From positions 1-54,164 of the forward strand of contig PMAT01000091.1 of the NCBI GenBank assembly GCA_003152695.1: a stretch of DNA of 54,164 bases, given 5' to 3'. The DNA is from Acidobacteriaceae bacterium. Lineage in GTDB: Bacteria; Acidobacteriota; Terriglobia; Terriglobales; Acidobacteriaceae. Position 1 is the stretch's first letter; each line of letters opens with the position of its first letter. The notes below the pieces were generated by a model. That model saw only the letters and a list, made by a program, of their open reading frames with translations. It made no database searches and was not told the DNA's origin. This document shows, piece after piece, positions 1 through 54,164 of this stretch. The translations under genes and the position numbers were made by a program.

Positions 1-60
1 GCCCCGTGAGAGGGCGGTCAATGGATCTAGGTTGAACGGAGATTTGCCGGATTCACCAGA

Positions 61-84
61 AACAAGAAAACCGCCTTCCGGCGG
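61..84 (-). terminator. Rho-independent terminator-like hairpin
   Basis: Read on the minus strand, a 5-bp GC stem (CCGCC paired with GGCGG around a GGAA loop) is followed by a T-rich run, TTTTCTTGTT. This is the classic layout of an intrinsic terminator. No convincing minus-strand gene ends here inside the window, so it may belong to the element whose end appears to lie in bases 1-344. Confidence 0.45.
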
Positions 85-299
85 CTATCTGGGGATGTGT
101 CTGACTGGATTCCTTGTGCTTCCTCGACCTCAGGGTCTTCCCATCAATGTTGCGAGTTCTGCCGTGACGCCCCACGCGGGTCGTGAGGAAACTCGTCACC
201 AATTCGTCACCAAAACTGCCCCGGATTTCGTGTTTTTTCAGGGTTACGATGTGCGGAAAAGCAAAGCGAGCAAAGGGTTTTAGGTTTACGACTTCAAAA

Positions 300-344
300 T
301 TCACACGGTGGAAGTCACAGGTTCGAATCCTGTAGCGCCCACCA
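300..344 (+). other. 3' part of a tRNA-Val(CAC) gene, candidate attachment site
   Basis: Working back from the CCA at 342-344, the sequence gives discriminator A, acceptor strand AGCGCCC (334-340), a T arm with stem ACAGG/CCTGT and loop TTCGAAT (317-333), a five-base variable loop, anticodon 3' stem GGTGG (307-311) and loop TTCACAC with anticodon CAC (302-304). The GGTGG stem and CAC anticodon fit valine. The 5' anticodon stem (expected CCACC), the D arm and the GGGCGCT acceptor strand are absent upstream, so this is not a functional tRNA. A copy running from anticodon loop to CCA is what integration of a tyrosine-recombinase element into a tRNA gene leaves at its distal end. The orientation places the element to the left of base 300. 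Confidence 0.7.
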
Positions 345-882
345 TATTTTTCAAGGGCTTACGGGGAATTTGCCCGAAAAGCCGATCCACAAACCGATCC
401 ACACAGTTCATTGAATCATCTCCGACACTTTAGCGCTGCTGGCAAGGGTGCCTGGGTGTGGGAGGAAGTGACACCATAAGCGATGAGATCGCTTTCGGCA
501 ACTGCACGGCCTGGTGCAGGCAACTCCTTCAGGAATTTGGCCGGCATATATCGCGATCAGCTTAACCATCCACGCAGTCGACTCGGCGGCCCCGAGCCGC
601 GTAATGATCAGCCGATTTGATTCCTACCCCGGCAGTCTTTGCTGCGCTTATGGCACTGATTGTTCAGAGACTTACTAAACTACCCATCCTGTCATGCCGA
701 TGAAAACCAGTGGTAAGGTTCCGGGCGCCCTTGCGGGTCCACCGCGCGCAGCGTCCTGGTGAACTGGTGGCATGACATGTTGTGGGTATGCGGAAAGCTG
801 GAATCCTTCCATTCACGAGGCACTCTCTTGGGACCTGTTGAGATCGACCTGGAGTTACACCCGTCGCTAATAGGAGTTACCG
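345..882. other. Gene-free stretch
   Basis: I see no convincing gene in this 538-base stretch. The short open frames at about 692-986 lie in both strands and three frames and resemble no family I know. Near its start the decamer CCGATCCACA occurs twice, 12 bases apart. The end supplies the ribosome-binding site (AGGAG, seven bases before the ATG at 883) for the TonB receptor, so the distal half is probably its promoter and leader, but I cannot assign a promoter. Confidence 0.4.
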
Positions 883-2897
883 ATGAGGTCCACATCCTTG
901 GCCCTGACACCCACCCTGTTTCTGGCATTTCTGTTCTCCCTGGCCGCGGGAAAAGCGAACTGCGCCGGACAGGAATCCATCCGTGATCTAGCGGAAGCGA
1001 CCCTGGAGCAACTGGGCAGCGTCAAGGTGTATAGCGCTTCCAAGCACCTGCAGGCAGCCTGCGACGCGCCTTCGTCGGTAACCGTGGTTACCGCGGACGA
1101 AATTCAGAAATACGGTTACCGCACGCTAGCCGACATCCTGAAAACGGTTCCCGGCTTCTTTGTTATGAATGACCGCAACTATAGCAGCGTCGGGGTCAGG
1201 GGATTAGCGCGGCCGGGGGACTACAACACCCGAATCTTATTGCTGGTCGATGGACACCGGCTCAATGACAACGTTTACGACGAAGCCATGGTGGGAACGG
1301 AATTTCCCATCAATATTGACTTGATCCAGCGAGTGGAGGTCATCCGTGGTCCGGTTTCATCGCTCTATGGCAGCAATGCGCTTTTTGGGGTCATCAACAT
1401 CATTACCAAGCGAGGCCGGGATATCAATGGGCTGGAACTCTCAGCCGAGGCTGCTTCGTTCAATACTTACTCGGGCACCATTACCTATGGGCGCAAACTT
1501 CGACAGCTGGAATTTCTGATTTCGAGTACGTTCTACGGGAGTCGAGGAAACAATTCGCTCTTCTTTCCCGAGTTCAATACGCCGGAGACGAATTATGGCA
1601 TTGCCAGACATGCGGACGATGACCAGGTAGGCAGTGCGCTGGCTACGATTTCCTTCCGCGATTTCACTCTGCAAGCGGTGTATGGTACTCGGGAAAAAGG
1701 CATACCGACGGCCCCTTACGGGACGATCTTCAATAACTCCGGTACTCGTACTACGGATTCCAACTCCTACATCGACTTGCGCTACCAGCACAGCTTCGGC
1801 AATTCCTGGGACGTGCTCGCCCGCACCTTCTATGACCGATACACCTACCAGGGGACTTATATCTATGCTTCGCCCCTTGACCCCTCGCAGACCAGTCCGA
1901 ACCTGGACTTTGCCGACGGCAAGTGGTGGGGGCTGAGCTGCAGGTCACCAAGACGGTCCTGCAGCGGAATCGCATCACCGCCGGAGCCGAATATCGTGAC
2001 AACCTTCGGCAAAACCAAACCAACTACGATTTCAATCCCTATTTGCTCTATCTCGATGACAAACGGCAATCGTTTGTGGGAGCCCTGTACGTGCAGGATG
2101 AGCTCACCATTTCGAAGTCTGTGGCCCTCAACGTGGGTTTTCGCTATGACTATTACAGCGCTCTCCATGCCAGTGGAGACCCCCGAGTCGCACTGATTTA
2201 CCGCCCCTGGCACCGAACCGGATTCAAGTTCATCTACGGTGAGGCTTTTCGTGTTCCTAACGTGTACGAACTGTATTACTCCGCCTCTCCCTACCTGCCC
2301 AATCCGGCCTTGGGCTCGGAGAAGATTCGCAACGCCGAGTTTATTTGGGAACAGGGGCTGGGGATCCACCTATGGTTCTCAACGTCGGCCTTCTACAGCT
2401 CGATCCAAGGCCTGATCACCCAGGAGCCGGTTGGCGATGATTTCATTTTTCGCAATCTCAAAAATGTCCGATCCAGCGGGCTGGAGGTCGAAGTCAAGGG
2501 GCAACTCTCCCAAGGGCTGGAGGCAAGGGCCAGCTACAGCTTTCAGCAAACCAAGGACACCTCTACGGGTCAGTTCCTAAGTGATTCCCCCAGAAACCTC
2601 GTCACCTTTAACCTGAGCCAGCCGCTGTGGGGGAGAAGGATGTTCGTGAGCCTGGATGCGCAATACAGAAGCCGAATCCAAACTCTCGCGGGCAGCTCGA
2701 TATCGCCTTTTACCGTGGCCAACGTTACTTTGCTGGCGCGAAACCTTGGCAAGCACATGGATTTATCCACCAGCATCTATAACTTGCTTGACAAGAAGTA
2801 CTTCGATGCACCCTCGACGGAGAACTTGCAACAGGCAATTCAGCAGGACGGGCGCAGTTTTCGGGTCAAGATGACGTGGCGTTGGGGAGAGCGGTAG
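883..2897 (+). pseudogene. TonB-dependent receptor, frameshifted
   Basis: An outer-membrane TonB-dependent receptor of about 671 residues if the frame is repaired. The N-terminus has a signal peptide (about 25 residues). A plug domain follows, with SVTVVTADEIQKYGY and, further on, VEVIRGPVSSLYGSNA, then a beta barrel ending in a C-terminal strand close to the stop. The frame breaks at the five-G run 1928-1932: with one more G, the segment ending DFADGKWWG continues directly as AELQVTK. The break is therefore either a recent mutation or a homopolymer sequencing error. The downstream YfiR-like gene starts six bases after the stop, so the genes are probably co-transcribed. The ligand is unknown. 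The start at 883 has AGGAG at good spacing. Confidence 0.8.
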
Positions 2898-2903
2898 GCT
2901 GCG

Positions 2904-3461
2904 ATGCAATGCCGGCGAAAAATTCGGGTGTGCTGGTCGGTGCTGGGCACGGTGTTATTGCTGCTGTTGCCCGGGCCGCCCTCGTCGTGTACGCAAACCG
3001 TGAGCGAATATCAGGTCAAAGCCGCTTACCTGTATAACTTTTCGAAGTTTGTCGAGTGGCCAGCCCAGGCCTTCGCCAGCCCTGTCGCACCCATCCGTCT
3101 GTGCGTGTTGAAAGAACAGGCATTTGAGTCGGAGTTGAACCAGGTCGTCAAGGGCAAGACGGTCGGAGGTCGCGCGGTGACGGTGGTTCCGGTGCAAACC
3201 GCAGAACAGTCCCTGGGGTGCCAGATCTTGTTTATCGCCTCGTCGCAAGACAAGCAGTCTCGCCAAATCATCGATACTCTGCGGAACACCAGCGTTCTGA
3301 CCGTAGGCGAATCGGAGGGTTTCCTCGAAAGAGGCGGAATCATAAATTTCGTCTTACAGGATGATCGGGTCCAGTTGCAGGTGAATCACAAGGCAGCCAC
3401 GCAGGCCGGACTTCATATTAGTTCCCGGCTGTTGAGCGTGGCCAAACTTGTAATTGAGTAG
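2904..3461 (+). CDS. YfiR/HmsC-like periplasmic protein (DUF4154)
   Basis: A 185-residue secreted protein. A hydrophobic signal segment (about residues 10-28) is followed by SEYQVKAAYLYNFSKFVEW, the hallmark start of the YfiR/DUF4154 family, and the fold continues to a terminal VNHKAATQAGLHISSRLL block. In Pseudomonas YfiR is a periplasmic repressor of the membrane diguanylate cyclase YfiN. Here the next gene also encodes a membrane GGDEF protein, starting 20 bases after this stop. The gene begins six bases after the TonB receptor stop. I infer that it relays an envelope signal to the GGDEF-EAL protein. Direct interaction is not shown by sequence. Confidence 0.85.
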   Translation: MQCRRKIRVCWSVLGTVLLLLLPGPPSSCTQTVSEYQVKAAYLYNFSKFVEWPAQAFASPVAPIRLCVLKEQAFESELNQVVKGKTVGGRAVTVVPVQTAEQSLGCQILFIASSQDKQSRQIIDTLRNTSVLTVGESEGFLERGGIINFVLQDDRVQLQVNHKAATQAGLHISSRLLSVAKLVIE

Positions 3462-3480
3462 GAGACAGGATGTCCTTGCC

Positions 3481-5997
3481 ATGAAGGCGATCCGCGACTG
3501 GTCAATCCGCCACAAACTGACCGGCCTGTTCATGGCAATGGCGTGGATTAGCACCGTGGCAATTTCTCTACCGCTGGGCCTTTTCGATTTTTGGGGAACC
3601 AGGACGACGATGGCCCGGGACCTGGAGGTTCTGGCCGATGTCCTGGCCAGGAACAGCACCGCGGCGATTACCTTCCGTGATGCCGACGCGGCGCGCGATG
3701 TTCTGCAGGCCCTGCGCGCAGAACCAAGCATCATGGCAGCCTGTGTCTATACCGAGGATGGAGAGCCCTTCGCCAAGTACGTTCGCCAAGGGGAAGATTC
3801 CAGCTTTGTTCCTCCGCCTGCGCAAGCCCAAACCACCCGCTTCGAACGGGACCGGCTTGTCCGCTTCCGCCGGATCGTGCTCTCCGGCGAAACCGTAGGC
3901 ACAATCTACATTGAATCCGATCTGCAAAGACTTAACAGCAGATTTAGGGAGGAGCGGCTGGTCTTTCTGGCGGCCTTGTTGGTCACCATGTCGCTGGCTT
4001 TTTTCCTGGCCTCGCGCTTCCAGCGGCCCATCTCGCGTCCCCTGGTGAACCTGGTGCAGACCGCCAAAGCGGTCTCTATTGCGGCTGACTACTCGGTCCG
4101 GGCCAATCTCCAAAACCAGGACGAGTTCGGGCTGCTGGTTTCCGCTTTTAACGAAATGCTGGACCAGATCGAAAAGCGGGATCGGGAGCTACGGCAATAC
4201 CGCGAGCACCTGGAGGAACAAGTCACGGCGCGGACCGCCGAGTTGTCACAGGCGGAAGAGAAATATCGGGCCATCTTCGAAGATGCGGTGGTGGGAATTT
4301 TTCAGATCACCCCCGAAGGCCGTCCTCTAAACATCAACCGCGCCTTGGCGCAAATGTATGGCTACGATTCGCCGGAGCAATTCCTGGCGGGGGTGCCGAA
4401 CATGGTGGATCAGCTATTCGTCAATCGGGAGCGGATGACGGAATTGAAACGCAGGCTGGACGCGGAGGGGGTAGTGCGCAGTGCGGAACTGGAAGCCTAT
4501 GACAAAGATCGCACCAAGAAGTGGGTGCTGGTGAATCTGCGGGCGGTGCGCGACGGCGACGGAAACCTCCTTCTCTACGAAGGCACGGTTGAAGACGTCA
4601 CTGACCGCAAAGTGGCCGAGGCACGGGTCCAATTTCTCGCCTATTACGATGCCCTTACCGGCCTGCATAATCGGACTTTTCTCCGTCAAGTCTTGGCCAA
4701 AGCGCTGGCCAGCACTCGCCGCCAGGACGACCAGAAAGTCGCAGTTTTGTTTCTCGATCTCGACCGCTTCAAAATCATCAACGATTCGCTGGGACACACG
4801 TTCGGCGATCTTCTCCTGCAACAGGTTGCCGAACGGCTCAAGCGGTGTGTCCGGGAAGAAGATACGGTGGCCCGCGGCGGCGGCGACGAATTCCTGATCG
4901 TGCTGGCCGCCCTGAAGAGTGTTACCGAAGCGACCATCGCCGCCGACCGGATCCTCAACGGCATGGCCGCTGAATTCCTGGTTGAAGATCAACGCCTCAA
5001 CGTGACTTGTAGCATCGGCATCAGTATTTTCCCGGAACATGGAATGGACGGGGAGACGCTGATCAAAAATGCCGATGCGGCCATGTATTGCGCCAAAGAG
5101 AAGGGACGCAATACCTTCCAGTTCTTCACCGAAGACATGAATACTCAGGTGGTGGAGCGGTTGACTTTGGAGAACAGCCTGCGGCTGGCGCTGGAGCGAG
5201 AAGAGCTGTTCCTGGTATATCAACCGCAGATGGAGATCGCCAGTGGAATGATCGTCGGGATGGAAGCACTCCTCCGCTGGCAGAACCCGGAACGGGGCCT
5301 GGTGTCGCCCGACAAGTTCATACGAGTGGCGGAGAGCAGCGGCCTGATCATGCCCATCGGCGAGTGGGTGCTCAGAAAAGCCTGCTCTCAGGTTCGGGAA
5401 TGGCACGACCAAGGGCTTCTGGCCGTGCCCGTGGCGGTGAATGTGTCAGCCGTTCAGTTTCGCCAAGGGGACTTTCTTACCGTCATCAAGAACGTACTGT
5501 CCGAGACCGGGCTTTCCCCTGAATACCTCGAACTGGAGCTTACCGAAAGCACTTTGCTGTCCAACGTGAACGTTATCTTCCCGATGCTTGAAGAATTGCG
5601 CACCATGGGGTTGAAACTGGCCATCGACGACTTCGGCACGGGCTACTCCAGCCTTAGCTATTTGAGGCAGTTTCCGGTTAGTAAGCTGAAGATAGACCGT
5701 TCCTTCGTGCAGGATGTGGTGCTGAATTCGGATGACGCGGCCATCACGGCTGCCATCATCAGCATGGCAAAGGGTTTGAATCTCAAGGTAATTGCAGAAG
5801 GAGTTGAAACTGCGGCACAAATGTCGTTCCTGCGAGCACATCACTGCGACCAGATTCAGGGCTACTACTTCAGCAGGCCTTTGATGGCCGACGATGTTGC
5901 CAAAAAACTGGCAGAGCAGTCCGCTTCACCCTTCCTCTACAATCCAGAAAAGCTCAATCGCCTGACGCAAAAGGCTACGCCGGTTGGCGTTCTTTAG
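3481..5997 (+). CDS. Membrane GGDEF-EAL protein with HAMP and PAS domains
   Basis: An 838-residue c-di-GMP enzyme. Order: TM1 (about 12-34), periplasmic sensor region resembling CHASE8 (35-160), TM2 (163-182), HAMP (185-237), coiled coil, PAS (about 259-380), GGDEF (about 395-555) and EAL (about 565-810). The GGDEF motif is intact at 467-471, with an RxxD inhibitory site (REED, 458-461). The EAL motif is at 595-597, and ELTES, DDFGTGYSS, KIDRSF and AEGVE are all present, so both halves could be catalytic. I chose ATG 3481. An in-frame TTG at 3454 would overlap the upstream stop. A four-codon frame (ATG 3470 to TGA 3484) overlaps the start as ATGA. Upstream YfiR-like and TonB genes suggest an envelope signal. 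Confidence 0.9.
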   Translation: MKAIRDWSIRHKLTGLFMAMAWISTVAISLPLGLFDFWGTRTTMARDLEVLADVLARNSTAAITFRDADAARDVLQALRAEPSIMAACVYTEDGEPFAKYVRQGEDSSFVPPPAQAQTTRFERDRLVRFRRIVLSGETVGTIYIESDLQRLNSRFREERLVFLAALLVTMSLAFFLASRFQRPISRPLVNLVQTAKAVSIAADYSVRANLQNQDEFGLLVSAFNEMLDQIEKRDRELRQYREHLEEQVTARTAELSQAEEKYRAIFEDAVVGIFQITPEGRPLNINRALAQMYGYDSPEQFLAGVPNMVDQLFVNRERMTELKRRLDAEGVVRSAELEAYDKDRTKKWVLVNLRAVRDGDGNLLLYEGTVEDVTDRKVAEARVQFLAYYDALTGLHNRTFLRQVLAKALASTRRQDDQKVAVLFLDLDRFKIINDSLGHTFGDLLLQQVAERLKRCVREEDTVARGGGDEFLIVLAALKSVTEATIAADRILNGMAAEFLVEDQRLNVTCSIGISIFPEHGMDGETLIKNADAAMYCAKEKGRNTFQFFTEDMNTQVVERLTLENSLRLALEREELFLVYQPQMEIASGMIVGMEALLRWQNPERGLVSPDKFIRVAESSGLIMPIGEWVLRKACSQVREWHDQGLLAVPVAVNVSAVQFRQGDFLTVIKNVLSETGLSPEYLELELTESTLLSNVNVIFPMLEELRTMGLKLAIDDFGTGYSSLSYLRQFPVSKLKIDRSFVQDVVLNSDDAAITAAIISMAKGLNLKVIAEGVETAAQMSFLRAHHCDQIQGYYFSRPLMADDVAKKLAEQSASPFLYNPEKLNRLTQKATPVGVL

Positions 5998-6214
5998 CCC
6001 ATAGAAAACGGGAATCCGTTGCCATAAGCACCATCGCAGACGATCATGGCCACCGCGGCGATGTCATCTGTGGGTGCCAGCGGGCACGTCTCCGTTTGTC
6101 TCAGCAACGACACCCGGCTTGATCCTTGACATCAACGGCTGTTTCGCGCGCGGGCGGTTCGGTTGCCTGCATCGCAGGGCGCTCAGCTACTCGATTGCGC
6201 CTCTAACATTGATC

Positions 6215-6230
6215 TGTGACGCAGATCACC
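6215..6230 (+). promoter_or_regulatory. Crp/Fnr-type binding site (TGTGA-N6-TCACC)
   Basis: TGTGACGCAGATCACC matches the Crp consensus TGTGA-N6-TCACA at nine of ten positions. Its centre lies 32-33 bases before the -35 hexamer of the promoter at 6255-6283, which puts it roughly 67 bases before the predicted start of transcription, a usual place for an activator. A near-identical site occurs at 43919-43934. Confidence 0.5.
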
Positions 6231-6254
6231 GCTTTTGTGTGACGCACTGAAGGA

Positions 6255-6283
6255 TTGTGATTGGCAATAAACAGGGCTATAAG
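6255..6283 (+). promoter_or_regulatory. Sigma-70-type promoter
   Basis: TTGTGA (6255-6260) and TATAAG (6278-6283) are separated by exactly 17 bases. Transcription would begin near 6290, about 175 bases before the small gene at 6466. Confidence 0.5.
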
Positions 6284-6288
6284 GGTTG

Positions 6289-6465
6289 CCGTTTGCCGGG
6301 TAAACGGAACCCGAGAAGGGGCTGAGAGCAGATGTTGTCTGGCAATGTGACGATTTCATCGCAAGCTTTGGCCACGGCGCTTGGCCGTGACGCCTGGACG
6401 GAAGGGAGCGCCTTGCCCGAAAGCCCCCGTGATGGCATCGGGACTGAGGTGGCGAAGGTGAAGAT
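6289..6465 (+). promoter_or_regulatory. Structured 5' leader of a small membrane-protein gene
   Basis: This 177-base leader contains several short inverted repeats: CCGTTT/AAACGG (6289-6307), GGCCA/TGGCC (6370-6386), GGCGCT/AGCGCC (6376-6412) and CCCGA/TCGGG (6416-6442). The GGCGCT half sits inside the GGCCA/TGGCC loop, so those two stems must form a pseudoknot or exclude each other, as in riboswitches. I cannot match it to a known class. A GGCTGAGAG string resembles part of the TPP element, but the rest of that motif is missing. Confidence 0.35.
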
Positions 6466-6591
6466 ATGAGGAAGCTATTAAGCTCAGTATTGTGGCCAAT
6501 ACCGGTGCTGGTTTTTGCTCCCATGGTTCTGCTTTTTGCCATGGGGGTTAGGGCGAAAAAGAAGGAGCGTCGATTACAGCAGAGCGGCTGA
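6466..6591 (+). CDS. Small single-span membrane protein, 41 residues
   Basis: A short gene: MRKLLSSVLWPIPVLVF, a continuing hydrophobic stretch to about residue 28, then a very basic tail RAKKKERRLQQSG. One transmembrane helix with a positively charged cytoplasmic C-terminus is likely. A purine-rich GAAGGTGAAG precedes the ATG as a weak ribosome-binding site. The dedicated promoter, Crp-like site and long leader upstream argue that it is a real gene. I recognise no family and assign no function. Confidence 0.5.
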   Translation: MRKLLSSVLWPIPVLVFAPMVLLFAMGVRAKKKERRLQQSG

Positions 6592-6778
6592 CGGCGGAAC
6601 GACTGGAGGAACTGCTGCCTCTTTGGTGACAGGGAACCGCCCGTGTCACCCGTGGTCGCTCAGCGCAGGGGTCCGTTCGCTCTGGACGAGCACCCCTCCC
6701 GGCTGTGGTTCTGCCCGGAGAATGGGTGCCCTTGACGAAATCGACGAGGAAATCGACGAACGTAAGCAACAGCCGCCT

Positions 6779-7012
6779 TTACGCGAGCGCCGCCTTGCTC
6801 CCGCCTTCCGTATCCTGTGCTTCAGCCGCAGCAGCGGATTTCTTGCCAAATATTTCGGCTTCCGCTTCGAGCCAATCCTCGGAGTCATGACCGTGTTCAC
6901 AGCCCCGTTTCTCGTAAAGCTGATACGCACGTACACGAATTAGCTCCTCGGTCAATTCGAGCGAGCCTTCGTCCGGCTTCGCGGTTGAAACGCTTGCAGT
7001 TTTGTCTCGCAT
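6779..7012 (-). CDS. DUF2934 protein
   Basis: A 77-residue protein carrying the DUF2934 signature: RVRAYQLYEKRGCEHGH followed by EDWLEAEAEI. The family is small, cytoplasmic and common in Acidobacteria and Proteobacteria, with no known function. I chose the ATG at 7012 because AGGAGG lies seven bases upstream on the minus strand; an earlier in-frame ATG (7042) has no such site. Its promoter region is shared, divergently, with trpE. The 187 bases beyond its stop, up to the small membrane gene, show no further gene. Confidence 0.85.
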   Translation of the reverse strand: MRDKTASVSTAKPDEGSLELTEELIRVRAYQLYEKRGCEHGHDSEDWLEAEAEIFGKKSAAAAEAQDTEGGSKAALA

Positions 7013-7197
7013 GGTAAACCTCCTGCCTCGTTGACGACGCAATGCAAGGTTGAGAAATGGGCCCGACTCTGGAGAGGTGCGCGATGCACAGACTTGCGTC
7101 CGTGCTTTGTATTTATGTTCTCACTATTTTTTGCGAAAGTCAGTGACAATTGTGACGGCCACTGGGCAACGCGCCCCGTATTGGCTCCGCGATGCGC

Positions 7198-7233
7198 GGG
7201 TGCCCCACGCAAGCTTCTTTTGTTTGGCTGGGA
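7198..7233 (-). repeat. Dispersed GTGGGGCACCC repeat, copy 1
   Basis: Read on the minus strand this has CCCAGCCAAACAAAAGAAG, then CTTGC and GTGGGGCACCC. The same arrangement (CCCA-CCAA-CAAAA-AGCTTG ... GTGGGGCACCC) occurs inside queA at 14841-14900, so it is a member of an imperfectly palindromic dispersed repeat. It ends three bases before the putative -35 box of trpE. Confidence 0.5.
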
Positions 7234-7236
7234 TGG

Positions 7237-7264
7237 TTTGGACTTCGCGATGCTCCCGTATAAT
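7237..7264 (+). promoter_or_regulatory. Putative trpE promoter
   Basis: A perfect TATAAT (7259-7264) with TTTGGA 16 bases upstream (7237-7242). Transcription would start near 7271 and leave a leader of about 25 bases before the ATG at 7296, too short for a trp attenuator. Confidence 0.45.
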
Positions 7265-7295
7265 CCCAATAACCTCAGCAACTCGCGCACATCAC

Positions 7296-8768
7296 ATGGT
7301 GACTCCCGACTACAAAAGCTTCTTGCAACTCAGCCGTGACGCCTCGCTCATCCCGGTGGCCAAAACTCTGAGCGCCGATTTGCTGACGCCGGTCGGAGCT
7401 TTCTTGGGCCTGGCCGCCAAGCAGAAATACGCGTTTCTGCTGGAGTCAGTCGAAGGCGGCGAGAAGATCGGCCGCTACACTTTCTTGGGCGCGCAGCCGC
7501 GAATGGTCGTCACCGCCCGCGGCAGTTCGCTGGAGATTCGGCGCGGCCCGTCGGTGGAACGCCGTCAGGGCAAGGTCATCGAATTGTTGCGCACCTGCTT
7601 GCAGCAATATCGTCCCGCGACGCTGCCCAACTTGCCGCCCTTCACGTCCGGTTGCGTGGGATACTTTGCCTACGACATGGTGCGGCAGTTCGAACGCCTT
7701 CCCGAGCATGCCAGAGACGACGTTGGGTTGCCGGACTGCGTGTTCACCTTCTACGACCGGCTGCTGGCGTTCGATCACCTGCGGCACCAATTGCACATCA
7801 TCGCCGCGGCCGATGTAAGCGCGGAATCGCCGCGGAAAGCCTACGATCGCGCCCTTGCCGACATTGCCGCGATCGAGGCCAAGCTCGCCAGGGGAGTGCG
7901 CGCGCACAATTTTGACTGGTCAACCAGCGAGCGAAAGAAGCCGATCAAGGTCCACTACGCCACCTCGCACGACAAATTTGTCGCCAGCGTTCGCCGGGCC
8001 AAGGAGTACATCGCCGCCGGCGATGTCTTCCAAGTCGTGCTGTCCCAGCGCCTGGACTTCAAGCCGCCCGCCGAGCCGTTCCAGATTTATCGCGCCCTGC
8101 GCACGGTGAATCCTTCGCCCTACATGTTTTACCTGAAGCTTGACGATATGCAGGTCGTTGGCGCGTCGCCAGAGATGCTGGTGCGAGTGTCGGGGCGAAA
8201 GCTGGAATACCGACCGATCGCGGGCACGCACAGGCGGGGGGCAACCCCGGCCGAAGACGAACAACTGATCGCGAAGTTGCGCACCGACGAAAAAGAGCGC
8301 GCCGAGCACGTGATGCTGGTGGATCTGGGACGCAACGACTTGGGCCGGGTGAGCGAGTACGGCAGCGTGAAAGTCCGCGAGTTGATGTACGTGGAAAAGT
8401 ACTCGCACGTCATGCACCTGGTCTCGGCGCTGGAAGGAGAGTTGCGCGGCGATCTCGATGCGCTTGACGCGTTGGCGGCCTGCTTCCCCGCGGGCACCCT
8501 GAGCGGCGCGCCCAAAGTGCGCGCCATGGAAATCATCGAGGAGTTGGAACCGGTGCGCCGCGGCGTCTATGGAGGGTCGGTGCTCTACGCCGATTACGCG
8601 GGCAATCTGGATTCCTGCATCGCCATTCGCACCATGGTTCTGCATCGCAATCGCGCCTATGTTCAGGCAGGCGCGGGCATCGTTGCCGATTCCGATCCCG
8701 AAAGCGAGTACCAGGAGTGCATGAACAAGGCCAGCGCGTTGCTGCGGGCGGTGGAAGCCAGTGGCTAG
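7296..8768 (+). CDS. trpE: Anthranilate synthase component I
   Basis: TrpE, 490 residues, makes anthranilate from chorismate with ammonia delivered by TrpG, the first step of tryptophan synthesis. An N-terminal domain (ESVEGGEKIGRYTFLG) precedes the chorismate-binding domain with FPAGTLSGAPKVRAMEII, the GVYGGSVLYADYAG block and the terminal QAGAGIVADSDPESEY. The open frame extends upstream to 7050, but the TATAAT at 7259-7264 and homology both favour ATG 7296. trpG lies downstream, separated by an inserted-looking four-helix-bundle gene (8788-9257). Para-aminobenzoate synthase is the main alternative. Lack of a fused amidotransferase and presence of trpG next door favour TrpE. Confidence 0.93.
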   Translation: MVTPDYKSFLQLSRDASLIPVAKTLSADLLTPVGAFLGLAAKQKYAFLLESVEGGEKIGRYTFLGAQPRMVVTARGSSLEIRRGPSVERRQGKVIELLRTCLQQYRPATLPNLPPFTSGCVGYFAYDMVRQFERLPEHARDDVGLPDCVFTFYDRLLAFDHLRHQLHIIAAADVSAESPRKAYDRALADIAAIEAKLARGVRAHNFDWSTSERKKPIKVHYATSHDKFVASVRRAKEYIAAGDVFQVVLSQRLDFKPPAEPFQIYRALRTVNPSPYMFYLKLDDMQVVGASPEMLVRVSGRKLEYRPIAGTHRRGATPAEDEQLIAKLRTDEKERAEHVMLVDLGRNDLGRVSEYGSVKVRELMYVEKYSHVMHLVSALEGELRGDLDALDALAACFPAGTLSGAPKVRAMEIIEELEPVRRGVYGGSVLYADYAGNLDSCIAIRTMVLHRNRAYVQAGAGIVADSDPESEYQECMNKASALLRAVEASG

Positions 8769-8787
8769 TGATTAGTGGCTAAGAGAT

Positions 8788-9257
8788 AGTTTCGAGTTTC
8801 AAGTTTCGAGTTTCGAGCAAAAGCGCGTGCCAGTTTGGAGTAAAGCGGTGTCTCATTCCTATAAAGAGCTGATTGCGTGGCAGAAGTCGATGGCGCTGGT
8901 GAAAAGCGTCTATCTGCACACTCGTGGATTTCCCAAAGAAGAAGTGTACGGACTGGCTGCGCAGTTGCGCCGCGCGGCTGTATCGGTGCCAAGCAACATA
9001 GCAGAAGGACAAGGACGATTATCGAAGAAGGAGTTCAAACATTTCCTCTCGTTGGCCAGAGGATCGCTTCTCGAAGTCGAGACACAGGTGCTGATAGCTG
9101 CGGATTTGCATTACCTGAGTTCCGAGATTACCCAGGATCTCGAAACGCAAGCGCAAGAGGTGCTGCGGATCATCAACGCGTTGATGAACTCACTGGCCTG
9201 CTGAGAGGTATAGGTTGGGGGTCTTTACTCGAAACTTGAAACTTGAAACTCGAAACT
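8788..9257. mobile_element. 470-bp cassette bounded by 30-bp inverted repeats
   Basis: The 30 bases 8788-8817 and the reverse complement of 9228-9257 agree at 29 positions. Each end is built of heptamers AGTTTCG/AGTTTCA in tandem. The repeats enclose one gene (8827-9204) and separate trpE from trpG, which otherwise would be adjacent. Copies of degenerate AGTGATTAGTGGCTA sequence lie just outside the left end. The arrangement resembles a small transposable or transposon-mobilised unit, but no transposase is present, so mobility is inference. Confidence 0.5.
8827..9204 (+). CDS. Four-helix-bundle protein (23S rRNA intervening-sequence family)
   Basis: A 125-residue, mostly helical protein with the family signature YKELIAWQKSM, then AAQLRRAAVSVPSNIAEGQG and FLSLARGSLLEVETQ. 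Members are encoded within 23S rRNA intervening sequences of some bacteria and as free genes, and are structurally similar to the Avd protein of diversity-generating retroelements. Their molecular role is not established. The GTG at 8827 gives the longest form; a second GTG at 8848 just before HSYKEL is equally plausible, as neither has a clear ribosome-binding site. It is the only gene inside the inverted-repeat cassette between trpE and trpG. Confidence 0.85.
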   Translation: MPVWSKAVSHSYKELIAWQKSMALVKSVYLHTRGFPKEEVYGLAAQLRRAAVSVPSNIAEGQGRLSKKEFKHFLSLARGSLLEVETQVLIAADLHYLSSEITQDLETQAQEVLRIINALMNSLAC

Positions 9258-9263
9258 GAAGTT

Positions 9264-9839
9264 ATGGTTTTTGTTCTAGATAATTACGATTCGTTCACCT
9301 ATAACCTCGTCCAATACATCGGGGAGCTTGGGGTCGAAGTGTCCGTGCGTCGTAATGACCAGATCACGCTCGACGAAATCGAGGCGCTTCATCCCGATCG
9401 CATCGTGATCTCTCCCGGCCCGTGCACGCCGCAGGAGGCCGGGATCAGTATCGAACTGATCCGCCACTTCGCCGGGCGCGTGCCTCTGCTGGGCGTGTGC
9501 CTCGGCCATCAAGCCATTGGCGCAGCCTTCGGCGGCAAAGTCGTGCGTGCTGCCAACCTCATGCACGGTAAGACCAGTTCCGTCGAACACGATGGCAAAT
9601 CAATTTTCCGCGGCATTCCTTCGCCGATGACGGCGACCCGCTATCACTCGCTGATCGTCCAGGAGAAAGATTTGCCCGATGAGCTGGAAATTTCAGCCAC
9701 CTGTGCGGAGCGCGGCGGCGAGCGCGTGATCATGGGACTGCGCCATCGCAAGTTCCCGGTTGAAGGCGTTCAATTTCATCCGGAGAGCGTGCTGACGGAG
9801 CATGGCCGGCAAATCGTTCGCAACTTCATGCTTCTGTGA
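9264..9839 (+). CDS. trpG: Anthranilate synthase component II (glutamine amidotransferase)
   Basis: A 191-residue class I glutamine amidotransferase that releases ammonia from glutamine for TrpE. It starts [18 protein letters not shown], has an oxyanion-loop region [11 protein letters not shown], the nucleophile cysteine in [12 protein letters not shown] and the catalytic histidine/glutamate in [14 protein letters not shown]. The ATG at 9264 is used because the [11 protein letters not shown] start is typical of the family; an earlier in-frame start would read through the heptamer repeat ending at 9257. The same subunit often also serves para-aminobenzoate synthase (PabA), which cannot be excluded. 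Confidence 0.92.
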
Positions 9840-9909
9840 ACGGCCTCGGAAACAGTCTCGACAGACCCACGCCGCCGCCAGTATGCGCTATGCAGGTTAG
9901 AATTCTCGC

Positions 9910-10623
9910 GTGCCCAATTCAACCAACGCAGCCGCCGGGGAAGTTCACCCGCTCCGCCTCACGCTCCCGCAGCGTATACAGATCGCGGTGATTTCGTGGA
10001 TCGCGTCTGCGGTGGTGGGCCTCATCGGCCGCACGCTGCGCATGACCATCAGCTTCGAAGAGGGCTCCATTGGCGGCCTCGACAACGTTACCCCCGGCAT
10101 TTATCCCTTCTGGCACCGCTGTGTGCTGCCTGCGACTTGGCTGTTTCGCAATCGCAACATCGGAGTGCTGACTAGCCTCAGCCGCGACGGTGAGTATATT
10201 GCTCGCGTGATTCGCCGCTTCGGGTTCGTGCCGGTGCGCGGCTCCAGTTCGCGCGGCGGCCAGCGCGGTCTGATGGAGATGGAGACCATGGTGAAAGCCG
10301 GAGGCGCCGTCGCTTTCACCATTGATGGTCCGCGCGGGCCGCGCTACGTCGCCAAGAAGGGCCCGGTGATGCTGGCGCGAATGACCGGCATCCCCATCAC
10401 AGCGTTCTACGTTGCCGTGGAGAAGTCCTGGGTCCTGAGGACGTGGGACGCCATGCTCATTCCCAAACCGTTTTCGCGCGCCTATGTGCGCGTGGCGAAA
10501 AACATCTTCGTTCAGCCCGACGCCGACGATGCGGCATTGGATCGCTGTCATGCCGAAATGCAGGCCGCGCTGGAGCGCATCACCGCGTTCGCGGAATCGC
10601 AGTTTTCCGCTCGCCCCGATTGA
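9910..10623 (+). CDS. DUF374 lysophospholipid acyltransferase-like protein
   Basis: A 237-residue membrane-associated protein of the DUF374 (LpxL/PlsC-like) family. Visible features are a hydrophobic N-terminal segment (about 28-45), FWHRCVLPATWLF in the place of the acyltransferase histidine motif, SRDGEYIARVIRRFGF, RGSSSRGGQRGL and TIDGPRGPRY, which are the family hallmarks. It probably acylates a lipid (lipid A or a phospholipid) at the inner membrane. The start is a GTG at 9910, 70 bases after trpG. No strong ribosome-binding site is visible. The substrate cannot be judged from sequence. Confidence 0.85.
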   Translation: MPNSTNAAAGEVHPLRLTLPQRIQIAVISWIASAVVGLIGRTLRMTISFEEGSIGGLDNVTPGIYPFWHRCVLPATWLFRNRNIGVLTSLSRDGEYIARVIRRFGFVPVRGSSSRGGQRGLMEMETMVKAGGAVAFTIDGPRGPRYVAKKGPVMLARMTGIPITAFYVAVEKSWVLRTWDAMLIPKPFSRAYVRVAKNIFVQPDADDAALDRCHAEMQAALERITAFAESQFSARPD

Positions 10624-10714
10624 CACCCGCGTCCCCGCTCAGTACAGTCGAATCTCATCCTGAGTCGGTTCGGTTCGGGATTGTTCCTTGCCAATCAATG
10701 TTCGCGCGTTCCGT

Positions 10715-10862
10715 CGTCTCATCGGCGGAACTGGGAAGCGGGTGTAAAGCCCGCGCTGCCGCGCAACTGTAAGCGAGTCTTGGCGCAAGGCCACTGTGCA
10801 AACGGGAAGGCCCCGCCGCTGTCCGCGATGCAAATCGCAACTCGTCAGCCAGGAGACCGGCG
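10715..10862 (+). promoter_or_regulatory. Cobalamin riboswitch
   Basis: The conserved AdoCbl/B12 elements occur in order: GGGAAGCGGGTG followed by GCTGCCGCGCAACTGT, then CCACTG, then GGGAAGG, and finally the B12 box CGTCAGCCAGGAGACCGG (10843-10860). The element ends about 45 bases before the TonB receptor start. Known members bind adenosyl- or methylcobalamin and repress the gene when the vitamin is plentiful, usually by hiding the ribosome-binding site or forming a terminator. Confidence 0.93.
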
Positions 10863-10905
10863 CGAACTACGTCACCAACCCCTTTCGCGTGTAAAGGAGA
10901 GTGTC

Positions 10906-13134
10906 ATGTTCAGCGTTCGTCTCTCGACCATTCTTCGTGGAGTTCTCGTCGTGCTGCTGTGTTCGACAGCGGCGCTTGCGTCCGATCTCAAAATAACCGT
11001 ACAGAGCCCTTCCGGCGAGCGCGTCGCCGGAGTGCAGGTCAGCTTGTTTCGCATCACCGATAACGCCGGGGTCGCCGTGCAAACCACTGCCGGCGACGGC
11101 GCGGCAACGTTCCCGCACCTCGCCGACGGGCAGTATCGCCTGGTAGTGCTCGCCCCGGGATTCGCCGAGCAATCGCAACGAGTTTCTATTCCGGCGACGG
11201 CGATCCTCAACATCGAACTGAAGCTTGCGACCACCTCGCAAACCGTGGTCGTCTCCGCCACCGCAACGCCCGCAACGGCGGAGCAGACAGGCACCTCGGT
11301 CGGCGTGCTGACCGGCGAGCAATTGAACGCGATCAATCCCGTCTCCGCTCCCGATGCCTTGCTCTACGTTCCCGGAGCCATCGTCAGCAGCACAGGGCGG
11401 CGCGGCAATCTCGCCAGCTTGTTCGTGCGCGGCGGCGAGTCCAATTACAACAAGGTACTGGTGGATGGCGTGCCGGTGAACGATCCCGGCGGCATCTTCG
11501 ATTTCGGCGTTGTCCCCATGAACAACATCGACCGGCTCGAGGTGGAACGCGGCCCCGAAAGCACGGTGTATGGATCCGACGCCATGACCAGCGTGGTGCA
11601 GCTTTGGAGCTCGACCGGCAGCACGCGCACGCCGGAAATTCAATTCGGCGCCGATGGCGGAAATTTTTCCAGCGCCAACGGCTACGCGTCGCTGGCGGGA
11701 GCGCGCGGAATTTTCGACTACAACGTCTTCGCCAACCAGTTCAACACGCAAGGCCAGGGAGTGAACGACGCCTATTCCAACTCGTTGCAGGGCGGAAATG
11801 TGGGCGTGCGACTTTCCGATCGCGTGGCATTTCGTCTGCGCGCGCGTCACTACAACAATTGGACCGGCATTCAGTCGAACTGGTGGTTCAACGGAAATCC
11901 CGAGCTGCCGCCTGACCCGAACCAGTACGCGCACCAGAACAACTTGCTGGCCAGCGGCGATCTCACGGTCAGCGGGCCGGGCGCGTGGCAGCACCAGTTC
12001 AGCGGCTTCGAGTACCACCACGCCGCGCTCAACGTGAACCCCGTTGACGATCCCAACCGGCCATTCGACAGCGCCTTCAACAGCCTGGCCAAGTACAACC
12101 TCGCCGGCTTCGCCTACCGGGGAATCTACAGTCCGCGGCCCTGGGCGCAGACCACGCTGGGTTACAACTTTGAAGACGAGAACGGATACATCAATAACAA
12201 TTCGGACTTTGGAATCAGCACCACTCATGGGCTGCGCTTCAATAACTATCTGTTTGCGCAGCAGACCATCGTGTGGCGGCGGCTGTCGCTCCTCGCCGGC
12301 GTGGGTTACGTCAACAACAGCAGTTTTGGCGGCAAAGTCAGCCCGCGCGCTTCCGTGACGTTTCTGGCGCTGCGCGGAAACACCGTCTTCAGCGGCACGC
12401 GCCTGCACGTTGGCTACTCCGAGGGAATCAAGGAGCCCAGCTTCGAGCAGACCTTTGGAATCACCGGGACCTTCCCCACACTGCCGAATCCCAACCTGCA
12501 ACCGGAACAGAACCGGGCCATCGAAGCCGGCGTGCTGCAGTCGCTGTTCAACAATCGGGTGTCGCTGAGCGCCGTGTACTTCCACAACCAGTTCCGCGAC
12601 CAGATCGAGTACTTATACAACTCCGATACCAACACCAGCCAGTACGTCAATTTCAATCGCGCCATGGCGCAGGGCGCCGAAGTGGTGTTGAGCGGCCGGG
12701 TTGCCAACCATCTGTCGGCGACCGCCGCTTACACCTACACTTCGACCAAGATTCAGCAAGCGCCGCCGTGCGATCCCAATGCGGGATGCGATCCGCGCAT
12801 CTACGGCACGGGAGCTCCGCTGCTGCGGCGTCCCAAGCAGGCTGGCATGGTACTGCTGACCTACACGCGGCAGCGCTGGGGCGGATTTCTCGGCGTCACC
12901 GCAGTGGGACAGCGTCCGGACTCCGACTTCCAATTCGGATACATTCCGCCCATCTACTATGCGGCGGGTTATGCGCGCCTCGATCTCGGCGGCTGGTACG
13001 CCGTCAATCATCACATCACGGCTTACGCGAACGTGAATAACGCGCTGAATAATCACTACAACGAGGTGTTGGGATATCCCGCGCTGCGGGCAAACTTCCG
13101 CGCCGGGATGAGGTTCAGTTTTGGAGGAGAATGA
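10906..13134 (+). CDS. TonB-dependent cobalamin receptor (BtuB-like)
   Basis: A 742-residue outer-membrane receptor. A signal peptide (about 1-23) is followed by a carboxypeptidase-regulatory-like beta domain (about 25-105, DLKITVQSPSGERVAGVQVS), a plug domain (about 115-230, with LFVRGGESNYNKVLVDGVPV and VERGPESTVYGSDAM) and a beta barrel that ends in FRAGMRFSFGGE, a terminal aromatic strand. The cobalamin riboswitch directly upstream indicates a corrinoid transport role; the sequence alone could not distinguish it from other receptors. ATG 10906 follows AGGAG by seven bases. No btuCDF transporter genes accompany it here. Confidence 0.9.
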   Translation: MFSVRLSTILRGVLVVLLCSTAALASDLKITVQSPSGERVAGVQVSLFRITDNAGVAVQTTAGDGAATFPHLADGQYRLVVLAPGFAEQSQRVSIPATAILNIELKLATTSQTVVVSATATPATAEQTGTSVGVLTGEQLNAINPVSAPDALLYVPGAIVSSTGRRGNLASLFVRGGESNYNKVLVDGVPVNDPGGIFDFGVVPMNNIDRLEVERGPESTVYGSDAMTSVVQLWSSTGSTRTPEIQFGADGGNFSSANGYASLAGARGIFDYNVFANQFNTQGQGVNDAYSNSLQGGNVGVRLSDRVAFRLRARHYNNWTGIQSNWWFNGNPELPPDPNQYAHQNNLLASGDLTVSGPGAWQHQFSGFEYHHAALNVNPVDDPNRPFDSAFNSLAKYNLAGFAYRGIYSPRPWAQTTLGYNFEDENGYINNNSDFGISTTHGLRFNNYLFAQQTIVWRRLSLLAGVGYVNNSSFGGKVSPRASVTFLALRGNTVFSGTRLHVGYSEGIKEPSFEQTFGITGTFPTLPNPNLQPEQNRAIEAGVLQSLFNNRVSLSAVYFHNQFRDQIEYLYNSDTNTSQYVNFNRAMAQGAEVVLSGRVANHLSATAAYTYTSTKIQQAPPCDPNAGCDPRIYGTGAPLLRRPKQAGMVLLTYTRQRWGGFLGVTAVGQRPDSDFQFGYIPPIYYAAGYARLDLGGWYAVNHHITAYANVNNALNNHYNEVLGYPALRANFRAGMRFSFGGE

Positions 13135-13173
13135 GGGACGAACGAGTGGTGCGGGACCGTCAGGCGGGTCGAA

Positions 13174-13842
13174 TCATTCTTTCCCTTTTCCCACTTCCAC
13201 GTGGTTGCGATACTTCACGCGCAGTTCCCGCAGCTTGTCCACGTGCTGATCACTGAGCGGCTGCTGCTTGCCCAGCAAATGGGTCACCAGCGCGATCTTG
13301 GCAAAGTGTTCCACCGTTTCCATGTTCATGTAGGCGGTCAGCAAGTCTGCGCCGTAGGTGACCACGCCGTGGTTCGCCATCAGGATGGCATCGTGCTCGG
13401 CAACCAGGGGCGCCAGCACCTCCGCCAGCTCCTGCGTGCCGGGAGTTTCATAATTCGCCAGCGGCACCGAACCCAGGGTCACGATGATCTCCGAACACAA
13501 GGCACTGTCCAGCGCAATACCGGCAGCTGCATAGCCGGTCGCGGTGGGCGGATGCGCATGCACTACCGCGCCAACATCCGGGCGCAGGCGGTAAATCAAC
13601 AAGTGCATGGCGACTTCGCTGGACACGCCCCGCAAGCCATTCACTTTGTTGCCGCTCGGGTCCACCATCACCAGATCTTCGGGCTCCATCAGCCCCTTGC
13701 TCATGAGCGTGGGAGTGCACAGAACATTCCCGTCTGCCAAGCGCACGGAGAGATTGCCATCGGTGGCCGCCACCAGACCAGCCTGGTGCAGCATTCTGCC
13801 GAAGCGGACAATGTCGTCCCGATGTTGTTGTTCGGTCTTCAT
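13174..13842 (-). CDS. Class II aldolase/adducin family protein
   Basis: A 222-residue protein of the fuculose-phosphate aldolase/ribulose-phosphate 4-epimerase type. The Zn-binding histidines are visible in VVHAHPPTATGYA and in LMANHGVVTYG, with the acidic residue in GVSSEVAMHLLIY. TDGNLSVRL is the typical phosphate-binding segment. It would cleave or epimerise a phosphorylated sugar using a zinc enediolate, but the particular substrate is unclear: L-fuculose-1-P, methylthioribulose-1-P dehydration and others use the same fold. It stands alone, convergent with the TonB receptor and divergent from queA. Confidence 0.88.
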   Translation of the reverse strand: MKTEQQHRDDIVRFGRMLHQAGLVAATDGNLSVRLADGNVLCTPTLMSKGLMEPEDLVMVDPSGNKVNGLRGVSSEVAMHLLIYRLRPDVGAVVHAHPPTATGYAAAGIALDSALCSEIIVTLGSVPLANYETPGTQELAEVLAPLVAEHDAILMANHGVVTYGADLLTAYMNMETVEHFAKIALVTHLLGKQQPLSDQHVDKLRELRVKYRNHVEVGKGKE

Positions 13843-13963
13843 GAAATTGGGCCGGATGCGCTGGAAAGGCTTAGATGGCTATCCTACCGCAGGAAACGAT
13901 TTCCGCAAAAGAGAAGTGCAATTCCGCGACTGGCCGGTACGTCCGCTCAGGCATAATCGCTGT

Positions 13964-15130
13964 GTGCTGGTCTCCGATTTCGATTATCGTCTGCCGCCGG
14001 AACTGATCGCTCAAGGACCGCTGCCCGACCGGGCGGCTGCGCGGCTGCTGCACCTCAGCCGTAGTGACGATCGCCTCGATGACCTGGTGTTTCGCGACTT
14101 TCCCCAGTTGTTGCGATCTGACGATTTGCTGGTTTTTAACAACACCAAGGTATTGCCGGCGCGCCTTTTCGGACATCGCAGCGGCTCGCGCGCGCAGCGG
14201 CTGTCGACCCAGAATCTCGCGGCGAAAGACTTCCTTCGTGGCCGAGTTGAAGTGTTGCTGACCAGGCAACTCGCCGCCGATCCGCCGCAGTGGGAAGCGC
14301 TGGTCCACCCTGGCCGCAAGCTCGGATTGGGTGAGAGGATTTATTTCGGCGGCGACGCCGATGAATCGTCGCATGAACTCGCAGCCGAGATCGTGGGCCG
14401 TGGGACATTTGGCGAGCGCCGTCTTTGCTTCGATCCGGTGGATGACTTCTTCGGTGTGCTCAATCGTATCGGCCACATTCCTCTGCCGCCGTACATCGAT
14501 CGCCCCGACACGCCCTCCGATCGCGAGTCTTACCAAACGATCTACGCCAAACCACTTGGTTCCGTCGCCGCGCCTACAGCGGGCCTGCACTTCACACCGG
14601 AAATTCTTGAGCGCATCCGGCAGCGCGGAATCGAAATGGCCGAGGTCACGCTGCACGTCGGCCTAGGCACGTTTCAGCCGGTGCGCGAAGAGGTCGTAGA
14701 AGAGCACAAACTGCATCGCGAGTGGTACGAAATTTCTCCTGACGCCGCGCAACGAATCCAGCGCGCGCGCGATGACGGGCGGCGAATCGTGGCGGTGGGA
14801 ACCACAACGGTGCGTACGTTGGAAGTTGCCGCGCGCACTAGCCCACCCAAGCAAAACCAGCTTGGGGCCTGCTCTGAGCTTGCCGAAGGGTGGGGCACCC
14901 CCGATGGCCGGATCACGGCGCAGACCGGCGAGGCCGACATCTTCATTTATCCGGGATTTGAATTTCGCGTGGTGGGTGCGATGCTGACTAACTTTCACTT
15001 GCCGAGATCGACGCTGCTGATGCTGGTCGCAGCCTTCGCCGGCCGCGAGCGCACCTTGCAGGCGTATGAACATGCAGTCCGGCAAGGCTACCGCTTCTAT
15101 TCGTATGGGGATTGCATGTTTATCGAGTAG
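13964..15130 (+). CDS. queA: S-adenosylmethionine:tRNA ribosyltransferase-isomerase
   Basis: QueA moves the ribosyl part of SAM onto preQ1 in tRNA, forming epoxyqueuosine at the wobble base. Visible signatures: VSDFDYRLPPELIAQGPL, LVFNNTKVLPARLFG, GSVAAPTAGLHFT, HVGLGTFQPV, VGTTTVRTLE, FIYPGFEF and NFHLPRSTLLMLV. The start is GTG 13964; the open frame continues much farther upstream but without homology. At 388 residues it is longer than the usual 340-360. Part of the excess, residues about 293-313, is encoded by a dispersed repeat (14841-14900) lying in frame between VRTLE and the FIYPG block. A second extra segment lies near residues 66-85. Confidence 0.93.
   Translation: MLVSDFDYRLPPELIAQGPLPDRAAARLLHLSRSDDRLDDLVFRDFPQLLRSDDLLVFNNTKVLPARLFGHRSGSRAQRLSTQNLAAKDFLRGRVEVLLTRQLAADPPQWEALVHPGRKLGLGERIYFGGDADESSHELAAEIVGRGTFGERRLCFDPVDDFFGVLNRIGHIPLPPYIDRPDTPSDRESYQTIYAKPLGSVAAPTAGLHFTPEILERIRQRGIEMAEVTLHVGLGTFQPVREEVVEEHKLHREWYEISPDAAQRIQRARDDGRRIVAVGTTTVRTLEVAARTSPPKQNQLGACSELAEGWGTPDGRITAQTGEADIFIYPGFEFRVVGAMLTNFHLPRSTLLMLVAAFAGRERTLQAYEHAVRQGYRFYSYGDCMFIE
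14841..14900 (+). repeat. Dispersed GTGGGGCACCC repeat inside queA, copy 2
   Basis: Sixty bases, a multiple of three, sharing CCCACCCAAGCAAAA, AGCTTG and GTGGGGCACCC with the repeat at 7198-7233 (opposite orientation). The middle contains CTGAGCTTGCCGAAGGG, which resembles a REP-like sequence common in many genomes. It encodes about 20 residues (PPKQNQLGACSELAEGWGTP) that have no counterpart in ordinary QueA. Confidence 0.6.
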
Positions 15131-15340
15131 GCCATGCGTCTTTTGAGTCAGCTAAGGATTGATGGTGCAATTTGCCTGTTAACAACAGCTATCTGCGGAT
15201 CGAAAACTCCAGTTTTGCTCATCACTCGCCGGTTGACGAGGTCCCTGATTTAGCGCTCTCCATCAGTAACAAGCGCCTCCTCGTGTACTATTCGCGGGTA
15301 TATTGTATGAATGGTTCTCTCGCATCCCGTGAAAGGGAAA

Positions 15341-15363
15341 CGTAAGCAGAACGGCCGCTTACG
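15341..15363. repeat. Inverted repeat before the kinase gene
   Basis: CGTAAGC and GCTTACG (7 bp, perfect) are separated by nine bases, 12 bases before the kinase ATG. It could be an operator or a hairpin that limits translation. CGTAAGC recurs immediately after the kinase stop region (16207-16213). The rest of 15131-15374 shows no gene. Confidence 0.4.
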
Positions 15364-15374
15364 TCGTTGATAGT

Positions 15375-16211
15375 ATGGATGTCCACCCGTTTGTGCCTGC
15401 AGATATAGAAGCTGCGCTGGGTCGGCGGTACAGCGTTGGTCCCGAAATTGCCATTGGTGGTCAGGGAGCAGTTTTTAAGGCAACCAGGGCTTCCCGGCCA
15501 GACGGCACAGCGGCTAATGACGTTGTAGCTCTGAAGTTGTACCTCTATGCCAGTCAGGACGGTCGCGTACAGCGCGAGATCAGCGCGATGGAAAACATCT
15601 CGCATCCAGCCTTGGCTCGGCTGATTGAACATGGTTATTGTGGCGTGGCCGGTCGACCCACCCGATACGTCGCGTGGGAATTCATAGACGGAGAATCGCT
15701 GGGCGATCGGTTGGAAAGCGGACCGCTGCCGGAATTCGAAGTGCTGCCAATAGGGAGTGATGTCTCGGCGGCAATTGCGGAACTTTGGTCGCGACGCTTT
15801 GTTCATGGGGACGTAAAGCCCTCGAACATTATGCTTAGAGCCTCCGGCGGCGCCGTTCTCATCGACCTCGGCGCCGCCAGGCATTTAGAGCAAGACCATA
15901 CGCTTGCCGCGCGTCAGCCTTTTGGAACGGTGGGTTACTTATCGCCCGAGCAGGCCGTGGGGGCAACATTGTCCTGCGCTTCCGACATTTTTTCGCTTGG
16001 CGTAGTAATGCTGCAAAGCTTACTCGGGCAGCATCCCACCGACTATGACCAGAACGCCTTGGCAGACGGCATCCGGGCGAGCGGACGCAAGCTTGCAGTG
16101 AGCACAGGCTTGCTTAGCACATTGGATACGATGCTGTCGGTACGCCCGACGTTTAGACCAAGTCCTGCAGCACTGAGCAGCTATTTCCAAGGGCTACAGC
16201 AAAAAACGTAA
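15375..16211 (+). CDS. Eukaryotic-like serine/threonine protein kinase, soluble
   Basis: A 278-residue protein that is almost all kinase domain. Glycine loop IAIGGQGAVFKA, catalytic lysine in VVALKLYLY, hinge WEFIDGES, catalytic loop FVHGDVKPSNIML (HGD in place of HRD), metal-binding IDLGAARHL (DLG in place of DFG), activation segment GTVGYLSPEQAVG and DIFSLGVVM. All residues needed for phosphotransfer are present. There is no transmembrane helix or PASTA/sensor domain, so it is a small cytoplasmic kinase. The genes on either side (queA, polA) are housekeeping and give no hint of its target. Confidence 0.9.
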   Translation: MDVHPFVPADIEAALGRRYSVGPEIAIGGQGAVFKATRASRPDGTAANDVVALKLYLYASQDGRVQREISAMENISHPALARLIEHGYCGVAGRPTRYVAWEFIDGESLGDRLESGPLPEFEVLPIGSDVSAAIAELWSRRFVHGDVKPSNIMLRASGGAVLIDLGAARHLEQDHTLAARQPFGTVGYLSPEQAVGATLSCASDIFSLGVVMLQSLLGQHPTDYDQNALADGIRASGRKLAVSTGLLSTLDTMLSVRPTFRPSPAALSSYFQGLQQKT

Positions 16212-16360
16212 GCGGAGTCTACGATGGACGCTCGCGCAGATCAGAAAGCTCAGGGCTAGTCAGCGGCAGATAGCGGGCGAGAAATCGCCATTACTCCACC
16301 TTCAGCAGGTATCTATCGTGGCCTGTGGCAGGGTTCACCCCGACTTGTTAGAATTTTCAC

Positions 16361-19213
16361 TTGCCCTCCACCAAGAAAACCCCGAAGTCCGCCACCGTCT
16401 CCAGCGCCGCGAAACCGGCGGTCGCCGCCAAAGCCACCATTGCTGTTCCCGCTGAGCCCACGGGATCGAAAGGCCGCATCTACCTGGTCGACACGATGTC
16501 GTTCATCTTCCGCGCCTACCATGCCATGGCGCGGCAGCGGCCCATGTCCACCAAGACCGGCATTCCCACCAGCGCGACTTTTGTCTTCGTCAACATGTTG
16601 CGCAAACTGCGAGCGGACTTCGAGCCGCAATACCTGGCTGCCGTCTTCGACGTGGCTGCGCCCACGTTTCGCGATGAGCAGGCCACCGCCATGCCCAGCC
16701 TGCGCAAGTTCGACAGCAAGACGCAGACCTATGTTGACGTGGCCTATGACGGCTACAAGGCCAATCGCAAAGCGATGCCGGAAGACTTAGCGCAGCAGGT
16801 GCCCTACATCCGGCGCGCGCTCGAGGCCTATCGCATCCCCATGATCGAGGCCTCCGGCTTCGAGGCCGACGACGTGATTGGCACCCTGGCGCGGCAAGCG
16901 GCGGACGCGGGCTATTCGGTGTTTGTGGTCTCCAGCGACAAGGACATGATGCAACTGGTCAGCGAGCGCACTTGCGTGCTGAACCCGCCCAAGGACAACC
17001 TCATCTGCGACGCTGCCAAGGTGGAAGAGATCTTGGGCGTGCCGCCGGACAAGGTCGTGGACGTGATGGCGCTGCGCGGCGATGCCATCGACAATATTCC
17101 GGGCGCACCCGGCATCGGCGACAAAGGGTCGGTGGAGCTGATCCAGCGGTTTGGCAGCGTGGAGAACGCGCTGGAGCACGCCGAGGAAGTCGAGCGCAAG
17201 GCCTATCGCGAGTCGCTGCAGAACAATCGCGACGCCATCCTGCTGAGCAAGCAGCTCGCGACCATCAAGACGGATGTCGCGGTCGAATTCGAGCCGGAAG
17301 CCATGCGCGCGCAGGAGCCCGATCCGGCTGCTGCTCGCGCGCTGTTTACCGAACTGGAGTTTACGACGCTGGTCCAGGACTTCCTGCATGAAAGCGTCGA
17401 ACTCGGCGAGACCGACTATCGCGACGCCCAATCCGCTGCCGAGGTTGAGGCTGTTGTGGCGCTCGCGAGCAGGCCAGGGGCGGTGCTCGCCATCGCGCTG
17501 GAATCGGCGGCGCAGCAGACCGCCGCAGCCGGAGAAGAGGAGAGTGGGGAAGAGCAAGACAACGAACAGCTCTCACTGTCAGCCGCGCCGCAAGTTGCGC
17601 TGGTGCCCGCAACTCTCCGCGTTGCGATTTCTGCCGAGCCCGGGAAAGCTCTGACGCTGGCGTTGGATGCCTCGGAGGTTGCCCAACCCCTAAGGCGGGC
17701 GCTTGCTGATGAGGCGATATCCAAGACCGTGCACGACTACAAGTCGGCGATGCATGTCTTTGGCCAGCGCGGGGGCCAGCACGGCCTGACGCTCGCGGGT
17801 GTGCAGCACGATCCGCTGTTGTACAGCTACTTGCTCGATCCTACCTACTCGAGCGCTGCGAGCTACGGGTTGTCGCAGACTGCGCAGCGGCACTTCAGCT
17901 TGGTATTAGGTCCGTCTCCGGCCGAAGCGGCCGACATCACGTTGCGGCTTACCGGCAAGTTGCGCGGCGAGGTCGAGCAGGCCGGCCTGTGCAAGGTTTA
18001 CGACGAGATCGATTTGCCGTTGGTGCCGGTGCTGGCGCGCATGGAAGAGGCCGGCGTCAAGCTGGACTGCGATGTGTTGGCCGCAATGTCACTGCGCTTG
18101 GAACTCGATATCAACTCGAAGGCGCGCGAGATTTACGACAAGTCGGGCTTCGAGTTCAACATCAACTCCCCCAAGCAACTGGGCGACGTGCTGTTCAACA
18201 AGCTGAACCTGCCCAAGCCGTTCAAGTACGGCAAGGGCAAGACCATCTCGACTGCGGTTGACGTGCTGGAAGGGCTGGCCGGCGAACACGAAGTTCCGCG
18301 CATGGTGCTGGATTACCGCCAGCTTTCGAAGCTCAAGTCAACCTACGTGGACGCGCTGCCCGTGCTGGTCAACTCATGCACCCGCCGGCTGCACACCACC
18401 TTCAACATGGCCGGCTCGGCCACCGGACGGCTCTCGTCCGTGAACCCGAACCTGCAGAACATTCCGATTCGCACTGAGCTTGGCCGCGAAATCCGCGCCG
18501 CCTTCATCGCCGAGCCCGGACATGTGTTGCTGGCCGCCGACTACTCGCAGATTGAATTGCGTCTGCTGGCGCACTTCTCCGGCGACAAGCTGCTGGTCGA
18601 GGCCTACCGCACCGGCGAGGACATTCACACCCTCACGGCCTCGCAGGTATTCGGCGTGCCGCCGCTGATGGTCAATCCCGAACATCGCCGCCGCGCCAAG
18701 GCGGTAAACTTCGGCATCGTCTATGGGCTGTCGCCGTTCGGACTGTCGCAGCAGCTCGGCATCGACACCAAAGAAGCCAAGCGCTTCATCGATGCCTATT
18801 TCGAGAAGTACAGCGGGGTGCGCAGCTTCATCGACGCAACCCTGCACCAGGCGCGCCGCGATCAGAAAGTGACAACGCTGTTTGGGCGCGTGCGTCCCAT
18901 CCCCGACATCCACAGCAAGAACAGCAACCTGCGCGGCTTTGCCGAGCGCACCGCGGTGAACACGCCGCTGCAGGGAACTGCCGCCGACCTCATCAAGATT
19001 GCCATGATTCGCATTGACGCCGAGCTGCGCGAGCGCAAACTGCGCTCAAGAATGCTGCTCCAGGTGCACGACGAACTGGTATTCGAAGTTCCCGAGGACG
19101 AAGTGGATACCATGAGGCGGCTGGTCACCGACCGCATGGAGAATGTGCACGCGCTTAAGGTGCCGCTCAGAGTGGAAGTTGGCGTGGGGCCAAATTGGCG
19201 GGACCTGGAGTAA
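16361..19213 (+). CDS. polA: DNA polymerase I
   Basis: A 950-residue family A polymerase for gap filling and primer removal. An Ala/Lys-rich N-terminal tail (about 1-35) precedes the 5' nuclease (about 38-340, YLVDTMSFIFRAYHAM, GFEADDVIGTLA, GDAIDNIPG), a 3'-5' exonuclease-like domain (about 350-560) and the polymerase (about 560-950) with motif A LLAADYSQIELRL, motif B RRRAKAVNFGIVYG and motif C LQVHDELVFEV. In the exonuclease region the acidic residues are lost: AIALES (379-381 reads ALE) replaces DxE, KSA replaces KYD, and SPAEAADIT replaces YAAEDADVT. Proofreading is therefore probably absent, as in Taq. The start is a TTG at 16361 and is uncertain. Confidence 0.95.
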   Translation: MPSTKKTPKSATVSSAAKPAVAAKATIAVPAEPTGSKGRIYLVDTMSFIFRAYHAMARQRPMSTKTGIPTSATFVFVNMLRKLRADFEPQYLAAVFDVAAPTFRDEQATAMPSLRKFDSKTQTYVDVAYDGYKANRKAMPEDLAQQVPYIRRALEAYRIPMIEASGFEADDVIGTLARQAADAGYSVFVVSSDKDMMQLVSERTCVLNPPKDNLICDAAKVEEILGVPPDKVVDVMALRGDAIDNIPGAPGIGDKGSVELIQRFGSVENALEHAEEVERKAYRESLQNNRDAILLSKQLATIKTDVAVEFEPEAMRAQEPDPAAARALFTELEFTTLVQDFLHESVELGETDYRDAQSAAEVEAVVALASRPGAVLAIALESAAQQTAAAGEEESGEEQDNEQLSLSAAPQVALVPATLRVAISAEPGKALTLALDASEVAQPLRRALADEAISKTVHDYKSAMHVFGQRGGQHGLTLAGVQHDPLLYSYLLDPTYSSAASYGLSQTAQRHFSLVLGPSPAEAADITLRLTGKLRGEVEQAGLCKVYDEIDLPLVPVLARMEEAGVKLDCDVLAAMSLRLELDINSKAREIYDKSGFEFNINSPKQLGDVLFNKLNLPKPFKYGKGKTISTAVDVLEGLAGEHEVPRMVLDYRQLSKLKSTYVDALPVLVNSCTRRLHTTFNMAGSATGRLSSVNPNLQNIPIRTELGREIRAAFIAEPGHVLLAADYSQIELRLLAHFSGDKLLVEAYRTGEDIHTLTASQVFGVPPLMVNPEHRRRAKAVNFGIVYGLSPFGLSQQLGIDTKEAKRFIDAYFEKYSGVRSFIDATLHQARRDQKVTTLFGRVRPIPDIHSKNSNLRGFAERTAVNTPLQGTAADLIKIAMIRIDAELRERKLRSRMLLQVHDELVFEVPEDEVDTMRRLVTDRMENVHALKVPLRVEVGVGPNWRDLE

Positions 19214-19214
19214 G

Positions 19215-19248
19215 AAGCTCTCAGCCGTCAGCCATCGGCTGTCAGCTT
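19215..19248. terminator. Bidirectional hairpin between polA and glmM
   Basis: A long imperfect inverted repeat just after the polA stop: 11 of 13 bases pair between AAGCTCTCAGCCG and CGGCTGTCAGCTT around an eight-base loop. A strong T-run is missing, so it is a possible rather than a certain terminator for the convergent genes. Confidence 0.4.
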
Positions 19249-19342
19249 GTTCTTCGCGAATCGCTCTTCGCTGACGATGCCCAGGATCGCCATACTGCGA
19301 GTCCTATCCGCACGGAGAGGGGGCATGTGAATCTGTGGTGAG

Positions 19343-20740
19343 TTATACCCCAATCGCCTGCTGGATGGCGTTGGCGATGGCATCGGTGTGGCGGCGCATG
19401 ACTTCTTCCGTCTCCGCTTCGATCATCACCCGCGCCAGCTTCTCCGTACCCGAATAGCGCACCACCACGCGGCCGTTGCCGCTGAGATCGCGCTCCGCGG
19501 CGCGAATGGTATCCATCACTTTCGGGAGTTGCTCCAGCGGAAGCTTCTCGCGCACAGGGATATTCTTGATTTCCTGCGGGAAGACTTTCATGTCGGCGAC
19601 GAGCTCGGCCAGCGACTCTCCGGTGCGCGCCATCACCTCCAGCACGCGCAGAGCGGTCAGGATTCCATCGCCTGTCGTGGTGTCCATGTCGCGGAACAAA
19701 ATATGTCCCGACTGTTCGCCGCCCAGCGTCGCTCCCGTCTTCAACATCTCTTCCAGCACGTACTTGTCACCCACGGGCGCGCGCGACATGCGAATGCCGC
19801 CGCGCTGGAGCGCCGCTTCCAGCCCCATGTTCGACATGGTGGTCGCCACCACCGTGTCATTGTGCAAACGAACATGGGTCTTCATATCGCGCGCCGCCAG
19901 CAGCAGCACGGCATCGCCGTTCACGACCCGTCCGGATGCATCCGAGAACAAGGCCCGATCGGCATCGCCGTCGAAGGTGATGCCCAGGTCATACTTGCCA
20001 TTCGCAGCCGCTACGGCCTTGGCCACATTCTCCGGATGCAACGCCCCGCAACCCGCGTTAATGTTTCGCCCATTCGGCCCGATGTGAACGAAGTCGGCAT
20101 TGAGACCCACATCGCGAAAGACCACCGGAGCCACCGCACTGGCCGCTCCGTTGGCGCAATCCACCAGCACCCGCAACCGGCTGAAGTCGGTGGCACAAAC
20201 CAGGTCCGCCAGCCAATCGGCATACTGGTCACGCAGCGCTTGCTCACCCGGCAGCATGTCGGAGGTCGAAACTGCCGCATCCGCAGCCCCCGCCGCCAAC
20301 TGTTCGAGGTGGGCGAAAATGTCGGCTTCAATCTCATGTTCCAGTTGGTCAGACAGTTTGTAACCGTCAGCGCCGAAGATCTTGATGCCATTGTCTTGCC
20401 AGGGATTGTGCGAGGCCGAAATGACAATGCCCGCCGAGAAGTGGTTGGCGCGCGTCAGGTACGCAATCCCAGGAGTAGTAATAATGCCTGCGCTCACCAC
20501 CTGCACTTGCGCCGCTTCCAGTCCCGCTGCGAGGACCGCGCCGATCAAGCCACTGGACTCGCGTGTGTCCTGTCCGATGAGGACGCGGGCCACTGCGTCG
20601 CGTCCGGCAAGTCGCTGCCCCAAGGCGCGTCCGATGCCGTACACCGTTCGCCGATCCAGGGGATACTCGCCGGCGACGCCGCGAATCCCGTCGGTGCCGA
20701 AAAGTTGTCGCATCTTTGGTGTCGGCATCGCGGCGCTCAC
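19343..20740 (-). CDS. glmM: Phosphoglucosamine mutase
   Basis: GlmM, 465 residues, converts glucosamine-6-P to glucosamine-1-P, the precursor of UDP-GlcNAc for peptidoglycan and LPS. LFGTDGIRGVAGEYPL opens the protein, the phosphoserine loop is GIVISASHNPWQDNGIK, the metal loop is TFDGDADRALF and the sugar-binding loop is GGEQSGHI; RYSGTEKLARVMIE is the C-terminal phosphate site. The ATG overlaps the stop of the cdaR gene (20737-20740), so the two are translationally coupled. The order cdaA-cdaR-glmM is the conserved c-di-AMP operon, in which GlmM can bind and inhibit CdaA. Confidence 0.95.
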   Translation of the reverse strand: MSAAMPTPKMRQLFGTDGIRGVAGEYPLDRRTVYGIGRALGQRLAGRDAVARVLIGQDTRESSGLIGAVLAAGLEAAQVQVVSAGIITTPGIAYLTRANHFSAGIVISASHNPWQDNGIKIFGADGYKLSDQLEHEIEADIFAHLEQLAAGAADAAVSTSDMLPGEQALRDQYADWLADLVCATDFSRLRVLVDCANGAASAVAPVVFRDVGLNADFVHIGPNGRNINAGCGALHPENVAKAVAAANGKYDLGITFDGDADRALFSDASGRVVNGDAVLLLAARDMKTHVRLHNDTVVATTMSNMGLEAALQRGGIRMSRAPVGDKYVLEEMLKTGATLGGEQSGHILFRDMDTTTGDGILTALRVLEVMARTGESLAELVADMKVFPQEIKNIPVREKLPLEQLPKVMDTIRAAERDLSGNGRVVVRYSGTEKLARVMIEAETEEVMRRHTDAIANAIQQAIGV

Positions 20741-21435
20741 GGCTGGCGTGCTCCCTTGGAAGGCTTGGAAGGCTTACCCGTCGTTACCGTCACATGGATG
20801 GCGCCCGGTTTCTGCACACGCACCAGAGGATCGGACACGTAGGCATGAGTCGTGAAAGTGGCTTTGCCCACCACCCCGGTTGCATCCACGGGATCGGTAA
20901 CCGCATTCTCGATGGCTTCCACTCTCTTTTCCGGACCGACGATGGTGATTTGCGAGGGATCGGCCTTCACCTCGGTTATGCCATATCCGCTCAACAAGCT
21001 GCCAATGATGCGCGGCTGCACCTCAACCAAGCGCGTGGCACTGCGATCGAAACTGATGTGAAAGGTCTGCGGCGCCACCTGCCTGACTTCGGCGTTGCGC
21101 GGCACATGGATTTGTTTCGGGGTGAGCTCGAAGGTCCGCTCGCCGGGAACTGCGCCCTGCAGATCGATGACGGCGTGCACTTCAGAAGGGTCGATCTGGC
21201 GCAAGAAACGCTCAGGCCCGCGCATCGTGATCTGGGCCTGCAACGGACCGTCGGAGTTCATGTCGAGATTGTCGGGCGCATGATGAAACTCCAGCGGAAC
21301 GGTCATCGGAATCTCGATAGTAGGATCGCGTCCCACCACCCACCACATCAATACCGCGACCGCCAGCGCGACCACCTTGAGACCGAAATTTTTCAGGACA
21401 TACTTGCGGAAGAAGTTGAGTGGGGAGGCGAGCAT
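20737..21435 (-). CDS. cdaR: CdaR-like YbbR-domain protein, regulator of CdaA
   Basis: About 232 residues: one N-terminal transmembrane helix (LKVVALAVAVLMWWVVG, about residues 20-36) and repeated YbbR domains outside the membrane (blocks such as PLQAQITMRGPERFLRQ and ITIVGPEKRVEAIENA). CdaR of Firmicutes binds and modulates the diadenylate cyclase CdaA. I prefer ATG 21435, five bases from the cdaA stop (21440), over an in-frame ATG at 21456 that would overlap cdaA by 17 bases. It overlaps glmM downstream. Confidence 0.85.
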   Translation of the reverse strand: MLASPLNFFRKYVLKNFGLKVVALAVAVLMWWVVGRDPTIEIPMTVPLEFHHAPDNLDMNSDGPLQAQITMRGPERFLRQIDPSEVHAVIDLQGAVPGERTFELTPKQIHVPRNAEVRQVAPQTFHISFDRSATRLVEVQPRIIGSLLSGYGITEVKADPSQITIVGPEKRVEAIENAVTDPVDATGVVGKATFTTHAYVSDPLVRVQKPGAIHVTVTTGKPSKPSKGARQP

Positions 21436-21439
21436 GGCG

Positions 21440-22318
21440 TTATCGCTCCGCTCCATCGGCCAGGTCGTGATTGTGGCTTAGGCGCTCACGCTCGACTCCA
21501 TGCTCGCCGGATGACAATTCGTGGTCGGTAATGATGGTGGGCAAGGTTGCCGCCGGCACGTAGCGCCGCAGCACTTCGCTCAGCCGTTCGCGCAAGTACT
21601 CCACGGTAATGTCATGCTCGATTTGGCCGCCCACCGCAATGCTGATGGAACCAGTCTCTTCCGACACCACCACCGAGATGGCGTCGGTCTCTTCCGTGAT
21701 GCCGATGGCAGCGCGGTGGCGAGTGCCAAACTGGGTGGAGAGCACGGGATTCATGGAGAGCGGGAGGAAGCAGGCAGCCGCGGCAATACGCCCCTTTTGC
21801 ACAATCACGGCGCCATCGTGCAACGGCGCGCTGGGCCGGAAAATCGTGACCAGTAAGTCAAACGAGAGATTGGCGTCGAGGGGGACTCCGCTCTCGACAA
21901 ACGTGCGCAAGCCAATCTCGCGCTCGATGACAATCAGCGCGCCGGTGAGGGTCTGAGAAAAATGGTTGGCCGCCAGCACGATGTCTTCGTAGCTGTCGGT
22001 GCCATTGAACGCGCCACCGCGTGCGGACGACAGCCTCTGTCCCAGACGCGCCAGGGCGTGCCGGATTTCGGCGCCGAAGACGACGATGAGCGCAAAAATG
22101 GCGTAGGGCAGCAGGGTGGTGATCAGCCAGTCCACTGTCTTCAGGGCTTCCAGGTGCGCAATCCAGAAGGCGAACCCCAGAATTACCACAGCCACCAACA
22201 TCGGAATCGCGCGCGTGCCCTTGATGAGCTTGAGGAACTCGTAAACGAGGAATGCCACCACCAGAATATCGAAGACCGAAGTCATCGAGATTCGCGAAAT
22301 GTAGTTGAGGCTTGGCAT
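21440..22318 (-). CDS. cdaA: Diadenylate cyclase, membrane-bound
   Basis: CdaA/DacA makes c-di-AMP from two ATP. It has about 292 residues: three N-terminal transmembrane helices (about 12-95, including IPMLVAVVILGFAFWIAHL and WLITTLLPYAIFALIVVFG), then a DisA_N catalytic domain with the active-site motifs APLHDGAVIV and FGTRHRAAIGITEETDA. Both DGA and RHR motifs are intact, so it should be active. First gene of the operon cdaA-cdaR-glmM. ATG 22318 is used; a second ATG 33 bases downstream (MTSVFDILVV) begins the hydrophobic part and may be the true start. Confidence 0.94.
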   Translation of the reverse strand: MPSLNYISRISMTSVFDILVVAFLVYEFLKLIKGTRAIPMLVAVVILGFAFWIAHLEALKTVDWLITTLLPYAIFALIVVFGAEIRHALARLGQRLSSARGGAFNGTDSYEDIVLAANHFSQTLTGALIVIEREIGLRTFVESGVPLDANLSFDLLVTIFRPSAPLHDGAVIVQKGRIAAAACFLPLSMNPVLSTQFGTRHRAAIGITEETDAISVVVSEETGSISIAVGGQIEHDITVEYLRERLSEVLRRYVPAATLPTIITDHELSSGEHGVERERLSHNHDLADGAER

Positions 22319-22382
22319 TTTCGCGGTTCCCTGCGCGACCAGAGTCCGCGCTGAGTGCCTTCATTCTAATGCAGAGCAACAG

Positions 22383-22412
22383 AAGTGGTCAGTAGATTAG
22401 TGGTTAGAGAAT
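22383..22412. repeat. Degenerate GATTAGTGG-type repeat
   Basis: AGTAGATTAGTGGTTAGAGA closely resembles AGTGATTAGTGGCTAAGAGA at 8766-8785, beside the trpE cassette. Short, degenerate, intergenic repeats of this type are probably a dispersed family in this genome. It lies between cdaA and xseA. Confidence 0.35.
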
Positions 22413-22458
22413 GCTGATCGCCGTTCCAATGCTGGCTTTGGGATGTCGTGTTCCACAA

Positions 22459-23910
22459 CTATCCATCGTCCGGCTCATCCTTGACGTGATCAACTTTCGC
22501 CGTGAACTCGCCGCGGCCGAGTTGGGCGCGGACCCGGCTACCTGTCTTGAGTTGCGCCGCCTGTTTCACCAGGCGGCCCTGGTCATCGAAGACGAGCGCA
22601 TAACCGCGGGCCAGGATCGCCTTGGGCGAGAGCGCCTCCAGACTGCTGTGCAACTGCTGCCAGCGGCCGCGGCGGCGTAACAATATGGTTTCACTCGTCC
22701 GGCCCAAAGCGGTCGTCAGCCCGTCGAGTTCGTTCCGTCGTCCAACCAATTGCCGCAGGAATGCGGAATGCAGCCCCGCAGTTTGTCCCTCGAGCTGGCG
22801 GCGCATCACGCCTAAGCGCACCCGAGGATCGTGGCGGCGGAGATGAGCGTCAACATCCGCGAGACGGCGCGAGAGGTTCTTCAATGCCTCGGCTTGCGAC
22901 TGCGCCACGCGGAAGACCAGGTCGTCCACCCGCTGCTGGCGGCGGGCGATGCTATCGCGCATGCGCGCGAAGACGGCATGCTGGGTGAGCCGCGCAAGCG
23001 CGTTGTGAGCGCGCAGCACTCTGTAGTTCACCCCTTGCGCGAGGCGGTGACGCAGGGAAGCCAGCTTCTCCGCGAATTCCTGCTTCGACCCAATAACCAG
23101 TTCCGCCGCTGCCGAAGGAGTCGGCGCGCGAAGATCAGCGACGAAATCGCAGATGGTGAAGTCAGTCTCGTGGCCTACGGCCGAGATGACGGGAACGTGC
23201 GCGGCCGCAATGGTGCGCGCCAGGCCTTCATCGTTGAAGGCGAAGAGATCTTCGAACGAGCCTCCGCCGCGTGCCACCACGATCACATCCACCTTGCCGT
23301 GGCGATTGAAGTAGCGCACGCCTGCGCTGACTTCCGCGGCGGCGCTCTCGCCCTGCACTTGCGCGGGATAGATAAGGACGCTGACCGACTCGTGGCGGCG
23401 GCGAAGAATGTTCAGAATGTCCTGGATGGCAGCGCCGCGCGGAGAGGTCACCACGCCGATGCGCCGGGGCAAGGCTGGGATAAGCCGCTTGCGGCTGGGT
23501 TCAAACAATCCTTCGGCAGCCAGCTTGGCCTTCAATTGCTCGAAGGCAATCTGAAGCGCGCCCGCGCCCTTGGGTTCGAGGTACTCCGCCTGAAACTGCA
23601 GGTCGCCGCGCTCGTGGTAAATGGTGACTCGACCGCGCGCGATAATCTGGAGGCCGTTCTCCGGACGAAAGCGCAACAGGCGTGCCTGGGTCCGCCACAT
23701 CACCACCCGCAGTTGGGCCGAGCCATCCTTGAGCGTGAAGTAAAGATGTCCGGACTCGGCAGGCCGGTAGTTGGAGATTTCGCCTTCCACGTAAATGTCG
23801 GTGAAGGCGCGTTCCACCTGGGTGCGCACCGCGGCGACCAGCTCGCGCACTGGATAGATCTTGCGCGCCGGCGCCTGGAAGGTCAGCCCGAGTTGTTCGG
23901 TGTCGGCCAT
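22459..23910 (-). CDS. xseA: Exodeoxyribonuclease VII large subunit
   Basis: XseA, 483 residues, the catalytic subunit of an ATP-independent single-strand DNA exonuclease. An OB-fold (about 15-110, VRELVAAVRTQVERAF, YVEGEISNYRPAESGHLYF) is followed by the catalytic domain with IGVVTSPRGAAIQDIL, VDVIVVARGGGSFEDLFAFNDE, PVISAVGHETDFTICDFVADLRAPTPSAAAE, and a long coiled C-terminal region of Arg/Leu/Gln-rich helices, ending with SPKAILARGYALV. The small subunit XseB is not next to it. The ATG at 23910 follows about 60 bases without a gene. Confidence 0.94.
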   Translation of the reverse strand: MADTEQLGLTFQAPARKIYPVRELVAAVRTQVERAFTDIYVEGEISNYRPAESGHLYFTLKDGSAQLRVVMWRTQARLLRFRPENGLQIIARGRVTIYHERGDLQFQAEYLEPKGAGALQIAFEQLKAKLAAEGLFEPSRKRLIPALPRRIGVVTSPRGAAIQDILNILRRRHESVSVLIYPAQVQGESAAAEVSAGVRYFNRHGKVDVIVVARGGGSFEDLFAFNDEGLARTIAAAHVPVISAVGHETDFTICDFVADLRAPTPSAAAELVIGSKQEFAEKLASLRHRLAQGVNYRVLRAHNALARLTQHAVFARMRDSIARRQQRVDDLVFRVAQSQAEALKNLSRRLADVDAHLRRHDPRVRLGVMRRQLEGQTAGLHSAFLRQLVGRRNELDGLTTALGRTSETILLRRRGRWQQLHSSLEALSPKAILARGYALVFDDQGRLVKQAAQLKTGSRVRAQLGRGEFTAKVDHVKDEPDDG

Positions 23911-23951
23911 GGGAAGAGCGTCTGGAGGCAGTGTATCAAGCGATGGCTATT

Positions 23952-24176
23952 TCACCGCCGCATCCGATTCACGACGTACAACACCAGCGACAGGATCACG
24001 CTCAGTAGAATGGAAGTGGCCAAGGGGAAATAGAAGGTCGTGTTCTTGCCGCGATAGACGATGTCGCCCGGCAAGCGTCCAAGGGGCAGATTCGCTTTGC
24101 CGGCGAGGATGACGACGATCCCAACGACGAGCAGCAGCCCACCAATAAAAATCAGCATGCGCCCAAGGTCGCCCAT
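23952..24176 (-). CDS. DUF2905 membrane protein
   Basis: A 74-residue protein with two transmembrane helices (MLIFIGGLLLVVGIVVILAG at 7-26 and LATSILLSVILSLVLYVV at about 52-69) joined by LPLGRLPGDIVYRGKN, the DUF2905 signature. It sits in the inner membrane; its function is unknown. In many genomes it lies near DNA repair or queA genes, which agrees with xseA being next on the same strand. Confidence 0.88.
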   Translation of the reverse strand: MGDLGRMLIFIGGLLLVVGIVVILAGKANLPLGRLPGDIVYRGKNTTFYFPLATSILLSVILSLVLYVVNRMRR

Positions 24177-24331
24177 GGCATTAGATTAAATCAGGTCACA
24201 GCAGAATCGCAGAATACAGATCGGACAAAACGGAAAACAGCGCTGGTGGATAGGTAGTTGTTACGCCTCCTGCTCGACCTGGTCGAAGAGTTCGCTCAGT
24301 ACCAGGCGGATGGGTCAGAGCGGCTATTCTG

Positions 24332-24724
24332 CTAGATCACTTCGATGCGCGCGTAATGGCCGGGCGCGAGGGCAAGTTTGCCGTCGCGAGTAAGCAGCGT
24401 CGCGTCTAGCATTTCCGCCAGCGCTACGTACAGGGCATCATAGGCAGTCAGGTTGTCGCGTAACTCCCAGACGCGCCGCAAGAACAACACATGCGGATAG
24501 CGACGAAGCCGAACATCCAGCAGGTCTTGTAAAGCCTCTTCGGCGCGAGACACTGTGATAGCTCCTTGCGCCACCTGGCGTCTGAAGACTTGTGTCACCT
24601 CGACGTCAAGCAGATGCGGAGCGTGCAAGGTTTCTCGCGACGACAGGATCCGATGTGCGACCCGCGCTCCCCTCGCTGTGCGCAGTAACCACTCGACGGC
24701 GGCTGAGGCGTCAAGAACGATCAC
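24332..24724 (-). CDS. VapC-like PIN-domain toxin
   Basis: A 130-residue PIN-domain ribonuclease. The acidic residues are visible: D5 in VLDASAAVEWLL, the glutamate in HLLDVEVTQVFRR, the aspartate in LTAYDALYVALAE and D in TLLTRDGKLA. Toxins of this kind cleave tRNA or rRNA and are neutralised by a partner antitoxin. The GTG start overlaps the TGA of the upstream antitoxin gene (GTGA at 24721-24724), so translation is coupled. A 155-base gap to the DUF2905 gene contains no gene; on the minus strand it reads as a 17-residue fragment (LSELFDQVEQEA) that may be a remnant. Confidence 0.88.
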   Translation of the reverse strand: MIVLDASAAVEWLLRTARGARVAHRILSSRETLHAPHLLDVEVTQVFRRQVAQGAITVSRAEEALQDLLDVRLRRYPHVLFLRRVWELRDNLTAYDALYVALAEMLDATLLTRDGKLALAPGHYARIEVI

Positions 24725-24951
24725 CGCGCATCACGCTCGGCGCGTACCGCGACTGCGGCCGATTCCGTCAAGGTAACCGGCTGACGGCGCTCTATGCGCT
24801 GCTGCAGTTCGGTCAGGGTCGGCTGCTCCGCGATCTCGCGAATCTCAGCTAAGAGGTAATCTGACAGTGACGTGCCCGCCATGGCCGCGCGGGCTTTCAA
24901 CTTGCGGTGCAGGGCGTCGGGAACATTGCGCAACTGGATCATGCGTGACAT
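24721..24951 (-). CDS. FitA/VapB-like ribbon-helix-helix antitoxin
   Basis: A 76-residue DNA-binding antitoxin. It has the ribbon-helix-helix start MIQLRNVPDALHRKLKARAA with LSDYLLAEIREIA, as in FitA-type antitoxins, and a C-terminal tail that would wrap the toxin. I use the ATG at 24951 (MSRMIQLRN); the ATG three codons later at 24942 is also possible. The open frame upstream is spurious. The palindrome CATGTGCGCCACATG at 24968-24982 directly upstream is a probable operator for autorepression by the complex. Confidence 0.85.
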   Translation of the reverse strand: MSRMIQLRNVPDALHRKLKARAAMAGTSLSDYLLAEIREIAEQPTLTELQQRIERRQPVTLTESAAVAVRAERDAR

Positions 24952-24967
24952 GTTTTCAGCATACTTG

Positions 24968-24982
24968 CATGTGCGCCACATG
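24968..24982. promoter_or_regulatory. Palindromic operator of the vapBC-like operon
   Basis: A perfect inverted repeat CATGTG-CGC-CACATG, 17 bases upstream of the antitoxin ATG. Ribbon-helix-helix antitoxins repress their own operon by binding such palindromes. Confidence 0.5.
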
Positions 24983-25095
24983 TCAAGCTGGCAACAGCTT
25001 GATTGGGCCCTGCTTGCATAGCGCGCACACGCCCTTCTGGTATGCTCTTTGGTTTGCCCTGCGGCAACAATCACATCGCAACGAAAGGTGCGGCC

Positions 25096-26022
25096 TTGGC
25101 TGTCGATCCTGTAATGCTGGTCCACGGCGGAGCGTGGGCAATTCCCGACGACGCGCTGGACGCGCACTTGCATGGAGTGGAAGCCGCGGCTGCTCAAGGC
25201 TGGCAGGTACTGCAACGCGGCGGAAGCTGCCTGGACGCGGTTGAGGCGGCAGTGGTCGCGATGGAAGAGGACGAGGCCTTCGACGCCGGTCGCGGTTCGT
25301 TCCTCAACATGGATGGCCGGGTGCAACTGGATGCGCTGATGATGGAGGGAGCAACGCTGCGCGCCGGAGGCGTGGGCTGCGTGGAGCACATCCGCAATCC
25401 CATCCGTGCCGCCAAGAAGGTGCTGACCGAGAGCCCGCATGTGTACTTCGTCGGAACCGGAGCAGAGAGTTTCGCTCAGCAGCACGGCATCGAGTTATGT
25501 TCCAACGACGAGCTGGTCATTGAGCGTGAGGTGCTGCGCCTGCGCGAAGCCAAGAAGCAGAGTTACCTCGAGATGCCCGACGAATTCGGCCCCATGCGCT
25601 CGAGCGACACCGTCGGGGCCGTGGTCCTCGATCGGGAGGGCAACATTGCAGCGGCCACTTCGACCGGGGGAACGCTGAACAAAGCTCCCGGCCGAGTAGG
25701 AGATTCCTCGCTGATCGGCTGCGGCTGCTATGCCGACAACCGCAGCGCCGCGGTTTCCACGACAGGATGGGGCGAGCCCATGATGAAATTAGTCCTCAGC
25801 AAGTGGGCCGCCGACCGTGTGGAGGATGGGTTGGCTCCGCAAGAGGCGGCGCAACGCGCGCTGTACTACCTGAAAGCCCGGCTGAATGGCCACGGGGGAA
25901 TCATCATCGTGGATGTTAGAGGAAGAATTGGCCTGGCCCACAATACGCCTCGCATGGCATGGTCTCTGACCACCAATGACGGCGTTTCCTCGGGCATCGA
26001 CGTCAGCACGACGAGTCCTTAA
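25096..26022 (+). CDS. Isoaspartyl peptidase/L-asparaginase (Ntn hydrolase)
   Basis: About 308 residues. VMLVHGGAWAIPDD starts the mature chain, AAVVAMEEDEAFDAGRGSFLN follows, and SSDTVGAVVLD contains the threonine that becomes the N-terminal nucleophile after autocleavage. TSTGGTLNKAPGRVGDSSLIG matches the family substrate-binding segment. The enzyme hydrolyses isoaspartyl dipeptides and L-asparagine. It could be cytoplasmic; no signal peptide is obvious. The start is uncertain: TTG 25096 has AAAGGTG eight bases upstream; ATG 25042 and ATG 25114 are alternatives. Confidence 0.9.
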   Translation: MAVDPVMLVHGGAWAIPDDALDAHLHGVEAAAAQGWQVLQRGGSCLDAVEAAVVAMEEDEAFDAGRGSFLNMDGRVQLDALMMEGATLRAGGVGCVEHIRNPIRAAKKVLTESPHVYFVGTGAESFAQQHGIELCSNDELVIEREVLRLREAKKQSYLEMPDEFGPMRSSDTVGAVVLDREGNIAAATSTGGTLNKAPGRVGDSSLIGCGCYADNRSAAVSTTGWGEPMMKLVLSKWAADRVEDGLAPQEAAQRALYYLKARLNGHGGIIIVDVRGRIGLAHNTPRMAWSLTTNDGVSSGIDVSTTSP

Positions 26023-26159
26023 CGGCCTACCTTCATTTTGCTTGCTTGATTGCCTCCCGGCAACGGCACGCTCCCCATGCTGCAGTGAGTCGTCGAGCCA
26101 TGCGTTCCCCTCATCCCTAAAATCGGTGTAACTTTGTTCGATCTGCAGCGTACTGCTTT

Positions 26160-26780
26160 ATGGACGCCAAGAGAAATAATGCGAAGGAACCGCAGCTCCG
26201 CGAGGGCAAAGCCACGCAAATAGAGGGGCCGGATCTGCAGAGCGTAATCGCGCGCGCACAAGGCCACGATGCCGAGGCGCTGGGGGAGATCTATCGCCTC
26301 TATGTCCGGCGCGTATTTGGCTTGTGCCGTTACATGCTGGACTCACGGGAGAGTGCAGAAGATGCCACCGGCGAAGTCTTCCTCAAGCTGCAGCGCGCCA
26401 TCGAGAGCTACGACGGGTCCATACCGTTCCCCAGGTGGCTGCTGCGGGTGGCGGGCAATCAATGCATTGACGCATTGCGGCGCCGCAAGCGTGGCCGGCA
26501 GGTGATTGTGGAAGCTGAGGAAGAAGTCGCGGTCATCGAGGCAGCCAGCTCGGAGCCGTCGCCGCTGGGTGCCGTCCTCAGCCGGGAAGAGAGGGCGCAG
26601 GTGCGGGATGCCATTGCACATCTGCCGGAGAACTATCGCCTGCCGCTGGTCATGCGCTATTACGGCGAATTGAGCTATGACGAAATCGCCCAGCAGTTGG
26701 GCTTGCAGAGGAACTACGTGGCGGTGTTGCTATTTCGGGCCAAGCAGGAACTGCGCCGGAAACTGGCCCACAGGAGCTAG
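26160..26780 (+). CDS. ECF-type RNA polymerase sigma factor
   Basis: A 206-residue sigma-70-family factor lacking region 1. Region 2 covers about 45-105 (LYVRRVFGLCRYMLDSRESAEDATGEVFLKL and PFPRWLLRVAGNQCIDALRRRKR), and region 4 about 145-200 (IAHLPENYRLPLVMRYYGE, SYDEIAQQLGLQRNYVAVLL). The stop is followed by a zinc-finger anti-sigma gene starting five bases later, and the two probably share an mRNA. The anti-sigma partner, which is a membrane protein, would hold it until an envelope signal arrives. Confidence 0.9.
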   Translation: MDAKRNNAKEPQLREGKATQIEGPDLQSVIARAQGHDAEALGEIYRLYVRRVFGLCRYMLDSRESAEDATGEVFLKLQRAIESYDGSIPFPRWLLRVAGNQCIDALRRRKRGRQVIVEAEEEVAVIEAASSEPSPLGAVLSREERAQVRDAIAHLPENYRLPLVMRYYGELSYDEIAQQLGLQRNYVAVLLFRAKQELRRKLAHRS

Positions 26781-26785
26781 TGATC

Positions 26786-28396
26786 ATGGAATGTTATTCG
26801 GAACAGACCATCTCCATTTTCGTGGACGGTGAACTGGCGGGGGAGGAGGCGCAGCGCCTGCGAGACCACCTGGCCGCGTGCCGGCGCTGCCGGCAACTGT
26901 TGGACGCATTACGCGTGGAGAACCGTGTTCTCAGCGAAAGCCTGCAAGAGCTTCCGGAAGAAGCCGCCAGTCCGGCGGGCTCCCCCCATGTGCCGTGGTC
27001 TTTTGGGTGGGGAGACGTAGCGGTCGTGGCCGCGGTGCTGGCTCCCGGCTCAATCGTTGTCGGCTGGATCGATAAGCTGAGCATTCCGGACGCGCTGCAA
27101 TGGTTAAATCCCTTCAGCTTAAACGGCCGCACGAACCTGTTCTTCAACCTTTCCTACTACTTTGCAAACGGAGGTACTGCCATGTTGGGTGATTATGCTG
27201 CTGTCATCGGAATGATCTTCTTGGTTTTGCTGTTGGGCGGCAGCGCACTGCTGCTGGGACGCCGATTCCGGCTGCGCCAACCTGGTCTGCGGCTGCTGAT
27301 CATGCTGCTTGCAGTGTCGCTGCCGGGCTTTGCCCTGGAGCGGCGTCACAGTGAGTTCGTCACGGTTGCGGCGAACGAAACTGTAGACGACACCCTTTTG
27401 GCCACCGGCAACATTGTGCGCGTCGAAGGCGTCATCAATGGCGACTTGCTGGCTTTTGGCCAGTCGGTGGAAGTGCGCGGCACCGTCAAGGGAGACTTGG
27501 TGAGTTTTGCCAAGAGAACTGTGGTAAGCGGGACCGTGGAAGGCAACATCTACAACTTTTCCAATTCCCTCGACCTGGACGGGCAATTGGGCCACAGCAT
27601 CTACGGGGGAATGCAATCCTTGCGGGTGAATGACCGGGGCCGCGTGGGCGGCGGTATCCTGGTTGGCGCCGGCGACGTCAGCCTCGAGGGCGAGGTGACT
27701 CGCAGCGCGACCGTGTACGCGGGCAATGCCGATGTGAGCGGCAGCATCGGTCGCGAACTGACCATGGCCGGGGACAGCCTTACCCTGACTAACACGGCCC
27801 GAATCGGCGGCAACCTGAGCGTAAGCGTGCGCCAGCTGAAAAACGTGCACATCGCCGACGGTGCGACCATTACGGGCGCACGTGACATCCAAGTGCGCGT
27901 GCGGGAGAGCCACTTCACGCGCCCCAGATTCTACTTCTATAAAGCTGTCTGGCTCGCTGCCGCCATGCTGGTGGGATGGTTGGGCCTGCTTCTGTTTCCC
28001 GGCTTCTTCCAGGCCAGCACCCAGGCGGTGGGCTCAGGCTGGCGCAGCCTCGGGCTTGGGGTTACGGTCCTGGCGGGCGTGCCTGTGGCCATAATCTTGA
28101 TAGCCATCACGCTGGTTGGCCTTCCCGTCTCGTTAATGTTGTTGGCGGTGTATCTGGCTGCGATCTACGTGGCAAAGATTTTGGTCGGAGCCTTCCTGGG
28201 CCAGATGCTTCTGAAGCCAACTACGGCGACGAAGGGCGATTGGCTGCTGGGACTACTGGTGGGCCTGCTGGTCCTCACCGTCGTCGGGTTCATCCCGTAT
28301 CTGGGCGGGCTGGTCCGCTTGGGTGTGGTTTGCCTGGGGTTGGGAGCCTTTGCCTGGCAGCTTTATCGGGCTTCACGACCGGCAATAACGATCTGA
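26786..28396 (+). CDS. Zinc-finger anti-sigma factor fused to a bactofilin-like repeat membrane protein
   Basis: 536 residues. The N-terminus is an anti-sigma zinc finger (MECYSEQTISIFVDGELAG, DHLAACRRCRQLL, the His-Cys-Cys set). Two hydrophobic segments (about 75-95 and 130-160) and a third near 175 follow. Residues about 190-360 form glycine-rich beta-helical repeats like polymer-forming bactofilin/DUF583 domains (INGDLLAFGQSVEVRGTVKG, VEGNIYNFSNSL, GNADVSGSIGREL). At the end come four to five transmembrane helices (about 390-536). The ATG at 26786 has AGGAG nine bases upstream. It probably inhibits the sigma factor encoded next to it; what the outer repeat region senses is unknown. Confidence 0.8.
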   Translation: MECYSEQTISIFVDGELAGEEAQRLRDHLAACRRCRQLLDALRVENRVLSESLQELPEEAASPAGSPHVPWSFGWGDVAVVAAVLAPGSIVVGWIDKLSIPDALQWLNPFSLNGRTNLFFNLSYYFANGGTAMLGDYAAVIGMIFLVLLLGGSALLLGRRFRLRQPGLRLLIMLLAVSLPGFALERRHSEFVTVAANETVDDTLLATGNIVRVEGVINGDLLAFGQSVEVRGTVKGDLVSFAKRTVVSGTVEGNIYNFSNSLDLDGQLGHSIYGGMQSLRVNDRGRVGGGILVGAGDVSLEGEVTRSATVYAGNADVSGSIGRELTMAGDSLTLTNTARIGGNLSVSVRQLKNVHIADGATITGARDIQVRVRESHFTRPRFYFYKAVWLAAAMLVGWLGLLLFPGFFQASTQAVGSGWRSLGLGVTVLAGVPVAIILIAITLVGLPVSLMLLAVYLAAIYVAKILVGAFLGQMLLKPTTATKGDWLLGLLVGLLVLTVVGFIPYLGGLVRLGVVCLGLGAFAWQLYRASRPAITI

Positions 28397-28400
28397 AAAA

Positions 28401-28422
28401 GCCTCGTGTGGTTGGTCGAGGC
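28401..28422. terminator. Hairpin after the anti-sigma gene
   Basis: GCCTCG and CGAGGC (6 bp, perfect) around a ten-base loop, six bases after the anti-sigma stop. It lacks a T-run, so termination is only a possibility. The remaining bases to 28591 show no gene. Confidence 0.3.
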
Positions 28423-28591
28423 AACTCGGTGCGCACTCCGGCGTCTCGGTAGGCCGAAGCTGAAAAGCATGAAAAGAGTGCGCAAACGGAGGGGATCGGG
28501 TGTATGTTGCTTGGAGCCTCTGGGGACAAAACGGGAAATCCTGGGTTGCGTACTGCTCAAATCCGGCCTCCGATCGGAAGCGAGGTGACAA

Positions 28592-29297
28592 GTGAAGTTA
28601 ACCGACGGCATTCACTACCTGAATCAGGACATGGGTGGCCATGTCCACGCCTTCCTTCTTGATGACGGCAATGGGATTACGCTGATCGACGCCCTCTACG
28701 ACACCGACGGGCAGATGGATCCTGGACGAGATCCGCGCCATGGGGCGGCAGCCGTCGGATCTGAAGAACATCATCGCCGCCCACGCTCACCGCTCCCATA
28801 TTGGCGGCATGGCGGAGCTGAAACGGCAGACCAACGCCAAGGTCTACGCTCACGAATGGGAGATCGGGATCCTTGAAGGTCAGCGGAAGGCGACCAGGGT
28901 CTCGCTATGGCCCAAGGCCCCGCTGGCCGCCTACAAGCTGCAATTCGGGCTCGCCATCGGCTTCGACGGCCACAAGCCGTGCCCGGTAGATCAATCGCTG
29001 AAAGAAGCCGATCACGTCGGCCCGCTGACGATTGTCTCAACGCCCGGACACACGCCCGGTTGTCTCTCGTTCTATTGGCCCGAGAAGAAAGCGCTCTTCG
29101 TCGGAGATGTGCTTGTGACGTGGCCGCGGGTAGAAGCCGGGTGGGCCGGTCTGACGCTGGACATGCGGCAGAATGTGCAATCGGTTGGCAAGCTCTCGGA
29201 TTTCGGAGACGTCGAGATTGTCGGGGTCGGCCACGGAGAACCCATTCCACACGGCGGGATCGAGGTCTTGAAGAAGTTAAGGGAGCAGAAGGTTTAA
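28592..29297 (+). pseudogene. Metallo-beta-lactamase-fold hydrolase, frameshifted
   Basis: An MBL-fold protein of about 235 residues if the frame is repaired. Starting from GTG 28592 (AGGTG upstream) it reads MKLTDGIHYLNQDMGGHVHAFLLDDGNGITLIDAL. An extra G at about 28717-28718 (ATGGATCC) breaks the frame; skipping it gives ...GQM followed by ILDEIRAMGRQPSDLKNII. Metal motifs: HAHRSHIGG (the usual HxHxDH has S in place of D), the histidine in STPGHTPGC, the aspartate in LFVGDVLV and the histidine in VGVGHGEPIPHGG. Substrate is unknown. The break may be a sequencing error, as the second half is otherwise intact. Confidence 0.8.
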
Positions 29298-29339
29298 GTT
29301 CTTGACTTCAACCAGAATTGAACCAATGATGATTGGCCT

Positions 29340-32207
29340 ATGAAAACCCCTCTTTTAGTTCTCCTCTTGGGAATGTCCCTGTTTGTCCTCGGATTCACGC
29401 GCTTAGGCGGCGCTCAAGTATCCATGGCCACGCCTGGCGATCAGCTGAGTCCTAAGCAGGAGGAAGTGACGGAACTGAAGGCGTGTGCGCAGAGCCTGGC
29501 GGGCGGTTTCCTCAAGGTCCCAGACACGCGCGATCTGCGTTTTCAGGGCAAGGTGACGACGCCCACCGCGCGTTGCCGCGGCGGGCAGAGGGCCGTTCAA
29601 TTCCAAATGACTCCGTGGGTGGACTGGGCGAGATATTGGGGAACAGGCGACTCCTCTTCTCTGCCCGTGGGTTTCCTGTCGGTGAAGGGACCGCAGTTGC
29701 GCGGCGTAGCGGGCGCGCTCACAGATCTCGAGTACCAGCGCCTTGAGCTGATCAAGTTCAACTTGTTCGACAACTCCGGGACGTACCAGACCTACGTCAG
29801 CGGGCGAGGCGGCGTCGGCGGGCTGGCCCTGAAGACCTGGCCGGAGATGCGCTTGCCGAGCGACAGTCCCTATTACCAGGCGGTGGGAGGCGATGGCGAG
29901 CAGCTATGCAAGGGCGATCTGATTCGCGCTCGCACGCTAACCGGGGTCTGCAATGACATACGCAACCCGCGCATGGGTTCGACGGGCATGCCATTTATGC
30001 GCAACGCGGAATTTGAAACCACGTTTCCCGATCTCGAGCGGACTACCCTCACCAAAAACCGCCACGGTGGCCGCATAGGTCTGCTGACTCCGGACCCGCA
30101 ACTCATCAGCCGCAAGCTGTTCACCCGTCCGCAATCCAACCCGGCCTCCTGCAATGCGGGTTTCGGACTTCCCAACAATTCCGCCGATGCCAATTGCGAC
30201 TATCAGAAGGCGCCGTTCTTCAACGTTCTCGCCGCCTACTGGATCCAGTTCATGACGCACGACTGGTTCTCGCACATGGACGAGGGGCACAACGCTCCCG
30301 GAGCCACGATGGACGTCGGCTGCAAGAGCAAGTTGGTGAACAACGTCCCCACGCCGCTGACCCCGGACGAAGTCCAGAAGCTGGGATGCCGGCCCGGCGA
30401 TCAGGTGGATAAAACCTACGTACTGAACGATTCGCCTCCGGCGCAATTCACCATGGGCGGGCGTACCTACCTGACCCGCGCGCCTAAGACTTACGCCAAT
30501 AACAACACGGCGTGGTGGGATGCGTCGCAGATTTATGGCTACGACGAGACTTCGCTGCAGCGCGTGAAGCGCGACCCTAAAGATCCCGCGAAGATGCTGC
30601 TGGAGCCAGTTCCGGGGATGCCGGGCAGCTATCTACCCGTACTGTTGCCGAGTGATCCCGCGCCGCCCCAGTGGAAGGGACAAGAGTCGGTGGCGTTCCC
30701 CGATAATTGGTCGATCGGTTTGAGCTTCTATCACAACCTTTTTGCCCGGGAGCACAATTCTTTTGTGGATGAATTCCGCAGGCAGGCGGCGCAAAACCCG
30801 CAAGCCGACAGCGGTCTGCGCAATCCTTCCGATGCTGCACGTGTGATCCGTAACCAGGACGTCACCGCGGATGAACTTTTCAATGTAGCCAGGCTTGTAG
30901 TCTCGGCTGAAATCGCCAAGATCCACACCATCGAGTGGACGCCGCAACTGCTTTACGATGAACCGCTCTACAAGGGCATGAACGCCAATTGGAGCGGCTT
31001 GCTCGGCACGGGCGATCCCGAAGTTTCAACCGCCCTATCCGACATTGTGGTACACAATTTTGGCCGATCGGAAGATGTCAAGAAAGCAACCCAGTGGTAC
31101 TCCGTCTTCGCCTCCGGGCCGGGTATCGTGGGGCTGGGAAGCGCGATTGCGCACTACGACATCACCAATCCCAATGACGTGAATGGCGGCGTGAATCACT
31201 TCGGGGCGCCGTTCAACTTTCCCGAGGAGTTCGTCACGGTTTATCGTCTTCACCCGCTGGTTCCGGACCTCATCGAGTACCGAGACGTCAGCAAAGATCC
31301 AAACCAGATTGTCCAGAAAGTCGCAGTCATTGAGACCTTCGAAGGCAAAGCCACGGAAGCCATGCGCTCGCGGGGCCTTGCCAACTGGGGATTGAGCATG
31401 GGCCGGCAGCGGCTGGGGCTGCTCACGCTGCACAATCATCCGCAATTCCTGCAGAACATTCGTCTGCCGCGGCTCGACACGCCGACCCAGCAGATCGATA
31501 TCGCGGCGCTCGATCTGATTCGTGACCGCGAGCATGGCGTGCCGCGATTTAACGAGTTCCGCCGCCAGTATGGCCTGCGGCAGTTGACCAGCTATGACGA
31601 TTTCGTGGACCAGACGCTCCCCGCTGATTCGCCCGCGCGCCAGCAGCAGATGGAGACCATCGCTCAGTTGCGCGAGATCTACGGCACGCACGTGTGCGAC
31701 TCGTCGAAGATCATCACCGACGCGCAGTTGAACCCGGACGGAACTGCGATCAACGACTGTCTCGGGCACCCGAACGGGTCAGCGGTGGACAACGTCGAAG
31801 ATGTGGATACGGTGGTGGGCTGGCTGGCTGAATACACCCGGCCGCATGGCTTCGCCATCTCCGAGACGCAGTTTGTCGTGTTCATTCTCAACGCGTCGCG
31901 AAGGTTGTACAGCGACCGTTTCTTCACCTCCAGCTTTCGGCCTGAGTTCTACAGCCAGCTCGGCATCGACTGGGTGAATCACAACGGGCCCGGAGCGGAG
32001 ATGATGGAAGCGGGAGCGCCCAACGGACATAGGCAGCCCGTCGCTCCACTGAAGCGTGTGCTGATGCGAAATATCCCGGAACTGACTCCGGAGCTGCAGC
32101 ACGTAACCAACGCTTTCGATCCCTGGGGGCGCGATCGAGGCCAATACTACTCGCTGGAATGGAGAGCGCGGCCCGATGCCGTATCCGATCCCGCATTCAA
32201 GCAATAG
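29340..32207 (+). CDS. Secreted alpha-dioxygenase-like heme peroxidase
   Basis: 955 residues. A signal peptide (MKTPLLVLLLGMSLFVLGF, about 1-25) and a 240-residue extension precede a peroxidase-cyclooxygenase-superfamily domain. QFMTHDWFSHMD holds the distal histidine (H307), LFAREHNSFVDEFRR the catalytic arginine-glutamate block (about 470), IEWTPQLLYDEPLY, and EFVTVYRLHPLVPD the proximal histidine (H638), with the radical-forming tyrosine three residues before it (Y635). This last motif matches plant and fungal fatty-acid alpha-dioxygenases and linoleate diol synthases better than bacterial peroxidases. It may oxygenate fatty acids in the periplasm or outside the cell. The substrate is an inference. 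The next gene is 27 bases away on the same strand. Confidence 0.85.
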   Translation: MKTPLLVLLLGMSLFVLGFTRLGGAQVSMATPGDQLSPKQEEVTELKACAQSLAGGFLKVPDTRDLRFQGKVTTPTARCRGGQRAVQFQMTPWVDWARYWGTGDSSSLPVGFLSVKGPQLRGVAGALTDLEYQRLELIKFNLFDNSGTYQTYVSGRGGVGGLALKTWPEMRLPSDSPYYQAVGGDGEQLCKGDLIRARTLTGVCNDIRNPRMGSTGMPFMRNAEFETTFPDLERTTLTKNRHGGRIGLLTPDPQLISRKLFTRPQSNPASCNAGFGLPNNSADANCDYQKAPFFNVLAAYWIQFMTHDWFSHMDEGHNAPGATMDVGCKSKLVNNVPTPLTPDEVQKLGCRPGDQVDKTYVLNDSPPAQFTMGGRTYLTRAPKTYANNNTAWWDASQIYGYDETSLQRVKRDPKDPAKMLLEPVPGMPGSYLPVLLPSDPAPPQWKGQESVAFPDNWSIGLSFYHNLFAREHNSFVDEFRRQAAQNPQADSGLRNPSDAARVIRNQDVTADELFNVARLVVSAEIAKIHTIEWTPQLLYDEPLYKGMNANWSGLLGTGDPEVSTALSDIVVHNFGRSEDVKKATQWYSVFASGPGIVGLGSAIAHYDITNPNDVNGGVNHFGAPFNFPEEFVTVYRLHPLVPDLIEYRDVSKDPNQIVQKVAVIETFEGKATEAMRSRGLANWGLSMGRQRLGLLTLHNHPQFLQNIRLPRLDTPTQQIDIAALDLIRDREHGVPRFNEFRRQYGLRQLTSYDDFVDQTLPADSPARQQQMETIAQLREIYGTHVCDSSKIITDAQLNPDGTAINDCLGHPNGSAVDNVEDVDTVVGWLAEYTRPHGFAISETQFVVFILNASRRLYSDRFFTSSFRPEFYSQLGIDWVNHNGPGAEMMEAGAPNGHRQPVAPLKRVLMRNIPELTPELQHVTNAFDPWGRDRGQYYSLEWRARPDAVSDPAFKQ

Positions 32208-32234
32208 AGAGTAATAGGGCAATGGCCCGAGCTC

Positions 32235-33233
32235 ATGAACGGTTTCAGAAGTAGTAAGTCCGGCGTGGTTACAAGTTCCATCCCCGCTGCCCACCCCCTC
32301 GACCTGGCTGTGGCCTGGCTGTCGCGGCGTTCCAAGCTGTTCTCCCATGGATGGGGCGATGAGGCGCTGTTCGCTCGGCTGTCCGACAGGGTCTCGTACT
32401 TTGACCCGCCATCGCGCATCGCGCTCCACTGGAGCACCGGCCGCGAGCTTGGCGGCATAACGCGGCGCGACGGCACCTTCCTCTCGCCCCTGGAATTGCT
32501 GCCGGAGCACACGCGGACCGTCCACGTGCGCGCGTGGACGCGAGCGGAACACACCGCCGCCTGCGTAATTCTAGCTGGCTCGCGCGACGAAGGCTTTCGC
32601 GCGCGCGAGCATATCTTCGGAGGCCTGATCGCGCGCGGACTCGATCTTCATTTCCTGGAGAACCCGTTCTACGGTAGCCGCCGCACCCCGCCAGGACCTT
32701 CGCGCATGACGATCAGCGACCACGGACTGATGGTGCTGGGCATGGTGCTGGAGGCGCGCGCGCTGCTGGAGCACCTGCGCCCCCGCTATCGGAAGCTGGT
32801 GGTGGCGGGATACAGCATGGGCGGGCATATGGCAGACATTACCGCCGCGGTTACGCCGCTGGCTGTGGGGTGCGCGGCGCTCGCCACCGGCGCCTCCGCC
32901 AGTAGCATCTACACCCGCGGACTGCTCTCCTGGTCGGTGGACCTCGACGCGCTGGGCGGCGCGCCCGATCTGCACGCGACTGCGCGCGAACGCCTGCATC
33001 AACTCTTCGAAGTGGCGGATGTCACTCGATATCCGCTGCCGGTGCGTTCCGACGCCGCCGTGATTGTGGGCTGCAAGCGCGATGGGTACGTATTCAACAG
33101 CGAGACCGAACGCCTACATCGGCACTGGAAGGGAAGTGCGCTGCGCTGGATTCCCGCCGGCCATTTCTCCGCCCTGGTGACCAGCCGTCGCGCGCTGTGC
33201 GATTGTGTCGCCGAAGCCGCGGACAAACTCTAA
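32235..33233 (+). CDS. Alpha/beta-hydrolase, ABHD18 (DUF2048)-like
   Basis: A 332-residue alpha/beta-hydrolase-fold protein. LHFLENPFYGSRRTP and the nucleophile elbow VVAGYSMGGHMA (GYSMG) are typical of the ABHD18/DUF2048 family. Other candidate triad residues are the aspartate in DAAVIVGCKRDGYV and the histidine in IPAGHFSALV. No signal peptide is seen. It begins 27 bases after the dioxygenase-like gene, so co-transcription and a shared lipid-related role are plausible, but its own substrate is unknown. The ATG 32235 has no clear ribosome-binding site. Confidence 0.8.
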   Translation: MNGFRSSKSGVVTSSIPAAHPLDLAVAWLSRRSKLFSHGWGDEALFARLSDRVSYFDPPSRIALHWSTGRELGGITRRDGTFLSPLELLPEHTRTVHVRAWTRAEHTAACVILAGSRDEGFRAREHIFGGLIARGLDLHFLENPFYGSRRTPPGPSRMTISDHGLMVLGMVLEARALLEHLRPRYRKLVVAGYSMGGHMADITAAVTPLAVGCAALATGASASSIYTRGLLSWSVDLDALGGAPDLHATARERLHQLFEVADVTRYPLPVRSDAAVIVGCKRDGYVFNSETERLHRHWKGSALRWIPAGHFSALVTSRRALCDCVAEAADKL

Positions 33234-33332
33234 GAATCGGTGGGACCCTCACCCACCCGCCTTATGGCCTGGATTTGTCCAGTAATACAGAGAATAGGGT
33301 CGCCGCTGACCGCAAAGATGATGCAGGGATCG

Positions 33333-33683
33333 TCACTTCTTCTTGCGGACTTTCGTTGCCGTCTTTCGGGCGGCGCGTGACTTTCTCCGAGATGCCACGG
33401 CAGGCTTTCTCGCTTTGGCCACGGCAGGTTTTCTCGCTTTAGCTGCGGCAGGTTTTCTCGTTTTAGCTGCGGCAGGCTTCCTCGTTTTGGCTGCGACAGG
33501 CTTTCTCGCTTTGGCCACGGCTTCAACCGGAGCCGGCAATTCCGGCTGCGGCGGTTTCGGAGTGCGATGGTGGCCATGCTGCAGCGGCTGGATGCGCGCG
33601 GCTTCTTCTTCCGTCCGCAGCTGAGTGTCTGCAAGGTTTCGGCGCTCGTCCTCAAGGTATTCCGGAATCGTTTTAGTTGTCAT
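33333..33683 (-). CDS. Histone-H1-like Lys/Ala/Arg-rich repeat protein
   Basis: A 116-residue very basic protein. A charged N-terminal part (MTTKTIPEYLEDERRNLADTQ) leads into five tandem eight-residue repeats of the type AKARKPAA, ending in SRRKSRAARKTATKVRKKK. The repeats lie exactly over the 24-bp DNA tandem repeat at 33399-33518. Proteins of this kind bind DNA without sequence specificity and compact it, like eukaryotic histone H1 C-tails. I chose ATG 33683; an in-frame ATG at 33749 has no support. No ribosome-binding site is clear for either. Confidence 0.7.
   Translation of the reverse strand: MTTKTIPEYLEDERRNLADTQLRTEEEAARIQPLQHGHHRTPKPPQPELPAPVEAVAKARKPVAAKTRKPAAAKTRKPAAAKARKPAVAKARKPAVASRRKSRAARKTATKVRKKK
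33399..33518. repeat. Five tandem copies of a 24-bp unit
   Basis: Five consecutive copies of GGCAGGYTTYCTCGYTTT followed by RGCYRC, with few differences, encode the AKxRKPAx repeats of the histone-H1-like gene on the minus strand. The unit length keeps the frame, so copy number can vary without breaking the protein. Confidence 0.8.
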
Positions 33684-33864
33684 GGCTGTAGTGTGGCAGA
33701 ACGATCCTCGTCCGGGCTGTCCAATTTTGGCCACTCGCTGACAATTCATGGGCCGCCACGAGGAGACGGGACAGAGACGTACTACCGGCAGCCATCGACA
33801 CTTGAAATACCAGCGGGGGAGGGACCATGCCTCGACACCGCACTGTTAGGAGTAATCTTCCTTC

Positions 33865-33981
33865 ATGGACAAGAAAGAGATCAATTCCCCAAAACTGACC
33901 GCGCATTTTGTCATTTGGATGTGCGTAGGATGCTTGCTGCTGCTGCTTTTTCTAGCTCATTACGTCTGGAGGGTTTTTTGA
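33865..33981 (+). CDS. Small single-span membrane protein, 38 residues
   Basis: A small gene: MDKKEINSPKLTAHF, then a transmembrane helix VIWMCVGCLLLLLFLAHYVW, ending RVF. AGGAG lies 12 bases before the ATG, a bit farther than usual. It precedes the permease gene by about 195 bases and may share its transcript. I recognise no family. Confidence 0.45.
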   Translation: MDKKEINSPKLTAHFVIWMCVGCLLLLLFLAHYVWRVF

Positions 33982-34047
33982 GGCAGCGAAGCCACGCAAT
34001 CACGATGCTCTCCTGTAGAAGCATTCTCGATCAGCGGGGACGTATCA

Positions 34048-34096
34048 GGACTGCAGTCCGCCGCTGGAAGCGGTAAGACCGGTGAAAGAGCCGGTC
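34048..34096 (+). promoter_or_regulatory. Hairpin-rich stretch upstream of the permease
   Basis: Three inverted repeats in 49 bases: the palindrome GGACTGCAGTCC (34048-34059), CCGC-TGGAA-GCGG (34061-34073) and GACCGG/CCGGTC around an eight-base loop (34077-34096). A purine-rich GCCGCCGGGGAAGA follows. This could be a structured leader; I cannot match it to a known riboswitch class. Confidence 0.3.
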
Positions 34097-34176
34097 GACA
34101 AAGCCGCCGGGGAAGATATTCAGACGCTTCCCGAGACTGTGTCCGTTTTTACTTCAAACCCGAAAGGATGCGGCCT

Positions 34177-35484
34177 GTGTTTCTGTTCTTCCCCCTATCG
34201 GAATTCTGGAGAACACTTCTTGCCTCGATCATCGGCTTGCTGACACTGGCCGGCATCATGACGCGCCCCTTTCGCTGGAGCGAGGCGCGAATCGCCATGA
34301 TCGGTGCGGGCACCTTGCTTCTTCTGGGTTTGATCCGGCCTGCGGATGCTGTACGTACTCTGCTCCGCGACTGGAATACGTTCCTGTTCTTCCTGGGAAT
34401 GATGGGGCTATCTGCGCTGGCGGAAACGGCCGGGTTGTTCGATTGGCTGGCAGCGCAAGCCGCAAGGTTTGCAAAGCAAAGTGCGGCAAGACTGTTCCTG
34501 AATGTGTTTCTCCTGGGAACCCTGATCACCATGATATTTTCCAACGATGCCACGGCGCTTATCCTGACGCCAGTCGTTTATGTGCTGGTGACAAGGTTAC
34601 GGCTTCCGGTTCTGCCTTACCTGTTCGCCTGCACCTTCATCGCTGATAGCGCATCGTTTCTGCTACCCATCAGCAATCCGATCAACGTCATTATCATTTC
34701 GCGCTTCCCGCTCGATCTCCTGACCTTCCTGCGGCTGCTCTTCCTTCCCAGCCTGGTCGTGATCACACTTAACATTGGGATCTTTTACTTGCTCTACCGC
34801 AAGCAGCTTCGAGGATCGTTTGAGATCAGCCATCTGCCAACGGCGGAAAAGGCGGTCAAGCATAAGGCTTATTTTCGCTATACCTTGTGGGTGCTTGCCT
34901 TGGTTGCGCCGTCCTATGTGGTCGCATCTGCGTTTCAGTTTCCGCTTTCCGTGGTCGCAATAGCGGGCGGGTTGTTACTACTCGCGGGCGCGCTGTTCTG
35001 GAAGCGGGTGACGCTGCTGGAAGCAGGTAAAGGGATTTCGTGGCCGATTTTTGGATTCATCGCCGGAATGTTCGTGGTTGTTCGTGCCATCGAGGACACC
35101 GGACTTACGCACAAACTGGGCAAGCTGCTCCTGCATCTCTCCCGCGGTACTAGCTTTGGAGCCGTGATGGTTGGCACATTCGGGTCGGCCCTGGGGACAA
35201 ACCTAATCAATAACGTACCAATGGCAGTGGTGATGAATTCGTCGCTAGGCAGCATTCAACACGCGGCTCCGGCAATACGAAATGGCTTTGTCGCGGCCAC
35301 CATGTTCGGTTGCGATCTCGGCCCGAACCTTACGACGGTCGGGTCCTTGGCTACGATTCTCTGGTTGCTGATCTTGCGGCAACGGGACGTGGACGTTTCC
35401 GGGCTGGACTATTTCAAAGTGGGCGTCATGGTTACTCCGTTGATGTTGCTCGCAGGGGCGATCACAATCTGGCTGTGCTTGTAG
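34177..35484 (+). CDS. ArsB/SLC13-type anion or cation permease
   Basis: A 435-residue inner-membrane transporter of the ion-transporter superfamily (ArsB, CitM/SLC13, NhaD). About eleven hydrophobic segments are present. Family blocks: LRDWNTFLFFLGMMGLSALAE, FSNDATALILTPVVYVL with the conserved NDA motif, SFLLPISNPINVII, GSALGTNLINNVPMAVVMNS and GPNLTTVGSLATILW. The repeat NDATA/NNVPM pair is typical of the ArsB/NhaD fold. It could export arsenite or exchange sodium; neighbours (universal stress protein, no arsR or arsC) do not decide. The GTG 34177 has GAAAGGA eight bases upstream; ATG 34168 is closer but too near that site. Confidence 0.85.
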   Translation: MFLFFPLSEFWRTLLASIIGLLTLAGIMTRPFRWSEARIAMIGAGTLLLLGLIRPADAVRTLLRDWNTFLFFLGMMGLSALAETAGLFDWLAAQAARFAKQSAARLFLNVFLLGTLITMIFSNDATALILTPVVYVLVTRLRLPVLPYLFACTFIADSASFLLPISNPINVIIISRFPLDLLTFLRLLFLPSLVVITLNIGIFYLLYRKQLRGSFEISHLPTAEKAVKHKAYFRYTLWVLALVAPSYVVASAFQFPLSVVAIAGGLLLLAGALFWKRVTLLEAGKGISWPIFGFIAGMFVVVRAIEDTGLTHKLGKLLLHLSRGTSFGAVMVGTFGSALGTNLINNVPMAVVMNSSLGSIQHAAPAIRNGFVAATMFGCDLGPNLTTVGSLATILWLLILRQRDVDVSGLDYFKVGVMVTPLMLLAGAITIWLCL

Positions 35485-35508
35485 GCGGGTTTGCCGAAGG
35501 AGGCAACG

Positions 35509-35994
35509 ATGCGAGTTCTTTGTTGTCTGGATGGCACAAACACTCAACAGGTCAGCCATGCAGCGCAGATGTTTTCCACGGCTGAGCCTCTGACGATTGC
35601 TCTGCTGACGGTGATTGATGCCGGCCCGCGCCGAGACATGGACCGGACACGGGAACGATTCTGGCGGCCGCCGTTGCGCCACGGACCCCTTACAGATGAA
35701 ATGCAGGATGCGGAAAGAGCGGTCTCGGAAGAGGTTTTGAAGGCGGCCCTGGGTGACTTGCCGCAGGCGGAGACACTGTTGCGACAGGGTCTTCCTGAGC
35801 TTGAAATCGTAAACGCCGCCGCCGAGTGGAGAGCGGATGTGATTTTCATTTGTCCGCGTGCTGAATATGGCGAGCCGCCACATATTGGTCCGCGATCGGT
35901 TGGGCATGTTGCGCGCTTTGTTCTGGATCATGCGCCCTGCCCAGTGCTGCTGTTACGGCCGCTGGCTGGCGAACAGTTTCCGATCAGACGCTAG
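35509..35994 (+). CDS. Universal stress protein (UspA-like)
   Basis: A 161-residue single USP domain protein: MRVLCCLDGTNTQQVSHAA starts the first beta strand, GLPELEIVNAAAEWRADVIFIC and the ATP-loop region GPRSVGHVARFVLDHAPCPVLLL end it. Such proteins are cytoplasmic nucleotide binders made under stress. AAGGAGG lies five bases before the ATG. The gene starts 24 bases after the permease stop, so they probably share a transcript and may respond to the same ion or envelope stress. Confidence 0.85.
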   Translation: MRVLCCLDGTNTQQVSHAAQMFSTAEPLTIALLTVIDAGPRRDMDRTRERFWRPPLRHGPLTDEMQDAERAVSEEVLKAALGDLPQAETLLRQGLPELEIVNAAAEWRADVIFICPRAEYGEPPHIGPRSVGHVARFVLDHAPCPVLLLRPLAGEQFPIRR

Positions 35995-36162
35995 TAAAAC
36001 GCTCCCATCGCGCCCGAGGATGGGTCCTGTCGTAAACTTCCAGCACCGGCCTTGTGGTGAATCAGGTATAGCGCTGGATTGTGGAAAGCCTCTCATGGCC
36101 GAGCCGTTTCTGGATGGCGGGCAGATCCGCGCCTCCTTAAGACACCTGAGTTTCGACTAACA

Positions 36163-37413
36163 ATGAAGAGCGCGCGCGAGTCTGCCCCCTCCGTCGAGAG
36201 CAAAACGTCCCCTTCGCGGGGGACACTACGTGGTCTCGATTGGCTCAATTTCCTCCTCGCTGACGTGCAGACCGGGGTGGGGCCGTTCGTCGCGATTTAC
36301 CTCGCTGGCTATAGGTGGAACGAACAGAGCGTCGGGCTTGCCCTTACGGTCGGCGGAATCGCGGGAATTCTCACCCAGACCCCGGCGGGCGCGCTGGTTG
36401 ACTTCCTGCGATCGAAGCGGGCGCTGGTCGCTGTGGGCGTCGTCGCGCTGGCCGCGGGAGCGCTGCTGATCGCTCTGTTCCCGTCGTTCTGGCCGGTCAT
36501 GGCCGCCCAGGTCCTAGTTGGCGGTACTTCGAGCGTCTTCGGCCCAGCCATCTGCGCGATGTCGCTGGGGATCGTCGGACGCGCCGCATTCGACACCCGT
36601 CAGGGTCGCAATCAGACATTCAACTCGGCAGGAAACGTGACTGCTGCGCTGTCGATGGGCCTCCTCGGCTACCTCGTTTCCAACCGGAGTATTTTCTTCT
36701 TCGTCGTGGCCCTAGCCGTTCCCACGATTTTCGTCCTGCTGCTGATCAGACCCGATGAGATTGACTACGAAGTCGCCCGCGGCGCAAATGACGGCGAGAA
36801 AGCCGGTAAAGCGGAGCGGGTCTGGGTGCTCTTCAAGGATCGCCCGCTGGTTCTCTTTCTCGCCTGTGCCGTGATGTTCCATTTTGCGAACGCGGCGATG
36901 CTGCCGCTGCTGGGCGAGTTGCTGGCAAAGGGTCGGGGTCGCAGTTCGATGCTCTTCATGTCGGCGTGCGTGGTAACGACCCAGTTCGTCATCACGCTGA
37001 TTGCGTCCTGGTCGGGACGCAAGGCCGGAACGTGGGGTCGAAAGCCCCTTCTGCTGATCGCGTTCGCCGTACTTCCGATTCGCGGTGTTCTTTACACCCT
37101 CACGGCTAATACGGCATTGCTTGTGGCCATCCAGGTCATGGACGGAGTCGGAGCGGGGATCTTCGGCGTTGTGTCCGTGCTCGTGATCGCCGATCTGACG
37201 CGCGGTACCGGCCGGTTCAATCTCACACTGGGAGCCATCAGCACTGCGGTCGGCATCGGCGCGGCTCTCAGCCAGGTCATCGCCGGCAGTATCGTTCACC
37301 ACGTAGGCTATCGCGCCGGCTTTCTATTCCTCGCAGGGGTGGCGTCGGCAGCGTTTGCTATCCTCTATTTCTTTATGCCCGAGACGCGCAACACGCGATT
37401 GGCAACGGAGTAA
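36163..37413 (+). CDS. MFS transporter
   Basis: A 416-residue major facilitator with about twelve transmembrane helices. GPFVAIYLAGYRWNEQSVGL, QTPAGALVDFLRSKRALV in the cytoplasmic loop between helices 2 and 3 (the MFS motif A position), GRNQTFNSAGNVTAAL and a matching second half (GRKPLLLIAFAVLPIRGVLYTL) support it. It resembles drug or sugar efflux permeases; the substrate is not clear. ATG 36163 is chosen because homology starts a few codons later; the frame is open farther upstream (to 36079) without support. Confidence 0.88.
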   Translation: MKSARESAPSVESKTSPSRGTLRGLDWLNFLLADVQTGVGPFVAIYLAGYRWNEQSVGLALTVGGIAGILTQTPAGALVDFLRSKRALVAVGVVALAAGALLIALFPSFWPVMAAQVLVGGTSSVFGPAICAMSLGIVGRAAFDTRQGRNQTFNSAGNVTAALSMGLLGYLVSNRSIFFFVVALAVPTIFVLLLIRPDEIDYEVARGANDGEKAGKAERVWVLFKDRPLVLFLACAVMFHFANAAMLPLLGELLAKGRGRSSMLFMSACVVTTQFVITLIASWSGRKAGTWGRKPLLLIAFAVLPIRGVLYTLTANTALLVAIQVMDGVGAGIFGVVSVLVIADLTRGTGRFNLTLGAISTAVGIGAALSQVIAGSIVHHVGYRAGFLFLAGVASAAFAILYFFMPETRNTRLATE

Positions 37414-37699
37414 CGGCGCAGCGCGTGCACGTCAGATCTGATGGCTCCCGTATCACAGGCTATCCGGAATGTTGGCCCTCAGTTGACGACAACAGGGCTT
37501 TGCGTGAGTTGAGGCGGCCGTTAGAACAGGCGCGGCCGGTAGCGAACCATTCCGATTATGATAAGTCGGCTTGTAGGAGATGTTCTCCGCACCAGCTGCC
37601 GATTGCGGTTGGATCACGGGCAACCATTCCATCTGCTCACCTTGCGCGTCAATTACAATCGAATTTCCCGCGGGAGAAATGCTCTCGAAAGGATTGCGG

Positions 37700-38881
37700 A
37701 TGAAAAGGAAAGCCAGCGCTGACGCCACGCGCTGTGTGCATTCCGGCGAAGATCGGCACGGCCAGGCGGCGCCCTTGACCACGCCCATCGCGCAAACCGC
37801 GGTCTTCGTTCTTCCCGATGTCAAAGCGCTGCGCCGCTACGCCGAGGGCGATCGCGACTTCTATCTTTATTCGCGCTACGGCAACCCGACGGTCGCGGCG
37901 GCCGAAGAGAAGATTGCTGCGCTGGAAGGAGCCGAGGCCTCAGTCGCCACCTCCAGCGGGATGGCCGCGGAACTGGTGGCGGCCCTGATCACCTGCCAAG
38001 CGGGCGACGAGATCGTCTCCATGCTCGACATCTATGGCGGAACCCTGAAGTTGTTCGAGCAGGTGCTGCCGCGCTGCGGCATCAAGACGCGCTTCATCCC
38101 GCATCACGACATCGGGAACGCCGACCGCTACTTCAGCCGCAAGACGCGGATGCTCTTTCTGGAGACGCCCACCAATCCGACGGTGCGCTGCGTCGATCTG
38201 GCCGCGCTGGCCGAGGTGGGCCGCAAGCACAAGGCTTGCGTGGTCGCCGACAACACCTTCGCCACGCCGGTGCTGCAAAAGCCGCTGGAGCTGGGCGCCG
38301 ACATCGTCCTCCATTCGGCGACCAAGTATTTGGGCGGGCACAGCGATCTCACCGCCGGGGTGCTGGCCGGTTCGAAGAAGTGGATGGAGGCCGCGCGCCA
38401 GACCATGATCCTCACCGGCGGATGCCTCGATCCGGGCTGCGCCTACCTGCTGCTGCGCGGGCTGAAGACGCTGCACGTGCGAGTGGAGCGCGCCTGCCGC
38501 AACGCCGCGCAAATTGCCGAGGCGCTCGAAGCTCATGCCAAAGTCGCGCGCGTGTATTATCCCGGACTGGAAAGTTGCGAGGCGCATCAGTTGGCGCGCC
38601 GCCAGATGAAGGACTTCGGGATGATGGTGTCGTTCGACATTCGCGGCGGCGAACGCGCAGCCGAGCGCTTCATTGACCGCTTGCAGCTTTGGTATCTCGC
38701 GGCCAGCCTGGGGGGCGTGGAATCCACGGTGTCGTATCCCGTGCTGTCGTCGCACGTCGGCCTGGACGCTAAGCGACTGCGCTTGCTTGGGGTGTCGCCG
38801 TCAACCATCCGGCTGTCCGTGGGAATCGAGGACGCCGGCGACTTGATCGCCGACTTGAACCAGGCCTTGGCCCGCGCCTGA
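37700..38881 (+). CDS. Cys/Met-metabolism PLP enzyme (cystathionine/methionine gamma-lyase type)
   Basis: A 393-residue PLP-dependent enzyme of the trans-sulfuration family. The PLP-binding lysine is in [19 protein letters not shown]; other family blocks are [50 protein letters not shown] and [17 protein letters not shown]. It may act as cystathionine gamma-synthase/lyase, O-acetylhomoserine sulfhydrylase or methionine gamma-lyase. AAAGGA lies six bases before the ATG at 37700, which fits better than the upstream frame opening. The 286 bases before it show no convincing gene. Confidence 0.88.
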
Positions 38882-39043
38882 GCCAAAGCGCGGCTAGCGG
38901 GGTTGCCTTCCCCCTCCGTACGATCCCGATTCTTGCGCTGCTGTGTACCTCCCGAATAGTAGCTCCGAGATAAGCAATCCTCTTGTACGTGTCAACCAAT
39001 GTAGCTTCCACAAATATTTTCTACAAGTAGATTATCTTTTATA

Positions 39044-39071
39044 TTGACATTTATTTTAGACATGATAAATT
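39044..39071 (+). promoter_or_regulatory. Sigma-70-type promoter of the winged-helix gene
   Basis: A perfect TTGACA (39044-39049) with TAAATT 16 bases downstream (39066-39071), within an unusually AT-rich 75-base patch. Transcription would begin about 15 bases before the gene start at 39093. Confidence 0.45.
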
Positions 39072-39092
39072 CTCGTCAGTTAGGAGATCGCT

Positions 39093-39551
39093 ATGAGAGA
39101 TCGATTCAAACGATACCGTGTGACCATCCTGCTGGGCACTTTACGGCTGCGCAAACTGGTGGCGAAGCGCGAAAAACTCAACCTGGAGATCGGACGGGTC
39201 TCCGAGCTCATCATTGCCAATGCGAATTTTCTCCCCGACGAGCAAAAGGCGGACCAACTTCTGCAGTTGGAGCAGTTGGTGGCCGACCCGCCTGGGTTCA
39301 CCGATTCGGTGCGCAAGGTTCTCCGGGCGAATCGCGGACAAGCCGCTACGGCGATCGCCGTCCGCGAGATGCTGGCCAAGGCTGGATTCAATTTGAACGC
39401 CTACACCAATCCGCTGGCTTCGATCCACACCATTTTGAAGCGGCTGGCGGAGCGTGGCGAGGTGACCGCCAGCATGAACGATGGGCAGATGTACTATCGC
39501 TGGAAAGCGGACGCGCCTGGCAAGGGGTCGGGGAGCGACGGGGAAGCCTGA
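39093..39551 (+). CDS. Hypothetical protein with a winged-helix-like C-terminus
   Basis: A 152-residue protein I cannot place in a named family. Residues about 16-70 are helical and charged (RLRKLVAKREKLNLEIGRV), perhaps a coiled coil. The C-terminal part, VREMLAKAGFNLNAYTNPLA to LKRLAERGEVT and the hairpin MNDGQMYYRW, looks like a winged helix of the kind found in small DNA-binding proteins. AGGAG lies seven bases upstream of the ATG, under an AT-rich promoter. It may be a transcription regulator; no target is apparent. Confidence 0.65.
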   Translation: MRDRFKRYRVTILLGTLRLRKLVAKREKLNLEIGRVSELIIANANFLPDEQKADQLLQLEQLVADPPGFTDSVRKVLRANRGQAATAIAVREMLAKAGFNLNAYTNPLASIHTILKRLAERGEVTASMNDGQMYYRWKADAPGKGSGSDGEA

Positions 39552-39684
39552 CGACTTCGGGATCAAGCACAAGCCGCGCAAGACACGGCCCAGGCTTCGC
39601 CGTCCGTTGACCCTGAATTTCAGCGCGTAGTAACATCGCATTCACCCGCCGGCGGCGGTGTGAGAGAGGGCTGTTTCGATAGGA

Positions 39685-41595
39685 ATGAGAAACTTTCACG
39701 GCGTGGTTTCGGCGGCGCTCCTTGCAGGCCTGGTGTTCAGCACCGGATGCGAGACCGATCAGGCCAAACCGGCCACCACTTCCATCCCCGCTCAAGCCAA
39801 AGCTCCCCAGATCGCCGGTCCCGTCGACCCACCGGCTGATCCCAAGCCCAAAGTCCAGCTCCAGGTGAATAATCCGAAGCCCGATCCGGCCGAGGCGCTG
39901 ATTGCGCAGGCCGAGAAGCAATACGCAGCCGGACAGGCCAACTATCGGGCGGACCATCTGGAGGCGGCCAAGCAGAACTTCGATCAGGCGTTCAACACGC
40001 TGCTGTCCAGCAATCTCGACATCCGCAACGACGAGCGGCTGGAGCGCGAGTTCGACAAGATTGTCGAGGCCGTCCACGAGCTTGAAATGGCGGCGCTGAA
40101 GCAGGGCGACGGTTTCACCGAGCCACGCTCCGAACCGGCGCCCATCGACGAAGCCAACGACATCACCTTTCCGGTCGATCCCAACGTCAGGGCCACGGCC
40201 GAGGCCGAGATCAAGACCACCAAGTCTGACTTGCCGCTGGTGCTCAACGATCAGGTGGCGATGTTCATCAACTATTACTCCAGCCCGAGGGGTCGGGCCA
40301 CACTGGAGCGCGCCTGGGCCCGCTCCGGCCGTTATCGCGACATGGTCTCGCGGATTTTCAAGGAGGAGGGCGTTCCCCAGGACCTGATCTACCTGGCACA
40401 GGCGGAGTCGGGATTTCAGCCGCTGGCGCTGTCGCGGGCGGGCGCGCGCGGCATGTGGCAGTTCATGGCTGGCTCGGGCGCGCTGTACGGTCTGGAACGG
40501 AACTGGTGGGTGGATGACCGCCAGGACCCAGAGAAGGCGACCCGTGCCGCGGCCCGCCATTTGAAAGACCTCTACAAGCAGTTTGGCGATTGGTACCTGG
40601 CCATGGCGGCCTACAACTCAGGCGCCAGCACCGTGCAGCACGCGGTGGAACGCACCGGCTATGCCGATTTCTGGGAGCTGTACCGGCGGGGCGTGCTGCC
40701 CCAGGAGACCCGCAACTACGTGCCCATCATCCTGGCTGAGACCATCATGGCCAAGAATCCGGAGCAGTATGGGCTGCAGCGCGTCGCGCCTGACCCGGCG
40801 CCGCAGATGGACCAGGTGACCATCGACTATCCCGTGGACTTGCGTCTGGTAGCCGAGTGCGTGGATACGTCGGTGAACTACCTCCAGGAGTTGAACCCCA
40901 GCCTGCTGCGGATGACCACTCCTAAGGACCAGAGCTTCGCCCTCAATCTTCCCGCCGGCTCGCGCGAGAAATATGAGACCGCCATGACCGCGATACCCCC
41001 TGACATGCGAACGTGGTGGCGCTATCACCATGTCGAATATGGGGATACCCTGGCATCGATCGCCCACAAGTATCACACGTCGTCGGCGTCGATTGCGGAA
41101 GCCAACGGCTTGGCCGGCGACGATGTCAAGGTAGGCTCGAAGCTCATCATTCCGGTTGCTCCGGGCCGCTCGAACACCGAAAGCGCGTCCTATTCGCGCC
41201 ACGCGACGCGTTACAAAGTGCGCAAGGGAGACACCCTGGATTCCATCGCCGACGATTTCGAGGTTCCGGTCGATAAGTTGCGGAAATGGAACCATCTAGG
41301 GGGAACGGCGGTGGCTCCGGGACGGATGCTCGTGATCTACAAGCCGCTGGCGGGCGGCAGTTCAGAAGAGGCGTCATCGGCTAGCGGCAGCGCTCCGGTC
41401 AAAACCGCCAAGACAGACAAGCCGGCAGCCTCGCCGTCGAATCCCGCGGCTGCCAAGTATCACAAAGTCAAGAAAGGCGAGACCCTGAGCAGCATCGCCG
41501 AATCCAATCACACCTCAGTGGCCGCTCTGAAGCGCGACAACCCCAAGCTGGCCGCCACTCTGCGCGCCGGCGAGGTGCTGGTCATTCGCAAGTAG
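39685..41595 (+). CDS. MltD-like lytic transglycosylase lipoprotein with three LysM domains
   Basis: 636 residues. A lipobox VFSTGC (about residues 17-22) makes it a lipoprotein. A Pro-rich linker precedes the SLT domain (about 215-370): AQAESGFQPLALSRAGARGM holds the catalytic glutamate, then WQFMAGSGALYGL and MAAYNSGASTVQHAV. Three LysM repeats follow: about 448-492 (VEYGDTLASIAHKY), 510-553 (YKVRKGDTLDSIAD) and 591-635 (HKVKKGETLSSIAES). It cleaves peptidoglycan glycan strands, forming 1,6-anhydromuramyl ends, and binds them through LysM. It is probably the MltD homologue. Confidence 0.92.
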   Translation: MRNFHGVVSAALLAGLVFSTGCETDQAKPATTSIPAQAKAPQIAGPVDPPADPKPKVQLQVNNPKPDPAEALIAQAEKQYAAGQANYRADHLEAAKQNFDQAFNTLLSSNLDIRNDERLEREFDKIVEAVHELEMAALKQGDGFTEPRSEPAPIDEANDITFPVDPNVRATAEAEIKTTKSDLPLVLNDQVAMFINYYSSPRGRATLERAWARSGRYRDMVSRIFKEEGVPQDLIYLAQAESGFQPLALSRAGARGMWQFMAGSGALYGLERNWWVDDRQDPEKATRAAARHLKDLYKQFGDWYLAMAAYNSGASTVQHAVERTGYADFWELYRRGVLPQETRNYVPIILAETIMAKNPEQYGLQRVAPDPAPQMDQVTIDYPVDLRLVAECVDTSVNYLQELNPSLLRMTTPKDQSFALNLPAGSREKYETAMTAIPPDMRTWWRYHHVEYGDTLASIAHKYHTSSASIAEANGLAGDDVKVGSKLIIPVAPGRSNTESASYSRHATRYKVRKGDTLDSIADDFEVPVDKLRKWNHLGGTAVAPGRMLVIYKPLAGGSSEEASSASGSAPVKTAKTDKPAASPSNPAAAKYHKVKKGETLSSIAESNHTSVAALKRDNPKLAATLRAGEVLVIRK

Positions 41596-41733
41596 CGGGC
41601 GCGGTGTTGCTGCGGTGCGATTCGTCATCATTTTCCAATTTGCTCTCTTCCCTTTGCGCCAATGTTCTGTTACAACAAGCCCGTTACGATTTTTTGGGGC
41701 GGTGCGATCATCACGGGGCCGAGTTTCCTGCCG

Positions 41734-41742
41734 TGCTATAAT
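41734..41742 (+). promoter_or_regulatory. Extended -10 promoter of the histone-like gene
   Basis: TGCTATAAT is an exact extended -10 (TGnTATAAT) about 100 bases before the ATG. A good -35 is missing, which fits an extended -10 promoter. A second TATAAA (41774-41779) downstream, with TTGCGG 15 bases before it, may be an alternative. Confidence 0.4.
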
Positions 41743-41845
41743 CGCGCGCTTATTGCGGCAGTAATTTTTTTGGTATAAATCTGAATTGAGCCTTACGAGC
41801 TGCCTCCGTTTAGTTCTGCGGAGTCGAGCAAAATCAGGAGGACAC

Positions 41846-42310
41846 ATGACTTTTTTCGATGAGACGCTCTACGGTCGAGACGACGAAATGGATGATTACG
41901 GAGACGGCTCCTACGGCGATTCGCTGGAAGACGAGGAATACGAAGAGGAAGAGGAAGAAGAGGAGGAACCGGAATCCGTTTCGGTGGTGGTAGAAGAAGT
42001 TGACGTGGAGGAAGTGGAGCCGGAAGTCACCACGGAATCACGTGCGCCCGCCGCGAGTCAGCCGCGGAAGAGCGCTCCCAAGAAGGCCGCCAAAAAAGCG
42101 CCAGCGAAAAAGGCGGTGAAGAAAGCCGCCAAGAAGCCGGCGAAGAAGGCGGCAAAAAAGGCGGCTAAGAAGCCAGCCAAGAAGGCCGCGAAGAAACCCG
42201 CAAAGAAGGCTGCCAAAAAGGCGGCGAAGAAACCGGCCAAGAAAGCCGTGAAGAAATCCTCGGGCGGAGCGAAGAAGAAAGCCGCCAAGAAGGGCCGCAA
42301 ACGCCGCTAA
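41846..42310 (+). CDS. Histone-H1-like protein with acidic N-terminus
   Basis: A 154-residue protein in two halves. Residues 1-72 are strongly acidic (MTFFDETLYGRDDEMDDYGD, then a Glu-rich run), and residues 73-154 form an Ala/Lys/Pro repeat tail (KKAAKKPAKK units) ending GRKRR. The basic tail should bind DNA. The acidic half may self-inhibit or bind other proteins. AGGAGG lies six bases before ATG 41846. A strong terminator at 42332-42359 ends the transcript. With the minus-strand gene at 33333 this is the second H1-like protein in the window. Confidence 0.8.
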   Translation: MTFFDETLYGRDDEMDDYGDGSYGDSLEDEEYEEEEEEEEEPESVSVVVEEVDVEEVEPEVTTESRAPAASQPRKSAPKKAAKKAPAKKAVKKAAKKPAKKAAKKAAKKPAKKAAKKPAKKAAKKAAKKPAKKAVKKSSGGAKKKAAKKGRKRR

Positions 42311-42331
42311 GCGAAACTTGCCAACACCCAA

Positions 42332-42359
42332 GCCGCGGTTTGCACCGCGGCCTTTTTTT
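42332..42359 (+). terminator. Rho-independent terminator of the histone-like gene
   Basis: A stem GCCGCGGT/ACCGCGGC around a short loop, directly followed by seven Ts. It is a textbook intrinsic terminator, 21 bases after the histone-like stop. Confidence 0.85.
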
Positions 42360-42739
42360 GCTGCTCAAGAATCGGGGGCGTTGCAGGCGGTACTGCATAA
42401 CGCGTCTGGGCCGCGCTTGATCGCGTTGCAACCTCGCTTGCCGCGGATTCGCCATCGCACATCGCCCGGCGACGCAGAACACACTGGCTTGGCCAATAGC
42501 GCACGTTGAAGCGTGACCTTAGTCGCTGCATTGTGCGTGCACTGCAGCTACGATGAGGATGTTGTACTCACTCGATTGTCGCGCCGTCTGGGTTGTCGGG
42601 CGGGCACAGACCCCCTGTTCCGCCCAACCTGGAACGGCGCGACGTTTTTTTGTCGGTACTCCAAGCTTCCCCGCATCGGGGCAGTGGTGCCGTTTGAAAC
42701 ACGAAGAGAACCCGGTTCTTGCGTCGGTGGTGTGCCAGT
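42360..42739. other. Gene-free stretch
   Basis: 380 bases after the terminator. Short open frames exist on both strands, but none has recognisable homology or a good ribosome-binding site. I see no tRNA, repeat or hairpin of note. Confidence 0.4.
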
Positions 42740-43714
42740 ATGATGTTCACCTCATCGGATGCCTCATCGCTTGTGCGGGAACTCTGGTGGTGGGAGCACG
42801 CGGAATACGTCTTTGGCGCGCTCGTAGCCGCCGCTTGCGCCGGAGAATACATCGCCGATTTCAATAGGCGCCCTTGGGTTAAAGCACACAAGGATCGCAT
42901 TGCGAAAACTTCAACGCTAATCCTCGTCTGTGCGCTGGTTTTTGAGCTTATATGCATAACAAAGGCGAACGGAAAATCTGACGAGGTTATTGGTAAGCTC
43001 AGGGACGAGGCGGGAGCGGCTGACAACCTAGCCAGAGCCGCCGTCCAGAGTTCGGATATTGCCCTCAGACAATCAGGACAGGCAGTCGTTAACGCTGGAG
43101 CGGCAAACTCTACAGCCTCTGTCGCTAAGGGCGAAGCCAAAGCCGCGAAGTCGTCGGCCCTTGAAGCTGACACGAGAGTGCGCGCTGTCCAACGCCAAGC
43201 AGACTCTTTGAACCGAGATATTGCCGCAGAAAAAGACGATCTGCTTCTACTGAAGTCTTCGAGAAACTTTAGCAATATTTCCGACATTGTCGCCGCGCTA
43301 AAGCCGTTCAAGGGAACGCAATACCAATTTACGGCAGTGTTCCCCGATGCAGAATCTTTTCGGCTACTGCACTTAATCGACAACATCTTACAGTCGGCGG
43401 GATGGACGAGGATGCCGTCGCCTGAGAATTGGATCGTGTTTGATGTATTGAGAACCGGAGAAGTAATGGCTCCGCCGACCACAGATTCGGGCCTACGCAT
43501 ATCGGTCAACAATTTTGGATACGGAATGTATCCCATTAAGCGGCTATTCCCACCACAATGCTTGTTAGCCGCAAAGGTGCTCCATCTCCAACTCGCGAAG
43601 AATATATTTCCCCCGGAAGATAAACGAGGGATCGCACGACAGCTAGAGGAGTGGATCGGAGATTCATCAGCAGTCGTCAAAATTGAGGTTGGTAGCAAGC
43701 CCCTGCCGGAATAG
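42740..43714 (+). CDS. Hypothetical membrane protein with coiled coil
   Basis: A 324-residue protein of unknown function. Two transmembrane helices lie near the N-terminus (about 22-38, FGALVAAACAGEYIADF, and 55-75, IAKTSTLILVCALVFELICI). Next comes an Ala/Ser-rich coiled coil (about 80-175, DNLARAAVQSSDIALRQSG). The C-terminal 140 residues look like a compact alpha/beta domain (FTAVFPDAESFRLLHLIDNI). The DNA is somewhat richer in A+T than its neighbours, which may hint at horizontal transfer. ATG 42740 is chosen, with another ATG right behind it at 42743. Confidence 0.65.
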   Translation: MMFTSSDASSLVRELWWWEHAEYVFGALVAAACAGEYIADFNRRPWVKAHKDRIAKTSTLILVCALVFELICITKANGKSDEVIGKLRDEAGAADNLARAAVQSSDIALRQSGQAVVNAGAANSTASVAKGEAKAAKSSALEADTRVRAVQRQADSLNRDIAAEKDDLLLLKSSRNFSNISDIVAALKPFKGTQYQFTAVFPDAESFRLLHLIDNILQSAGWTRMPSPENWIVFDVLRTGEVMAPPTTDSGLRISVNNFGYGMYPIKRLFPPQCLLAAKVLHLQLAKNIFPPEDKRGIARQLEEWIGDSSAVVKIEVGSKPLPE

Positions 43715-43918
43715 GCGAACAGCAAAACAAGCACCAGCGCTAGCACCCCATACCAGCCCTATGGACGGGAAACGGCACCACTACCCGCGTCGGCGCCCAG
43801 CCAACCACCTGCCTCAACCGCTCGTATTTGGCGTGCGAAAAATCCCGCAGCTATGTCTTTCACCGGACAGATGGTCTTGACCCGGCGGCCAACCGGCCGG
43901 TTCTACTTCACAGCGATG

Positions 43919-43934
43919 TGTGATGCTAGTCACC
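43919..43934 (+). promoter_or_regulatory. Crp/Fnr-type binding site (TGTGA-N6-TCACC)
   Basis: TGTGATGCTAGTCACC, nine of ten matches to TGTGA-N6-TCACA, sits 35 bases before the ATG of the cNMP-binding gene. The site at 6215-6230 has the same two half-sites. At this distance from the start codon it could act as a repressor or self-control site. Confidence 0.4.
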
Positions 43935-43968
43935 GCGTCTCCGGTCTCCATTCTGGCATAAGAACACA

Positions 43969-44481
43969 ATGAAGAATGTGGGCAACGGTTCTAACATCCT
44001 CAATGCGTCGCCGGAATTGAAGAGCTCCCTGGAAGCGCTCGGTCAAGCCGAGCAGATTCCAGCCGGAGATACCTTGTTCAATACCAGCGATCAAAACCTC
44101 GGCGTATACCTGGTGCGCAGAGGGAAAATATGTCTTCGGGTCGACGGCTTGCCTCGCTTTGATCGAGTATTTCCGGCGGGATCGCTGCTGGGCTTGCCGG
44201 CAACCTTCACCGGAAGTCCATACAGCCTTACCGCCGCCGCGGTCACCAACGCTGTAGTTCTGCGCGTCGCCCGCAAGGAATTCCTTGGTCTGATGCGGGA
44301 ACAACCCGAACTCTGCCAGCAAGCCACCGACATGCTCAGCCGGGAGGTGTCGTTCATCCAGGCGGCGGTAGGGCAGCGAATGCGGTCGCTGGTGTCGTTC
44401 AAGCCAGAATGCGAACCGACAGCCCGGAAGGTGCAATCCTCCAGGACGGTGCGCAGGGTGCAAGCTTCTCGAGCTCGCTGA
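43969..44481 (+). CDS. Cyclic-nucleotide-binding-domain protein without HTH
   Basis: A 170-residue protein with one cNMP-binding beta-roll: EQIPAGDTLFNTSDQNLGVYLVRRGKICL, FPAGSLLGLPATFTGSPYSL and VVLRVARKEFLGLM resemble Crp/Fnr N-terminal domains. The phosphate-binding RxA motif is not obvious, so it may bind another ligand or none. The usual C-terminal winged helix is missing; the last 40 residues are basic and unstructured (RTVRRVQASRAR). It could be a truncated Crp-family protein or a small sensor for a partner. The preceding Crp-like site is notable. Confidence 0.7.
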   Translation: MKNVGNGSNILNASPELKSSLEALGQAEQIPAGDTLFNTSDQNLGVYLVRRGKICLRVDGLPRFDRVFPAGSLLGLPATFTGSPYSLTAAAVTNAVVLRVARKEFLGLMREQPELCQQATDMLSREVSFIQAAVGQRMRSLVSFKPECEPTARKVQSSRTVRRVQASRAR

Positions 44482-44573
44482 GCCCATCGGTCGCGCGTGC
44501 AGCCGGCTTCGCACTTTGTCTCCAAATTTCGTAGAATAGCCTCGCCTTGCACATCGCAAGCGAGAAGGACCTG

Positions 44574-46595
44574 ATGCGACTTGTCCGTTTTTTTCTCCTG
44601 GTCATAGTGTGCTCAGTTGCCGCTTTTGCACAACCAGCCCCCGTCGGAATTGAAACTGCTGATCTCAACCGCTCGGTGAATCCCTGTAACGACTTCTATC
44701 AGTTTTCCAATGGAGCGTGGCGGGCCGCCAATCCGATTCCTGCCACCATGGATCGCTGGAGTCGCCGCTGGGCTGCGGGCGAAGCCAACAAGGACCAACT
44801 GAAGGTGATCCTGGAAGAAGCGTCCGCCAAGCACGATCTGCCTAAGGGCAGTGTTGACCAGTTGATTGGGGACTACTACGCAGCCTGCATGGACGAATCG
44901 CGGGTAAACCAGGCCGGCGCCACGCCGATCAAGCCGTTACTCGCCGACATCGATGCCATCAAGGACCAGGCAAGCCTGCAGCACATGCTGCTGCGCTTTG
45001 CCGACCTCGGAATCCAGGTCCCGTTCGGAGTAAATGCCGCTAGCGACAATCACAATCCCTCGCAGGTGATTGCCGATGTGCAGGCGGCCGGGCTGGGTCT
45101 TCCTGACCGCGACTACTATGTGAAGACGGAAGAGCGCTTCCAGCAGGCGCGCGCGCAATACCTGGTCCACGTGGCCAACATGTTCCAGCTTGCGGGATAC
45201 AGCGAGGCAGATTCGCGCAAGGCTGCCGATCAGGTGATGCAATTTGAGACCGCGCTGGCCAAAGCTACCCTGGACAACGTCGCCCGTCGCGATCCGCAGG
45301 CCGTCGATCATAAGACGACGTATGCCCAGCTACAACAACTCACGCCACACTTCGATTGGGATGCGTATTACAAGGACGCGAACCTGCCGCGCATCAATCT
45401 GAATGTTCAGGAGCCGAAGTTCATGGAGGAGGTGGACCGGCAACTGAGCACGGCGACGCTTCCCGACTGGAAGATCTACCTGACCTGGCAGCTTCTGCAT
45501 GGCTCAGCGCCTTTCCTCTCGCAGCCCTTCGTGCAAGAGAACTTCAACTTCTACGAGAAGACGCTCGGCGGGGTGGGCGAACTGAAGCCGCGATGGAAAC
45601 AATGCGCGGAATCCGCTGACCAGTTTCTGGGCGAAGCGCTTGGTCGAGACTATGTGGCGCGTTACTTCCCGCCGGAAGCCAAGGCGCGCGCCCAGGAGAT
45701 GGTGAAGAACATACTGGCGGCCATGGGGGACACCATCAACGGGCTGGACTGGATGACTCCCGACACCAAGAAGAAGGCCATGGAGAAGATCGCCACCTTC
45801 AATGTCAAAGTGGGATATCCCGACAAGTGGAAGGACTACAGCCACGTTGTCATTACCCGCACCTCGTACTTTGACGATGTGACGGCGGGAGCGCAGTTTG
45901 CCATCAACGACGACCGCTCGACCATCGGTAAACCGGTGGACCGGGGACGCTGGGGCATGACGCCACCCACTTCCAACGCTTACTACAATCCCTTGTTGAA
46001 CGAAATTGTCTTTCCTGCGGGAATCCTGCAGCCGCCTGCGTTCAACGTCAAGGCAAGCGACGCGGTCAACTACGGCGCCATCGGCGTGGTCATCGGGCAC
46101 GAGATCAGCCACGGCTTTGACGACCAGGGTGCGCAGTTCGATTCCACGGGCCGTCTCAACAATTGGTGGACGGCTGACGATTTGAAGAAATTCCAGGCGA
46201 AAACCGCATGCGTGGTGAAGCAGTTCGATGGCTACTACATCGAGCCCAACATTCATCACAACGGCAAGCTGGTGCTGGGCGAATCCATCGGCGATCTGGC
46301 CGGAGTCAAGATTGCCTACCTGGCGTTCCAGAAGTCACAGCAGGGCAAGCCTGCGGCGCCGCTCCTTGACGGCTTCACGCCCGATCAGCAGTTCTTTATC
46401 GCGTGGGGACAGTTCCGCGGAGACGAGACCAGGCCGGAAACGCAGCGGCTCATGGTGCAGGGCGATCCGCACCCGGTGGCCAAGTTTCGCGTGATCGGCC
46501 CGCTGTCCAACTTTCCGCCATTCGCCAGTGCGTTTTCCTGTAAGCCGGACTCTGCCATGGTGCGTCCGGTGGCTGAGCGCTGTGTGGTCTGGTAG
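44574..46595 (+). CDS. Secreted M13-family zinc endopeptidase
   Basis: A 673-residue neprilysin-like metallopeptidase. A signal peptide (MRLVRFFLLVIVCSVAAFA) is followed by the N-terminal domain DLNRSVNPCNDFYQFSNGAW and the catalytic part: NEIVFPAGILQPP, the zinc motif VVIGHEISHGFDDQG (HExxH), LGESIGDLAGVKIAY with the third ligand glutamate, and the terminal CxxW-type ending (RCVVW). It cleaves peptides in the periplasm or outside. ATG 44574 is preceded by AAGGA. Three secreted-protein genes follow one another here. Confidence 0.94.
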   Translation: MRLVRFFLLVIVCSVAAFAQPAPVGIETADLNRSVNPCNDFYQFSNGAWRAANPIPATMDRWSRRWAAGEANKDQLKVILEEASAKHDLPKGSVDQLIGDYYAACMDESRVNQAGATPIKPLLADIDAIKDQASLQHMLLRFADLGIQVPFGVNAASDNHNPSQVIADVQAAGLGLPDRDYYVKTEERFQQARAQYLVHVANMFQLAGYSEADSRKAADQVMQFETALAKATLDNVARRDPQAVDHKTTYAQLQQLTPHFDWDAYYKDANLPRINLNVQEPKFMEEVDRQLSTATLPDWKIYLTWQLLHGSAPFLSQPFVQENFNFYEKTLGGVGELKPRWKQCAESADQFLGEALGRDYVARYFPPEAKARAQEMVKNILAAMGDTINGLDWMTPDTKKKAMEKIATFNVKVGYPDKWKDYSHVVITRTSYFDDVTAGAQFAINDDRSTIGKPVDRGRWGMTPPTSNAYYNPLLNEIVFPAGILQPPAFNVKASDAVNYGAIGVVIGHEISHGFDDQGAQFDSTGRLNNWWTADDLKKFQAKTACVVKQFDGYYIEPNIHHNGKLVLGESIGDLAGVKIAYLAFQKSQQGKPAAPLLDGFTPDQQFFIAWGQFRGDETRPETQRLMVQGDPHPVAKFRVIGPLSNFPPFASAFSCKPDSAMVRPVAERCVVW

Positions 46596-46787
46596 CTGGT
46601 CATCACCTGCCGCGACCCAAAGTTCACCGCCAGCCAATTGCATTACAATGGAAAGCCGTGCCGGCGCTGCAACGGGAACCCTGCGATGCCATGCCGAAAC
46701 TCACGAAAACCCCTGCGGCGCGTCGAATCAGCATACCGGCCCCGCGAGAGTCAGCAGTTTAGTTGCGTTAAAAGAGGAGCGAACTAC

Positions 46788-47531
46788 ATGCGCGTAGCTC
46801 TGAAGGTGGCGCTCGGAATTCTATGTCTCACCGCCCTGGCTTCCGCCCAGACGGCCGAGGAACTGGTCGCCAAGAATATTCAAGCCCATGGCGGGCTGGA
46901 AAAAATCAAGGCGGTGAATACCGTACGGATGTCCGGCAGGATATACATCGACAACCCTTACGCCAAGATCAACGCCGGAATCGAGGTGGAGAAAAAGCGC
47001 GGCAATTTGCTGCGCGAGAGCGTCACCATCCAGGGCATGACTCAGGTCCAGGCCTACGATGCGGCGACGGGTTGGCAGATCCAACCCTTCCAGGGCCGCA
47101 AGGACCCGGAGTTGATGGGCGACGACGATACCCGCGACCTGATGGAAGAGTCCGACATCGATGGACCGCTGGTCGATTACCAGGCCAAGGGCAACAAAGT
47201 CGAGTACCTCGGCCATGACACGGTCGATGGCGACGACGTTTACCAACTCAAGGTCACCCTGAAAAACGGGGACATCGTTTATTACTACCTCGATCCCGAC
47301 ACCTACTTGGAAATCAAGCGGGAAAAACAGCAGTTCATCCGCGGTTCCGTGCATGAAAGCGAGGAGCTCCTGGGATCCTACAAACAGGTGGCGGGCGTTT
47401 ACTATCCTTACTCCATTGAGGTGGGCGCGAAGAACGATCCCAACGAGCACGTAGTGATCACCGTGGAAAAAATCGAAGTCAACGTTCCCCTCGACGATTC
47501 GCAGTTCAAGATGCCGGCCGCGAAGAAATAA
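46788..47531 (+). CDS. LolA-like outer-membrane lipoprotein-sorting protein
   Basis: A 247-residue secreted protein. A signal peptide (ALKVALGILCLTALASAQ) is followed by AEELVAKNIQAHGGLEKIKAV, as in the LolA/LolB-like fold family, and by many beta strands (AYDAATGWQIQPFQGRKDP, YYYLDPDTYLEIKREKQQ). It lacks a lipobox cysteine. Members bind a hydrophobic ligand or lipoprotein acyl chains in the periplasm. AGAGGAG precedes ATG 46788; the open frame upstream is not supported. It is followed by the BNR protein gene 65 bases later. Confidence 0.78.
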   Translation: MRVALKVALGILCLTALASAQTAEELVAKNIQAHGGLEKIKAVNTVRMSGRIYIDNPYAKINAGIEVEKKRGNLLRESVTIQGMTQVQAYDAATGWQIQPFQGRKDPELMGDDDTRDLMEESDIDGPLVDYQAKGNKVEYLGHDTVDGDDVYQLKVTLKNGDIVYYYLDPDTYLEIKREKQQFIRGSVHESEELLGSYKQVAGVYYPYSIEVGAKNDPNEHVVITVEKIEVNVPLDDSQFKMPAAKK

Positions 47532-47596
47532 CGATACAGGTAGATATCACCTGCCCGATTGGGTTACACGATCTCGAATAAGAGGATTTGAGCGAA

Positions 47597-50500
47597 ATGA
47601 TTGCTTCTTCCTGGGTTAAGACAGCTCTCCGAGTCAGCGGTTTGGCGTGCGCATGTTTGTGGGTGTGCGCGATCACGGCGGCGGCACAAGCGCCGGTCAA
47701 GTTCGATTCTTCCACCATCTCCGGCTTGTCTGCCCGCAATATCGGGTCCGCCAAGATGAGTGGGCGCATCGCCGCGGTGGACGCAATCAACGAACACGGC
47801 CAGCTGACGGTCTTCGCAGCCGCGGCCAGCGGCGGCGTGTGGAAGTCGATCAACGGCGGCACCACTTTCAAGTCGGTGTTCGACAAGCCTGACGTGCAGT
47901 CGATTGGGGCCGTCACCATCGACCCCTCCAATCCGAAGATCGTGTGGGTAGGCACCGGTGAGGCCTGGACGCGCAACAGCGTCTCGGTGGGCGACGGCAT
48001 TTACAAATCCACCGACGGCGGCGAAAACTGGACCAATGTCGGGCTGAAGGATTCCGAGCATATCGCCCGCATCCTGGTGGATCCGAAAGATTCCAACACG
48101 GTTTACGCGTGCGCCACCGGCCATCTCTGGAATGACAATACCGAGCGCGGCGTTTACAAAACCAGCGATGGCGGCAAGACGTGGCGCAAAGTCTTGGCGG
48201 GCGGCAACGCTTCGACGGGCTGCGGCATGTTGTCCATGAGCCCGCTGGAGCCGAACACGATCTTTGCCTCGATGTGGGATTTTCGCCGCCAGGGTTGGAC
48301 CTTCCGCTCCGGCGGCCCGGGCAGCGGCCTCTACAAGTCCAGCGACGGCGGCGAGCACTGGACGGAGCTCACCGACGCCAACAGCAAGGGCCTTCCGGCG
48401 AAGCCTTACGGCCGCATCGCGCTGGCGGTGGCGCCCTCCAAGCCGCAAGTTGTCTATGCCATGATCGAATCGCAAGACAGCGCACTCTTCCGCTCCGACG
48501 ACGGCGGCAAGACGTGGACCAAGATGGATGCCAGCCAGTTCATGGTGTGGCGCCCGTTTTACTTTGCCAACCTCATCGTCGATCCCAAGGATGAGAACAA
48601 GATTTTCAAGCCCGATCTCATGCTGCTGCTCAGCGTGAATGGCGGCCGCAGTTTCAGCGGGGTCTCCAACGCGGCGCACGGCGACTTTCACGCGGTTTGG
48701 ATCGATCCGGTGAATCCCAACATCGTGTACGCCGGTGACGACGGTGGCTTGTGGCGCAGTGAGGACGGCGGCACGCGATGGAAGCACCAGATGAACCTGC
48801 CGGTCTCGCAGTTCTACCACGTCAGCGTGGACAATGCGGACCCGTATCACGTCTATGGCGGGCTGCAGGACAACAGCGCGTGGGTGGGCGATTCGTCGTA
48901 TCCCGGTGGCGTCACCAACTCACGCTGGGAAAACATGTACAACGGTGACGGCTTCTGGATGTTCGAGGACCCCGCCGACCCGGCTTACATCTATGCGGAA
49001 TTGCAGGGCGGCGCCATCGGCCGGGTGAATCGCTATTCTCATGAAACCCGCGTGATCACGCCCTATCCCGAATATGGCGAGAAAAAATTGCGCTTCAACT
49101 GGAACACGCCCATCGCCATGAGCCCCAACGAAAGAGGCACGATCTACATGGGCGCGCAGTTCCTGTTCCGCTCGCGCGATCACGGGCAGTCCTGGGAGCG
49201 CATCTCCCCGGACCTGACCACCAACGATCCCGAGAAGCAGAAGCAGGAAGAGTCGGGCGGCGTCACCGTGGATAACTCGGCCGCCGAAATGCACACCACC
49301 ATCTACTCCATCAGCGAGTCGCCCAAGAATGGGCAGATCATCTGGGTTGGCACCGACGACGGCAACTTGCAGATCACGCGCGATGGCGGCAAGACCTGGA
49401 CGAACGTGGTTGGCAATGTCGGCGTGGCGAAATTCTCATGGGTATCCACGGTCGCGGCCAGCCGCTTCGACGAGGGCACGGCCTACGTCACCTTCGATCG
49501 CCACACCTTCGGCGACATGCAGCCGTACGTTTACAAGACCACCGACTACGGCAAGACCTGGACGTCTTTGCCGGTGCAGGACAACGGAGTGCGCGGCTAC
49601 GCTCACGTCATCACGGAAGACACGGTCAGCCCCAACGTCCTGTTTCTGGGCACCGAATTCGGCCTGTGGATCTCAGCCGACGGCGGCAACAAGTGGGCGC
49701 AGTACAAAGGCAGCGACTTCCCCGCGGTTGCGGTGCGCGACATTGTGGTGCAGCCGCGCGAGTCCGATCTGGTGCTGGCGACCCACGGCCGCGGCATCTG
49801 GATCATCGACGACATTTCGCCCTTACGTGCTCTGACTCCCGACCTGATGCCGAAAACTGCGGCCTTCATCACCAGCAGGCCGGCGGTGCAATACATCAAC
49901 GCCAATGCTTCGTGGGCGGAGGGCGATGAGACTTTCATTGGTCCCAGCCGTCCGACGAGTGCGCTCATTACTTACTACCAGCGCAGCCGCCACATTTACG
50001 GCGACATGAAAATCGAAGTTTTCGACCAGCAGGGCAAGCTGCTCGACACCATCAGCGGCAGCAAGCATCGCGGGCTGAACCGCGCCACCTGGTCGATGCG
50101 GCTGAAAGCTCCCACCGTGCCGCCGGCGGCGAGCGCGGCATTTGGCGCCATCGAAGGCCCGCTTGTTTTGCCCGGTGCCTACACCGTGAAAATGACCAAG
50201 GGCGATGAGGTGTACACCACCGAGCTCAAGGTGGTGGAAGACCCGCGCACCAAGTACACGATGGCGGAGCGCCAGGCCCAATTTGATCTGACGATGAAGC
50301 TCTACAACATGCTGGACCACATGAGCTGGGCGGTCGATTCGATCATCGCAATTCGCGATGCCGCCACACAGCGGGCCGGCAAGCTGCCGGCAGATGACCC
50401 ATTGCGCCAGCGTCTCACCGAGCTCGCCACTTCGGCGGACAAGATCCGTTCCGAGATTGTGGCCACCAAAGAAGGCGGCGCCATTACCGGCGAGGAGCGG

Positions 50501-50746
50501 CTGCGCGAATTCCTGACGGAGGTTTATGGCGACGTGAATGGCTACTATGGGCCTCCAACCGCTCCGCAGGTTGAGCGCACGGAAGTGTTGGGCCGCGAAC
50601 TGGAGGACGTCATCAAGAAGGTCCAGGACCAGCTCGTGGGCCAACTGCCCTCCATCAACGCCGCGCTGGAACAGAAGCAACTGAGGCCCATTCAAGCCCT
50701 CAGCGAAGCGGACTGGCAGAAGCAGCATCAGGAAGCATCGCAATAA
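47597..50746 (+). CDS. Secreted BNR/sortilin-like beta-propeller protein
   Basis: A 1049-residue secreted protein. A signal peptide (about 1-28, ending AAAQ) is followed by repeated BNR/Asp-box units: GGVWKSINGGTTFK, GIYKSTDGGENWTN, GVYKTSDGGKTWRK, GLYKSSDGGEHWTE, LFRSDDGGKTWTK, GLWRSEDGGTRWKH and more to about residue 740. They form one or two sortilin-like beta-propellers. A C-terminal region of about 300 residues (YTVKMTKGDEVYTTELKVVEDP, then helices) is also common to this family in Acidobacteria and Bacteroidetes. Sialidase catalytic residues are not apparent, so glycan or protein binding is likelier than hydrolysis. ATG 47597 is preferred over TTG 47588. Confidence 0.85.
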   Translation: MIASSWVKTALRVSGLACACLWVCAITAAAQAPVKFDSSTISGLSARNIGSAKMSGRIAAVDAINEHGQLTVFAAAASGGVWKSINGGTTFKSVFDKPDVQSIGAVTIDPSNPKIVWVGTGEAWTRNSVSVGDGIYKSTDGGENWTNVGLKDSEHIARILVDPKDSNTVYACATGHLWNDNTERGVYKTSDGGKTWRKVLAGGNASTGCGMLSMSPLEPNTIFASMWDFRRQGWTFRSGGPGSGLYKSSDGGEHWTELTDANSKGLPAKPYGRIALAVAPSKPQVVYAMIESQDSALFRSDDGGKTWTKMDASQFMVWRPFYFANLIVDPKDENKIFKPDLMLLLSVNGGRSFSGVSNAAHGDFHAVWIDPVNPNIVYAGDDGGLWRSEDGGTRWKHQMNLPVSQFYHVSVDNADPYHVYGGLQDNSAWVGDSSYPGGVTNSRWENMYNGDGFWMFEDPADPAYIYAELQGGAIGRVNRYSHETRVITPYPEYGEKKLRFNWNTPIAMSPNERGTIYMGAQFLFRSRDHGQSWERISPDLTTNDPEKQKQEESGGVTVDNSAAEMHTTIYSISESPKNGQIIWVGTDDGNLQITRDGGKTWTNVVGNVGVAKFSWVSTVAASRFDEGTAYVTFDRHTFGDMQPYVYKTTDYGKTWTSLPVQDNGVRGYAHVITEDTVSPNVLFLGTEFGLWISADGGNKWAQYKGSDFPAVAVRDIVVQPRESDLVLATHGRGIWIIDDISPLRALTPDLMPKTAAFITSRPAVQYINANASWAEGDETFIGPSRPTSALITYYQRSRHIYGDMKIEVFDQQGKLLDTISGSKHRGLNRATWSMRLKAPTVPPAASAAFGAIEGPLVLPGAYTVKMTKGDEVYTTELKVVEDPRTKYTMAERQAQFDLTMKLYNMLDHMSWAVDSIIAIRDAATQRAGKLPADDPLRQRLTELATSADKIRSEIVATKEGGAITGEERLREFLTEVYGDVNGYYGPPTAPQVERTEVLGRELEDVIKKVQDQLVGQLPSINAALEQKQLRPIQALSEADWQKQHQEASQ

Positions 50747-50823
50747 TATGCATCACTGACTCACGATGATTAACACGTATGGCGATTGTTCCAACGCGAA
50801 AAGAAGTTGTCCGGGAAAAATTC

Positions 50824-50845
50824 GGGGAGCCCCCACAGGCTCCCC
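50824..50845 (+). terminator. Strong hairpin after the BNR gene
   Basis: A perfect 8-bp stem GGGGAGCC/GGCTCCCC with a six-base loop, 78 bases after the BNR gene stop. The T-run is weak (GGTCTTC), so it is a plausible but incomplete intrinsic terminator. The stretch 50747-51257 contains no gene; it also holds the repeat at 50990-51007 and the lexA promoter. Confidence 0.5.
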
Positions 50846-50989
50846 GGTCTTCAGTTGGAGAAAGGGAGATGAACTTCAGACTAAAGTTCACTCCGGAAAT
50901 CAGTAAACCACGCTCTATCTACGAAGAGAAATAGTATTTCGCGCTGCCGTGACCGGGCACCTTGTTTATCGTGCGGGGCGATCCTGGGT

Positions 50990-51007
50990 GCCAGCCTGAA
51001 GGCTGGC
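50990..51007. repeat. Short palindrome GCCAGCC-TGAA-GGCTGGC
   Basis: A perfect 7-bp inverted repeat with a four-base TGAA loop, in the 510-base intergenic stretch before lexA. It resembles REP-like palindromes dispersed in bacterial genomes. I see no second copy in the window. Confidence 0.5.
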
Positions 51008-51200
51008 TCTACCCGCCCTCTCTGCCGACAATCTCCCCTGCCGTTTTAGCGGTATGTTAGAGCCGCCTCCCGCAACCCCGGCTCTTCCTCAACTTCTCCT
51101 GCGAAGCAAGACCATTCGCCTTCTCTCTATGGACTTCCAGCATGGCGCTTCCGAACGAGGTCCGCGGAAGGAACCAACTGAATAACGCTGCGGCCAAACT

Positions 51201-51233
51201 TTCGTTGACATTCGCCTTTTATTCGCTAACAAT
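51201..51233 (+). promoter_or_regulatory. lexA: lexA promoter with TTCG direct repeats
   Basis: TTGACA (51205-51210) and AACAAT (51228-51233) are 17 bases apart. Three TTCG tetramers start at 51201, 51211 and 51222, i.e. 10 and 11 bases apart on one face of the helix and across the promoter. Direct repeats like these recall GTTC-N7-GTTC LexA sites of alphaproteobacteria. Transcription from here would start close to the ribosome-binding site, so a second promoter upstream is possible. Confidence 0.35.
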
Positions 51234-51257
51234 AGGAGCGGAGGTGCGCGCCCAGCC

Positions 51258-51896
51258 ATGGCTCTCACACGCCGTCAGAAACAGGTGTATGACTTTCTCT
51301 CCGAATTTGTGGACCGGCACGGCTATTCGCCGTCGTTCGAGGAGATCGCCGAGGGACTCGGCCTCAGCTCGCTGGCCACCGTGCACAAGCACATCACCAA
51401 CCTGGAGCAGAAGGGATTGTTGCGCCGCGATTACAATCGCAGCCGCTCGATCGATCTGCTGAAACCGCGCGGACGCATGAAGCAGTCGCTGGCGGTGGCT
51501 GCGGCCGCCGCGGCGGAGAGCGGCATGAGTCTGCCGCTGATGGGACGCATCGCCGCCGGCCAGCCGCTGGAGGCGATGGAGAACCCCGAGTCCATTTCGC
51601 TCGCTGACTTCACCCGCTCCAAAGACGTGTACGTGCTGCAGGTGAAGGGCGAGAGCATGCAGGACGAGCACATCGTGGACGGCGATTATGTGCTGGTGGA
51701 GAAGACGAATGTCGCGCGCGATGGCGAGATCGTGGTCGCCCTGGTCAATGGCAGCGATGCCACCTTGAAACGAATCTATGTTGAGGGCAACAAAATTCGC
51801 CTGCAACCTTCCAACGCCGCCATGCCGCCCATCATCGTTCCCGCCGCCGTGGTGCAAGTGCAGGGCAGAGTGATTGGAGTATTGAGGAAATACTGA
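51258..51896 (+). CDS. lexA: LexA repressor, SOS response regulator
   Basis: LexA, 212 residues, represses SOS genes and cleaves itself upon RecA activation. The winged-helix N-terminus is MALTRRQKQVYDFL to LEQKGLL, with recognition-helix region SLATVHKHITN. The hinge holds the Ala-Gly cleavage site in GRIAAGQPLEAM. The peptidase domain has the catalytic serine in VKGESMQDEHI and the lysine in DATLKRIYV. AGGAGCGGAGGTG lies before ATG 51258. The closest genes downstream form a probable restriction-modification system, with no direct link visible. Confidence 0.95.
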   Translation: MALTRRQKQVYDFLSEFVDRHGYSPSFEEIAEGLGLSSLATVHKHITNLEQKGLLRRDYNRSRSIDLLKPRGRMKQSLAVAAAAAAESGMSLPLMGRIAAGQPLEAMENPESISLADFTRSKDVYVLQVKGESMQDEHIVDGDYVLVEKTNVARDGEIVVALVNGSDATLKRIYVEGNKIRLQPSNAAMPPIIVPAAVVQVQGRVIGVLRKY

Positions 51897-51960
51897 AGTG
51901 ATGAAATCGTAGTTTTCACCGACATCTTATTGCAGTAGGCTAAGGGCAGAACTGACAACC

Positions 51961-52968
51961 ATGAGCCATGCGACGGGCAGTTTGTTTCCCAGAATCGATC
52001 ATCCACTACCGGATGAACCAAATTGGCTCGCAACGCTAAGGCGGCGCGAAGAGACGCTTTGGCTTTCCATAAGAAATCTCGGCACGCAACCGCGGTGTCA
52101 CTTGTCCGATCATGCAACGTACGTGCAGAGCGATGCCCTGCAATGGTTATCGGCGCTGCCCGCGAATTCGATACACGCCGTGGTCACTGATCCGCCCTAT
52201 GGCATGGTGGAATACGACGAAAAGAACCACGCAAAGCTTCGCAAGGGCCGGGGCGGCGTGTGGAGAATTCCCCCCAGTTTCGACGGCGCGACTCGAAAGC
52301 CCGTGCCTCGATTCACGGTTCTGTCGAAAGAAGAAATCCTCAACCTTCGCGGATTTTTCAGCGCCCTGGCCTACGGGCTTCTAAAAGCTCTGGTGCCTGG
52401 GGGACACGTTTTTGTCGCCTCCAACCCGTTGCTCTCGACCACGACCTTTCATGCCTTTATTGAATCCGGTTTCGAAAAGCGGGGCGAGGTTATTCGCCTG
52501 GTACAGACTCTGCGCGGCGGAGACCGTCCCAAGGGTGCGGAAGACGAATTTTCGGGGGTCACAGCGATGCCGCGGTCGTGCTGGGAACCCTGGGGCGTTT
52601 TTCGCAAGCCAATTGAGGGGACGCTGGCGGAGAATCTGCGCGTCTGGGGAACAGGCGGCCTACGCAGAATTTCAGATGATGAACCGTTCAAAGACGTAAT
52701 TCATTGCTCGCCCACGCGGGGGGTTGAGAAGGAGATCGCGCCCCATCCATCGCTCAAGCCTCAGCGCTTCTTGCGAAAACTCGTTCGTGCATCACTTCCG
52801 CTGGGAGTCGGAATCATCTACGATCCCTTCGCTGGGTCGGGTTCAACTTTGGCGGCAGCCGATGCCTTGGAATACCGCGCAGTCGGGACCGACTCCGATC
52901 GGCAATACTTTGCGATGGCGAGACAGGCGTTTCAACCCTTGTCGGACTTGGACATCAACCATAAGTGA
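51961..52968 (+). CDS. Type II DNA methyltransferase, beta class
   Basis: A 335-residue amino-methyltransferase. Motif IV (VVTDPPYGMVEYDEK, about 75-90) precedes motif I (IYDPFAGSGSTLAAADALEYRAVGTD, about 292-317), the beta-class order, with the target-recognition region between them. DPPY usually marks N6-adenine methylation, although N4-cytosine is possible. It protects the host's sites. Its stop is six bases before the next gene, which has a nuclease-like motif, so the two look like a restriction-modification pair. ATG 51961 has no strong ribosome-binding site. Confidence 0.85.
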   Translation: MSHATGSLFPRIDHPLPDEPNWLATLRRREETLWLSIRNLGTQPRCHLSDHATYVQSDALQWLSALPANSIHAVVTDPPYGMVEYDEKNHAKLRKGRGGVWRIPPSFDGATRKPVPRFTVLSKEEILNLRGFFSALAYGLLKALVPGGHVFVASNPLLSTTTFHAFIESGFEKRGEVIRLVQTLRGGDRPKGAEDEFSGVTAMPRSCWEPWGVFRKPIEGTLAENLRVWGTGGLRRISDDEPFKDVIHCSPTRGVEKEIAPHPSLKPQRFLRKLVRASLPLGVGIIYDPFAGSGSTLAAADALEYRAVGTDSDRQYFAMARQAFQPLSDLDINHK

Positions 52969-52974
52969 GACCAC

Positions 52975-53595
52975 TTGGCGATCGTCCGCAACCAAGCTGA
53001 CCCGTCGAAGTTTAACCAGAACGCCAACTTGCCTTTTGAGCTCCGGCTCAAGGACTTCGAGTTGGCGATGCAGGACGTCTATGATTTTTTCTATGACGTG
53101 AACATGCTGCTCACCAGCAAAGGGCTGCAACGCCTTGACGACATGCTTCGGCCTGCAATTATGTCGGGGGTCCTCTCCGATATGTTAACGGCCAGTTTAG
53201 CCAGGCACTCGCGGACCCTTGTTCAGAATAACTATTTCAATGGCCATCCCGATCTGGTGATTCGGGGCGTGTATCCGAACGACAGTAGCAAGGCCGGATC
53301 CGATGGTGTGGAAATCAAAACAACGAGAAAGCCCGGAGGAGCGGTTGATACCCACGGTGCCCGCGATCAGTGGATGTGTGTGTTCGTTTACAAGATCGAC
53401 GACGCCAGTGAACCTGCGGTAAACCGCCAACCCATGACCTTTACGGAAATTTATCTCGGCCATGTGACGATTGCGGAGTTTCGTCGAAACCCTCGCGGAC
53501 TTCTCGGTACCCGCACAGCGACGTTGGCGCGCGATGGAATCGCAAAGTTGAGAACAAGCTGGGTGTACCTCTTGAAACAGCAGGCTTCCAACTAA
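52975..53595 (+). CDS. Putative type II restriction endonuclease (PD-(D/E)XK)
   Basis: A 206-residue protein encoded right after the methyltransferase. A PD-(D/E)XK-like core is visible: NGHPDLVIRGVYPND followed by SDGVEIKTTRKPGG (Asp ... Glu-x-Lys). The spacing and a helical N-terminus (QNANLPFELRLKDFELAMQDVYD) fit restriction endonucleases. The TTG start at 52975 is the only one that gives the whole protein. The stop overlaps the stop of the convergent gene (53592-53595). The recognition sequence cannot be predicted. Confidence 0.72.
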   Translation: MAIVRNQADPSKFNQNANLPFELRLKDFELAMQDVYDFFYDVNMLLTSKGLQRLDDMLRPAIMSGVLSDMLTASLARHSRTLVQNNYFNGHPDLVIRGVYPNDSSKAGSDGVEIKTTRKPGGAVDTHGARDQWMCVFVYKIDDASEPAVNRQPMTFTEIYLGHVTIAEFRRNPRGLLGTRTATLARDGIAKLRTSWVYLLKQQASN

Positions 53596-54164
53596 CCTCC
53601 TTCCTGCTGCTTTTTCAACCGTCGGGTCTCCGCCAGCAGGGTCATGCTGTGCATCAGGTTCTGCATGGTGACGATGCCGACCAGGCGTTGCTGGTCCACC
53701 ACGGGAATCATGCTGAGGCCTCGTCCGCCCAGTTTGCGGAAGGCCGACGCCAGCGAGTCACTGCCTTGCGCGATTTCGAAGGCGCGCACCATCGCCGTCT
53801 GCACGTATCCGTTGCCCCCGACGCGCAGCGCCTGAACAATACGCTGCTTGCTGATGACCCCGATCATGTCGCTGCCGCGGACGACCGGGAAGTCGTCTTG
53901 CAGAGTGTGCACGGCTTTGTGCAGCGCGTCCTCCAGGGTATCGGCCGGCGATAGCGTGGAGAAGCCGGTCAGCATGACATCTTCCATGCGCACGCTCTCC
54001 AGCACCGACTGAAAGACCACCGAGCGATCTTCGAGTTGCGCCCCAACGAAGAGGAAGAAGCCAATCAGCATCAGCCACGTGTTCCATACTCCGAGAAAGA
54101 TCAAGAGCATGGCGAATGCCTGCCCGATGGCGACGGCGCGGCGGGTGGCGCGTACATAGTCCAT
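53592..54164 (-). CDS. C-terminal part of a site-2-protease-type membrane protein with CBS pair (partial)
   Basis: The visible 190 residues begin at the window edge, and the ATG at 54164 is probably internal. A hydrophobic region AIGQAFAMLLIFLGVWNTWLMLIGFFLFVGAQLED resembles the last helices of M50 site-2 proteases. Two CBS repeats follow: VMLTGFSTLSPADTLEDALHK to IGVISKQRIVQ, and AFRKLGGRGLSMIPVVDQQ to LVGIVTMQNLM. CBS pairs bind adenosine nucleotides and can switch protease or transporter activity. The catalytic HExxH, if any, is outside the window, so the protease label is an inference. Confidence 0.7.
   Translation of the reverse strand: MDYVRATRRAVAIGQAFAMLLIFLGVWNTWLMLIGFFLFVGAQLEDRSVVFQSVLESVRMEDVMLTGFSTLSPADTLEDALHKAVHTLQDDFPVVRGSDMIGVISKQRIVQALRVGGNGYVQTAMVRAFEIAQGSDSLASAFRKLGGRGLSMIPVVDQQRLVGIVTMQNLMHSMTLLAETRRLKKQQEGG

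Follow-up and report, generated by a model that had tools for sequence, protein, structure and literature searches.

Intervening sequences (IVS) of rRNA genes are the closest described counterparts of the element reported here. The IVS of Coxiella contains an S23 gene together with terminal inverted repeats and repeated heptamers; its inverted end measures 28 bp, and GACAGAT occurs three times in tandem before the S23 gene (PMC4990558). The number of GACAGAT repeats differs between strains, the IVS with its S23 gene is cut by RNase III, and earlier ideas of IVS mobility are cited in the same paper (PMC4990558). Heptamer arrays have also been described on their own. The GGGAATC and GGGGAYT arrays of Xanthomonas and Nostoc (186 and 183 arrays, with 70 and 75 convergent pairs) mostly have four units, are intergenic and fast-varying, and their role was left unexplained (PMC4692102). 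They were published as quadruplex DNA, since GGGAATC repeats form a quadruplex in vitro, and they lie near gene ends; the terms "four-helix" and "XCC0516" are absent from the main text of that paper (Rehm et al. 2015, PMC4692102). Seven-base STRRs of Nostoc were likewise described without a known function (PMC2670836).

In diversity-generating retroelements a reverse transcriptase adjoins an Avd-like gene. The REP/REPIN-RAYT layout consists of a single gene (TnpA-REP) flanked by inverted short elements, which also occur without the gene at many places. No paper linking S23 genes generally with heptamer arrays was found in the open-licence literature. The earlier note knew of no description of a unit such as the one analyzed below; this holds, within that literature, for the general link between S23 genes and arrays, but not for the layout itself, which the Coxiella IVS already has, nor for the arrays alone, which are on record in Xanthomonas and Nostoc.

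An S23 gene between inverted heptamer arrays in the trp operon

The stretch of DNA analyzed (the window, 54,164 nucleotides) is contig C132 of genome G000, which we compared with congeners (G060 to G067) and with other genera, among them those of G001 and G003. The features of the locus are as follows.

7296..8768, plus strand: trpE, the upstream host gene (TIGR00564, above cut-off)
8760..8780, plus strand: three-unit array of another heptamer, AGTGGCT AGTGATT AGTGGCT (sequence; TRF row 8760-8787)
8788..8821, plus strand: left end, four GTTTCRA units read inwards (inverted-repeat comparison, TRF)
8848..9204, plus strand: S23 / 23S_rRNA_IVP four-helix-bundle gene, 118 aa from GTG (PF05635, E 4e-39; AlphaFold model)
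9224..9257, minus strand: right end, again four GTTTCRA units that read inwards (inverted-repeat comparison, TRF)
9264..9839, plus strand: trpG, the downstream host gene (TIGR00566, above cut-off)

The earlier note had described 30-base inverted ends agreeing at 29 of 30 positions around a single four-helix-bundle gene, and both points were borne out. The arms, which are inverted repeats of AGTTTCR heptamers, extend to 34 nt and agree at 32 of them (94%). The sequence GTTTCRAGTTTC, with at most one mismatch allowed, matched six times in the window, always inside the two arms, against 0.46 matches expected and a maximum of 3 in 100 shuffles. The enclosed gene, for which a longer start is possible at 8827, encodes a protein scoring 133.5 bits in a profile search against PF05635 (curated cut-off 33.8). 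It is the only gene of the unit, which has no transposase or recombinase gene, whereas a transposase gene would be expected in an insertion sequence or in a MITE of a DDE transposase. The element shares with the rRNA IVS an S23 gene between complementary ends, and with that of Coxiella heptamers before the gene, but the IVS lies in rRNA genes and this element in a protein-coding operon. No rRNA gene was found around the S23 gene, the only Rfam match above threshold in the whole window being a cobalamin riboswitch (RF00174, 86.4 bits, 10687-10879) upstream of a large ORF that reaches 13134 and by eye resembles a TonB-dependent receptor.

The stop codon of trpE sits within the AGTGGCT/AGTGATT array at 8760-8780. 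In G001 the S23 element of the trp site is likewise bounded by AGTGGCT-type heptamers, and the array in the window is possibly the scar of an earlier element.

The AlphaFold model of the S23 protein (pLDDT 96.8) superimposed on 2gsc with a Z score of 22.2 (rmsd 0.9, 115 residues aligned), which makes it an XCC0516-like four-helix bundle; 2rld followed with a Z score of 17.9. Avd of diversity-generating retroelements has the same fold (Z 15.7 with Avd in the complex 8ube, Z 15.4 with 4dwl). Fold matches outside S23 and Avd, such as plant inhibitors and designed bundles, reached Z scores of 13.0 and below and were taken as common helical-bundle similarity. To our knowledge no catalytic site has been described in S23. 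A sequence search led to two solved relatives, 2gsc and 2rld, both with five chains, and an S23-family protein of Xanthomonas forms a ring (PMC4990558); by analogy the protein of the window probably forms one too.

Recurrence of the ends, their grammar and their match to the protein

To see how often S23 genes have such ends we surveyed the family with one genome per genus, 60 in all, of which 45 contain PF05635. We took 92 loci, 72 of them strong (drawn from the best-scoring matches listed) and 20 divergent (about 50-71 bits), and compared the 250 nt upstream of each gene with the 250 nt downstream, counting the best ungapped inverted repeat as a match at a score of at least 13. Matching inverted ends were present at 66 of the 72 strong loci and 19 of the 20 divergent ones, six strong loci being without them at this threshold. 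In control flanks 500 nt further out the figures were 1/71 and 0/20, and among mismatched pairs of loci 12/216 (strong) and 5/60 (divergent). As arrays, 100 of 144 strong arms scored at least 11, the best period being 7 in 95 of them and 8 or 9 in five; period-7 arrays were found in none of 143 outer flanks. For the divergent group a bAvd-like label was considered and dropped: all six proteins tested exceed the PF05635 cut-off (54-72 bits), and none matched PF22296 at E 0.001.

The spelling of the heptamer varies between elements, while within an element the two ends agree. When the 95 strong arms were aligned in phase and read from the outside inwards on both arms, they gave the grammar N-R-G-Y-N-N-Y (R 0.91, G 0.97, Y 0.89 and 0.95). 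Its information content was 4.03 bits, compared with a mean of 2.30 and a maximum of 2.47 in column-permuted nulls and a maximum of 2.94 in strand-randomised nulls. The divergent loci (L110-L129) have an end grammar of their own with periods of 7 to 9, in which an AAT(T/C)(G/T) core is clearest at period 8 (13 arms). The order of the repeat variants also agreed between arms: over 62 loci taken together, the agreement exceeded that of every one of 1000 unit shuffles; this is a summed effect, with 42 of the 62 loci above their own null mean at the free positions. Arrays usually have four to five units. At least five were counted in 91/144 strong arms, against 0/143 outer flanks and 16/144 arms read on the opposite strand. 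The modal number was five by a lenient rule (58/144 arms) and four by a strict one (49/144 arms), and the order analysis overcounts runs of 3 and 4 units, which also turn up in outer flanks (57/143). The idea of exactly five repeats for five subunits was rejected, the data giving four to five only.

The heptamer type follows the ancestry of the S23 protein rather than the host genome. Over 64 loci, protein distance and heptamer distance were correlated with a rho of 0.32, a value reached by none of 2000 permutations (largest 0.087), and for 54 of the 64 the heptamer of the nearest protein relative in another genome was closer than average. Heptamers within one genome were hardly closer than those of different genomes (3.20 against 3.23). 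Over the 60 genomes the number of R-G-Y arrays tracked that of S23 genes (Spearman 0.75), with a median array excess over a backward control of 92 in the 45 S23-bearing genomes and 6 in the 15 S23-free ones; there were exceptions in both directions, several S23-bearing genomes having no array excess and several S23-free genomes having one. We also observed, on contigs C5, C7, C8 and C9 of G044, many AGTCGTC/AGCCGTC arrays, some of them head-to-tail at steps of about 78 or 85 bp.

A wide sample of 90 usable loci, taken from the best 80 genome loci by similarity to XCC0516, eight plasmid records and IMG/VR contigs and thus made up of top loci rather than random ones, extended this layout beyond the phylum. 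Matching ends were present at 73 of the 90 loci, against 2 of 80 outer flanks, and absent at 17 at the chosen threshold. Arms scored as arrays in 131 of 182 cases, with period 7 best in 105, compared with 17 of 172 outer flanks, eight of them with period 7. The core G (0.93) again followed a purine, with 3.15 bits against a null maximum of 2.70. Judged by record titles, with phyla mostly of our own assignment, the loci with ends include Pseudomonadota, Bacteroidota, Bacillota, Cyanobacteriota, Planctomycetota, Verrucomicrobiota, Chloroflexota, Gemmatimonadota, Nitrospirota, Acidobacteriota and candidate phyla. To look for rRNA insertions among the S23 loci without ends we ran Rfam on 16 loci (14 of the 17, L264, whose arm was too short to test, and L313, which has ends). 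None gave a match, and rRNA insertion was rejected as the explanation for the end-less loci run.

The XCC0516-like genes of three Xanthomonas species have inverted GGGAATC-type arrays as their ends, the three loci probably being one ancestral locus. Ends of the GGGAATC type also bound a Luteimonas S23 gene, and GGGATTC ends a Dokdonella one. The published GGGAATC and GGGGAYT arrays share with these elements the seven-base, intergenic, convergent-pair layout, and the GGGAATC type bounds S23 genes in Xanthomonas and Luteimonas. On a Nostoc plasmid, however, an S23 gene lies between GGGAGTA arrays and not between the GGGGAYT arrays described for Nostoc (PMC4692102). Plasmids also supplied two further observations. 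On a Nostoc edaphicum plasmid (L306, 1492-1860) an antisense S23 element lies between two ribonucleotide reductase subunit genes, and on a Picosynechococcus plasmid (L310, 1495-1851) an S23 gene with short matching ends lies between cas10/cmr2 and a cmr3-family gene. Eighteen S23 genes have been reported inside cas loci (PMC3936711), and these may reflect insertions like that of L310.

Occupied, empty and gene-less sites

Four PF05635 matches were found in G000, each adjoining period-7 arrays. By eye, the three outside the trp operon carry different heptamers: AGCACTC-type arrays flank an S23 gene on both sides on C30, TTAGCAN-type arrays do so on C86, and a CCACTRR array lies on one side of a truncated S23 gene on C57. 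The movement of one single heptamer family in G000 was rejected on this ground. The GTTTCRA type matched 40 times in this genome, 20 times per strand and never when the pattern was read backward. These matches are spread over about 18 places, at one of which an S23 gene lies between the arrays. At five places an inverted pair of arrays encloses 100-140 bp without a gene, the second array being a single unit in one of them, and an S23 remnant was recognisable by HMM in 1 of 10 gene-less array places. Elsewhere in the window a lone R-G-Y array (AGCTCTC AGCCGTC AGCCATC GGCTGTC AGC, 19216-19242) was observed right after the stop codon of the DNA polymerase I gene (16361-19213; NF004397, TIGR00593), without an adjoining S23 gene.

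A single gene between inverted short elements, with gene-less inverted copies elsewhere in the genome, is also what REPIN and RAYT present, but RAYT is a catalytic Y1 transposase and G000 (99.38% complete) has no Y1 transposase match (PF01797, Y1_Tnp). The two reverse transcriptase matches of G000 are on C59 and C69 and not on the window contig, unlike in a diversity-generating retroelement, and G061 and G063 (82% and 90% complete) had no reverse transcriptase match. Neither enzyme was therefore retained as an obligatory partner.

The earlier note had also claimed that the cassette separates trpE from trpG, which are usually adjacent, and comparison of this site in relatives confirmed it. In the sister family the gap is short in 11 of 12 genomes (30-87 nt from the end of the trpE match to the DNYDS motif of trpG), the twelfth being cut by a contig end. 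Within the genus the GTTTC element is present in G000, G061, G063 and G065, only one array is left in G062, whose trpE is 97% identical, and the site is empty in G067 (25 nt). The unit probably arrived between trpE and trpG in an ancestor that part of the genus shares. Where S23 genes occupy the same gap in other genera they too have ends, of other types: in G001 the gene belongs to another S23 type and its ends are AGTGGCT-type, and in G003 it is truncated and has a right array of the GTTTCAC type. Neither of the two outcomes that the earlier note named as refuting its reading was observed, as these S23 genes of other genera have ends and further copies bounded by such ends are present.

Other sites show gain and loss as well. 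A gene-less array pair of G000, C1a, corresponds to a full S23 element in G061 and G062, indicating that some gene-less pairs are deletion scars; an apparent empty C1a site in G063 was rejected as an assembly gap of Ns. At the C30 site, where G000 has an S23 gene, the left-side arrays of G061-G065 keep Y-A-G-C-N-N-Y while their N positions differ, and the right-side arrays are of other types. One element of G065 (G065_C41) is absent from G000, G061, G062 and G064, and another (G065_C130a) is absent from G067. No target duplication was seen at these two occupied/empty pairs, whose flanks are only about 66-86% identical and could hide one. A 13-bp direct repeat at C100c was considered as a target-site duplication, but we read it as better explained by local tandem duplication. 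When the flanks of 16 G000 sites were searched in five congeners, one clean empty site was found (C100c in G062); recent movement therefore looks rare.

Similarity limited to the element was observed between different sites. The G064 element at the topA site (L323) and a G060 element (L327) are similar in DNA over gene and arrays only, their flanks being dissimilar; both have TTCGCTN-type arrays and their S23 proteins are 75% identical. Against a G065 copy, whose flanks match those of G060, the identity is 82%. The low inverted-repeat score of the G064 element (10) is due to a right end disturbed, in our reading, by a piece of a second copy. In the same way only the gene and the left array are similar between the C86 element of G000 and G065_C130a, with S23 proteins 81% identical. 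At the topA site (downstream gene TIGR01051), G061, G062, G063, G064 and G066 all have S23 genes, with mutual identities of only 50-71% and different ends. This pattern is one of turnover at favoured gaps and not proof of a mechanism.

The earlier suggestion that S23 genes and heptamer ends move as a unit stands in so far as the units occupy and vacate sites and the layout recurs very widely. It fails in so far as the heptamer is not one sequence, each S23 type having its own.

A probable selfish unit and the alternatives

We class the element of the window as the form of the S23 intervening-sequence element that is intergenic, multi-copy and diverse in its repeats: unlike the rRNA IVS, its relatives occupy gaps between genes, a single genome can have several of them, their heptamers are spelled in many ways, and derivatives without the gene occur. 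We consider it probable that the S23 element is a selfish unit of about 470 bp whose arrays are recognised by its own S23 protein and which host enzymes copy or join into intergenic gaps. The unit has a single S23 gene with an inverted array of some four to five heptamers on either side. In the proposed mechanism the S23 ring would most likely recognise its own arrays in single- or double-stranded form, with an R-G-Y step read every seven bases and perhaps each step by one subunit. A ring of this kind, reading four to five in-phase R-G-Y steps at both ends, would account for the constancy of the core and the freedom of the N positions, and also for the agreement between the two ends and between heptamer and protein lineage. 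Once both ends are recognised, enzymes of the host would be able to copy the unit, or join it, into gaps. Where the gene is lost, arrays would remain in pairs or singly, and S23 proteins made elsewhere may keep or move some of them. We infer the binding, the matching of ring to repeat, and the enzyme and mechanism of movement.

The alternative that survives best, although we think it unlikely, places the function in RNA: the transcript ends would pair, RNase III would excise the unit as in the 23S IVS with little harm to trpEG expression, and S23 would bind RNA. The arms are indeed complementary in matched repeat order, RNase III cuts the Coxiella IVS with its S23 gene (PMC4990558), and the related Avd belongs to a ribonucleoprotein (8ube). 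Arm mismatches of the divergent group lean towards G-U-compatible ones (24 vs 12, p 0.065), but this bias is absent in the strong group (67 vs 57, p 0.42) and reversed in the wide sample (59 G-U-compatible vs 108, p 2e-4), so that a selected gene-sense RNA stem has no support by this measure in two of the three groups. Moreover, S23 is antisense to both neighbours in the plasmid cases of Nostoc and Calothrix sp. PCC 7716.

It is more doubtful still that the arrays came first, growing by slippage in intergenic regions and serving as landing sites for S23 genes. Arrays far outnumber S23 genes, as the 40 GTTTC-type matches of G000 with their one S23 gene illustrate, and the array excess persists in some S23-free genomes. 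Slippage, however, leaves the shared R-G-Y grammar with its drifting N positions unexplained. Across genera, the two ends agree with one another and with the S23 lineage; similarity at different sites takes in gene and array jointly, and the C1a pair is the remainder of an S23 element. That the arrays serve as regulatory or structural DNA, as a G-quadruplex, a terminator-like element or a stabiliser of transcripts, with S23 as a bystander, is very improbable: the quadruplex of GGGAATC repeats in vitro and the position of those arrays near gene ends (PMC4692102) would fit, but many heptamers have no run of three G (AGTTTCR, AGCANTC, CAGTTCT) and the link to S23 still holds. Finally, we give next to no credence to the S23 gene as a resident regulator of the trp operon: it is present there in several congeners and a related gene in G001 and G003, but the site is empty in G067 and in the 11 readable sister-family genomes, is reduced to one array in G062, and is occupied in G001 by another S23 type with other ends.

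As to the proposed selfish S23 unit, the same layout around S23 relatives in many phyla suggests widespread and largely overlooked selfish DNA. A broader version, which we put forward tentatively and at somewhat less than even odds, is that S23 rings form a pan-bacterial mobile class in which a non-enzymatic five-subunit ring would read one R-G-Y step per seven bases, each lineage having its own heptamer code, with protein and ends co-evolving and host enzymes doing the cutting; rRNA IVS, the Nostoc STRRs and the Xanthomonas GGGAATC arrays would be members or scars of this class. The main interest lies in connecting a protein family that lacks an explanation with several repeat families that lack one too. 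If the connection is true, S23 (PF05635), a large family whose function is not known, would gain a concrete binding partner, the orphan heptamer arrays of Xanthomonas and perhaps those of Nostoc would be explained, and rRNA intervening sequences would fall within a much wider family of elements. Caution would also apply to the S23 genes reported in cas loci (PMC3936711), which may be passengers and not parts of CRISPR systems. The match between protein and heptamer could then be read as a natural recognition code.
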